From Bacteroidota bacterium (GTDB taxonomy: Bacteria > Bacteroidota > Bacteroidia > Bacteroidales > F082), in the NCBI GenBank assembly GCA_014382445.1, contig JACNJS010000063.1, positions 1 through 41,832 of the forward strand: a DNA stretch of 41,832 bases. The letters run 5' to 3'. The position numbers and the translations under genes are program-made. Shown here piece after piece: positions 1-41,832 of the stretch. The notes under the pieces were generated by a model that saw only the letters and a list, made by a program, of their open reading frames with translations, was not told where the DNA came from and ran no database searches. The stretch's first letter is position 1; every line of letters starts with the position of its first letter.

Positions 1-244
1 TAATTAGCGTAATTAGATGATAAACATCTTTTTTGTAATGATCCAATGATTTATTTTGTCATCCCCGATACGGTCGTTCCTCCCTACGGGGCAGGCGAAT
101 TGAACGAATTTGACGAATTGGTTTGTGTCAGATATAATTCGTTTAATTAGCGTAATTAGATGATAAACATCTTTTTTGTAATGATCCAATGATTTATTTT
201 GTCATCCCCGATACGGTCGTTCCTCCCTACGGGGCAGGCGAATT
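1..244. repeat. Two direct-repeat units, 143-bp period
   Basis: Bases 1-101 recur almost exactly at 144-244, so the region is a tandem repeat with a 143-bp period. Each unit has a TAATTAGCG stretch, a T-rich spacer, then a CCCCGATACGG...CTACGGGG hairpin-like segment ending in GCAGGCGAATT. The GAATT/CGAATT-rich stretch at 97-120 is roughly complementary to 138-165, so neighbouring units can pair into a long imperfect stem. I see no gene here. The same building blocks recur between the gene modules up to about 7 kb. Confidence 0.85.
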
Positions 245-292
245 TTACGAATTTTACGAATTGTATTTTATTATAATTAGTTGATTTAATGA

Positions 293-667
293 CTAGTGCC
301 TCACGATGCGTTTGTATTCGAGGCTTTCAGCTCCGAAGTTTATTAATAATCCGAGTTTATAACCTGTTGCCTTTAGATAATTTATTACCTGAGATTCGTG
401 TACACCACTTAATTCATTTATTGCCTTAATTTCAATTATTATTTTGCCATAACATACGAAGTCAGCAATGTAGTATTTTGAAAGAGCTTGTCCTTTATAA
501 TTAACTTCTAGCTTTTCTTCAAAGTCAAATGGAATTTCTTTATTGTCTAGTTCAATTGCTAAGGCTTCATGATAGACAGACTCAAGAAATCCTGATCCTA
601 ACTCCCTATGGACTTCCATGGCAGCTCCTATTATTTCATATGATTCTTCTTTGAATAATAGTTTCAT
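293..667 (-). CDS. GxxExxY family protein, copy 1
   Basis: A 124-residue protein with the family's name-giving motif GFLESVY at residues 26-32. Later it has D69 and E79-I-K81, a spacing that fits a PD-(D/E)xK nuclease-like core. The family is common and multicopy in Bacteroidota, and its biological role is not established. The start fits because a close paralogue at 4022-4396 has the same length and alignable N-terminus. It is a single gene on the minus strand bordered on both sides by the interspersed repeats. Nuclease activity is inference from the D...ExK residues, not shown. Confidence 0.9.
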
Positions 668-950
668 AATGTTTGACCTACAATAGTTTTGTCATCGAAT
701 TGGACGCTTGCCTGACTTGCCTTCGTCCGTTTAATCGGCGAGGCAGGAATTTGACGAATTTTATTTTTCGTGCAATTTGTGTAATCCGAGGATAACATTT
801 TTTCCGGTTTCACCCAATACACATTACGCCATCAAGCGTAACGCCACCAGGCGTAATCATATATTCTTCAATACAAACATCATAAAAAGGGATCTGAAAA
901 TTCGTATTGTGTATTATTTCGCTCTAACAAACCGTCATCATTCTATCTCC
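668..950. other. Intergenic stretch with repeat remnant and hairpin
   Basis: No convincing gene. Bases 690-790 contain a degenerate copy of the CGAATT-type repeat (CGGCGAGGCAGG, TTTGACGAATTT). A perfect 8-bp inverted repeat ATTACGCC/GGCGTAAT lies at 823-830 and 850-857 with a 19-base loop. The short plus-strand reading frame here has no family resemblance and overlaps the 3' end of the HEPN gene. Confidence 0.6.
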
Positions 951-1406
951 TTAAAGCTTAGCTATCACTTTCTCTACATATTGCAAAGTATTTTTGGCAA
1001 TAGATATAAGTATACCTGTTTGCTTTGTTACTTCTGTAAATAATTCTATCAAATCTGAGAATGTGTACTCATGAACAATATCGTTTCGTAACTCCTTTAT
1101 TAATCTAAGTTCATCAATTGTGGATATCAATTCTTGCTTCTCGAAATAGATCAAAGAATCAATCCATGTTAATGACTCTCCATGTTCAATGTAGGTTATG
1201 CTACGCAATACTTTATTAGTTAGTATATCTGTTGTCCTGGCAAATCTGGCAGTAAGTGCTTCCATTGCATCAAACTCGCTGTCTGTGAGTTTATCAGAAT
1301 CCACAAATTCATTACATATTGTAAACAATCTTTGAAGCCAGATTATAGAATCTGAAAGAGACTGTACATTTTCCTTTAGAATATCTATTTTGTCGTTATA
1401 TGTCAT
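951..1406 (-). CDS. HEPN-domain (HepT-like) toxin, module 1
   Basis: A 151-residue all-helical protein with R107-NDIV-H112-E-Y114, the Rx4HxY signature of HEPN ribonuclease toxins of HEPN/MNT pairs. In characterised HepT/MntA systems the Tyr two residues after the His is adenylylated by the partner to silence the toxin. It starts inside the end of the MNT gene upstream (4-base ATGA-type overlap at 1403-1406), so the two are translationally coupled with the antitoxin first. It is paralogous to the pair at 4797-5572. RNase function is inferred from the motif. Confidence 0.85.
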   Translation of the reverse strand: MTYNDKIDILKENVQSLSDSIIWLQRLFTICNEFVDSDKLTDSEFDAMEALTARFARTTDILTNKVLRSITYIEHGESLTWIDSLIYFEKQELISTIDELRLIKELRNDIVHEYTFSDLIELFTEVTKQTGILISIAKNTLQYVEKVIAKL

Positions 1407-1684
1407 AACAGTACACCTTCTTTTAATGCAACCTTTGTAAAATGTGTAACCGGTCTTGGTGTAATGATGATATCTATTTTTCTATTACCCAATATATCTT
1501 TTAATTTGAATCTAATTTTCAACTTATCCCTTAATACCAGTGTACTACTTAAGACTAATATATCAATATCACCCCCCCGCTTAGTATCATCAACTCTGGA
1601 TCCGAATAAATAAATCCTTGCATTAGGATCTAATTCCATTATGATTTGTTTAATGGTGGTTATTTCGTGACTGGAAAGTCGCAT
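1403..1684 (-). CDS. MNT nucleotidyltransferase (MntA-like) antitoxin, module 1
   Basis: A 93-residue minimal nucleotidyltransferase. It has G28-S29 followed by D39-I-D41 (GSx9DxD), then KIDIIIT as the probable third-acidic strand. These are the metal/nucleotide-binding residues of the polymerase-beta-type fold. In known pairs the enzyme transfers AMP to the HEPN toxin. It is the first gene of a two-gene unit and overlaps the HEPN gene by 4 bases. A candidate -7 box lies about 60 bases upstream. All catalytic residues look intact, so the module may be active. Confidence 0.85.
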   Translation of the reverse strand: MRLSSHEITTIKQIIMELDPNARIYLFGSRVDDTKRGGDIDILVLSSTLVLRDKLKIRFKLKDILGNRKIDIIITPRPVTHFTKVALKEGVLL

Positions 1685-1747
1685 TTTGTTCTTTATTCGT
1701 TGCTTATGGTACTATTAGTATCGTTGCCATTCGTTTAAGTGCTTTCA

Positions 1748-1755
1748 CAAAGATA
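1748..1755 (-). promoter_or_regulatory. Candidate -7 box for HEPN/MNT module 1
   Basis: On the minus strand this reads TATCTTTG, a perfect fit to the Bacteroidota TAnnTTTG element, about 63 bases before the MNT start. I see no TTG at the expected -33 spacing, so support is partial. Confidence 0.4.
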
Positions 1756-2311
1756 ATGAATATTTCACTATTTCGTCCGGATACTAATGAATTGGTTTAA
1801 TTAGTGTAGTTATATGATATAATTCTTCAACTGATTGATGGTGTGTTTAGTCCTGCCTAGCCGGTTTAACTGCCGTAGGCATGTCAGGCAGGCGTGCATT
1901 TTTTGTCATCCCCGATACGGTTTACCCCGTTGGATTTTTTTATCCAACCGGGGTCGTCCCCTGTTAAATATGCTCCTGATGAAATATTACTTCGTAATTT
2001 CATCCCATACAGTTGTTCCTCCTTACGGGACAGGCAGGATAAATCCGCATTTCACAGGGTAAACCTCCTTACGGGACAGGCAGGATAAATCCGCATTTCA
2101 TCCTGTACGGTCGTGCCCTGTTAAATATGCTCTGCATTTCACAGGGTAAACCTCCCTACAGGACAAGTAGGGTAAACCTCCCTTACTGGGTAAACTTCAC
2201 TACCACCGTACGGGGTGAAATATAAAAAGATTTCACCCCGTACGGTCGTACCTCTCTACGGGACAGGCGTGGCAGGCGGATTTGCACGAATTATTGTCCC
2301 CTGATAAGCTA
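1756..2311. repeat. Degenerate TACGG / GGGTAAACC repeat field
   Basis: Gene-free stretch packed with broken copies of the same motifs: CATCCCCGATACGGT, CCCCGTTGGATTTTTTTATCCAACCGGGG (a hairpin around 1926-1953), repeated blocks CTCCTTACGGGACAGGCAGGATAAATCCGCATTTCA (twice, near 2020-2100), and CACCCCGTACGGTCGT. Apparent small reading frames here (1835-2088) are translations of the repeats and are not called as genes. Confidence 0.7.
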
Positions 2312-2512
2312 TCAGCCGTTAGTCATTTCATACAGGACACCGTTTACCTGGTCAACATTTGCAGAGGCATTGAGTATTTCTATACCCACAATTTGATTAT
2401 TGCTAGCAAAATCAATAATAATACCTTGTTTTTCCTGATCACTTTCGGCAACAGCTAAAGAGGAAAGCTGTATGTAGAGGACATCTGTTTCTTTATCATA
2501 TTTAATCTTCAT
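2312..2512 (-). CDS. DUF2283 family protein
   Basis: A 66-residue protein opening with MKIKYDKETDVLYIQLS, which matches the start of the DUF2283 family. Later the stretch IIIDFASNNQIVGIEIL is also typical of it. It overlaps the DUF4258 gene upstream by 11 bases (2502-2512) and is surely co-transcribed. DUF2283 genes are repeatedly found next to DUF4258 or RelE-like genes, which suggests a toxin-antitoxin pair with this as the likely antitoxin. That role is inference. Confidence 0.8.
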   Translation of the reverse strand: MKIKYDKETDVLYIQLSSLAVAESDQEKQGIIIDFASNNQIVGIEILNASANVDQVNGVLYEMTNG

Positions 2513-2753
2513 ACTTTTCTAATTTAGATGTACGGTAAACCGTCACAATCAATGGTGGATTTTTTTTGGTGTTTACAAATATTCTGTAAAGGTAAGGTTT
2601 TTGATTTATGATATCAAGTTTTTGATAAATAGAAAGTCCTGTGGCATCAACAATGATCCTATCAGGATTCTCTAGTATTTCGTCGATCAGCTTTATATCC
2701 AGATTCCTGTGGTCAATTTGTTCGATGGCGTGCTTTGAGTATTTGAAGTTCAT
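2502..2753 (-). CDS. DUF4258 family protein (putative toxin)
   Basis: An 83-residue protein. The N-terminus YSKHAIEQIDHRNLDIKLIDEIL and the C-terminal LIVTVYRTSKLEKY segment resemble the DUF4258 family, a small alpha/beta protein with a possible RelE/BrnT-like fold. It is the first gene of a two-gene unit and overlaps the DUF2283 gene by 11 bases. Catalytic residues are not obvious by eye. It sits alone between two repeat fields, like the other modules of the island. A toxin role is inference from context and fold class. Confidence 0.75.
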   Translation of the reverse strand: MNFKYSKHAIEQIDHRNLDIKLIDEILENPDRIIVDATGLSIYQKLDIINQKPYLYRIFVNTKKNPPLIVTVYRTSKLEKYED

Positions 2754-3400
2754 CTTTGTCCACGTAAGGTAAAAGAGGGCTTCAGTTGTCCACGATTATT
2801 TTGTCCACCCCGTACGTTCGTTTCCTGTTAAATATTTCTTCGAAATTTCATCCTGTACGGTCGTGCCTCTCTACAGGACAAGTAGGATAAACCTCACTAC
2901 CATAGTGAAATGAAAAGAATTTCACATGGCAGGCAGGGCAGGCGGATTTAGCGGATTGTTATTTTCGCTGGGCTCAAACTTTGATGCTTAATGTGTATAA
3001 TCTAATGATGATATTTTTTTTGTGTGCTTTGATGTTGTGTTGTGCCGGGCCTTATTTTGTCATCGGATTTAGCGGATTATTGTTTTCGCTGCGCTCAAAC
3101 TTAGATGCTTAGTTTGTGTAATTTGATGCTAGATATTTTTTTGCGTGTTTTGATGATGTGTTGTGCCGGGCTTTATTTTGTCATCCCCGTACGTTCGTAT
3201 CCTCACTACGGGGCAGGCGGATTGAGCGGATTTAGCGGATTGTTGTTTTCGCTGGGCTCAAACTTAGATGCTTAGTTTGTGTAATTTGATGATAGATGTT
3301 TTTTTGCGTGTTTTGATGATGTGTTGTGCCGGGCTTTATTTTGTCATCCCCGTACGTTCGTATCCTCACTACGGGGCAGGCGGATTGAGCGGATTTAACG
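2754..3400. repeat. Interspersed repeat cluster (about 163-bp units)
   Basis: No gene. From 2950 onward three related units repeat, each with TTTTCGCTGGGCTCAAAC, CTTAGTTTGTGTAATTTGATG, a T7-8 run, GTGTTGTGCCGGGC and ATTTTGTCATC. Equivalent positions in the second and third units are 163 bases apart (3088 and 3251). Two units end in a CCCCGTACG...TACGGGG inverted repeat followed by GCAGGCGGATTGAGCGGATT. The 2770-2930 part holds more degenerate TACGGTCGT and GGATAAACC fragments. Confidence 0.85.
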
Positions 3401-3952
3401 GATTGTTTGTTTTTGCTTTGCAAAAAATAATTTTTAATCACTCTTTCTAATTATATGCTTTGTATAACGTTCTTAATTTATCATCCGCTTAATCTGTTTA
3501 ATCCGATGATAATATTTTTTTGTGTTATTTGGATGTTGTGTTGTGCCGGGCCTTATTTTGTCATCGGATTTAACGGATTTAACGGATTGTTTGTTTTTGC
3601 TTTGCAAAAAATAATTTTTAATCACTCTTTCTAATTATATGCTTTGTATAACGTTCTTAATTTATCATCCGCTTAATCTGTTTAATCCGATGATAATATT
3701 TTTTTGTGTTATTTGGATGTTGTGTTGTGCCGGGCCTTATTTTGTCATCGGATTTAACGGATTTAACGGATTGTTTGTTTTTGCTTTGCAAAAAATAATT
3801 TTTAATCACTCTTTCTAATTATATGCTTTGTATAACGTTCTTAATTTATCATCCGCTTAATCTGTTTAATCCGATGATAATATTTTTTTGTGTTATTTGG
3901 ATGTTGTGTTGTGCCGGGCCTTATTTTGTCATCGGATTTAGCGGATTTAGCG
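3401..3952. repeat. 184-bp tandem repeat, three near-perfect copies
   Basis: GATTGTTTGTTTTTGCTTTG begins at 3401, 3585 and 3769, giving three consecutive 184-bp units that look almost identical over their full length. Each unit contains AATCTGTTTAATCCGATGA and, about 50 bases on, TCATCGGATTTAACGGATT. These arms are largely complementary over about 28 bases, so each unit can form a long imperfect stem around a T-rich loop. The array merges at 3953 into one more diverged copy (TAGCGG instead of TAACGG) that runs to the next gene. Confidence 0.92.
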
Positions 3953-4021
3953 GATTATTTGTTTTCGCTGGGCTCAAACTTAGATGCTTAGTCTGTTTAA
4001 TCCGATGATAACTTTTCTTTG

Positions 4022-4396
4022 TTATCTTCTGAACAACCTAATATGTTCTAAACTTTCAGCACCAAAATTTATTAACAATCCTATTTTTAGTCCTGTAGCT
4101 TTTAAGTAATTAATAACCTGAGCCTCATCAATTCCTGATAATTCACTCAAGGCCTTTGTTTCAACGATAATTTTATCAAAACAGATAAAGTCTGCTTCAT
4201 AATATTTTGATAATACTTGATCCTTGTATTTTATCTTAAGTCTTTTTTCCTGATTAAATGGGATTCCTCTTTTTTCAAACTCAACTGCTAATGCTTCTTG
4301 GTAAACTGCTTCTAAAAACCCACTACCTAATGTATTATGTACCTCCATTGCGGCTCCGATAATTTTGTATGTTTCTTCTTTGAAGATTAATTCCAT
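4022..4396 (-). CDS. GxxExxY family protein, copy 2
   Basis: A 124-residue paralogue of the protein at 293-667, equal in length and similar throughout. GFLEAVY lies at residues 26-32, and D69 and E79-T-K81 keep the D...ExK spacing of a PD-(D/E)xK-like core. It is a single-gene unit on the minus strand with the repeat array directly downstream and another repeat unit directly upstream. Two copies 3.7 kb apart in the same repeat context suggest duplication with the flanking repeats or repeated capture. Function is unknown. Confidence 0.9.
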   Translation of the reverse strand: MELIFKEETYKIIGAAMEVHNTLGSGFLEAVYQEALAVEFEKRGIPFNQEKRLKIKYKDQVLSKYYEADFICFDKIIVETKALSELSGIDEAQVINYLKATGLKIGLLINFGAESLEHIRLFRR

Positions 4397-4796
4397 GTTA
4401 GGTTAATCATTGTATTTTTTTGTCATCGGATTTCGCGGATTTAACGGATTATTTGTTTTCGCTGCGCTCAAACTTATCTGCTTAATCTGTGTAATCTGAT
4501 GATAGATGTTTTTTTTAGTTTACTTTGATGATGTGTTGATTCGTGGAGATTTTTTCATCCCCGATACGGTCGTTTCCTCCCTACCATAGTGAAATAGAAA
4601 AAGATTTCACTTGGCAAGCGGGGCAGGCGGATTTAGCGGCTTTAGCGGATTGTTTGATTGACACTAATTGCTCGGCGCTGTGCTTGAGCTTTTTTTTTGT
4701 GTTAATTAGCCTGCCCTATAGCGAAGCGTATGGGGTGTAATTCCAGCCTGAGGCGGGCAAGCGTGGATGATGTTTTTTTATCATCGAGGGTAAAAA
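4397..4796. repeat. Repeat unit between GxxExxY copy 2 and HEPN module 2
   Basis: No gene. It contains CATCGGATTTCGCGGATTTAACGGATT, TTTTCGCTGCGCTCAAAC, CTTAATCTGTGTAATCTGATGATAG, a T-rich loop, CATCCCCGATACGGTCGTTTCC, and GCAGGCGGATTTAGCGG, the same order of blocks as the cluster at 2754-3952. The reading frame at 4543-4740 is a translation of these blocks. Confidence 0.8.
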
Positions 4797-5276
4797 TTAA
4801 ATTCCAAACCGTTTTTCGGAATATATTTTTGTAGTATTCCAAATTTTTGAAATTATCACTAACTGCTCATTCAATTGATTTAAGCCATCTATTAATTGAT
4901 CAATTTGAAAAGGGTACTCGTGGGTTACAATGTTTCTTATTTCCCGTAATATAAGCCACTGGTTGATAGTGTCAATCAATCCCAATTTTTCGATTTTTGA
5001 TAATAAGTCGATAAAGGGGAGGTTCTCAATATCTTCCTGAAGTCCTTCCAGTATAATTGGGAATAATTTGTTTCCAATGGTATCCTGTAGTTTCGAAAAT
5101 CTATAAATTAACTGGTCGGTGTAGCTTATTTGTTCTCCAGAAAGTTCCCGATATGATTCTACATTAAGCGGGAAACTATTACCCATGCTATTTTTGGCAA
5201 ACATCATCCTATGGTGATGTAATTCACAAATAGATATTCGTTGTTTTAATCGATCCGTAAAATCCTCTCTTAACAT
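4797..5276 (-). CDS. HEPN-domain (HepT-like) toxin, module 2
   Basis: A 159-residue helical protein with R114-NIVT-H119-E-Y121, again an Rx4HxY signature. It is a paralogue of the HEPN gene at 951-1406 but clearly diverged outside the motif, so the two modules are not a recent duplication. Its start overlaps the end of the MNT gene by 7 bases (5270-5276). The residues needed for the RNase site and for the AMP-accepting Tyr are both present, so it may be a working toxin. Confidence 0.85.
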   Translation of the reverse strand: MLREDFTDRLKQRISICELHHHRMMFAKNSMGNSFPLNVESYRELSGEQISYTDQLIYRFSKLQDTIGNKLFPIILEGLQEDIENLPFIDLLSKIEKLGLIDTINQWLILREIRNIVTHEYPFQIDQLIDGLNQLNEQLVIISKIWNTTKIYSEKRFGI

Positions 5277-5572
5277 AATTCAACACTTTGTTTTTTAATG
5301 CTTTTAATGAAATTATCACTAAATGTATCTTTGATGTCAAAAACTACGTCAATTTTGCGATCTCCTAATTTAAGTTTAAGGTCAACAAGAAAAAGCATTT
5401 TGTTTTTTAGAGTCAGCAGTGATTTTTTTTGCGCTTTTATTAATAGGTCAATGTCGCCACCTTTTTTCAAATTATCAACACGCGAACCAAAGAGGAACAC
5501 TCTTGCAGAATTACCAAAATGCTCTTTAGCTGTTTGATTAATAGTTTGTATTTGATTTTGGCTTAAACGCAT
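5270..5572 (-). CDS. MNT nucleotidyltransferase (MntA-like) antitoxin, module 2
   Basis: A 100-residue minimal nucleotidyltransferase with G29-S30 and D40-I-D42 (GSx9DxD) and RKIDVVFD as the following acidic strand. It is paralogous to 1403-1684 (both begin MRLS and share GSRVD...GGDID). It is first in a two-gene unit with the HEPN toxin. A TATCTTTA box ends only three bases before the ATG, so the transcript may be nearly leaderless. The start is supported by the alignable N-termini of the two paralogues. Confidence 0.85.
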   Translation of the reverse strand: MRLSQNQIQTINQTAKEHFGNSARVFLFGSRVDNLKKGGDIDLLIKAQKKSLLTLKNKMLFLVDLKLKLGDRKIDVVFDIKDTFSDNFIKSIKKQSVELC

Positions 5573-5575
5573 GGT

Positions 5576-5583
5576 TAAAGATA
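5576..5583 (-). promoter_or_regulatory. Candidate -7 box abutting MNT module 2
   Basis: Reads TATCTTTA on the minus strand (7 of 8 to TAnnTTTG with TTTA for TTTG), followed by ACC and the ATG. No clear TTG at -33. If used, transcription would begin at or next to the start codon. Confidence 0.35.
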
Positions 5584-5965
5584 CTGAATATTTTTATTAG
5601 GATGAATGGAGATAAGTTTATGCCGGTTTTTTGTTCCCCCGTTACGGTTTATACCCCGTTGGATTTTTTTTATCCAACAGGGGTCGTTCCCTATTAAATA
5701 TTGCTCCTGATGAAATATTACTCCTGATGAAATATTCATCCTGAATTTCACCCTAGTACGCCACAGTACGGTCGTTCCTCCCTACTGGGTAAACTTTGCT
5801 ACAGGGCAGGCAGGATAAATTCGTAATTTCACCCCATACGCCACAGTACGGGGTATCTGCATTTAAAATGCAAAAGTGTTTACAAACGTATTCAAATGCG
5901 CTTGATTGAGGATTGAGTGCGCTTGATTGAGGGTAAACAGGATAAACCTCCGATGAATTTTTTCA
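5584..5965. repeat. Degenerate TACGGTCGT repeat field
   Basis: Gene-free. It has ACCCCGTTGGATTTTTTTTATCCAACAGGGGTCGT (hairpin, about 5651-5685), a repeated CTCCTGATGAAATATT (two tandem copies near 5701-5730), two CACAGTACGG blocks, and the tandem pair TGCGCTTGATTGAGGATTGAG / TGCGCTTGATTGAGGGTAAAC near 5896-5940. These are shuffled remnants of the motifs seen at 1756-2311. Confidence 0.7.
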
Positions 5966-6583
5966 TTAAAACTTTGTAGTGGTAACATCAATTAAAAATT
6001 GCTCTATTTGCTTTTTTGAAGGTTTTTCCCCATTTGAATAGTACACATCTTCAGTATAATCAATATCTTTAAAATACGACAATTGTTGCCTAAATAACTT
6101 TGCACTGAATGCTTTGCCGAACATTTCTTGTGCTTTTAATTCAATTTCTTCTAAAGAACAATGATAATTTAATAAGAAATATAGATCAACATAGTCTTTC
6201 CACTTAGCCCTTCCGCCCAAAGCAAGGGCTTTCATCGCTGCCAGGGTCAGTAAATTTGGCATTCCAATAATATTTTCAAAGTTTTCTGTTTTTTCAATTT
6301 CATATGGGAATGTGAAAAAAGTTAACTTTACATTATTTACAATTAAATGTAACTGGTCGTATTCCTGATGAATAACACTATAGTCTATATTTTGGCTTTC
6401 AAGTTTGTTTTTAATGCTTTGTGGTTTAATAAGTTTATTGGCGAATAAATCAAAATCAATGGATTGCCTATGGCCTAGCTGTAAACCAATAGCTGTGCCC
6501 CCAACAAGAATAAACTGTTTTGAGAATTCACCTATCAAGGGAAGCAGCGCAATTTGATTAGTGCTTAAAATTTCCTTGTGCAT
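5966..6583 (-). CDS. AbiEii-type nucleotidyltransferase toxin, module 1
   Basis: A 205-residue protein of the AbiEii nucleotidyltransferase family (type IV toxin relatives). It has G28-G-T30, G37-H-R39 and D43-F-D45, the GGTA..GHR.S.D.D core, followed by K118, R125 and K129-D130..D133, which resemble the family's second conserved cluster. Characterised relatives modify tRNA 3' ends or bind GTP. Here the partner upstream is not a classical AbiEi but a short DUF6922-like protein, overlapping by 26 bases (6558-6583). It is paralogous to 7270-7899. The catalytic core looks intact. Confidence 0.85.
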   Translation of the reverse strand: MHKEILSTNQIALLPLIGEFSKQFILVGGTAIGLQLGHRQSIDFDLFANKLIKPQSIKNKLESQNIDYSVIHQEYDQLHLIVNNVKLTFFTFPYEIEKTENFENIIGMPNLLTLAAMKALALGGRAKWKDYVDLYFLLNYHCSLEEIELKAQEMFGKAFSAKLFRQQLSYFKDIDYTEDVYYSNGEKPSKKQIEQFLIDVTTTKF

Positions 6584-6854
6584 GACGGCTAAAGTAAAGT
6601 TGGAAGAAGTTTTTCACAGGGGCAAAATAGTTGTTTCTTTCATTGCTGATTTGAACATTAAATATTTCATAGGCTTTATTAATTCCTATTAGTTCAAACA
6701 ATTTTTTTACAGATTCCTTATCCCCATAGTTCAAAATAGTCTCCATCAGCATCTCAAGGCTTATCTGCTCTTTTTTCTCTTCAGGTGTGTACCAAAAAAG
6801 ACTGCTGTGATCTTTGATGAAGTTTTTTATTTCCTGATTATGAGAAGATTTCAT
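6558..6854 (-). CDS. DUF6922-like antitoxin candidate, module 1
   Basis: A 98-residue protein with an LFWYTPEEKKEQI segment, then a helix-rich MLMETILNYGDKESVKKLFELIG region. The pattern matches the small proteins encoded immediately before AbiEii genes in Bacteroidota, which I recognise as DUF6922-like. It overlaps the AbiEii gene by 26 bases. It is likely the antitoxin or a DNA-binding repressor, by position only. A strong promoter match ends four bases before its ATG, suggesting a leaderless message and direct control of the module. Confidence 0.7.
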   Translation of the reverse strand: MKSSHNQEIKNFIKDHSSLFWYTPEEKKEQISLEMLMETILNYGDKESVKKLFELIGINKAYEIFNVQISNERNNYFAPVKNFFQLYFSRHAQGNFKH

Positions 6855-6858
6855 TATT

Positions 6859-6889
6859 CAAAGATACTTAAACTTGATGAACTATACAA
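6859..6889 (-). promoter_or_regulatory. Promoter of DUF6922/AbiEii module 1
   Basis: On the minus strand TTG (6889-6887), a 20-base spacer and TATCTTTG (6866-6859) match the Bacteroidota -33/-7 pattern. Only AATA separates the -7 box from the ATG at 6854, so the predicted transcript start lies at or within a few bases of the start codon. Confidence 0.65.
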
Positions 6890-7269
6890 TAGTTCCCATC
6901 GGTTTTTTTTCAACGAATGGAACGGATGATTGTTTTCGCTTCGCTCAAAGTTATTCGTTTAATCTGCGTAATCCGATGATAATATTCTTTTTAGTTTACT
7001 TTGATGATGTGTTGCTCCTCTGATTTTTTTTGTCCACGGTTTTCTGTCCACGAATTTCACGAATTGAAACTTATTATTGATTTATTCTATCTACTCTCCT
7101 TTTTCATTTTCAATAAACTGAACTTTACTGGAACTTTCAATTGCCTTAATAGCGATATCTTTTACAGATTTTTCAGACGTTTCAGCCTTTTGACCAAGAA
7201 TCTTAATCTCTCCCCCACTTTTGTTTTATATCTTCTTATTTTGTCTTTTGCTTTTCAAACATTTCATTA
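6890..7269. other. Intergenic repeat unit and possible gene remnant
   Basis: Bases 6905-7070 hold one more repeat unit (ACGAATGGAACGGATG, TTTTCGCTTCGCTCAAAG, TTAATCTGCGTAATCCGATGATAA, then TGTCCACGAATTTCACGAATT). From 7080 to 7265 the minus strand has short coding-like stretches in shifting frames, ending in KVQFIENEKGE near 7095. I cannot assign a family. It may be a decayed small gene, but support is weak. Confidence 0.5.
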
Positions 7270-7899
7270 TTAGGTCTGCAAAAAACACTTTTTGGCGGCG
7301 TTTGATAAGCTTGCTTTTACATCATCCCACTTTAATAAGGGATTATCAGTTAATTGAGGCCAATCGGCTAAATCAACATCGTTAAAATAAGTAATGCTTT
7401 TTAGCACATTAACCTCATTATATTGTTTGTACTTGGTACTATAAAAATCAATCATCTCCGACATCGTAAATTCACGGAGTAAATAGTAAACATCTATAAA
7501 GTCTTTAACGCGTTGACCACTTCCGGTTATTGCATTAAGTTTCATCGCAAGTATATCTTGTAATGAGAGCATTGTAATTCCTTCCGCTGTACATGGTTCT
7601 TGAATTAGCGGGTAACGGTGAGCTAATATATCAACTTGTACGTTATCAATACTTCCCTTTAGTGTATTATTGGCAGAAAAGTATAGTTTATAATTAAAAT
7701 CGGATGATAAATTTTCGAGTGTTTGTGTAACATCAAAATCAAAGTCAGAAAACAAATCAATATCTATCGATTTGCGATGTCCAATTCGCAATGCAAGTGC
7801 AGTACCACCTACAAGATAAAATCCTTTAAGATATTTTTTAGACTGCAGTTGTTTTAATAAATCCAGTGTTGATTTATCGACTGTTTCCTTGTGTAACAT
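7270..7899 (-). CDS. AbiEii-type nucleotidyltransferase toxin, module 2
   Basis: A 209-residue AbiEii-family protein. The core is G31-G-T33, G40-H-R42 and D46-I-D48, followed by D115, K120, R130, K132-D133 and D136 in the second conserved block. It is paralogous to 5966-6583, and both open with (L)HKE, which supports the starts. It overlaps its DUF6922-like partner by 46 bases, more than module 1. The two proteins are diverged, so the tandem arrangement may allow separate pairing specificities. Activity is inferred from motifs. Confidence 0.87.
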   Translation of the reverse strand: MLHKETVDKSTLDLLKQLQSKKYLKGFYLVGGTALALRIGHRKSIDIDLFSDFDFDVTQTLENLSSDFNYKLYFSANNTLKGSIDNVQVDILAHRYPLIQEPCTAEGITMLSLQDILAMKLNAITGSGQRVKDFIDVYYLLREFTMSEMIDFYSTKYKQYNEVNVLKSITYFNDVDLADWPQLTDNPLLKWDDVKASLSNAAKKCFLQT

Positions 7900-8153
7900 T
7901 TAAATTTAGTCTTTGAGATGCCAAATACCAACGAAAAGAAATTAAGTGTTTTAGGGTCAAGATGATTTAAATTGCACATTGTTTCTATAACTTCTTCTTT
8001 CCCATAATGGCTTATCATCTGTTTTATCTCTTGCAGGTTCCCCAAATTTAGAATTCGTTCAATAATCAACCTTTTCGATTTTTGATCTTCAATTTTATCT
8101 AAATCAATATCCCAGAAGTAAGTCGGATTTATTTTTTTTAGAAAAATTTGCAT
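7854..8153 (-). CDS. DUF6922-like antitoxin candidate, module 2
   Basis: A 99-residue protein with TYFWDIDLDKIE followed by KRLIIERILNLGNLQEIKQMISHYG. This FWD...ERxLxxGxxxExxxxxxxYG pattern is the clearest DUF6922 match in the window. It overlaps AbiEii module 2 by 46 bases. Its ATG lies one base after the stop of the damaged cysC gene, so the module has been joined directly to the cysC 3' end and may be read from the cysC promoter. The antitoxin role is inferred from position. Confidence 0.75.
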   Translation of the reverse strand: MQIFLKKINPTYFWDIDLDKIEDQKSKRLIIERILNLGNLQEIKQMISHYGKEEVIETMCNLNHLDPKTLNFFSLVFGISKTKFKCYTRKQSINQHWIY

Positions 8154-8154
8154 T

Positions 8155-8699
8155 TCAACCAGTTTTAAGTTCTATATCTGGATTTAAAGGGCAATCAAAT
8201 GGTGAGTCGATACCGGTAAAGTTTTTAATTTCACCTTTTCGGGCTTTTTTATACAATCCTTTTACGTCTCTTTTTTCACACACCTCAATTGGAGCATTAA
8301 CATAAACTTCGATAAAATTTTCCTCGCCAATTATATCTTTTGCCATATCTCTAATTTCCTTGGTAGGAGAAATAAAACTGTTAATACAAATAATTCCACA
8401 GTTCAAAAATAGTTTAGAAACTTCTGATATCCGTCTGATGTTTTCATATCTATCCTCCTCTGAGAAGCCCAGATTATTATTTATTCCTGATCTAATATTA
8501 TCGCCATCCAGTATTTGGGTAAGGAAACCTCTTTTGTTGAGTTCCATTTCAATGTTTAGGCCAACGGTTGTTTTCCCCGAGCCCGACAAACCTGTCATCC
8601 AAATTACCCTCGCATGTTGATTGTGTAGTTTTTCTTTGTCACACTCCTTGTCAAAATTTTGTTAAAAACAGGGTGGATGTTGAGGTTTAGTGATGACAT
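8155..8699 (-). pseudogene. cysC: Adenylyl-sulfate kinase, frameshifted and truncated
   Basis: The longest open frame (8155-8598) encodes GLSGSGKTT (P-loop), DGDNIRSGINNNLGFS and GLYKKAR...FTGIDSPF, all diagnostic of APS kinase, which makes PAPS from APS and ATP. Reading further upstream in this frame gives DKEKLHNQHARVIW, as expected for CysC, but it has no start and a TAA follows. The missing N-terminus (MSSLNLNIHPVFNKILTR) lies from 8699 in another frame, so one base has been lost or gained near 8640-8650. The C-terminus stops after NPDIELKTG, roughly 15-20 residues short. The gene is probably inactive. A translated fragment starting at 8598 would keep the P-loop but lack the N-terminal helix. 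Confidence 0.85.
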
Positions 8700-8793
8700 T
8701 TTATTTACGTTATGAGTTGATTGTGTGATTTGTCTTTCTTTTGTAATAATTGTGTTAATACCTTTTGTATTGCTTGGAGCATGGAGCGTGGGG

Positions 8794-9153
8794 TTAATTA
8801 AGTAGTCTCTTTCTAAAGTTGGTAATCATTTTACTTAAAGTCTGAAGCCTACTAAAATTCAATTCTTTAGTTTCATTTGAGATATACTTTCCTCTTTGAA
8901 GAATACAAAGTATGTTAGCACATTCAAATACGGAACGACGTGAGATATTTAAAAAGTTTGCAAAATCCTTATTTGAAAAAGAACCACTACCCTCTGCAAT
9001 ATTATTTGTGATACTCATCGCTGCTCCATTTAACTGTTCTGAAAATCTATATTTCTTTTTCTCCAACAATAAATCTGCAATATCAAATAAGTCATTCCCA
9101 ATTTCAGAACCCAGTTTCCATACCTCTAGCTCTTCAAATCTAAACGAAGCCAT
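8794..9153 (-). CDS. Four-helix-bundle (S23-type) protein, copy 1
   Basis: A 119-residue protein with FEELEVWKLGSEI at the N-terminus, NNIAEGSGS in the centre and FECANIL in the third helix, the standard pattern of the four-helix-bundle family first seen in 23S rRNA intervening sequences. Its function is unknown; in Bacteroidota it is scattered through variable regions. It sits between the cysC and cysQ wrecks on the same strand and so may have entered the sulfate-assimilation locus as an insertion. A second copy is at 14087-14464. Confidence 0.9.
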   Translation of the reverse strand: MASFRFEELEVWKLGSEIGNDLFDIADLLLEKKKYRFSEQLNGAAMSITNNIAEGSGSFSNKDFANFLNISRRSVFECANILCILQRGKYISNETKELNFSRLQTLSKMITNFRKRLLN

Positions 9154-9235
9154 TACTATTTCTTTTCATAATTAACCTAAAAAAATATCTTTCTGAGTTT
9201 CTATTCATAGTATTCCAAGCCCTTTGCTCCCTGCC

Positions 9236-9792
9236 CTATGTTCTTTTCCTTTTCACAATAAACCAAGAATTCAATATATCCTCTTTATTATAAACAACTT
9301 CATCTTCAGGACTTTTTGCCTACACTATCTTTCCTCCAGAAGCTGTAACAACTCCATGCCCTGCTGCTGTGTCCCACTCCATTGTTGGTGCAAATCTTGG
9401 GTAAACATCTGCCGTGCCCGCGGCAACCATGCATATCTTTAATGAACTTTCTTTTGAGGAAATCTTAACGAGCCCATCCATTTCAATATTATGTTCTGAC
9501 GCTTTATCAAGTTTAAAAGCCCCAAATTCAATTTCACCGAAATATAATTCATCTAAAACCGGTGCGTAAACAACTCCTAATATGGGTATGTTATTTTCAA
9601 TGAGAGCAATATTAACAGTGAACTCACTATTTTTTTTTTGACGAATTCCTTAGTTCCATCAAGTGGATCAACAATCCAGAGTTTGTTCCAACTTTTTCTT
9701 TTCTCAAAGGAAATACTTCTGCCTTCTTCACCTGCTTTAATTGAGGTTGAGATTGCAATTTTTAGAAGATTATTTACTGCTTCTACTGGTTG
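9236..9792 (-). pseudogene. cysQ: 3'(2'),5'-bisphosphate nucleotidase remnant
   Basis: Minus-strand translation gives NNLLKIAISTSIKAG, then directly EEGRSISFEKRKSWNKLW and VDPLDGTKEFV, then, after a frame change, EFTVNIALIENNIPILG and PTMEWDTAAGHGVV. These are CysQ motifs (the metal-binding DPLDGT and WDTAAG). Three lesions are visible. About 50-60 residues between the first helix and the EEG motif are missing. A run of 10 A (9630-9639, read on the minus strand) shifts the frame. An in-frame TAG follows SGGKIV near 9314, with the normal C-terminus (NKEDILNSWFIV) continuing after it to a stop at 9236. CysQ recycles PAP made during PAPS use, so its loss fits the broken cysC. Confidence 0.85.
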
Positions 9793-10128
9793 CTATTTTG
9801 TGAATGCTTTTTTTAATTTATATGCAGATTAAATTGTAATGTTAACCCAACCACAGCTACTATCACTTAATGATATAGGAAACAAAATTGCAACAGCTCC
9901 CACATTCGCTATTATTGATGTTAATAGATTGGTTACAATTATTTGATCAGTTGTTATTTAGTATTAATGTATAGTCAGCGGATTACAAGTAACTGCATCC
10001 CGTGAAGTTTCACAAAAAAGGGAACGAGCAGATTTGAACTAAATATTTTTTATGGTAATTAATTAAATATTTGTAACTAATCAGTGTGCTATAATAAATT
10101 GTATTGTACTCAATGTGAGTGATATAAG
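9793..10128. other. Intergenic region with 56-bp repeated 3' element
   Basis: No gene seen. Bases 10071-10126 (TTGTAACTAATCAGTGTG...CTCAATGTGAGTGATATA) recur with a few changes at 31572-31627, in both cases directly beyond the stop codon of a minus-strand gene. The first 16 bases also recur at 29781-29796. The remaining sequence is AT-rich without a recognisable signal. Confidence 0.7.
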
Positions 10129-11475
10129 TTATAATCTACCGTCAACAATATCTTTAGGAAGAACTCCCTTAATATCAAATATTACTGCATGGTTGCCGTT
10201 TACCAACCTGCTAAAGTCAATGTTGATAAATTGTTCGTGAGATACTGCCAAAATTATGGCATCATATGATTTAGCATAAATATCAACATTGGTTTCCAGG
10301 GTTTGTATGCCATATACTTGATAAACTTCATCAGGGTTGGCCCATGGATCGTAAATATCAACATTACAACCAAAAGCCTGCAGCTCATCAACTATGTCAA
10401 CCACACGGGTGTTTCTAATATCAGGGCAGTTTTCTTTAAATGTAATACCTAGTAATAGTACTTTGCTGTTTAGAATCTTCTGACCCTTTTTTATCATTAG
10501 TTTCACAACCTTGTTGGCAACAAAGCGGGGCATAAATTCGTTAACTCGCCTGCCGGAATAAATAACCTCAGGATAATAACCAAGAGATTCAGCTTTAAAA
10601 GCAAGGTAATAAGGGTCGACACCTATGCAATGGCCTCCTACAAGGCCTGGTTTATACTTTAAGAAATTCCATTTGCTGCCTGCGGCTTCAATAACATCGT
10701 TTGTGTCGATACCTATGCGGTCGAAAATCAGGGCGAGTTCGTTCACGAAACTTATGTTTAAGTCGCGTTGGGCGTTTTCAATTACCTTAGATGCTTCAGC
10801 TACTTTCAGGCTACTTGCTTTAAAAGTTCCGTTTTCAAGTATGGTGTTATAGAGGTCATCTACCTCATCAGCTATCTCAGGTGTGCTGCCGGAGGTTACT
10901 TTTTTGATTTTCGTAAGGGTGTTTACTTTATCACCGGGGTTTATCCTTTCGGGTGAATAACCGGCGTAAAAATCTTCATTAAATTTCAATCCGCTCACTT
11001 TTTCAATAACCGGCAAACAAACTTCTTCAGTAGCTCCAGGGTAAACTGTTGATTCATAAATTACTATATCTCCTTTTTTTATCACTTTCCCAACAGTTTC
11101 GCTGGCTTTTATCAGGGGTGTAAGGTCGGGGCGTTTGTTATCATCTATTGGGGTAGGAACCGTTACGATGTAGATTTGAGAGTCGGTTAATTCTGACGAA
11201 TTAGTGGTTAAGAATAAACCTTTGGTTTTTTTAGGAAATGGATTGTTGGAGTTGTGTAGTGATGGTGTAATTGAGGATGCAGAATCAAAATTATTGTTTT
11301 GAAGCACACTTTGCAGAACTTTGTCTTCGGTTTCGAGGGTGGAGTCGTGGCCTGAGGCGAGCTCATCAACACGAGCCTGGTTTATATCGAACCCTACTAC
11401 TTGTGTCTTTTTGGCAAACTCCACAGCGAGAGGGAGACCGACGTAGCCGAGGCCGATGATTGTTATCTTTTTCAT
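10129..11475 (-). CDS. UDP-N-acetyl-hexosamine 6-dehydrogenase (TviB/WbpO-like)
   Basis: A 448-residue nucleotide-sugar dehydrogenase that oxidises C6 of a UDP-sugar to a uronate with two NAD+. It has the N-terminal Rossmann motif GLGYVGLPLA (residues 8-17), VTVPTP, YESTVYPG, the SPERINPGD loop, and the catalytic Cys in GGHCIGVDPYY (about residue 283). The motif set is closer to TviB/WbpO (UDP-GlcNAc/GalNAc) than to UDP-glucose dehydrogenase. It is about 20 residues longer than usual because of a Ser/Asn/Pro-rich insertion around residues 62-86. It probably supplies a uronic acid for a surface polysaccharide. The exact substrate cannot be told by eye. Confidence 0.88.
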   Translation of the reverse strand: MKKITIIGLGYVGLPLAVEFAKKTQVVGFDINQARVDELASGHDSTLETEDKVLQSVLQNNNFDSASSITPSLHNSNNPFPKKTKGLFLTTNSSELTDSQIYIVTVPTPIDDNKRPDLTPLIKASETVGKVIKKGDIVIYESTVYPGATEEVCLPVIEKVSGLKFNEDFYAGYSPERINPGDKVNTLTKIKKVTSGSTPEIADEVDDLYNTILENGTFKASSLKVAEASKVIENAQRDLNISFVNELALIFDRIGIDTNDVIEAAGSKWNFLKYKPGLVGGHCIGVDPYYLAFKAESLGYYPEVIYSGRRVNEFMPRFVANKVVKLMIKKGQKILNSKVLLLGITFKENCPDIRNTRVVDIVDELQAFGCNVDIYDPWANPDEVYQVYGIQTLETNVDIYAKSYDAIILAVSHEQFINIDFSRLVNGNHAVIFDIKGVLPKDIVDGRL

Positions 11476-11643
11476 TTATGTTTTTTTCCTTCTTGTTTCA
11501 CGATGTTCGAGGCAGCTGTGGGCGGATGTGGAAGTCATATCAGTGCCTGAATCTTATCATTTAATCATTACTTCCAGTACACGCTTCCGCCTTCTAAGTC
11601 CCATCCGCCTTAGGCGAACGAACTGCTTTTCAATATATTATAA

Positions 11644-12180
11644 CTATTCAGCCTTCCAAAGCAAAAGCAGCTCGTCGCTGTTTTTTGTTGCTTTAAAGTC
11701 GGAAAGTTCATTAGTGTTAAGTATAATATATCTGATTTTTCTGTGTACTATCTCTTCCAGTTTTTCTGCCAGATTCAATATATAACTACTGTCAAGTTTT
11801 TTACCAACAAACCAAAGGTCGATTACTTTAGAGTTATTGCCCTTTGCCAATTCCCCAACAAGATACACTTCTTTTATATCGCCAATATTATGAATTACTT
11901 TGTCGATCACTTTGTCAAGACCAACATGTTTTAATAATAATTTATGAATTTCAGGGAATAGCGGATGGTTGGTGTTTGCCCGGTAAAGTTTTTTGTTTCC
12001 TTTTGTTGAAGATATTAATAAATCGGCTTCCTCGAAACGGTTTAACTCCTGCCTGATAGCATTAGTAGATTCTCCAAAGGCGGGCTCTAGTCCTCGCAAA
12101 TAACTAATATTACTACTGTTTAGAAAAAACTTAAGCAGTAGTTTTACCCGGGTTTTAGATGTTATTAGAGCTTCGAGCAT
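11644..12180 (-). CDS. Winged-helix regulator with degenerate nucleotidyltransferase domain
   Basis: A 178-residue protein. Residues 1-75 form an ArsR/MarR-like winged helix (TSKTRVKLLLKFFLN, then a helix-turn-helix ending EADLLISS, then the KGNKKLYRAN wing). Residues 95-178 resemble a minimal nucleotidyltransferase, but the usual GS...DxD is replaced by GELAKGNNSKVIDLWFVG, so catalysis is doubtful. Proteins of this build usually sit next to UDP-sugar dehydrogenase genes in Bacteroidota polysaccharide loci, as here (168 bases upstream of one, same strand). It is likely a local transcription regulator; this is inference from domain and context. Confidence 0.75.
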   Translation of the reverse strand: MLEALITSKTRVKLLLKFFLNSSNISYLRGLEPAFGESTNAIRQELNRFEEADLLISSTKGNKKLYRANTNHPLFPEIHKLLLKHVGLDKVIDKVIHNIGDIKEVYLVGELAKGNNSKVIDLWFVGKKLDSSYILNLAEKLEEIVHRKIRYIILNTNELSDFKATKNSDELLLLWKAE

Positions 12181-12770
12181 AACTTCTTAAATTCCAAATT
12201 TCAAATTCCAAAAAACAAATAAATTCCAAATCGCAAATCTCAAATTTCAAATAAATTCCAAATTCCAATTACTAAATGACCAAAATAGTTGCTCTTAATA
12301 TTTATGAACTCATGTTTGGTATTTGTAATTTCGATCATTGATATTTATTTGTTATTTGATTATTGGAAACTATCATTTCAGTTACTGATTATTTTCATTT
12401 TGATTAATTACAAAATTTAGGATACTATTGTTTAAGTTTATTGTCATATATCTATCATCTTGAATAGTATTACATTTGTTTGGGTTTGGCTGGTTCTTCT
12501 TCATCTGTCACTTTTAACAATATTGAGTAACAAATGTACTCATTGTTTTTAAAATAACAAGCAAATATATAAAATAAATTGATAAAATATTAACAAATGA
12601 TTTATTTGTAGATTTATTTTTGTCTGGGAAAATTGGATGAATCACACAGACCCGTCCTGTATAACGGTATCAAGTAGCTATCGTGACGAGCGCTAGTATA
12701 GGTAGACATTCACGATAGTGATTGCACACGATCTGTTAATTATCGGATGCGTTAGTTAATTATTAATTTT
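12181..12770. other. 590-bp intergenic region with AT-rich micro-repeats
   Basis: Bases 12187-12285 are a run of AAATTCCAAATTTCAAA-type micro-repeats. A perfect 9-bp inverted repeat CTATCGTGA/TCACGATAG lies at 12678-12686 and 12710-12718 with a 23-base loop. The rest is AT-rich and separates two divergent genes (regulator on minus, Nudix on plus), so it should hold promoters, but I cannot point to a convincing -7 box for either. Confidence 0.55.
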
Positions 12771-13418
12771 ATGCAAAGTTTTAAATCTAAAATATCTGAA
12801 ATTGAAGCTTGTTTGTTAGGTAACAAACTTCCAGGATTGACATCACAATTAAAAATGGCACCTGTTTCTCGGTTAACATTTCAGACGGAAAATCCGCCAT
12901 ACAGGATTCCGCAAAAGAGTGCAGTGCTTATATTGTTTTATCCTAAAAATAATCGCACAAATCTTGCTATGATCAAACGCGCAACTGACAATACTATTCA
13001 CAGCGACCAAATATCATTTCCGGGAGGGAAGGTTGAAGCGAGTGATAGTTCCTTGATACATACTGCTCTGCGTGAAGCAAATGAGGAGGTAGGGCTTGAC
13101 CCTGATTCTGTTATGATTATCGGGCAATTATCAAAACTCTATATTCCTCCCAGTAATTTTGATGTATATCCAATAATAGGTGTTACTTATGTTACTCCCA
13201 TATTCAGTATAAATCATGAAGTTGACAAACTACTGGAAGTTGATCTGGAAACACTCATCAATCCAAAAACCCGAAAACATAAAACAATAAAACATCGAAG
13301 TGGAAATGAATTCAACGTTCCATGCTATTATATTCAGGAAGAAATTATTTGGGGAGCTACAGCAATGATTGTAGCAGAATTAGTGGATATTATTAGGAGT
13401 TCAGAATATAAAAGCTGA
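12771..13418 (+). CDS. Nudix hydrolase, CoA pyrophosphatase-like
   Basis: A 215-residue Nudix protein. The Nudix box runs from G85-G86 to REANEEVG (R101, E102, E105, E106, G108), giving metal-binding glutamates. Directly before it the stretch MIKRATDNTIHSDQISFPGG matches the extra motif of coenzyme A/NADH pyrophosphatases of the NudL/YeaB group, which cleave CoA to 4'-phosphopantetheine and 3',5'-ADP. It is the only confident plus-strand protein gene in the window and stands alone. The start is placed at the first ATG that leaves an N-terminal helix of normal length. Confidence 0.85.
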   Translation: MQSFKSKISEIEACLLGNKLPGLTSQLKMAPVSRLTFQTENPPYRIPQKSAVLILFYPKNNRTNLAMIKRATDNTIHSDQISFPGGKVEASDSSLIHTALREANEEVGLDPDSVMIIGQLSKLYIPPSNFDVYPIIGVTYVTPIFSINHEVDKLLEVDLETLINPKTRKHKTIKHRSGNEFNVPCYYIQEEIIWGATAMIVAELVDIIRSSEYKS

Positions 13419-13423
13419 ATTAC

Positions 13424-13605
13424 TGATGATTTGATGATTTGATAATTTGATGATTTGATAATTTGATGATTTGATGATTTGATGATTTGATGATTTGATA
13501 ATTTGATAATTGGTTAATTGGAGTATTGGATGATTGGAAGATAACCAATAACTAAAGACCAATGACCAATAACCAATAACTAATTACCAATAACTAATAC
13601 CATAA
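13424..13605. repeat. Simple-sequence tracts TTGATGATTTGAT and CCAATAACTAA
   Basis: Bases 13424-13510 are about nine imperfect copies of a 9-10-base TTGATGATT/TTGATAATT unit. Bases 13553-13603 are repeats of ACCAATAACTAA. Both fill the space between the Nudix gene and the DUF3467 gene, which converge. No terminator hairpin is obvious. Confidence 0.85.
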
Positions 13606-13611
13606 CGCGTA

Positions 13612-13932
13612 CTATGCCTCAGCAGTTGGTCCCCCAAATGAAAATGGTGGCATTCCGCCATCTTTACTTTCTTTAATGTGGCCGTGCATTGATTCAAACT
13701 TACGGATGTTTTCAGAAAGGGCTTTGCTTAAACGCTTTGCGTGTTCGGGAGTAAGGATTATCCGTGACTTAACTTTTGCCTTTGGTATTCCGGGTAACAT
13801 TTTTACAAAATCCACAATAAATTCAGCGTGTGAATGAGTGATAATTGCCAGATTTGAATAAATACCTTCAGCAACATCCTCTGACAAGTCAATATTTAAT
13901 TTGTTTTTGTTTTTGTTTTTATTTTCTTCCAT
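13612..13932 (-). CDS. DUF3467 family protein
   Basis: A 106-residue protein. After a Lys/Asn-rich start (ENKNKNKNK), the core EGIYSNLAIITHSHAEFIVDF...RIILTPEHAKRLSKALSENI is typical of DUF3467, a small conserved family of unknown function. In many Bacteroidota it lies just downstream of rpoC, as here, although a four-helix-bundle gene and repeats now separate the two. It ends in a low-complexity GGMPPFSFGG segment. It could be co-transcribed with the rpo operon, but the 0.6-kb gap makes that uncertain. Confidence 0.85.
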   Translation of the reverse strand: MEENKNKNKNKLNIDLSEDVAEGIYSNLAIITHSHAEFIVDFVKMLPGIPKAKVKSRIILTPEHAKRLSKALSENIRKFESMHGHIKESKDGGMPPFSFGGPTAEA

Positions 13933-13994
13933 GGTTTATTATTTGATATTTCAGCAAAGATAGTTATTATAGTTGAGTTGTTGGATAGTGGCTG

Positions 13995-14083
13995 TTGGTC
14001 TTTGGTCTTTGGTCTTTGGTCTTTGGGATTTGGGATTTGGTCTTTGGTCTTTGGTCTTTAGTCTTTGGGATTTGGGATTTGGG
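13995..14083. repeat. GGTCTTT / GGGATTT heptamer tract
   Basis: About a dozen heptamers alternating TTTGGTC and TTTGGGA, arranged as two copies of a larger block (three to four GGTCTTT then two GGGATTT). The tract is open in one plus-strand frame (13995-14180), but that frame encodes only the repeat and is not a gene. Confidence 0.9.
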
Positions 14084-14086
14084 TAT

Positions 14087-14464
14087 TTATTTTCTTATTG
14101 AAATCAACAAAGCGTTGAGCTGCTTTTGTATAATTGTTAATTCGTCGATTAGAGTGGACAATTCACTTTTTGAAATATAATTCCTTCCTTCAGAAATAAT
14201 TAACTGAGTTTCTACTTCAAATGCGGAGCCCAGAGCAATTTCAATAAATCGAGCAAAATCTTTTGCAGTTCTTCGTGCTGAACCCTCAGAAATATTTGAC
14301 GGGATCGAAACAGAGGCACGGTTTATTTGAGAAATTAAACCAAATCTTTCTTGCTCAGGCCATCTAGAAGTTATGTCGTAAATAATGTTGACAAACTTCA
14401 ATGATCGATGATAAACAGTAAGTTTTCGAAAATCTTGCATAGCAGATAAATTTGGATACATCAA
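14087..14464 (-). CDS. Four-helix-bundle (S23-type) protein, copy 2
   Basis: A 125-residue protein of the same family as 8794-9153. It has FRKLTVYHRSLKFV at the start, SNISEGSARR in the middle and AFEVETQLIIS in the third helix. The alignment with the family begins around residue 10, so the true start may be the second Met (MQDFRKL, residue 9). It lies between rpoC and the DUF3467 gene, which are usually adjacent, and is therefore probably an insertion into that junction, with the heptamer tract on its downstream side. Confidence 0.88.
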   Translation of the reverse strand: MMYPNLSAMQDFRKLTVYHRSLKFVNIIYDITSRWPEQERFGLISQINRASVSIPSNISEGSARRTAKDFARFIEIALGSAFEVETQLIISEGRNYISKSELSTLIDELTIIQKQLNALLISIRK

Positions 14465-14591
14465 AATTACGAATTAATTGTTTATTGTATTTAATTGCTA
14501 TCAGATAAAATGAACTACTTCGCAGCAGAGCTGACGAGGTATCGTTATGGAAATTGATTATTCTATTCGCATCAAGATGCGGGGAATATAA

Positions 14592-14655
14592 CCCGAGAGA
14601 TCCTTCGACTACGCTCGGGATCAGTTCGGCTAAATGATTTTGAACTCAAAATCAT
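14592..14655 (-). terminator. Hairpins downstream of rpoC
   Basis: Two inverted repeats follow the rpoC stop on the minus strand. The nearer (14634-14655) is a perfect 10-bp stem, ATGATTTTGA/TCAAAATCAT, with a two-base loop and only a short T run after it. The second (14592-14597 with 14614-14619) is CCCGAG/CTCGGG inside a GATCCTTCGACTACGCTCGGGA block, a motif common in Bacteroidota intergenic repeats. They may end the rpo transcript, but the T tract is weak. Confidence 0.4.
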
Positions 14656-14696
14656 AGTCACTGATTCAAATGTGAGACAGTTTATGTATAGATACT

Positions 14697-17600
14697 TTAG
14701 TCTCGTTCTGCAACAATGTCGGCTTGTTCCATAACAGCATCATATTCTTCTTTAGAACCTACAATAATATCCTCATATTCTCTAAGTCCGGTACCGGCAG
14801 GGATTTTATGTCCTACAATTACGTTTTCTTTCAATCCGAGCAAACTATCCGACTTTGCAGCAATAGAAGCAAGAGTAAGAACTTTAGTTGTTTCCTGGAA
14901 CGAAGCAGCAGAAATAAAGCTGTTAGTTTGAAGTGATGCCCTTGTAATACCTTGTAGCACCTGACGAGCAGTTGCAGGTTGTGCATCCCTCGATTCAACA
15001 AGCACCTTATCTTTACGTTTTAATGAAGAATTTTCATCACGTAACTTTCGTGCGCTAACAATTTGCCCCTCATTAAACATATCCGAATCACCGGAATCAA
15101 CAACTACCTTCATACCGAATATCTCATCGTTAACTTGCTGGAAATCGACTTTGTTAACCAGCTCACCCTCAAGGAAACGCGTATCTCCTGAGTCGGCGAT
15201 TTGAACTTTACGCATCATTTGACGCACGATAGTTTCAAAGTGTTTATCATTTATCTTCACTCCCTGTAAGCGGTAAACTTCCTGAATCTCATTCACAATA
15301 TACTCCTGAACTTTAACAGGTCCTTTAATAGCAAGTATATCTGCCGGGGTCATAACACCATCCGACAAGGATGTTCCTGCTTTTACAAAGTCATTCTTTT
15401 GTGCTAATATTTGCTTTGATGTAGGAACGAGATATTTCTTTTCTTCTCCGGTTTTAGATGTGATTATCACTTCGCGATTACCCCGTTTTAACTTAAGACC
15501 AAAACTTACAACACCATCAATCTCGGATACAACAGCAGGTTCGGATGGGTTACGTGCCTCAAACAATTCTGTAACACGAGGAAGACCACCAGTGATATCG
15601 CCTGATTTTCCAAATGCACGTGGTATTTTAACCAACACTTCACCGGCCACTAAGTTTTTTCCTTCATCTACAAGCACGTGTGAGCCAACGGGTAAGTCGT
15701 ATGAGCTGATAACCGAACCATCGTTAGCAAGAATTTTAATAAAAGGATTTTGATTTTTAATTCTTGAGTCAATAATTACTTTTTCAAAATATCCGGTTTG
15801 CTCATCCGATTCAACCCGGTAACTCATACCTTCAATAATATTCTCAAATGCAACACTACCCGACACTTCTGAAAGGATAACCGCATTATATGGGTCCCAG
15901 TCGGCAATAATATCGCCTTTTTTAACATTAGAACCATTTTTCACATACAGGCTGGCAGCATATGGAATGTTACCTGAAGATAGAATTACTCCTGTTTTGG
16001 GATCAATTATCTTCATTTCTGCAGAACGCCCTATAACAATTTGATATTTTCTGCCGTCAGCATTTTTATAATCAACGCTGCGCAGTTCATCAATTTCAAG
16101 AACGCCATCATACTGCACTTCGATTTTTGAAGTTGCGGCAATATTTGAAGCTGTACCACCCTGGTGGAATGTACGAAGAGTAAGCTGTGTACCAGGCTCT
16201 CCGATCGACTGAGCAGCGATTACACCAACCGCTTCACCCTTTTGCACTAAACGTCCGGATGCAAGGTTACGACCATAACATAATGCACAAACCCCTCGTT
16301 TTGATTCGCATGTAAGTACCGAACGTATCTCAACGCTCTCAATTGGTGAGGCCTCAATAATTCGGGCTACTACTTCATTAATCTCATGTCCGGCTTCAAT
16401 AATAATGTCATTTGATAGCGGATGATATACATCATGAAGTGTTACGCGGCCTAATATCCTGTCGTATAGAGTTTCTACCAATTCTTCATTCTTCTTTAGT
16501 GCCCTAATTGTTAAGCCTCTTAGGGTTCCGCAATCTTCTTCATTAATAACTACGTCCTGGGCAACATCAACCAACCTGCGAGTAAGATAACCGGCATCGG
16601 CAGTTTTAAGAGCCGTATCCGCTAATCCCTTACGGGCACCATGGGTTGAAATAAAATATTCAAGAACCGAAAGCCCTTCTTTAAAGTTAGAAAGAATAGG
16701 ATTTTCAATAATCTCGCCACCTTTGGCACCTGATTTTTGCGGCTTCGCCATCAATCCCCTCATTCCTGAGAGCTGACGGATCTGTTCTTTTGAACCACGG
16801 GCACCTGAGTCAAGCATCATGAACACGGGGTTAAATCCCTGGTCATCATTCGATAACTCTTTCATTAATGTGTTCGTCAATCGTGAGTTAGTATGTGTCC
16901 AGATGTCAATTATCTGATTATAACGTTCGTTATTGGTAATGAAACCCATGTTATAATTACTGAGTACTTCTTCAACTTCCACGTTAGCATCATCAATTAG
17001 CTGTTTCTTCTCAACAGGAATATTTACATTACCAAGATTAAACGAAAGACCACCTTTGAATGCCATATCAAAACCAAGATTTTTAATATCATCCAGGAAT
17101 TTAGCTGTAACATCAGTACTTGTTTCCATTAGTATTTCACCAATAATATCACGAAGTGCTTTTTTAGTTAACAGTGTATTAATAAAGCCATATTCCTTAG
17201 GCACAAACTGGTTAAACATAACCCTTCCTACCGTGGTTTCAATAAGTTTATTAACAAGTTCACCCTTTTCTTTCACATCCACTTTTACGTTGATGATTGC
17301 ATGGAGATCAATTCTTTTTTCGCTGTAAGCAATGTTCACCTCTTCGTGCGAGTAGAACTTCATGCCCTCTCCCCTAATGGTATGTTCGGGAGTACTTTTT
17401 CTTGCCTTTGTTATGTAATAGAGTCCAAGTACCATGTCTTGCGAAGGAACTGTAATTGGTGCACCATTAGCAGGGTTCAGAATATTGTGAGATGCCAGCA
17501 TAAGAATCTGAGCTTCAAGTATAGCAGCATTTCCCAGCGGAACGTGAACAGCCATCTGGTCACCATCAAAGTCGGCATTAAATGCTGTACATACGAGCGG

Positions 17601-18992
17601 GTGAAGTTGAATAGCTTTACCCTCAATCAGCTTAGGCTGAAATGCTTGTATACCAAGACGGTGAAGTGTGGGAGCACGATTAAGTAGAATTGGATGACCT
17701 TTCAGTATATTTTCAAGAATATCCCAAACTACGGCATCTTTACGTTCAACAATTTTCTTTGCTGATTTCACAGTTTTAACGATTCCGCGCTCAAGTAATT
17801 TCCTAATAATAAATGGCTTGAATAATTCAGCAGCCATTCCCTTAGGAAATCCACATTCGTTTAGTTTCAAATCGGGACCAACAACAATTACTGAACGGCC
17901 TGAATAATCAACACGTTTACCGAGAAGGTTTTGACGAAAACGACCTCTTTTACCTTTAAGGCTGTCGCTTAACGACTTAAGTGGTCTGTTTGAATCGGTT
18001 TTAACCGCACTCGATTTTCTTGAATTATCCAGCAATGAATCAACAGCCTCCTGAAGCATACGTTTTTCATTACGCATAATAACATCGGGAGCTTTTATTT
18101 CGATTAGTCGTTTAAGACGATTATTTCTGATTATCACTCTTCGATAAAGGTCGTTAAGATCGGATGTGGCAAACCTACCACCGTCGAGAGGAACCAGAGG
18201 CCTTAATTCGGGAGGTATAACCGGAACGATTTTAATAATCATCCATTCAGGTTTATTTTCTGCCCTTTTTCGCGCATCTCTAAAGGATTCAAAAACCTGC
18301 AATCTCTTTAATGCGTCAGCTTTACGCTGTTGCGATGTTTCGGTGTTTGCCTGATGGCGAAGGTTATACGATTCCTTATCAAGATCTAAACGCTGCAGTA
18401 AATCGTGAACAGCCTCCGCTCCCATTTTTGCGATGAACTTATCAGGATCATCGTCATCAAGATACTGATTTTCGGGGGGAAGTGTTTCAAGGATATCAAA
18501 ATATTCTTCTTCTGTAAGGAAGTCGAGATAGTTGATCCCATCGGCTGCTTTTATGCCGGCGTTTATAACTGCATAGCGCTCGTAATAAATGATCATCTCC
18601 AGTTTTTTCGTCTGAAGGCCGAGCATAGCACCAATCTTATTTGGTAGTGAGCGGAAGAACCAGATATGAACAACAGGTACAACCAGCTGTATATGCCCCA
18701 TTCGTTGGCGGCGTACCTTTTTCTCAGTTACTTCAACTCCACAACGGTCGCACACAATTCCTTTGTACCTTATTCTTTTGTATTTACCACAGTGGCACTC
18801 ATAATCTTTTACCGGCCCAAAAATACGCTCACAAAACAAGCCATCACGCTCGGGTTTGTATGTGCGGTAATTTATAGTTTCCGGTTTCAACACTTCGCCG
18901 TGCGAACGGTCGAGAATCGACTCAGGTGATGCAAGGCTGATTGTAATTTTATTAAAACTACCTGGTATTTTGCTGTCTATTCTGAACGCCAT
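14697..18992 (-). CDS. rpoC: RNA polymerase subunit beta'
   Basis: The 1431-residue beta' subunit, catalytic core of RNA polymerase. Visible landmarks are the N-terminal zinc ribbon [20 protein letters not shown] (about 66-85), the active-site [12 protein letters not shown], the bridge/trigger-helix region [19 protein letters not shown], the second zinc site [13 protein letters not shown] and, close behind it, [13 protein letters not shown]. The length is typical of Bacteroidota. It lies 40 bases after rpoB and is co-transcribed with it. No frame break is seen across 4.3 kb. Confidence 0.98.
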
Positions 18993-19032
18993 ATTTCTCT
19001 ATTTGTATATTATCAATAAAAAAGTAAAATAA

Positions 19033-22000
19033 TTAGTCGAAACTGAGTTCAAGACCCAGTCCTCTTAGTTCATGCACCAATACGTTAAACGATTCAGGAA
19101 TACCCGGTATAGGCATAGCTTCTCCCTTAACAATTGATTCGTAAGCTTTGGCTCTTCCTGCTACATCATCTGATTTTACAGTAAGAATTTCCTGCAGGAT
19201 ATTTGCTGCACCAAATGCCTCAAGTGCCCAAACTTCCATTTCACCAAATCGTTGCCCTCCAAATTGAGCTTTACCACCAAGAGGTTGCTGAGTAATTAAG
19301 GAATAAGGTCCGATTGATCTTGCATGCATTTTATCGTCAACCATATGGTGAAGCTTCAGCATATAAATATATCCAACGGTTGCAGGCTGATCAAAACGTT
19401 CACCTGTTCCACCATCGTAAAGATATGTACTGCCATTTTCCGGTAAACCAGCTTCTATTAAATAATTATTTATCTGCTCAACTGAAGCACCATCAAAAAT
19501 TGGAGTTGAAAAATTCGTTCCAAGCTTTTTACCTGCCCATCCAAGAACTGTTTCATAAATCTGGCCAAGGTTCATACGCGATGGTACACCCAATGGGTTA
19601 AGAACTATATCAACAGGAGTTCCGTCTTCGAGGAATGGCATATCTTCTTCACGAACAATACGTGCAACAATCCCTTTGTTACCATGGCGACCTGCCATTT
19701 TATCTCCTACCTTGAGTTTACGTTTTTTAGCAACATAAACTTTTGCCATCTGCACAATTCCGTTAGGAAGTTCATCACCAACGGAGGCTACAAACTTCTT
19801 ACGGTTATAGATTCCTAAAAACTCCTTATATTTAATGTTATAATTATTAATAAGAGTTTTTACAAGCTCGTTCTTTTCTTTGTCAGTAGTCCATTTGTCA
19901 GAATTGACATTTATAAAATCAATATTTGACAGTGCTTTTAACGTAAATTTAGTTTTCTGTGGGACAACAATTTCTCCGAAATTATTTTTTACTCCCTGAG
20001 AAGTACGATTTATAACCAGTATTGTTATCTTTTCAATCAGTTTTGCTTTAAGATTGGCAAACAGAGCATCGTATTGCTTTGTAAGTGCCTCAATCACATC
20101 TTTTTCCTTCGATTTGGCATGCTTATCTTTAAGGGTTCGTTTGAACAGGTTATTGCCGATAACAATCCCTTGCATTGATGGAGGTGCTTTTAAAGAAGCA
20201 TTTTTAACATCACCTGCTTTATCGCCAAAAATAGCTCTTAGTAATTTTTCTTCAGGAGTTGGATCACTTTCTCCCTTTGGAGTAATTTTTCCTATAAGTA
20301 TATCCCCTTCCGATACTTCAGCACCTATTCTTATCAGTCCGTTTTCACTTAGATCTTTTGTGGCCTCTGCACTAACATTAGGTATATCATTTGTAAGTTC
20401 TTCAATACCACGTTTTGTGTCGCGTACTTCCAATGAAAACTCTTCAATATGAACTGAGGTAAAAAGGTCTTCTTTAACTGTCTTTTCTGATATAACTATA
20501 GCATCCTCAAAATTATATCCTTTCCATGGCATAAAGGCAACCATAAGGTTACGACCCAGAGCAAGTTCTCCGTTCTTAGTAGCATAGCCTTCGCACAGAA
20601 CCTGTCCTTTGTTAACTTTGTCACCTTTACGGACAATAGGTCGGAGGTTTATTGAAGTGTTTTGATTTGTTCGCTGGAACTTAGTAAGCACGTATGTTTT
20701 TTGATCATCAGCAAAGCTAACCAGTTTTTCCATCTCGTCACGTTCATACCGGATAGTAATTTTGTCGGCATCAACGTATTCAACAACACCATTTCCTTCG
20801 GCATTAATAAGTACACGAGAGTCGCGTGCAACATTTCCTTCGATGCCAGTTCCAACTATAGGTGCTTCTGCGTTAAGCAATGGAACTGCCTGGCGCATCA
20901 TGTTCGATCCCATCAGAGCACGGTTAGCATCATCATGTTCCAAAAACGGAATAAGTGAAGCCGCAATCGATGCTATCTGGTTAGGTGCAATATCGATAAG
21001 AGCAACATCTTCACGTGGCGAAATCGGGTAATCGGCCTGGTAACGAACTTTTACTTTAGGATTTACAAATTTTCCTGAGTCATCAATAATGGTGCTTGCC
21101 TGTGCAATAATTTTGCTCTCTTCTTCTTCAGCACTTAAATAGATCGGCTTATGTGCATAATCAATTTTACCTTGTTCAACTTTACGATAAGGTGTTTCAA
21201 TAAAGCCGAGGTTATTAATTTTTGCGTAAACACATAACGACGAAATAAGGCCTATATTAGGTCCTTCAGGTGTTTCGATAGTACAAAGTCGCCCGTAATG
21301 CGTATAATGAACATCCCTAACTTCAAACCCTGCTCTTTCGCGCGACAAACCACCTGGTCCAAGTGCTGAAATACGTCTTTTATGAGTAATTTCGCTCAAT
21401 GGATTTGTTTGATCCATGAACTGTGACAGCTGGTTGGTTCCGAAAAATGAATTTATAACCGAAGAAAGTGTTTTTGCATTAATCAGATCGGTAGGTGTGA
21501 ACACCTCATTATCCCTAACATTCATCCGTTCACGGATAGTACGCGCCATTCGAGCTAATCCAACACCAAACTGGTTTGATAATTGTTCACCAACAGTACG
21601 CACCCTACGGTTACTTAAATGGTCGATATCATCGACGATAGTTTTGTTGTTTACAAGCTGGATAAGATATTTGATAATTAGAATAATATCCTCTTTTGTA
21701 AGAACTTTAATATCGGATGATGTATTTAGATTCAGTTTTTTATTAATTCTAAAACGACCTACCTCACCAAGGTCATATCTTTTGTCGGAGAAAAAGAGTT
21801 TATCAAATATTCCTCTTGCTGTTTCCTCATCAGGAGGAAGGGCGTTACGAAGTTGGAAGTAAATGTATTCAACAGCCTCCTTACCGGAGTTTGTAGTATC
21901 TTTTTGAAGGCTGTTAAAAATAATTGAGTAATCGGCTAATGATTGGTCATCTCTGTGAATCAGGATTGTTTTTACACCAACATCCACAATTTTATCAATA

Positions 22001-22839
22001 TGTTCGTTTTCCAGAACGGTTTCGCGTTCGATGATAACATCATTACGTTCGATGGTTACTACTTCGCCAGTATCTTCATCTACAAAATCTTCAAACCATG
22101 AGCGCACAACTCGTGCAGCAAGTTTACGTCCTAGAACACGTTTTAAGCCAGCTTTGCTAACTTTAATTTCTTCGGCAAGATTAAATATTTCGAGTATATC
22201 CCTATCGGTTTCATAACCAATTGCACGCAGTAATGTAGTAACAGGCATTTTTTTCTTCCTGTCGATATAGGCGTACATGATATTATTAATATCAGTGGAA
22301 AACTCCATCCATGATCCTTTGAAAGGGATAATTCGTGCTGAATAAAGCTGAGTACCATTTGCATGGCGATGCTGTCCGAAGAAAACACCGGGTGAGCGAT
22401 GTAACTGACTTACGACAACACGTTCAGCTCCATTTACAACAAATGTTCCTTTAGGAGTCATGTATGGAATCATGCCAAGATAAACATCCTGCACAATTGT
22501 TTCAAAATCCTCATGGTCGGGATCTGTACAATATAATTTAAGTTTTGCTTTAAGTGGCACACTGTAAGTTAAGCCACGTTCGATCGTTTCCTCGAGAGAA
22601 TACCTGGGAGGATCGATAAAATAATCCAGAAATTCAAGAACAAAATTGTTTCTGGCATCTGTTATAGGGAAATTTTCAGAAAACACCCTAAACAGCCCTT
22701 CATTCTTGCGATTTTCCGGGTTTGTTTCCAATTGGAAAAAGTCCTGAAACGATTTCAATTGAACATCAAGGAAATCAGGATAAGCTAATTGGTTTTTCGT
22801 GGAGGCGAAGTTTACTCTTCCGGTTTTAATTTCAGCCAA
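19033..22839 (-). CDS. rpoB: RNA polymerase subunit beta
   Basis: The 1268-residue beta subunit. It shows the rifampicin-pocket region ([19 protein letters not shown], then [13 protein letters not shown]), [26 protein letters not shown] and the C-terminal [20 protein letters not shown] clamp segment. The rifampicin-pocket residues look like the usual drug-sensitive form (QFMDQ, HKRR), by eye. It follows rplL after a 132-base gap that contains a hairpin (separate entry) and precedes rpoC by 40 bases. Confidence 0.98.
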
Positions 22840-22916
22840 GACTTATAAGTTTTTAGTTTTAACTTTGGTTTGTTTATCAACCAAGTAAATAAAAAATGAT
22901 GTAAAGGAACACATAG

Positions 22917-22951
22917 GCAAACCTCCACCCCAAATTGAGATAGAGGTTTGC
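22917..22951 (-). promoter_or_regulatory. rplL-rpoB intergenic hairpin (attenuator or processing site)
   Basis: A perfect 9-bp stem GCAAACCTC/GAGGTTTGC (22943-22951 with 22917-22925) around a 17-base loop sits about 20 bases after the rplL stop. It is not followed by a T run, so it is not a classic terminator. In other bacteria the same junction carries a partial attenuator and RNase cleavage site that sets the ratio of ribosomal protein to RNA polymerase. That role here is inference. Confidence 0.6.
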
Positions 22952-22971
22952 TTATAAATCAGTTAAGATAA

Positions 22972-23346
22972 TTACTTAATCTCAACTTCAGCACCAGCTT
23001 CTTCTAACTGTGCTTTTAACGCTTCAGCTTCGTCTTTAGAAACGCCTTCTTTTATTGCTTTTGGATGTGAGTCGACTAATTCTTTCGATTCCTTAAGTCC
23101 AAGGCTGGTAAGTTCTTTTACAAGTTTAACTACAGCTAATTTTGACTGTCCGGGAGCTATAAGAACAACATCGAATGTTGATTGCTCTTCAGGGGCTTCT
23201 TCACCTCCAGTGGCGGGACCGGTTACTGCAACAGCTGCTGCTGCCGGTTCAATACCATATTCTACTTTTAAGATGTCGGCCAATTCGTTAACTTCTTTAA
23301 CAGTTAAGTTTACCAATTGCTCTGCAAATGCTTTCAAATCTGCCAT
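22972..23346 (-). CDS. rplL: Ribosomal protein bL12 (L7/L12)
   Basis: A 124-residue stalk protein that recruits translation GTPases. N-terminal dimerisation helices (residues 1-35), an Ala/Gly/Glu-rich hinge ([20 protein letters not shown]), then the compact C-terminal domain with [18 protein letters not shown]. It follows rplJ after 54 bases. Confidence 0.98.
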
Positions 23347-23400
23347 TTTTTTATCGCTTTTAATTATGTTAATTACTTTTTTTTTAATAATAAATATACC

Positions 23401-23922
23401 TTATCCTTCTTTTTCAGATAGGGTTTTCAGAATTCCGGCAAGTTTACCACCTCCGGATTGCAATGCTGATACAACATTTTTAACTGGTGATTGCAATAAT
23501 GCAACGATATCAGCAATAAGTTCATCTTTAGATTTAATGGAAACTAGGAAATTGAGTTGATCGTCGCCCAGGTAGGTAGTTTCTTCAATATAAGCACCTT
23601 TAACCAGAGGTTTAGTCTTCTTTTTCCTAAAACCTACTATCATTTTAGCGGGGGCATTAGCTGACTCGCTAAACATAATAGCAGTGTTTCCAACAAGTGT
23701 TGAATATAACTCACTAAAATCTTTTTCAACATTTTCCATAGCCTTCCTCAGAAGGGTATTTTTTACCATCACCAATTGAATTCCATTTTTGAAACTCAAT
23801 CTTCTTAAATCGCTTGTATCTTGAGCGTTTAATGAAGCGATGTCAGTTATATAGAAATTGTTATTTTCTGTTAACTGCTGTGTTAAACTTTCAATGAGTT
23901 TTTTCTTCTCTTCTTTTCTCAT
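23401..23922 (-). CDS. rplJ: Ribosomal protein uL10
   Basis: A 173-residue protein that anchors bL12 dimers to the ribosome. The N-terminal RNA-binding domain (KKLIESLTQQL...LRRLSFKNGIQLVMVKNTLLRKA) and the C-terminal helix NVVSALQSGGGKLAGILKTL are both recognisable. Only 14 bases separate it from rplA, so there is no room for the long L10-binding leader seen in E. coli. Confidence 0.97.
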   Translation of the reverse strand: MRKEEKKKLIESLTQQLTENNNFYITDIASLNAQDTSDLRRLSFKNGIQLVMVKNTLLRKAMENVEKDFSELYSTLVGNTAIMFSESANAPAKMIVGFRKKKTKPLVKGAYIEETTYLGDDQLNFLVSIKSKDELIADIVALLQSPVKNVVSALQSGGGKLAGILKTLSEKEG

Positions 23923-23936
23923 AAGTAGTATTTCTT

Positions 23937-24638
23937 TTAACTTGCAGTGGTTACCGATTTTTCATCAACTTTTACGCCCGGGCTCATGGTACTTGAAAGG
24001 TAGATACTCTTAATGTATGTACCTTTTGCTGATGATGGCTTTAGTTTGATTATGGTGTTAATTAATTCCCTTGCATTTTCAAGTACCTGTCCTTCTTCAA
24101 AACTTACCTTTCCAATACCGGAATGAATAATACCGAATTTATCAACTTTAAAGTCAATTTTACCAGCTTTTGCAGCGCTAACTGCCTGACCAACTTCCAT
24201 AGTAACTGTACCGGTTTTCGGGTTAGGCATAAGCCCTCGTGGGCCCAAAATCCTTCCTAACGCGCCAACCTTTGCCATTACACTAGGCATTGTAATTACA
24301 ACATCGATATCTGTCCAACCATCTTTGATTTTCTGAACGTAGTCATCTAATCCAACATGATCGGCACCTGCTGCTTTAGCTTCTTCCTCCTTGTCGGGTG
24401 TACACAAAACGAGAACCCGTTTTACTTTACCTGTTCCGTGAGGTAAGGTAACAGAACCTCTAACCAACTGGTTAGCTTTTCTGGGGTCAACGTTTAAACG
24501 CACACTCAAGTCAATAGAAGCATCAAATTTTGTATAGGATATTTTCTTTACAACTTCAACAGCTTCTAGTAAGGAGTACTCATTATTGCTTTCGAACTTG
24601 GCTAAAGCTTCTTTGTGTTTTTTTGTCAATTTTGCCAT
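23937..24638 (-). CDS. rplA: Ribosomal protein uL1
   Basis: A 233-residue L1-stalk protein. [25 protein letters not shown] and the C-terminal [20 protein letters not shown] are the family signature. It is in the rplK-rplA-rplJ-rplL gene string, 28 bases after rplK. Confidence 0.98.
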
Positions 24639-24666
24639 ATTCTTCTCCTGTTAACTATATTGCTAA

Positions 24667-25110
24667 CTAAATTTTTGAAGGAAACTCACCTTTTACTTTC
24701 ACACCCATACTTCTTGCAGTACCAGCTACCATACGCATTGCCGATTCAACAGTGAAAGCGTTTAAATCTTTCATTTTGCCTTCGGCTATACCTTTAATCT
24801 GTTCCCAGGTTATGGTAGCTACTTTGTCGCGGTTAGGTTCGGGAGAGCCTTTTTTTAATTTGGCTATTTCCATAATTTGAACAGCAACAGGGGGCGTTTT
24901 GATGATAAACTCAAAGGATTTATCTCTGAAAACAGTAATGATAACAGGAATAACCTTACCGGCCTGATCCTGTGTACGAGCATTGAACTGTTTACAAAAC
25001 TCCATTATGTTTACACCTTTAGCACCCAAAGCAGGTCCTACGGGAGGTGAAGGGTTAGCAGCTCCTCCTTTAATTTGTAATTTTATTAATCCACTTATTT
25101 CTTTTGCCAT
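24667..25110 (-). CDS. rplK: Ribosomal protein uL11
   Basis: A 147-residue protein of the GTPase-associated centre. The N-terminal [20 protein letters not shown] and C-terminal [12 protein letters not shown] segments are diagnostic. It lies 37 bases after nusG. Confidence 0.98.
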
Positions 25111-25147
25111 TTTAAACCATAGTTTAAAATTTAAAACTTCGTTTTAA

Positions 25148-25693
25148 CTATTCCTTTTCAACTTGCATAAATCCTAATTCGAGCGGTGTTTTCCTTCCGA
25201 AAATTTTAACCATTAATTTGAGCTTTTTCTTCTCATGATTAATTTCTTCGATAATTCCGCTAAAGCTATTGAAAGGTCCGTCGATTACAGTTACCGTTTC
25301 TCCAACAATAAATGGAATATTCACATCCTCACCCATTTCGGCAAGCTCGTCAACTTTTCCTAAGATCCGTTTAACTTCAGCTTCCCTTATTGGTTCGGGA
25401 TTTCCTTTTGTACCTAAAAAATTAAGAACATCTGGAACGTTTTTAATGATATGAGGAATTTCACCGCTTAAATCGGCTTCAATCAGGACATATCCGGGAA
25501 AATAATTACGTTCTTTACTTACTTTCTTCCCTTTTCGTATTTGAAAGACCTTTTCAGTGGGGATAAGTATCTGGGAAATATAATCCTGAAGGTTAAGGCG
25601 GTTAACCTCACTTTCAAGATATTCCTTGACCTTTTTTTCTTTGCCACTTATTGCCCTAACAACGTACCATTTTTTTCCTGATTGTTCACTCAT
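25148..25693 (-). CDS. nusG: Transcription elongation/antitermination factor NusG
   Basis: A 181-residue protein. NGN domain WYVVRAISGKEKKVKEYLE...YFPGYVLIEA (residues 9-75) binds RNA polymerase. The C-terminal KOW domain FIVGETVTVIDGPFNSFSG...GRKTPLEL (127-175) contacts Rho or ribosomal S10. It is 77 bases after secE in the usual order. Confidence 0.97.
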   Translation of the reverse strand: MSEQSGKKWYVVRAISGKEKKVKEYLESEVNRLNLQDYISQILIPTEKVFQIRKGKKVSKERNYFPGYVLIEADLSGEIPHIIKNVPDVLNFLGTKGNPEPIREAEVKRILGKVDELAEMGEDVNIPFIVGETVTVIDGPFNSFSGIIEEINHEKKKLKLMVKIFGRKTPLELGFMQVEKE

Positions 25694-25770
25694 TATACAG
25701 GTTTAGATAAGGATGGTTAAAACAGTTAATAATTATATATATAGTAGAACAGTTTGGTTTTTAAGGATTA

Positions 25771-25968
25771 TTAAAACAATCCGTAAAACCTTTCAAGTAC
25801 ACTTGAAAATGATATATCCATCAAATAAACGACAATTGCGATTATAAGGGAAGCGACGGATACTACAATTGCACTGTTCTGCAGCTCACTCCATGTTGGC
25901 CAGGATACTTTATGCATCCATTCGTCATAACTTATTTTAAAGTAATTTATTATTCCTAGTTTTGCCAT
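25771..25968 (-). CDS. secE: Preprotein translocase subunit SecE
   Basis: A 65-residue single-span inner-membrane subunit of the SecYEG channel. The amphipathic segment EWMHKVSWPTWSELQNS (residues 16-32) precedes one transmembrane helix SAIVVSVASLIIAIVVYLM. It lies 21 bases after tRNA-Trp and is transcribed with it and nusG. Confidence 0.95.
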   Translation of the reverse strand: MAKLGIINYFKISYDEWMHKVSWPTWSELQNSAIVVSVASLIIAIVVYLMDISFSSVLERFYGLF

Positions 25969-25989
25969 GACAGTAGTTATTTATTTTTG

Positions 25990-26062
25990 CACGGGTGGTA
26001 GGAGTCGAACCCACAACCTACGGTTTTGGAGACCGCCACTCTACCAATTGAGCTACACCCGT
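25990..26062 (-). tRNA. tRNA-Trp (CCA anticodon)
   Basis: A 73-base cloverleaf on the minus strand. Acceptor ACGGGTG pairs with CACCCGT, the D-arm is GCTCAATTGGTAGAGT, the anticodon arm is CGGTCT-CCA-AAACCG, the T-arm has GGTTCGA, and the discriminator is G. CCA is not encoded. It lies between tuf and secE. Confidence 0.97.
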
Positions 26063-26130
26063 ATTTAAATTCAAATATTCTAAAGGCAACTAACACATGT
26101 TAATACCTTTAGAATATTATGTTTATTATT

Positions 26131-27315
26131 TTAGATAATTTCGGTTACCTGACCAGCACCAACAGTACGTCCACCTTCGCGAATAGCAAAACGAAGACCT
26201 ACGTTCATGGCGATTTCGGCAATAAGTTTTACTTCAACAGTAAGGTTATCACCAGGCATTACCATTTCTACGCCATCAGGTAAGAAAATCTCACCGGTTA
26301 CGTCGGTAGTTCTGAAGTAGAACTGAGGACGATATTTGTTATGGAATGGAGTATGACGGCCACCTTCTTCTTTTTTAAGGATATAAACCTCAGCTTTGAA
26401 GTTGGCGTGAGGTTTAACACTACCAGGTTTAGCAATTACCATACCACGGGTGATTTCTTTCTTGTCAATACCTCTGAGAAGTAGTCCGGCATTATCACCA
26501 GCCTCACCACGGTCAAGAATTTTACGAAACATTTCAACACCGGTAACAACTGATTTTAATTTTTCAGCTCCCATACCAATTATATCAACCGGGTCGCCTG
26601 TGTTAATGATACCTGTTTCAATTCTACCAGTAGCAACAGTTCCACGACCAGTAATTGAGAATACATCCTCAACCGGCATTAGGAATGGTTTATCCTGATC
26701 ACGAGTTGGTAATGGTATCCACTCATCACAGGCCGCCATTAGTTCCACAACTTTTGCAACCCATTTTTCTTCCTGGTTAAGAGCACCAAGTGCCGAACCC
26801 ATAATAACAGGTGTATTATCACCATCGAATTTATAAAAAGTAAGCAGTTCTCTGATTTCCATTTCCACAAGTTCCAATAGCTCTTCATCGTCAACCATGT
26901 CGACTTTGTTCATAAATACTACAAGGCGTGGTACACCAACCTGACGCGCCAACAAAATATGTTCACGTGTTTGTGGCATCGGACCATCGGTTGCAGCAAC
27001 AACGATAATTGCACCGTCCATCTGGGCAGCACCTGTAACCATATTCTTCACATAATCGGCATGACCTGGACAGTCAACATGCGCATAGTGACGATTTTTG
27101 GTTGAGTATTCTACGTGAGCTGTATTAATTGTAATACCTCTTTCTCTTTCTTCTGGAGCATTGTCGATGGAATCAAAAGATGCAAACACCGCTCCACCTT
27201 CGGCCACTAATGAAAGTGTGATAGCAGCAGTCAAAGTTGTTTTTCCGTGATCAACGTGTCCAATAGTTCCAATGTTTACGTGCGGTTTGGAACGGTCGAA
27301 TTTTTCTTTAGCCAT
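26131..27315 (-). CDS. tuf: Elongation factor Tu
   Basis: A 394-residue GTPase that delivers aminoacyl-tRNA. G1 GHVDHGKT, G3 DCPGHADY, G4 NKVD and G5 SALG are all present, as is the switch I region [12 protein letters not shown]. Beta-barrel domains 2 and 3 follow from about residue 205. It sits between the four-tRNA cluster and tRNA-Trp. Confidence 0.98.
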
Positions 27316-27374
27316 ATCTATAACTTATTTAATTAAAAGTAATTTTTATTCGTTTTCTTATCTTAATAATCTTG

Positions 27375-27446
27375 AGCCGAGGACGAGAATTGAACTCGTG
27401 CCCTCTTCCTTACCAAGGAAGCGCTCTACCCCTGAGCTACCCCGGC
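27375..27446 (-). tRNA. tRNA-Thr (GGT anticodon)
   Basis: A 72-base cloverleaf. Acceptor GCCGGGG with CCTCGGC (one G-T pair), D-arm GCTCAGGGGTAGAGC, anticodon loop CTTGGTA, T-loop GTTCAAT, discriminator T. CCA is not encoded. It is last in the tRNA cluster before tuf. Confidence 0.96.
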
Positions 27447-27456
27447 AATAATATTG

Positions 27457-27529
27457 AGCGGGAAACCGGGCTCGAACCGGCCACCTACAGCTTGGAAGGC
27501 TGTCGCTCTACCAAATGAGCTATTCCCGC
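27457..27529 (-). tRNA. tRNA-Gly (TCC anticodon)
   Basis: A 73-base cloverleaf. Acceptor GCGGGAA pairs with TTCCCGC, D-arm GCTCATTTGGTAGAGC, anticodon TCC in a CAGCC/GGCTG-type stem, T-loop GGTTCGAGCC. CCA is not encoded. It is 10 bases from tRNA-Thr(GGT). Confidence 0.96.
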
Positions 27530-27606
27530 TTATTGGTCAAAGTTTGAAGTTTGGAGTTGAATTATTCACACTAAACTTGTAACTCCACACTCAACACTTA
27601 GAGCTG

Positions 27607-27688
27607 TGGGGAGAGGAGGATTCGAACCTCCGAAGGCTGAGCCAACAGATTTACAGTCTGCCCCGTTTGACCGCTTCGGTATCTCCCC
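27607..27688 (-). tRNA. tRNA-Tyr (GTA anticodon)
   Basis: An 82-base class II cloverleaf. Acceptor GGGGAGA pairs with TCTCCCC, the anticodon GTA lies in loop CTGTAAA, and a long variable arm GTTGGCTCAGCC follows. The discriminator is A and CCA is not encoded. Confidence 0.97.
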
Positions 27689-27713
27689 TGAACTTCAATA
27701 TTTTAAAGAACTG

Positions 27714-27787
27714 AGCCAGCAGAGGGATTCGAACCCACGGCCTGCTGATTACAAATCAGCTGCTCTGACCAACTGAGCTATGCTGGC
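27714..27787 (-). tRNA. tRNA-Thr (TGT anticodon)
   Basis: A 74-base cloverleaf. Acceptor GCCAGCA with TGCTGGC, D-arm GCTCAGTTGGTCAGAGC, anticodon stem GCTGA/TCAGC with loop TTTGTAA (anticodon TGT), T-loop GGTTCGAATCC. CCA is not encoded. It is the first gene of the tRNA-tuf unit. Confidence 0.95.
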
Positions 27788-27864
27788 AACTACCATTTTC
27801 AAATGATTTTTACTCATAATGCCTGCAAAGGCCTGTAAAAACAACACTTTCAGAACGTTAATCC

Positions 27865-27898
27865 ACAAAAAAGCAGACCCCTGTTTAAAAAGGTCTGC
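27865..27898 (-). terminator. Rho-independent terminator after hpf
   Basis: On the minus strand GCAGACC (27898-27892) pairs with GGTCTGC (27879-27873) around a 12-base loop, followed by a run of six T. It lies about 55 bases after the hpf stop and ends the rpsU-xer-hpf unit before the tRNA cluster. Confidence 0.8.
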
Positions 27899-27950
27899 AA
27901 AAATATATACTTTACACGTAATAACCAAAGAAATTATAAAAAAAACCTAT

Positions 27951-28247
27951 TTATTTTTTAAATTTTCTTTTGTGTTTCTCGAGTTGTTTCTTTAATGCAC
28001 TAAGAGCCGTATCGGTGGCTTCTTCAAAAGTGCTGCTTTGTTTTTTAGCATAAAGGTCATAACCAGGAATTTGAATCCTGATTTCCGCAATCTTGTTCTC
28101 TTTGGTTTCCGCTTTATCTAACTTAAGCGTAATATCCGAACCAATTACCCCTTCATACAACCCAGAAAGTTTTCCTACTTTCTTTTCAATAAATTGCTCT
28201 AATTTATTGTCGGTCTTAAAATGAACTGCGTTGATGTTTACTTTCAT
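27951..28247 (-). CDS. hpf: Ribosome hibernation factor, short HPF/RaiA type
   Basis: A 98-residue beta-alpha-beta-beta-beta-alpha protein that binds the small-subunit decoding region in stationary phase. VNINAVHFKTDNKLEQFIEKKVGKL at the start and a basic C-terminal helix EEATDTALSALKKQLEKHKRK are typical. There is no long C-terminal dimerisation domain, so it is the short form. It starts three bases after the recombinase gene and is co-transcribed with it. Confidence 0.93.
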   Translation of the reverse strand: MKVNINAVHFKTDNKLEQFIEKKVGKLSGLYEGVIGSDITLKLDKAETKENKIAEIRIQIPGYDLYAKKQSSTFEEATDTALSALKKQLEKHKRKFKK

Positions 28248-28250
28248 ATA

Positions 28251-29147
28251 CTAACCTCCTTTATTTAATTTTGCCCTGGGATGGGCTTTACTATATACTT
28301 TTTTTAACTGTTCAATTGTATTGTGTGTATAAATTTGTGTTGCTGTTAAGTTTGAGTGCCCTAGAATTTCTTTAATAGTGTTAAGGTCGGCCCCATTGTT
28401 CAGCATATGAGTTGCGAATGAATGTCGAAGTAAGTGGGGGCTTTTTACCGATCCTGTTAAAGATGATAACTCCTTGTTAATAATACAATAAATTAGTTTG
28501 GGATATGCCTTTGCTCCTTTATTAGTAACAATAAGATAATCGTTAAGATTTCCAAATTGTTTTTCCTTATTGTTGATGTAGTTAATAATACTTTCTATCA
28601 GTTTTTGAGATAACGGTATAATTCGTTGCTTATTTCGTTTTCCGTGTACTTTTATTGTGTTGATGGAAAAATCAATTGATTTAACGGTAAGAGATACTAG
28701 CTCGCTTCTTCGCATCCCTGTTGAATATAATAATTCAACCACAAGCATGTTTCGTAATTTTGTGAATTCCTGTTCTTCAACATTGCTATCCAGAAACGTA
28801 TTTAGTTGCTCTTCGTTGAAATAAACAGGTAAGCGTTGAGGTGTGTTAACAGACACTATGTGTCGAGCAGGGTTTTCACTTAAAACCGATATCTTAATCA
28901 GATAATTATAGTATGACTTAAGGGTACTCATCTTTCGGTTTACTGACTTGCCGGATAAACCACTATCAATCATATACACAACCCATGAACGTATCATTTC
29001 CTGACTTGCATCAACAGGATTGTCAATCTCAAATTCGTGGTTAAGAAATGTTGTAAATAATGCAAGATCGGTTTTGTAGGCTTTCACGGTATGTGATGAA
29101 TACCTTTTTTCTATGGCGATATAATCTATAAAGCTATCTATTGTCAT
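28251..29147 (-). CDS. Tyrosine recombinase, XerC/XerD type
   Basis: A 298-residue recombinase. The N-terminal SAM-like core-binding domain (1-90) is followed by the catalytic domain with R146 (GMRRSEL), K170, H238-xx-R241 (HLLRHSFATHML), H264 (LGHSN) and the nucleophile Y273 (IYTH). Its length and its place between rpsU and hpf match the conserved Xer protein of Bacteroidota that resolves chromosome dimers. No neighbouring attachment sites or cargo suggest an integrase role. XerC versus XerD cannot be decided by eye. Confidence 0.92.
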   Translation of the reverse strand: MTIDSFIDYIAIEKRYSSHTVKAYKTDLALFTTFLNHEFEIDNPVDASQEMIRSWVVYMIDSGLSGKSVNRKMSTLKSYYNYLIKISVLSENPARHIVSVNTPQRLPVYFNEEQLNTFLDSNVEEQEFTKLRNMLVVELLYSTGMRRSELVSLTVKSIDFSINTIKVHGKRNKQRIIPLSQKLIESIINYINNKEKQFGNLNDYLIVTNKGAKAYPKLIYCIINKELSSLTGSVKSPHLLRHSFATHMLNNGADLNTIKEILGHSNLTATQIYTHNTIEQLKKVYSKAHPRAKLNKGG

Positions 29148-29245
29148 TCAATATAACAAAAAAAAGAAGAAACTCTGTTTTCAAAAGTACTAAAAAATAC
29201 TTCAAAAACCTAATTTCTTCTTAACTATTTCCCTTTATGGACTTA

Positions 29246-29440
29246 TTAGCCCATTTCAGTTTGACGAAGCCCCTGAATGTAAATCGCTTTGAGTTTCTGT
29301 TCTCTTTTAACCACTGATGGTTTTTCGAATTTTTGACGAGCGCGCAATTCTCTCAGTGCACCAGTTTTCTCAAATTTACGTTTGAATCTCTTCAGAGCCC
29401 TGTCGATATTCTCACCTTCTTTTACCGGAATGATGATCAT
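29246..29440 (-). CDS. rpsU: Ribosomal protein bS21
   Basis: A 64-residue protein starting MIIIPVKEGENIDRALKRFK, with the basic KRKFEKTGALRELRARQKF segment typical of bS21. A longer frame reaches back to 29521, but the promoter match at 29489-29516 lies inside it, so the ATG at 29440 is preferred. In some Bacteroidota, bS21 is linked to anti-Shine-Dalgarno sequestration; that is not testable here. It is first in the rpsU-xer-hpf unit. Confidence 0.93.
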   Translation of the reverse strand: MIIIPVKEGENIDRALKRFKRKFEKTGALRELRARQKFEKPSVVKREQKLKAIYIQGLRQTEMG

Positions 29441-29488
29441 ATTATACCTACTTTCTTTTGTTAAATTAATAATTAGTTTAAGGGACGG

Positions 29489-29516
29489 CAAAAGTACATA
29501 ATTTTTTATTAAACAA
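29489..29516 (-). promoter_or_regulatory. Promoter of rpsU-xer-hpf
   Basis: On the minus strand TACTTTTG (29496-29489) is a perfect TAnnTTTG box, with TTG at 29516-29514, 17 bases upstream; a second TTG lies six bases further. It predicts a leader of roughly 45 bases. Confidence 0.6.
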
Positions 29517-29660
29517 CACAAGTAAAAGGATTATTTTTTGTAAATGCTTTGGATAAAAAGGGGATTGGGGATAAGGGGATTAGGTATAAGGGTTGTATTT
29601 TTAATTTCGCATTGATGATACAAATTCATTTTCTTTTTCAAAACGGGATATATTCAAGGC

Positions 29661-29779
29661 TAAATATTCAAATTATATCCGGCTTTGATTAATTGCTTAC
29701 GAATTACCTCGAAATCAGGTACAGAATCCTCAAGTGACAACACATTTAATACTGATCCTTTTACTATTTTATTGTTTAT
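29661..29779 (-). pseudogene. Receiver-domain fragment
   Basis: Minus-strand translation reads KGSVLNVLSLEDSVPDF, then EVIRKQLIKAGYNLNI and a stop (TAG at 29661). This is the start of a response-regulator receiver domain (beta1 with the acidic pair, then helix 1), of the type at the N-terminus of PAS/histidine-kinase hybrids. Everything after beta2, including the phospho-Asp, is gone and there is no start codon. It is a remnant only. Confidence 0.65.
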
Positions 29780-29854
29780 ATGTAACTAATCAGTGTAACG
29801 AAATCCTAGTACTATGGAGTTTATAAACAATTTTTCCTTTGTGTTATCTTTGTG

Positions 29855-30068
29855 AAATCCTCCGTGTTCAGATGCCCAGCGCCGGTAAATTATATCTTTA
29901 TCGAATCCAACCCTGGTATAGATTTCAGCCCGATGTAATGCTTCGTGCATATATTATTAATATCAAATTGTATTATTGCGAAAATAAAAACAGCCAGAGA
30001 ACTGTTGCGTATATGGCATATTTTCTAATTTTAAGTTGATCTTTGTAAGGATTTGCTATTGTTTTCAT
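29855..30068 (-). pseudogene. Remnant of DUF3365-type membrane sensor
   Basis: From an ATG at 30068 the translation MKTIANPYKDQLKIRKYAIY then ATVLWLFLFS shows a cytoplasmic start and a first membrane helix before a stop. In another frame it continues EALHRAEIYTRVGFDKDIIY then RRWASEHGG, which matches the DUF3365 sensor domain (KDxxYRRWA..HGG). The frames no longer join and the rest of the protein is missing. The break falls at a CACGGAGGATTTCACAAAG motif common in Bacteroidota intergenic DNA. It is probably the front end of a lost histidine kinase. Confidence 0.6.
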
Positions 30069-30150
30069 AAAATTTTACTCTGATTAATATTCTATTGGAT
30101 TACGCAGATATTTTATATTAACCCGTAAACTATGCTTAATCGCTCCATCG

Positions 30151-31104
30151 CTATTTTTTTTCCAGTTCTTCGATTTTATCTCTCAGCTCTTTAATCCGGA
30201 ACTCTCTATTAATAAAAACTTTATTAAACCGTTCAAGCTCATCATTTTTATTCTCAAGCTGTTTATTTATTTCGAATAAATCATTTATTAATTTCTGGTT
30301 TTGCTGATTCAGTATAAATTTATCGATTGCATTATAAATGGCATATGGAAGTTGAACAAGATAATCGTTACGCTTTACAATATAATCATAAGCTCCAAGA
30401 TGAATTGATGCAACGGCATGTAACTCGTCGCCTTTTCCAGTAACAACAATGACTGGCAGTTTGATTTTTTTGACTTTCATCATCTTTAAAAATTCAAGTG
30501 CATTCATATCGTCCATGCGCAAATCGATAAGAATTAAATCGAATTCAGAGCCGCTTTGCAATAAATCAAACGCCTTGGTAGCGGTTTCAACACCTTGTAC
30601 TGTTATAGGTTTGGCATAATTCCTTAAATGTTCAATGGTTAAGTCAATGTCAATCTTACTTTTTTCGACGTATAAAACGCGACGAGAATTTGCACCCAAT
30701 CGGATAGAATTAAACTTTTTCGATTTAAATTCTTCTATAATTTGTTGCATTAAAGCAGGCAGAATTGTTATATAATTACCGGCTTTGCTAATGTACGATG
30801 CAGCACCTATTCTTAAAGCACTTATAACCAAATCTTCGTCACCACTGCCGGTAATCATAATCATGGGCACGCTCGGTAATACAAGAACTAATTCTTTTAA
30901 AATATCAATGCCATCAATATCGGGTAGTTTATTGTCGAGTAGTATTAAATCGTATTTATTTTGCCCAACCATTCGCAAACACTCAGCTCCTGTTCCTGCA
31001 ATTTCAATCGAAAATTCTTGCGCAAATTCCTGAAAATGATTTATTAACAAATCAACATCAACAGGGTTGTCTTCGAGATATAGAATTGAATATTTAGCAT
31101 CCAT
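30151..31104 (-). CDS. Double receiver-domain protein with C-terminal coiled coil
   Basis: A 317-residue protein. REC1 (about 5-125) has E11-D12 and phospho-acceptor D57 (LILLDNKLPDIDG). REC2 (about 142-262) keeps D194 (LILIDLRMDD), but its acidic pocket is E147-K148 rather than two acids, so its phosphorylation or metal binding may be altered. Residues 265-317 are a charged coiled coil with no output domain. It is the last gene of the stressosome/kinase operon, 8 bases after the single-REC gene. It probably acts as a phosphate sink or scaffold. The same REC pair architecture heads the kinase at 33009-34664. Confidence 0.88.
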   Translation of the reverse strand: MDAKYSILYLEDNPVDVDLLINHFQEFAQEFSIEIAGTGAECLRMVGQNKYDLILLDNKLPDIDGIDILKELVLVLPSVPMIMITGSGDEDLVISALRIGAASYISKAGNYITILPALMQQIIEEFKSKKFNSIRLGANSRRVLYVEKSKIDIDLTIEHLRNYAKPITVQGVETATKAFDLLQSGSEFDLILIDLRMDDMNALEFLKMMKVKKIKLPVIVVTGKGDELHAVASIHLGAYDYIVKRNDYLVQLPYAIYNAIDKFILNQQNQKLINDLFEINKQLENKNDELERFNKVFINREFRIKELRDKIEELEKK

Positions 31105-31112
31105 AATAGTAT

Positions 31113-31553
31113 TTATTTAAATGGTGATTTATTTGTCGTTAACCAAAAGCTTTTAATGTTGTTGGCAACTTCGATAAAAGCCCGGCTATCGACAGGTTTT
31201 ATTAAGTATGAATTAGCACCAATTTTATAGGCTCTGTCAATATCTTCATCGCCTGATGAAGTGGTTAAAATGATTACCGGTATTTTTTTCCATACCTCAT
31301 CATCGCGAATGTATTTTAATACATCTAAGCCATCCACTTTAGGAAGTTTCAAATCTAAGAGTACCAGGCAGGGGAAATTTAACATGCTATTATCGCGATG
31401 ATTTTCTATGTAAACTATAGCTTCTTCGCCATCGCGGCAAATATCGAAGATATTATCCAATTGAATTTCTTTAAATCCCTCAAGAGTCATGTCTAAATCC
31501 ATAGGATTATCTTCTACGATAAGAATGGGACGATTTGGTAAGTTTGAGTTCAT
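31113..31553 (-). CDS. Single-domain response regulator (Rcp1-like)
   Basis: A 146-residue stand-alone receiver: E14-D15 acidic pocket, phospho-acceptor D67 (LVLLDLKLPKVDG), switch T97/T98 and K119-P120. The extended loop before beta3 (YIENHRDNSMLNFP) resembles the Rcp1/CheY-like regulators that partner phytochrome and hybrid kinases. There is no output domain, so it most likely shuttles phosphate from the kinases just upstream. All key residues are present. Confidence 0.9.
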   Translation of the reverse strand: MNSNLPNRPILIVEDNPMDLDMTLEGFKEIQLDNIFDICRDGEEAIVYIENHRDNSMLNFPCLVLLDLKLPKVDGLDVLKYIRDDEVWKKIPVIILTTSSGDEDIDRAYKIGANSYLIKPVDSRAFIEVANNIKSFWLTTNKSPFK

Positions 31554-31571
31554 AATTATTTGTATTTTTCA

Positions 31572-31627
31572 TTGTAACTATTCAGCATGTGATAATAAAT
31601 TGTATTGTGCTCAATGTGAGTAATATA
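31572..31627. repeat. 56-bp 3' element, copy 2
   Basis: Near-copy of 10071-10126 (TTGTAACTATTCAGCATGTG...CTCAATGTGAGTAATATA). It lies directly after the in-frame-corrected stop of the histidine kinase (31630) and before the response regulator gene, so it is inside the operon transcript. CTCA/TGAG gives a small hairpin. Confidence 0.75.
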
Positions 31628-31629
31628 GT

Positions 31630-33004
31630 TTATTTAACCGGTAAGGTAAAAAAGAATGAAGCTCCTTTTCCGGGTTCCGATTCGGCCCATATCTTACCAT
31701 TCTGTTTTGCAATAATTTTTTTTTACAATTGCCAATCCTGCACCTGTACCTTCAAAATCTTCGTTACGAACCAGTCGGTGAAAAAGCTCGAACATACGGT
31801 TGTGATATTTCATATCGAAACCAATACCATTATCGGTAACTTTAAAAAATAATTCTGTGCCCCGAATTTCTGCAAAAATTGTTATTTCAGGATTATGAGT
31901 CTTTGACGAATACTTAAAGGCATTATCAACCAAATTAGAAATAATATGTATCAAACCATTTTCCCATGTTTTAATTATTATTCCGGTCACATTGAGTTTT
32001 AAATTAATCTCATTTTCTTCAATAATTTTTTGTCTTTGTCTGATAATATTTTCGAGGAGCAGTTCAATACTAACATCCTGTACCTGTACAGTTTCTGTTT
32101 CGAGTTTTGAATAACTCAATAAATCTTCGATAAGTGCATCGAGCTGTTTAGAGGCCACATGAATTTGATTTACACAAAAAACTCCTCTTTCGCTCAGGTT
32201 TTCAATGTGCTTTCTGAACAGTTCCTGCGCATATCCGGTTATTCCCCTGAGTGGTGCTTTCAAATCATGAGAAACAGTATAGTTGAAAGATTTTAATTCG
32301 GAATTTTTTTCATTCAACTGATTCATGGCATTTTTAAGATTTTTGTTTAAATTGTCAAGTTCGATATTTTTTTGAGCCATTTCGTTATTTAATACTACAA
32401 TACCGCTGTTAGTTTCGATTAACTCATTATTTACAACCTCCAACTTGCTATTGCTTTGGTTTAGCTCTTCTAAAACAGAAAGTAAATCTTTGTTTTGATT
32501 TTCCAATTCCGAAACAAGTGCATCTTTAAATGTAATTTTATCAGTTTTTATTTCTGCTTTGAGCTTGTTAAATGCCTCAGTACTTAGTTTATTGATAAGA
32601 GAAGTGTATTTTATCAGACGAACAGTCGTGCCTTTACCCAGTTCAGTATCAATATAAAACTCGTTCATCAGGCTTCGTGCTCCTTTTATACCAACTCCCA
32701 ATCCTGTGCGCGAAATATATTTCCCATCGAGTATTTTATTTAAATCTTTAATCCCCGGGCCCTCATCGACAGAAATTATTTCTATTCCACATTTATTGTT
32801 TTTTTCGATATAATTAAAACTAATTGTTCCTCTATTGGCATACTCGTAAATATTACGGGCAATTTCGGAAACTGATGTAGTAATTCTTACCTGATCAGTT
32901 GTGGAAAAGCCTAACTTATCGCAAATAAATCTACAGCTTTTACGAATTTCAACAAGATTCTCTTCGTTAAACACCTCAATAGTTAAAATATTTTCGCTTT
33001 CCAT
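31630..33004 (-). CDS. RsbT-like ATPase domain fused to histidine kinase (3' frameshift)
   Basis: Numbering from the ATG at 33004 (four bases after the preceding stop; an upstream ATG would overlap that gene). Residues 5-130 are an RsbT-like GHKL domain (SVSEIARNIYEYANRG, VDEGPGI, GLGVGIKGARSL). A long coiled coil follows (about 135-240), then HisKA with H246 (SHDLKAPLRG) and HATPase_c (N-box NLVDNAFKYSS, DNGIGF, GTGAGLAIV). The uncorrected frame ends at 31694. A run of nine A at 31716-31724 shifts the frame. With eight A it would continue KKIIAKQNGKIW...FFFTLPVK to a stop at 31630, the normal kinase C-terminus. The loss only affects the last strand and helix of the ATPase fold. Confidence 0.88.
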
Positions 33005-33008
33005 TTTG

Positions 33009-34664
33009 CTAACTTTTAGTTTCGACAGGCAATGTAATTGTAAACACAGAACCTTTACCGGGTTCTGAAACAAAGCTTAAATCCGCTTTTATAAGACTAA
33101 GTAATTCTTTCGATAAAATTAATCCTAAACCTGTACCCGGCTCATTATTCGTTCCTTTGTTTGATGTAAATTTATCTATTCTAAATATATTCTCCGATTC
33201 CGTTTTTGCCATGCCGATACCGTTATCAGTAACTTCAATATGTACTGATTTATTTATAATATTGGCTGATATTCTAACTGCTCCATCCGGGTGTGTAAAT
33301 TTAATGGCATTAGATATCAGGTTTCTAAGTGCGGTAAAAACAATATTTTCATCCATATCAATTTCAATAGTCTCAGGGCAAGATAATTCCAAGCTAATAT
33401 TTTTGTTTATTGCTGCCGGATTATACAGATTAATTATTTTAGTACACAAAGCATATATATTGACATTTTTATAATTTACAGTTACATTTCCCTTTTGAGT
33501 TTTACTCCATTCCAATAAATTCTGCAATAAATTATATACGTTTTGAGTAGTATTTCTTGCCAGGATTAAATGATTTTCGAGTGCAATCCTGTCGTAGGTT
33601 TTTATGTTTTGAATAATAATATCCAGTACAGCCTGAAGGCTTCCAAATGGGCCGCGCAAATCGTGTGCAAGCAATGAAAAAAATTGATCCTTTATTTGAT
33701 TGATATTTCTTAATTCTGCAGCTTGTTGTTTTAAAAGCTTTTCGGTGCTTTCGTACTCGTTTATTTCTTGATTTAAACGATTGGTAGTTTCAATAAGTCT
33801 ATTATCAAGTTTTCGCGACAATTCTGTTAAATCGTCCAGGTGTCTTTTATGAATATTTATATTTTGGAATCTAAAAAGCGCATTTTCAATCACATAAGGT
33901 AATTGCGATAGATACAAATCATTTTTTGTAATATAATCGAATGCACCCAGTTTTATTGAATCGATAACGAACTGTTCGCTGCCCTTACCGGTTACAATTA
34001 CAAATGGAATTTCAATGCCCATTTTATTTACGGTTTTCATTAAGTCCAGCGCAGTGGAATCTAATAATTGCAAATCGCATAAAACCAAGTCTATCGTATT
34101 TTCCTTTTTTAATAGTTTTATTGCCGCTGTGGCAGAGTTTACATCCGTTATTATAATATGCTTGGCATGCTCTTTAAAATGAGTAATCAGTAAATCAACA
34201 TCGTAATCGCTATCTTCCACATAAAGCACAGATACAGGCTGCTGTTTAGAGCTTGTCAATAAGTTAGCCGATTTATCAGTAGCATTACATAATTCCCTAA
34301 TTACAACAGGAAGCTCTTGCAAGTAGTCTCCTTTTTTTTGGATATAATGATTTGCACCTGATTTTAAGCTTTGAAGTATAAGGCTTTCATCGCCAAAACC
34401 TGTTAGCAAGATAATTGGGATATTATTTTTAGCAAGGCGAAGTTTTTTTATTATTTCAACCCCATCAATATCGGGTAATTTATAATCCAGTATAAGTATA
34501 TTGAACTCTTGCTCATCTAATAATTTAAAAACATCGTTTCCGGTTTCGACAATTGTAAGTTCAAATCCCTGCGTTTCTTCTTTAAAAAAAGTACGGGTTA
34601 AGTCAATATCCAATGGATTGTCTTCGGCATATAGAATTTTAATTGGTTTATTTATAAGATTCAT
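33009..34664 (-). CDS. REC-REC-histidine kinase
   Basis: A 551-residue soluble protein. REC1 (about 8-128) has D60 as phospho-acceptor with E14-D15. REC2 (about 145-265) has D197 with E150-D151. A coiled coil (270-320) leads to HisKA H334 (AHDLRGPFGS) and a complete HATPase_c (NLISNAIKFTHP, DNGIGM, GTGLGL). There are no membrane helices, so signals must come from protein partners, plausibly the stressosome encoded upstream. It is separated from the phosphatase gene by the transposase insertion and is four bases before the next kinase. Confidence 0.9.
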   Translation of the reverse strand: MNLINKPIKILYAEDNPLDIDLTRTFFKEETQGFELTIVETGNDVFKLLDEQEFNILILDYKLPDIDGVEIIKKLRLAKNNIPIILLTGFGDESLILQSLKSGANHYIQKKGDYLQELPVVIRELCNATDKSANLLTSSKQQPVSVLYVEDSDYDVDLLITHFKEHAKHIIITDVNSATAAIKLLKKENTIDLVLCDLQLLDSTALDLMKTVNKMGIEIPFVIVTGKGSEQFVIDSIKLGAFDYITKNDLYLSQLPYVIENALFRFQNINIHKRHLDDLTELSRKLDNRLIETTNRLNQEINEYESTEKLLKQQAAELRNINQIKDQFFSLLAHDLRGPFGSLQAVLDIIIQNIKTYDRIALENHLILARNTTQNVYNLLQNLLEWSKTQKGNVTVNYKNVNIYALCTKIINLYNPAAINKNISLELSCPETIEIDMDENIVFTALRNLISNAIKFTHPDGAVRISANIINKSVHIEVTDNGIGMAKTESENIFRIDKFTSNKGTNNEPGTGLGLILSKELLSLIKADLSFVSEPGKGSVFTITLPVETKS

Positions 34665-34726
34665 AACAGTTTTGTTAAATTATTGATTTTTGAGTTTCAT
34701 TAATATTTTCAATTGTTTATTGATGA

Positions 34727-34965
34727 ATGACATTTTTTTATATGTTTGGGCTAAAGCCCGATTTTTTGTTATTTATTTATTCAACGCCATAAATGGCGTT
34801 GCTAATTATTTTGTTTTTTATCTTTCAACGCCTAAATGGTCCCGCACGTGCGGGACTAATTATTTCGTTCTTTTATTTTCGATGCCATAAATGGTGCTGC
34901 TAATTATCTTGTTCTTTTATTTACAACGCCATAAATGGTTCAGCACGTGCGGGACTAATTATTTT
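34727..34965. repeat. REP-like palindrome array A
   Basis: A 239-bp array of short palindromes spaced 30-50 bases apart: GGGCTAAAGCCC, CAACGCCATAAATGGCGTTG (34782-34801), GTCCCGCACGTGCGGGAC (34839-34856), an imperfect GATGCCATAAATGGTGCTG, and an imperfect TCAGCACGTGCGGGAC. AATTATTTTGTTCTTTTATTT-type spacers separate them. The whole array is repeated almost base for base at 35479-35716. Confidence 0.9.
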
Positions 34966-35053
34966 GCATAACATCAGATTATCATTAGGCACGACATTTA
35001 TGTCGTGCACCAAATTCGATGAACACAAAACGGGCTTTAGCCCAAACCTCGAA
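34966..35053. repeat. Palindromes at the transposase 3' side
   Basis: Contains GCACGACATTTATGTCGTGC (perfect stem) and GGGCTTTAGCCC, between array A and the transposase stop. These are different palindromes from those in the arrays and may be the element's right-end recognition hairpins. Confidence 0.65.
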
Positions 35054-35485
35054 TTAATGTTTAACAATTTCAAATCCATAACGCTCAATAAATTTATCAT
35101 ATTCTTGTTGAAATGTAATCTTTTTATGATGTTCTTCCTGATTAGCAATGTACTGCCTAACGGTTTCTATTTTATCATCTCCAACTCCTACAGCCAAATA
35201 TTCATCTTGCCATTCAAATTTTTGTTTAATTAATTTATTCTTATTTATCCAATGTGATGATTCGCCCTTTATTAATTGTGCTGTTTTCCCTATGCTTAAA
35301 TCATCATTTAATGAAACAAGACAATGTACATGGTCTGAATATCCGTTTATAAAATCAATAAATATGTTTTTTCGTGCATTTTCACGAATATGATTAAATA
35401 CTTCAAACCTGATATCCGCAGATAATAAGGGTTTCCTGTTCTTGGTTGACCATACGTAATGGACGTAAACTTTTATGTATGACAT
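35054..35485 (-). CDS. REP-associated Y1 transposase (IS200/IS605 TnpA-like)
   Basis: A 143-residue HUH single-strand transposase. H52-V-H54 (DHVHCLVSL) binds the metal, and Y112 (VRQYIANQEEHH) with Q116 is the nucleophile helix. No TnpB is present. Flanking palindrome arrays mark it as a RAYT-type domesticated or REP-mobilising enzyme rather than a plain IS200. The ATG at 35485 lies inside the first bases of array B, so array and gene are joined. It sits in a stress-signalling operon on the same strand. The catalytic residues look intact. Confidence 0.9.
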   Translation of the reverse strand: MSYIKVYVHYVWSTKNRKPLLSADIRFEVFNHIRENARKNIFIDFINGYSDHVHCLVSLNDDLSIGKTAQLIKGESSHWINKNKLIKQKFEWQDEYLAVGVGDDKIETVRQYIANQEEHHKKITFQQEYDKFIERYGFEIVKH

Positions 35486-35716
35486 TTTTTTATATGTTTG
35501 GGCTAAAGCCCGATTTTTTGTTATTTATTTTTCAACGCCATAAATGGCGTTGCTAATTATTTTGTTTTTTATCTTTCAACGCCTAAATGGTCCCGCACGT
35601 GCGGGACTAATTATTTCGTTCTTTTATTTTCGATGCCATAAATGGTGCTGCTAATTATCTTGTTCTTTTATTTACAACGTCATAAATGGTTCCGCACGTG
35701 CGGGACTAATTATTTT
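35479..35716. repeat. REP-like palindrome array B
   Basis: A 238-bp copy of array A with only a few differences visible: one missing base in the first spacer, CAACGTCATAAATGG for CAACGCCATAAATGG, and TTCCGCACG for TTCAGCACG, which restores a perfect palindrome GTTCCGCACGTGCGGGAC-like arm. It ends at the stop codon of the phosphatase gene. Confidence 0.9.
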
Positions 35717-36739
35717 TTACTTTATAACCAATACAGTAGCATCATCGTTTTGCCGCGAAAACTGATCGAATACAATATGTGCAATTATCGCGGGATGTTT
35801 TGTATGTAAATCTTTAAAATCGGAGATATCCCAACGATTTGAAATTCCATCGCTTGTCATTAGTAAAACACTGCCCGGAACCCACTGATGTTCGTAAGCC
35901 CTTATATGATTTATTCTACCTCCCAATGAGCCATTCATTGTTAGTGGATGGACAGGAATAGGAGAATTAAAAACCCTTGCACTAATGTTCCCTATTCCGC
36001 CATAAATTAATTTATTCTGCCGTTTCGAAAGTCTTGCAATCGCAATTACAGCGCCCTGTGTTTGGATTAAAGCCAAGTGTAAATCATTCAGCAATGGCTC
36101 AATCTCTTCAGAATTGTTTTTTTCAAGATAATCAATAGCCGCTTGTGAGGCAATATTTGCTTCGTATCCATGGCCAATTCCATCGATTACTGAGGCACAA
36201 ATTTCGCCATCAGACTGAGTAAAAAATATACCATCGCCATTTTCTTCGAAACCGGGCATAGGGCGGGTAATACATCCTATTTTAAAATCGTTGTTTTTTA
36301 TTGAACTTTTTTCTTTTGTAAGCCATTTACGCGCAAAAATTACTGTAATAGGCTTAACACGTTTACTGTACAAATTTGCCGGTACCGAGAACAGATCAAA
36401 CTCATCGGATAATCTTTTAACAGCTCCCAGGCCTGTACCCATTGAAGCCGAAGTAGTAAATCCATCGCGCATGGTTACTTCAGTATTTTCAATCCCTGGT
36501 CCATAATCAATTGATACTATATCAAGCACTTTTTTATGATTGTAATTAAATGCGTTGACAACTATTTTTCCTTCTCCCGGGAATTTAACCAGATTATTTG
36601 CCAGCTCAGAAACAATAATGGATATTTCGCTCTGTGCCACATGATTAAAGCCAATATTTTTAGCAATATCAACAATAAATTGCTGAGATTCGTTAATCTG
36701 GTCGAAACCGGCAATCGGGTATGTACTATACAGTATCAA
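35717..36739 (-). CDS. RsbT-like ATPase fused to SpoIIE/PP2C phosphatase (RsbX/RsbU-like)
   Basis: A 340-residue two-domain protein. Residues 10-140 are a GHKL anti-sigma-type domain (VSELANNLVKF, DYGPGIENT, GTGLGAVKRL). Residues 155-340 are a PPM phosphatase with D169 (GDG), D186-G187 (VIDGIGHG), D297-G298 (TSDGIS) and N331-D332-D333. Single-domain RsbX in Bacillus dephosphorylates RsbR/RsbS to reset the stressosome, and a phosphatase directly after rsbT supports such a role. The gene overlaps rsbT by 14 bases. The ATPase domain retains most motifs, so one protein could both phosphorylate and dephosphorylate STAS partners. Confidence 0.9.
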   Translation of the reverse strand: MILYSTYPIAGFDQINESQQFIVDIAKNIGFNHVAQSEISIIVSELANNLVKFPGEGKIVVNAFNYNHKKVLDIVSIDYGPGIENTEVTMRDGFTTSASMGTGLGAVKRLSDEFDLFSVPANLYSKRVKPITVIFARKWLTKEKSSIKNNDFKIGCITRPMPGFEENGDGIFFTQSDGEICASVIDGIGHGYEANIASQAAIDYLEKNNSEEIEPLLNDLHLALIQTQGAVIAIARLSKRQNKLIYGGIGNISARVFNSPIPVHPLTMNGSLGGRINHIRAYEHQWVPGSVLLMTSDGISNRWDISDFKDLHTKHPAIIAHIVFDQFSRQNDDATVLVIK

Positions 36740-37139
36740 TTTTCACCCCCCTTAACCATTTAATTACAGTGATTTTTGTCCCCCTGTTTTTTTCTGTTTC
36801 AATAAAAAAATCATCGACCAGCCGTTTAGAACCGGGCAGGCCTTTGCCTAATCCTCCACCGGAAGTATAACCATCTTTTAGTGCCAATTCTATATTTTCA
36901 ATTCCTGGTCCATAATCAATAAATTCGATTTTAAGGCCAATATCGAATCCGTTTTTTACCTCTATCGTTATTACTTTACCTTTTCCGGCATAAAGTAATA
37001 TATTACGTACTAATTCGCTGGCGACGGTGGTAAGCTTGGTTTGATCAACTAAACCAAATCCCATTTCTTTAGCCCTATCTCGAATAAAATGCCTGGCTAA
37101 TACAATATCCTCATCGGATTTAATTTCATGTACTTCCAT
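36726..37139 (-). CDS. rsbT: RsbT-like serine/threonine kinase (stressosome switch)
   Basis: A 137-residue GHKL kinase. Motifs TVASELVRNILLYAGKGK, FIDYGPGIENIELALKDGY and GGGLGKGLPGSKRL are nearly those of Bacillus RsbT. In stressosomes it phosphorylates RsbS and RsbR and is then released to activate a downstream target. It starts two bases after rsbS and overlaps the phosphatase gene by 14 bases. Confidence 0.93.
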   Translation of the reverse strand: MEVHEIKSDEDIVLARHFIRDRAKEMGFGLVDQTKLTTVASELVRNILLYAGKGKVITIEVKNGFDIGLKIEFIDYGPGIENIELALKDGYTSGGGLGKGLPGSKRLVDDFFIETEKNRGTKITVIKWLRGVKIDTV

Positions 37140-37141
37140 TA

Positions 37142-37573
37142 TTAATCCAATTCATCAGATTCACTTTCCTGTGGCTCTTCATTAATTGCCTTATCAGTTT
37201 TGATGCTTTTAAAATATTCCGTATCGCTCTCAGATAATAATTCAATAGCATTTTCTAAATCGAGTGCTGTTCTAACATCTCCCAAATCGAGTCCAAGCTC
37301 AACCAGGGTAATGGCAACAGCGGGTGATATACCAACCAGCACTACCGTAGCATTCATTAAAGAAGCCATTTCGGCGGTATTCGATAACATGCGGCCTATA
37401 AACGAATCAACAATTTCGAGCGAAGAAATATCGATAATAACAGCATGCGAACCGTATTTCTGAATGTTAGTCAGAACATCATCCTGTAAGGCATTTGCGG
37501 CACGATCGTGTAATTCTGTTTGTATGGTAACAATAAGTGTATCGCCAAATTTTAGTATGGGTATTTTTTCCAT
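37142..37573 (-). CDS. rsbS: RsbS-like STAS-domain stressosome protein
   Basis: A 143-residue single STAS domain. The motif IIDISSLEIVDSFIGR places the phospho-acceptor Ser at residue 57, equivalent to Ser59 of Bacillus RsbS. VVLVGISPAVAITLVELG follows as the usual second conserved segment. It has about 25 extra acidic residues at the C-terminus (EEPQESESDELD). It holds RsbT in the resting stressosome. It is 21 bases after rsbR. Confidence 0.93.
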   Translation of the reverse strand: MEKIPILKFGDTLIVTIQTELHDRAANALQDDVLTNIQKYGSHAVIIDISSLEIVDSFIGRMLSNTAEMASLMNATVVLVGISPAVAITLVELGLDLGDVRTALDLENAIELLSESDTEYFKSIKTDKAINEEPQESESDELD

Positions 37574-37594
37574 AATTTTCGATTTAATATTACT

Positions 37595-38461
37595 TTACTT
37601 TCTGGTATCAATCGACTTTCCGAGTTTTTCTAAAGCATAGCGGATACCATCGGCCATGATTGCGCGTGTTGTAATACCTTTAAACTCAACTCCCATTTGC
37701 ACCATAGTTTGGGCTATTGGAGCGCTTATGCCTGTGATTACACTATCGGAACCCAATAATTTTATGGCACTTACGGTTTTCATTAAATGCTGTGCAACCA
37801 TAGTATCTACGGTAGGCACACCGGTAATGTCAATAATTGCTACTTTTGATTTTTGTTCAACAATTATTTCCAGTAATTTTTCCATTACTATTTGTGTTCT
37901 TGCACTATCGAGGGTTCCAATTAAAGGTACCGCTAGTATGCTATCCCATATTTGAATAATCGGGGTTGCCATTTCCATTATTTGCCTCGATTGCCTTGAA
38001 ACAACATCTTCGCGTGATTTTGAATAAACCTCGAAGGTATATAAACCCAATTTATCGATAACATCATTGAGCAATGTAAGTTCAGAAAGAAAAAGTTTTG
38101 GATCAGAACTTAATTCTTTCACTAAATAAGGTAAAGTAACTTCTTTTAAGGAGAATACAAAAGTTGCTGTTTCGGATGGTGAAAAACCCTTTAAAGCTCT
38201 GGATCTGCTAATATTTCCTAAAAAGGTACGTGCTTTATCGAAACTTTTTTGGTCCACATTTTCAGTTTTGCCAAGCGAAAGTGCTTCGATAAAAGCAATT
38301 AGAAATTCGCGCGATTCATTTTCAATTTGTTCAGCGCTAATCAGGTCGAGCCGCATTGATAAAGCGCCAAGCTGAGTTTTGACCCAGTTTTTGAGAATTT
38401 GTTCTTTATTGTCTTTAGTAACGCTATAAAGACTAAAAGAATCTGTTGATTTTGTTGCCAT
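37595..38461 (-). CDS. rsbR: RsbR-like stressosome sensor (RsbRD-type N-domain plus STAS)
   Basis: A 288-residue protein. Residues 20-155 form an all-helical N-domain resembling RsbRD_N, without recognisable haem or flavin ligands. A linker helix (160-185) leads to a STAS domain with T220 (IIDITGVPTVDT) and T252 (ISAPIAQT), which correspond to the two phosphorylated threonines of Bacillus RsbR. It is the only RsbR in the window, so the sensory turret may be of one kind or other paralogues may be elsewhere. It heads the operon, with a promoter match about 40 bases upstream. Confidence 0.92.
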   Translation of the reverse strand: MATKSTDSFSLYSVTKDNKEQILKNWVKTQLGALSMRLDLISAEQIENESREFLIAFIEALSLGKTENVDQKSFDKARTFLGNISRSRALKGFSPSETATFVFSLKEVTLPYLVKELSSDPKLFLSELTLLNDVIDKLGLYTFEVYSKSREDVVSRQSRQIMEMATPIIQIWDSILAVPLIGTLDSARTQIVMEKLLEIIVEQKSKVAIIDITGVPTVDTMVAQHLMKTVSAIKLLGSDSVITGISAPIAQTMVQMGVEFKGITTRAIMADGIRYALEKLGKSIDTRK

Positions 38462-38498
38462 AGTTCCAAATTTTTATTTATGTCAAAAATTTTTGTTG

Positions 38499-38529
38499 TA
38501 AAGGTAGTTCTTTTTCTTGGCCAGAACAA
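38499..38529 (-). promoter_or_regulatory. Promoter of the stressosome operon
   Basis: On the minus strand TTG (38529-38527), a 20-base spacer and TACCTTTA (38506-38499; one mismatch to TAnnTTTG). It predicts a leader of about 30 bases before rsbR. Confidence 0.5.
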
Positions 38530-38603
38530 GTCTTTTGGATGAAATATTATTGCTACTTACTGCTTTCAAATTTATTTTGCATAAATACAAATCACAATAA
38601 ACC

Positions 38604-40811
38604 TTAATCCTTCAAATGTTCATAAAGGAAGTTTGTCATCTTATTGTATAAGTGATACCTCGTGTTTCCACCAAATATCCCATGATTTTTACTCGGGTAC
38701 AGCATAAATTCAAATTGTTTATCGACTTTAACCAACGCTGAATACAAATCCATTGAATTCTGAGGGTGTACATTATCATCGGCACCACCGTGAACAAGTA
38801 AATAATTACCTACAAGCTTATCAACATGGTTAATTGGAGAGTTGTTGTTATAACCATCCGGATTGTCCTGAGGTTTACGCATAAACCTTTCAGTATAAAT
38901 ATTATCGTAGTATTTCCAGTTGGTTACAGGTGCAACAGCAATAGCAGTATTGAAATATTCAGCACCCTGAAACAATGCGTTGCTCGCCATAAAACCTCCG
39001 TAACTCCATCCAAAAATTCCGATTTTGTCTTTGTTAACATAAGTAAGGCCGCCCAAATACTTAGCTGTTTCAATATAATCAATCGTTTCATACTTACCAA
39101 GTTCCAAATAAGTCATCTTTTTGAACACTTCACCCCTGGCCCCTGTACCGCGGTTATCAACAGCCACAACCATAATACCTTGTTCGGCGAGCATTTGGTA
39201 CCACATATAATTAAAACCACCCCATGAATTTCTTACCGTCTGAGAGCCGGGTCCTCCATAAATAGATAATAGAACAGGGTATTTCTTTTCAGGATCAAAA
39301 TCATATGGTAGAATTTTCCAGGCATTTAGCTCAATCTGGCTCCCATCAGGTAGTGTTATTTCGGGAGTGCTAAAAGTAAAAAATTCGGGTTTACTTATTT
39401 TATATTTTGATAGTAGTTCGCGCAGGGCAGCATTATCTTCCAGTACCCTGACTTCCTCTCCAGTGGACATATTAACAGTATATTCAGGTGGAGTTACTAT
39501 GGTTGAAAAATTATTAACATAATATTTGAAATTATTACTGAATGATGCACGGTTTGTCCCTTCTTTTTGAGATATTTTTGTCATTCTGCCTTTAAGGTCA
39601 ACCTGATAAATATCACGATTAAAAGGAGATGATTCGGCCGACTGATAATAAACTAATTGGTTGTCTGCATCAAAACCATAAACATCAGTCACATCCCATT
39701 TCCCACTTGTTAGTTGCTTATTTAGGGTGCCATCTATATTATACAGGTATATATGATTAAAGCCATCAGTCTCCGATGTTATTAAAAAATACTTATTATC
39801 AGCGATGAAAGTCAAGTTATCAGTTATATCGATATAGTAATTATTTTCTTCGGTGTACATAACATGGCTATTACCGGATGACGCATCAACAAGAAGGATG
39901 TGGAGGTGGTTTTGCAGGCGGTTTAGTCGCTGAACTGCGAGAATGTTTGGGTTATTTGTCCACTTAATTCGTGGGATGTACTGATCAACTTCTTCTCCTA
40001 TATCTACTTTAGTAATACTACCTGATGGCAGATCATACACAAATATTTCAACCATCGAATTATCTTCACCGGCTTTAGGATATTTATAAGTTTTCCAATC
40101 AGGGTATAAGTCGCCATAATATGTTAAAGTATATTCTTTAACCTTGGTTTCATCGAAGCGATAATACGCAATTTTTGTTCCATCCGGCGACCAATAAAAA
40201 CCTTTGGTAAACCCAAACTCTTCTTCATAAACCCAATCGCAGGTACCATTAATAATGTGATTCTTTTTCCCATCATCAGTTATCTGACTTTCAATATTGG
40301 TAGCTAAATCTTTTATATAAATATTATTTTCACGAACAAATGCTACTTTATCACCTCCGGGTGAAAAATCGGCCAATTGCTGTTTATCTTGTAATGATAA
40401 AGGGGTAAGTTGTTTATTCTCAACATCCCAAATATAGTAATCAGCTTTTGATGAATGACGATAAATTGCTTCACTATTTGTGGGTATTAAAAATTTGTTT
40501 TCATCATTATTCATACTAAATGATCTCAACTTGATTGGTTCGTCACTACCTTCAGGAATAAGGTCATTCGCATTTACTAATGTTGTAACAGAGTCACCAG
40601 TAAGGTAATCATACACAACTACAGAACCATTTTTTATCATTGTATATTCCTTGCCATTTTTTAATGAAACTATTCCTCTTACCGACTTGGGCATGAAACT
40701 ATATTCTGTCCAAATCTCTTTTAAAGTTATGTTTTTAAGGGAATCCTGACTAAACCCTGTATTAAACAGAATTGTAAATACAATAAGAATTAATAATGCT
40801 GATTTTTTCAT
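38604..40811 (-). CDS. Dipeptidyl peptidase IV-like S9 peptidase
   Basis: A 735-residue secreted or periplasmic serine peptidase with an N-terminal signal peptide (MKKSALLILIVFTILFNTGFS). The beta-propeller occupies about 40-480, with the YEEEFG double-Glu motif that binds the substrate's free N-terminus. The alpha/beta-hydrolase domain has S603 (GWSYGG), D679 (GGADDNVH) and H710 (SKNHGI). It removes X-Pro dipeptides from peptides. It is a single gene with a -7-type box shortly upstream and is not functionally tied to the stressosome operon. Confidence 0.93.
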   Translation of the reverse strand: MKKSALLILIVFTILFNTGFSQDSLKNITLKEIWTEYSFMPKSVRGIVSLKNGKEYTMIKNGSVVVYDYLTGDSVTTLVNANDLIPEGSDEPIKLRSFSMNNDENKFLIPTNSEAIYRHSSKADYYIWDVENKQLTPLSLQDKQQLADFSPGGDKVAFVRENNIYIKDLATNIESQITDDGKKNHIINGTCDWVYEEEFGFTKGFYWSPDGTKIAYYRFDETKVKEYTLTYYGDLYPDWKTYKYPKAGEDNSMVEIFVYDLPSGSITKVDIGEEVDQYIPRIKWTNNPNILAVQRLNRLQNHLHILLVDASSGNSHVMYTEENNYYIDITDNLTFIADNKYFLITSETDGFNHIYLYNIDGTLNKQLTSGKWDVTDVYGFDADNQLVYYQSAESSPFNRDIYQVDLKGRMTKISQKEGTNRASFSNNFKYYVNNFSTIVTPPEYTVNMSTGEEVRVLEDNAALRELLSKYKISKPEFFTFSTPEITLPDGSQIELNAWKILPYDFDPEKKYPVLLSIYGGPGSQTVRNSWGGFNYMWYQMLAEQGIMVVAVDNRGTGARGEVFKKMTYLELGKYETIDYIETAKYLGGLTYVNKDKIGIFGWSYGGFMASNALFQGAEYFNTAIAVAPVTNWKYYDNIYTERFMRKPQDNPDGYNNNSPINHVDKLVGNYLLVHGGADDNVHPQNSMDLYSALVKVDKQFEFMLYPSKNHGIFGGNTRYHLYNKMTNFLYEHLKD

Positions 40812-40828
40812 TTTAATTTTTTTGGCAA

Positions 40829-40836
40829 CAAATATA
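40829..40836 (-). promoter_or_regulatory. Candidate -7 box for the DPP-IV gene
   Basis: Minus-strand TATATTTG, a perfect TAnnTTTG match ending 17 bases before the ATG. No TTG at the -33 position. Confidence 0.4.
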
Positions 40837-40887
40837 AGTATTTGTACAGTTACGATAATTATATATTTTTGCTGCTGTAATAGAAAA

Positions 40888-40965
40888 GGGGTGTTAGCTC
40901 AGTTGGTTTAGAGCGCATGCTTGACAGGCATGAGGTCAGCAGTTCGATTCTGCTACGCCCCACCA
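40888..40965 (+). tRNA. tRNA-Val (GAC anticodon), CCA encoded
   Basis: Cloverleaf with acceptor GGGGTGT/ACGCCCC, D-arm GCTCAGTTGGTTTAGAGC, anticodon stem CATGC/GCATG with loop TTGACAG (anticodon GAC), T-loop AGTTCGATT and discriminator A at 40962. Unlike the five other tRNAs in the window, its CCA end (40963-40965) is encoded. A decayed copy of its 3' half lies just downstream. Confidence 0.97.
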
Positions 40966-40967
40966 AA

Positions 40968-41029
40968 GTGAGCAGGGATTGTCCCACTTTAAGCAGGAAG
41001 GTCTGCAGTTCGATACTGCTAAGACTCAC
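40968..41029 (+). pseudogene. Decayed tRNA-like sequence after tRNA-Val
   Basis: Bases 41000-41029 match the last 30 bases of the tRNA-Val body (40934-40963) at about 24 positions, including GCAGTTCGAT and CTGCTA. Upstream, GTGAG (40968-40972) can pair with CTCAC (41025-41029), and GGGATTGTCCC forms a small hairpin. It therefore resembles a shrunken tRNA with an acceptor, one internal hairpin and a T-arm, but no proper anticodon arm. It is likely a dead duplicate or the 3' scar of an integrated element. Confidence 0.55.
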
Positions 41030-41084
41030 GTTGATAATCTAAAGAGTAAGGTTGTTTTATTATATAGTCTTTATCATTTCTTTT

Positions 41085-41615
41085 CTACTCACATACATCA
41101 CCCATACAATTTGGTTTTTCTACAGGTTTCTTTATTAATTTGAGACTAAGAAACAAATAGTAAAATTTGCAACCTAAGCAAATACCAAATGCTGTTTCGA
41201 AATATAATATTATCAAACAAATTAGGCAAAGCAAGCAAACCGGGTCAAAATAGGAAACATCATTAAGAAGAAAAAGTGATAGTACGAAAATAACCGATGA
41301 TAATACAAGGCCTAAACTCCATGCGAATTTCTTTTGAATAGCTCCAATTGGCAATGGTGATTGCTTTCGTACAAATAAATATCCAATAAATAATGTAGGT
41401 GAGAATTTCGGATTAATAAATATCCCGATTATGAAATTCAATACCAGAAAACCAGCTATATATGGTATTATAATGAAATCGCGCAAAATGAATCCGTTAA
41501 TAAATGCTATCAAACCAAGCAATAGCATTATGCCTGCACTCGCGCGCATGCGCCTTTCATCAAGGACTTTGAAATTTGTCCCTTCAATGTATTCTCCAAA
41601 ACTAATTGTTGACAT
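41085..41615 (-). CDS. DUF4395 membrane protein
   Basis: A 176-residue integral membrane protein with about four hydrophobic helices (residues 27-43, 50-66, 95-115, 127-143). It shows NFIIGIFINPKFSPT, the Cys-rich helix CLLCLICL, FGICLGCKFY near the end and a C-terminal CMGDVC. This arrangement fits DUF4395, a family of unknown function often found with thioredoxin-like or sulfur-handling genes. It converges with tRNA-Val. Six or more conserved-looking cysteines suggest metal or thiol chemistry, which is inference. Confidence 0.8.
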   Translation of the reverse strand: MSTISFGEYIEGTNFKVLDERRMRASAGIMLLLGLIAFINGFILRDFIIIPYIAGFLVLNFIIGIFINPKFSPTLFIGYLFVRKQSPLPIGAIQKKFAWSLGLVLSSVIFVLSLFLLNDVSYFDPVCLLCLICLIILYFETAFGICLGCKFYYLFLSLKLIKKPVEKPNCMGDVCE

Positions 41616-41680
41616 ATCAGTATATTTTTAATTTATATCAATACTTCATTTACAGTTATATTAACCTAATTAGGTATCTG

Positions 41681-41688
41681 CAAATATA
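41681..41688 (-). promoter_or_regulatory. Candidate -7 box for the DUF4395 gene
   Basis: Minus-strand TATATTTG, a perfect TAnnTTTG match about 65 bases before the ATG at 41615. The -33 region is T-rich but has no TTG at the ideal spacing. Nothing recognisable is seen from here to the window end (41689-41832). Confidence 0.35.
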
Positions 41689-41832
41689 GCCTACTTGGCG
41701 GCTTTAAAAATATGATATATTTTATACTCTTTCATTGAAGAAAGTAAATATGAATCTATAGAAAGATAATCAGCCCCCCCTAAAACGGCGAACACTCAAT
41801 CGGGCTAAAACCACTTTTGCGCGTTGGTGCCA

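What the first reader, a model, noticed from the sequence alone, without database searches (positions are those of the whole stretch)
30151..38461. Stressosome operon wired to a multi-step phosphorelay
RsbR-RsbS-RsbT and an ATPase-phosphatase fusion are followed on the same strand by two soluble histidine kinases, a lone REC and a REC-REC protein. Neither a sigma factor nor a classic anti-sigma/anti-anti-sigma partner is seen. The output of RsbT may thus be a phosphorelay rather than a sigma factor. RST modules near two-component genes are known in other bacteria; this exact set with five REC domains and no DNA-binding output is unusual.
Basis: partly seen in the sequence, partly recalled or inferred. 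Interest (0 to 1): 0.75.

Follow-up and report, generated by a model that had tools for sequence, protein, structure and literature searches.

The report
Stressosome operon with a stressosome-type kinase
This bacterium carries genes for a stress-sensing protein shell (a stressosome) next to two-component signalling genes, and the key histidine kinase begins with a copy of the stressosome's own switch protein, which suggests how the shell may pass its signal on without a sigma factor.

Summary
The operon is real: rsbR, rsbS, rsbT, an ATPase-PP2C fusion (X), a REC-REC kinase (HK1), a second kinase (HK2), a lone REC and a REC-REC protein, all on the minus strand. The exact eight-gene order recurs in a genome of another class of the phylum (39-65% identity). 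HK2 starts with an RsbT-like GHKL domain joined by a long helix to its HisKA domain. An IS200-type transposase splits X from HK1. HK2 is frameshifted near its end.

Of 103 other distinct RSTX loci mapped, 78 pair a GHKL-PP2C X with a next frame that begins with an RsbT-like domain; 14 pair a plain PP2C X with a RsbU_N protein; none pairs GHKL-X with RsbU_N. In 395 genomes no RsbT-like kinase was found away from RsbT (E 1e-10). In 26 of 79 the RsbT-like domain has lost its ATP motif, which suggests docking.

Best reading: a stressosome whose output is two-component signalling, coupled by the kinase's own RsbT-like domain. Stressosome-kinase operons are in print; I found no description of this domain. 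"Multi-step phosphorelay" is unproven: no Hpt and no DNA-binding protein lies in the operon.

The parts
37595..38461 (-). rsbR: RsbRD_N sensor domain + STAS (288 aa)
   Evidence: PF14361 E 3e-22, PF01740 E 3.3e-13; model matches Listeria RsbR 7b0u over its length, E 2.8e-12; the only other match to it in the genome at E 1e-3 is rsbS
37142..37573 (-). rsbS: single STAS domain (143 aa)
   Evidence: B. subtilis RsbS 6jhk E 1.2e-29; the Ser in the phosphosite motif is kept in the alignment
36726..37139 (-). rsbT: GHKL switch kinase (137 aa)
   Evidence: PF02518/PF13581; N-box, DxGxG and GxGxG residues invariant in 14 of 14 aligned RsbTs
35717..36739 (-). X: N-terminal RsbT-like GHKL domain + PP2C/SpoIIE phosphatase (340 aa), overlaps rsbT by 14 bp
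   Evidence: PF07228 E 1.1e-6, PF02518 E 1.8e-5; GHKL and PP2C motif residues invariant in 15 of 15 aligned
35472..35716 (.). direct repeat, copy 1, upstream of the transposase gene
   Evidence: 246-bp alignment at 98% to 34720-34965, made of ~100-bp units; no other full-length copy found in the genome
35054..35485 (-). IS200/IS605-type Y1 transposase inserted between X and HK1
   Evidence: PF01797 E 4.5e-26; NF033573 above cut-off; absent at this place in G724, where X and HK1 are 10 bp apart
34720..34965 (.). direct repeat, copy 2, downstream of the transposase gene
33009..34664 (-). HK1: REC-REC-HisKA-HATPase kinase (551 aa)
   Evidence: two PF00072 stretches and PF02518; H-box AHDLRGPF; orthologue in G724 39% identical, with PF00512
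31694..33004 (-). HK2: RsbT-like GHKL domain, long helix, HisKA, HATPase (436 aa as read, C-terminus truncated)
   Evidence: PF13581 E 2.7e-11, PF00512, PF02518; hhalign to RsbT 99.9%, E 7.6e-36; model: GHKL fold then one helix 163-269; orthologue in G724 52% identical
31716..31724 (-). run of nine A where the HK2 frame is lost (error, mutation or slippage site)
31113..31553 (-). lone REC (146 aa), no output domain
   Evidence: PF00072 E 2e-19; orthologue in G724 51% identical
30151..31104 (-). REC-REC protein with a charged C-terminal tail (317 aa), no DNA-binding domain found
   Evidence: two PF00072 stretches; second REC has EK in place of ED; in G724 the phospho-Asp of that REC is Asn

Best explanation
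A stressosome (RsbR-RsbS shell, RsbT switch kinase, X phosphatase) whose output is two-component signalling. The coupling element is the RsbT-like GHKL domain at the N-terminus of HK2. I infer that this domain docks on the RsbR/RsbS STAS surface, as RsbT does, so that HK2 is held (or held inactive) on the shell. Stress makes RsbT phosphorylate RsbR and RsbS, which changes or releases the docked kinase; the signal passes through the long helix from the GHKL domain to the HisKA dimer. X, which also carries an RsbT-like domain, would dock at the same surface and reset it by dephosphorylation. HK2 then phosphorylates the RECs: the lone REC, the REC-REC protein and, as a possible second tier, the N-terminal RECs of HK1. 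Shown: gene content, order conservation, domain identity, motif state, and the company of RsbT-like kinases with RsbT genes. Inferred: docking, direction of control and all phosphotransfers.
For: RsbR and RsbS match solved stressosome proteins, with the phosphosite Ser/Thr positions kept (their role is recalled). HK2's N-domain is a homologue of RsbT. In a domain tree RsbT, X-GHKL and kinase N-domains are split from the kinases' own ATPase domains with support 100; the 22 kinase N-domains form one group with support 73 and the 22 X domains one with 100. The model shows the GHKL domain (block pLDDT 79-95) running into one helix, residues 163-269, ahead of the HisKA bundle. In 395 genomes 9 of 9 RsbT-like kinases lie near RsbT. 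Among 103 distinct loci, GHKL-X with an RsbT-like next frame occurs 78 times, plain X with RsbU_N 14 times, GHKL-X with RsbU_N 0 times. DxGxG is kept in 103 of 103 RsbTs but lost in 26 of 79 kinase-fused domains, as expected of a docking module. The eight-gene order recurs in G724.
Against: No binding or phosphotransfer data exist. The two coupling classes split into two lineages on the RsbS+RsbT tree (support 96), so the 78/14 split may be one or two events, not many. Of the 103 loci, 70 were chosen by likeness to the window's kind of RsbT, and the orphan-test profile was built from kinases found beside RsbT. Ten of 103 loci have a next frame with neither domain, so the domain is not indispensable. 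HK2 of this genome is frameshifted and a transposon splits the operon, so this copy may be damaged. Degenerate domains could be dimerisation modules rather than docks.
Confidence: 0.55

Rival explanations
1. RsbT, released from the shell, binds and switches the kinase in trans, as it does with RsbU: it contacts HK2's RsbT-like domain (GHKL heterodimer) or its helix, and the kinase never touches the shell.
For: RsbT activates RsbU by ordering a linker helix, and RsbU_N kinases occur in stressosome operons (PMC12143880, passages). Loci with RsbU_N kinases here fit that plan by domain content. Some kinases beside GHKL-type X lack the RsbT-like domain but share the linker motif ETNxG.
Against: No RsbU_N in HK1 or HK2. 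A domain homologous to RsbT is an odd receptor for RsbT. RsbU_N and GHKL-type X never occur together in the 103 loci mapped.
Confidence: 0.27
2. HK2's RsbT-like domain is a second, active Ser/Thr kinase for RsbS/RsbR, so HK2 feeds signals into the stressosome instead of reading it.
For: The window domain keeps N-box, DxGxG and GxGxG.
Against: 26 of 79 kinase-fused domains have lost the DxGxG motif while the operon stays.
Confidence: 0.1
3. The operon is decaying or a chance neighbourhood: the transposon and the HK2 frameshift show that the kinase half no longer works with the stressosome.
For: IS200-type element with repeats between X and HK1; HK2 frameshift.
Against: The other frames are open; the same eight-gene order is intact in G724; the frame change lies in a run of nine A, a usual place for sequence error (recalled).
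Confidence: 0.08

Closest known systems
RSTX modules followed by HisKA/REC phosphorelays, described for globin-RsbR stressosomes (Heinz et al. 2022, PMC9237108; section 10 read whole)
   Same: RsbR-S-T-X order; downstream two-component proteins; no sigma factor needed; authors propose that RsbT may act on the downstream kinase.
   Different: The section names RsbU_N as coupling domain and says most downstream proteins lack it; an RsbT-like domain in the kinase or in X is not mentioned there, and X is called a single-domain PP2C. Figure 3 could not be seen.
Vibrio vulnificus stressosome with the VvD1-VvD2 two-component system (PMC9237108, PMC10014275; passages)
   Same: RSTX plus a two-component pair with the same transcription kinetics.
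   Different: VvD1 has a PAS domain and the pair is linked to c-di-GMP; its authors report no positive VvRsbT-VvD1 interaction; here the kinase carries an RsbT-like domain and no c-di-GMP enzyme was found in the operon.
Moorella thermoacetica stressosome with diguanylate cyclase MtG, and RsbU_N histidine kinases (as cited in PMC12143880, passages)
   Same: Stressosome output other than a sigma factor; signal carried by a linker helix to a dimeric effector.
   Different: [quoted passage not shown] here it has an RsbT-like domain.
Bacillus subtilis RsbRST-RsbU-RsbV-RsbW-SigB cascade
   Same: R, S, T and an RsbX-like phosphatase.
   Different: No RsbU, RsbV or RsbW in the operon, no SigB-type sigma factor over cut-off and no stand-alone RsbW-like frame in the genome.

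Membership tests
RsbRST(X) stressosome | RsbR: N-terminal sensor domain + C-terminal STAS with phosphorylatable Thr | tested here: met
   PF14361 + PF01740; fold match to Listeria RsbR; both Thr positions align with Listeria RsbR (their role is recalled)
RsbRST(X) stressosome | RsbS: single STAS with phosphorylatable Ser | tested here: met
   E 1.2e-29 to B. subtilis RsbS, Ser aligned (its role is recalled)
RsbRST(X) stressosome | RsbT: stand-alone GHKL kinase with intact ATP motifs | tested here: met
RsbRST(X) stressosome | RsbX-type PP2C phosphatase | tested here: met
   PF07228; PP2C motif residues invariant in 15 of 15 aligned, with an extra N-terminal GHKL domain
RsbRST(X) stressosome | Assembly into a large RsbR-RsbS shell that binds RsbT | not testable with these tools
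   needs purified proteins
SigB partner-switching cascade | RsbU/RsbV/RsbW/SigB present | tested here: not met
   none in the operon; no SigB-family match over its cut-off and no stand-alone RsbW-like frame but RsbT in the genome; RsbU and RsbV not sought genome-wide
RsbU_N-coupled stressosome kinases | RsbU_N domain (PF08673) at the kinase N-terminus | tested here: not met
   no PF08673 match in HK1 or HK2; present over the cut-off in L172, L207, L211 and just under it in L174
Multi-step His-Asp-His-Asp phosphorelay | Hpt or second phospho-His between two REC steps in the operon | tested here: not met
   no Hpt in the operon; 3 Hpt elsewhere in the genome, two in frames of 116 and 118 aa; HK1 with N-terminal RECs could be a second tier (inference)
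Multi-step His-Asp-His-Asp phosphorelay | Actual phosphotransfer between the parts | not testable with these tools
   needs biochemical assay

The most novel reading that the evidence does not exclude
There is a second, widespread way to wire a stressosome. RsbT, the phosphatase X and the output histidine kinase all carry homologous RsbT-type GHKL domains and compete for one docking surface on the RsbR/RsbS shell, so the shell directly controls a histidine kinase. In many lineages the kinase's copy has become a pseudo-kinase dock.
Probability: 0.42. Interest if true: 0.77.

Novelty: new variant of a known kind. Interest (0 to 1): 0.58.

Why it matters
How stressosomes signal in bacteria without SigB is an open question; the published survey that I read found no coupling domain in most downstream proteins it considered (PMC9237108). 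The RsbT-like kinase domain gives a concrete, testable candidate in Bacteroidota, Acidobacteria and others, and the pseudo-kinase cases predict that binding rather than catalysis does the work. It would make the stressosome a scaffold that controls two-component kinases directly.

Tried and rejected
Considered and rejected. (1) Sigma-type output: no candidate in the operon, none over cut-off in the genome. The first genome search for HATPase_c_2 did not list RsbT itself, so it was not used for absence; one search was. (2) RsbU_N coupling: absent. (3) c-di-GMP output: no GGDEF/EAL match in the operon. (4) Chance neighbourhood: rejected by G724. (5) The P-value of the 2x2 table is not used as evidence, because the two classes are two lineages. 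(6) The regexes for the second glycine box and for X under-count, so only DxGxG in RsbT and the kinases is quoted, recounted. (7) A sister relation of the window's operon to Acidobacteria: searches printed supports after re-rooting, which moved some values to wrong nodes. Recounted without re-rooting, that grouping has support 33 only and is dropped. The same recount gives 96, not 100, for the RsbU_N split and 100, not 21, for the split of the kinases' own ATPase domains.

Led nowhere: promoter-like sites were at chance level (40 against 41.8) and terminator-like sites little above it (8 against 5.3, sd 2.5). Foldseek of the HK2 model listed kinase cores in the 50 rows shown of 415, not the RsbT-like domain on its own. 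Sequence search of that domain against the PDB gave SpoIIAB weakly (E 5e-4). Paper searches that might show an RsbT-like domain in kinases gave no description in the listings or passages seen; subscription papers, including Pane-Farre 2005 and 2017, were not read and are known only as cited.
Full report
OBSERVATION. Pfam gives: RsbR (RsbRD_N + STAS), RsbS (STAS), RsbT (GHKL), X (GHKL + SpoIIE/PP2C), HK1 (REC-REC + HATPase), HK2 (HATPase_c_2 + HisKA + HATPase), lone REC, REC-REC. HK1's HisKA did not pass E 0.01, but its H-box is present and the orthologue in G724 matches PF00512. Intergenic gaps are 21, 2 and -14 bp, then the transposon, then 4, 140 and 8 bp. The highest 19-residue hydropathy means are 2.18 (RsbS) and 1.83 (REC-REC protein), 1.3 or less in both kinases. 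The five REC domains are confirmed. The second REC of the REC-REC protein is partly degenerate here and has lost its phospho-Asp in G724.

WHAT WAS MISSED. (a) HK2's first 135 residues are an RsbT-like GHKL domain: 34% identical to the window's RsbT, PF13581 E 2.7e-11, and profile-profile probability 99.9%, E 7.6e-36, between kinase N-domains and RsbTs. The model has this domain at block pLDDT 79-95, then one helix from 163 to 269 into the kinase core. (b) A Y1 transposase of the IS200 type lies between X and HK1, flanked by a 246-bp direct repeat at 98% identity; no other full-length copy was found in the genome. (c) HK2's frame is lost in a run of nine A; the usual C-terminal motif follows in another frame and is intact in G724.

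CONSERVATION OF THE ORDER. G724, a 3.30-Mb single-contig genome of another class of the phylum, has R-S-T-X-HK1-HK2-REC-RECREC in the same order and strand, without the transposon, plus a ninth gene (REC-REC-PAS-HisKA). Identities are 53, 65, 61, 42, 39, 52, 51 and 41%. In the other 102 distinct loci mapped I saw no HK1-like gene between X and an RsbT-like kinase.

WIDER SURVEY. RsbT was sought in 149 genomes of the family (10 strong, own included; the other 33 matches are weak), 393 of the order (5, own included), 395 of the phylum (18, of which two are weak with no other module gene seen nearby) and 294 of G724's class (22). In named genomes 239 stretches encode relatives and the best 80 were kept. 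I mapped 128 loci with window-derived domain queries. Sixteen had no detected X or next frame and were set aside. Nine were duplicates, leaving 103, of which 70 are from the named set. In 78 of 103, X has an N-terminal RsbT-like domain and the next frame begins with an RsbT-like domain. In 14, X is a plain PP2C and the next frame has RsbU_N, by a small profile built from four of them; Pfam run on those four puts three over its cut-off and one just under. In 7, X has the GHKL domain and the next frame has neither; this includes G724, where the second kinase has the RsbT-like domain. In 3, X is plain and the next frame has neither, and in 1, X is plain and the next frame is RsbT-like. No locus has GHKL-X with RsbU_N. 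Of the 79 RsbT-like frames 76 also show a kinase core; the other three are short frames (L037, L058, L061). Eleven of the 14 RsbU_N frames are followed by a response regulator of about 210-230 aa; the three tested have a GerE DNA-binding domain. The named loci are biased towards the window's kind, because they were found with RsbTs of that kind.

TREE. On RsbS+RsbT (102 loci and the window), the window and G724 pair with support 100, while five loci of the window's own genus form a separate group with support 96. The window's operon is thus not its genus's usual one; horizontal transfer or an old second copy would explain it (inference). A grouping with four Acidobacteria loci has support 33 only. 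The 14 RsbU_N loci and L220 are split from all others with support 96, so the two coupling classes are two lineages rather than many independent events.

ORPHAN TEST. A profile of kinase N-domains (23 rows, all from loci beside RsbT) was run over 395 genomes of the phylum. In 17 there is a match at E 1e-10 or better. Nine hold a long frame with the domain and all nine have RsbT within about 3 kb; the other eight show short frames only. The search scored at most nine candidates per genome, so weak cases may be missed.

CATALYTIC STATE. DxGxG is kept in 103 of 103 RsbTs and in 53 of 79 kinase-fused domains; 26 of 79 lack it, among them Chitinophaga, Flavobacterium and Larkinella loci. The window and G724 keep it. 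X keeps GHKL and PP2C motif residues in 15 of 15 aligned. In a tree of 94 domains, RsbT, X and kinase N-domains are split from the kinases' own ATPase domains with support 100; RsbT itself does not form one group.

MECHANISM. Homology to RsbT, close company with RsbT and RsbS, and loss of the ATP site without loss of the domain fit a docking role on the stressosome. X shares the domain, which suggests a common surface for kinase, phosphatase and output kinase. This is inference; no binding has been tested. The RsbR model matches Listeria RsbR (E 2.8e-12) and, weakly (E 4e-3 to 5e-3), 3zta and the AfGcHK globin sensor, so a globin-like sensor domain is likely; its ligand is unknown. No second RsbR was found in the genome.

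OUTPUT. No DNA-binding domain, Hpt or c-di-GMP enzyme was found in the operon. Three Hpt domains lie elsewhere in the genome, two in short frames, so a relay could be closed in trans, but that is speculation. HK1, with RECs at its N-terminus, could be driven by HK2.

WHAT IS KNOWN. RSTX operons with downstream HisKA/REC phosphorelays, RsbU_N kinases and c-di-GMP enzymes are described (PMC9237108 section 10 read whole, and passages; PMC12143880, PMC10014275 and PMC4976288 passages). PMC9237108 notes that most downstream proteins considered lack RsbU_N and suggests RsbT could phosphorylate the kinase. I saw no mention of an RsbT-like domain in the kinase or X in the section, passages and listings seen; figures, supplements and subscription papers were not seen.

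VERDICT. Observation confirmed with additions; interpretation partly supported. New variant of a known kind.

Noticed in passing
window 34720-35716: Direct repeats made of ~100-bp units with hairpins that look like terminators on the + strand flank an IS200-type transposase; both copies reach to the start region of the transposase gene.
   Followed up: partly
L171-L175, L206, L207, L209, L211-L214, L219, L221: A second RSTX kind in other classes of the phylum: plain PP2C X and a RsbU_N protein (PAS-HisKA_3 kinase in the four scanned), usually followed by a response regulator; the three regulators scanned have a GerE DNA-binding domain.
   Followed up: partly
L218:4891-7637: RSTX followed by a SpoIIE + HATPase_c_2 protein and a STAS gene: looks like a partner-switching output in the same phylum.
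   Followed up: no
L062, L075, L078-L081, L090, L108, L109: Variovorax, Ramlibacter and Pseudacidovorax RSTX loci followed by kinase genes without a detected RsbT-like domain; the four checked (L080, L081, L108, L109) carry the linker motif ETNxG that the RsbT-like kinases of the window's family also have.
   Followed up: partly
L056, L059, L064, L074: Acidobacteria stressosome operons have RsbTs among the closest to the window's in the named set (48-53%), and three of the four have an RsbT-like kinase of about 450 aa; their grouping with the window has support 33 only.
   Followed up: partly
window 27951-29521: Downstream of the operon lie genes that look like a ribosomal S21 protein, a tyrosine recombinase and a hibernation-promoting factor (names recalled from the translations, no search made).
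   Followed up: no
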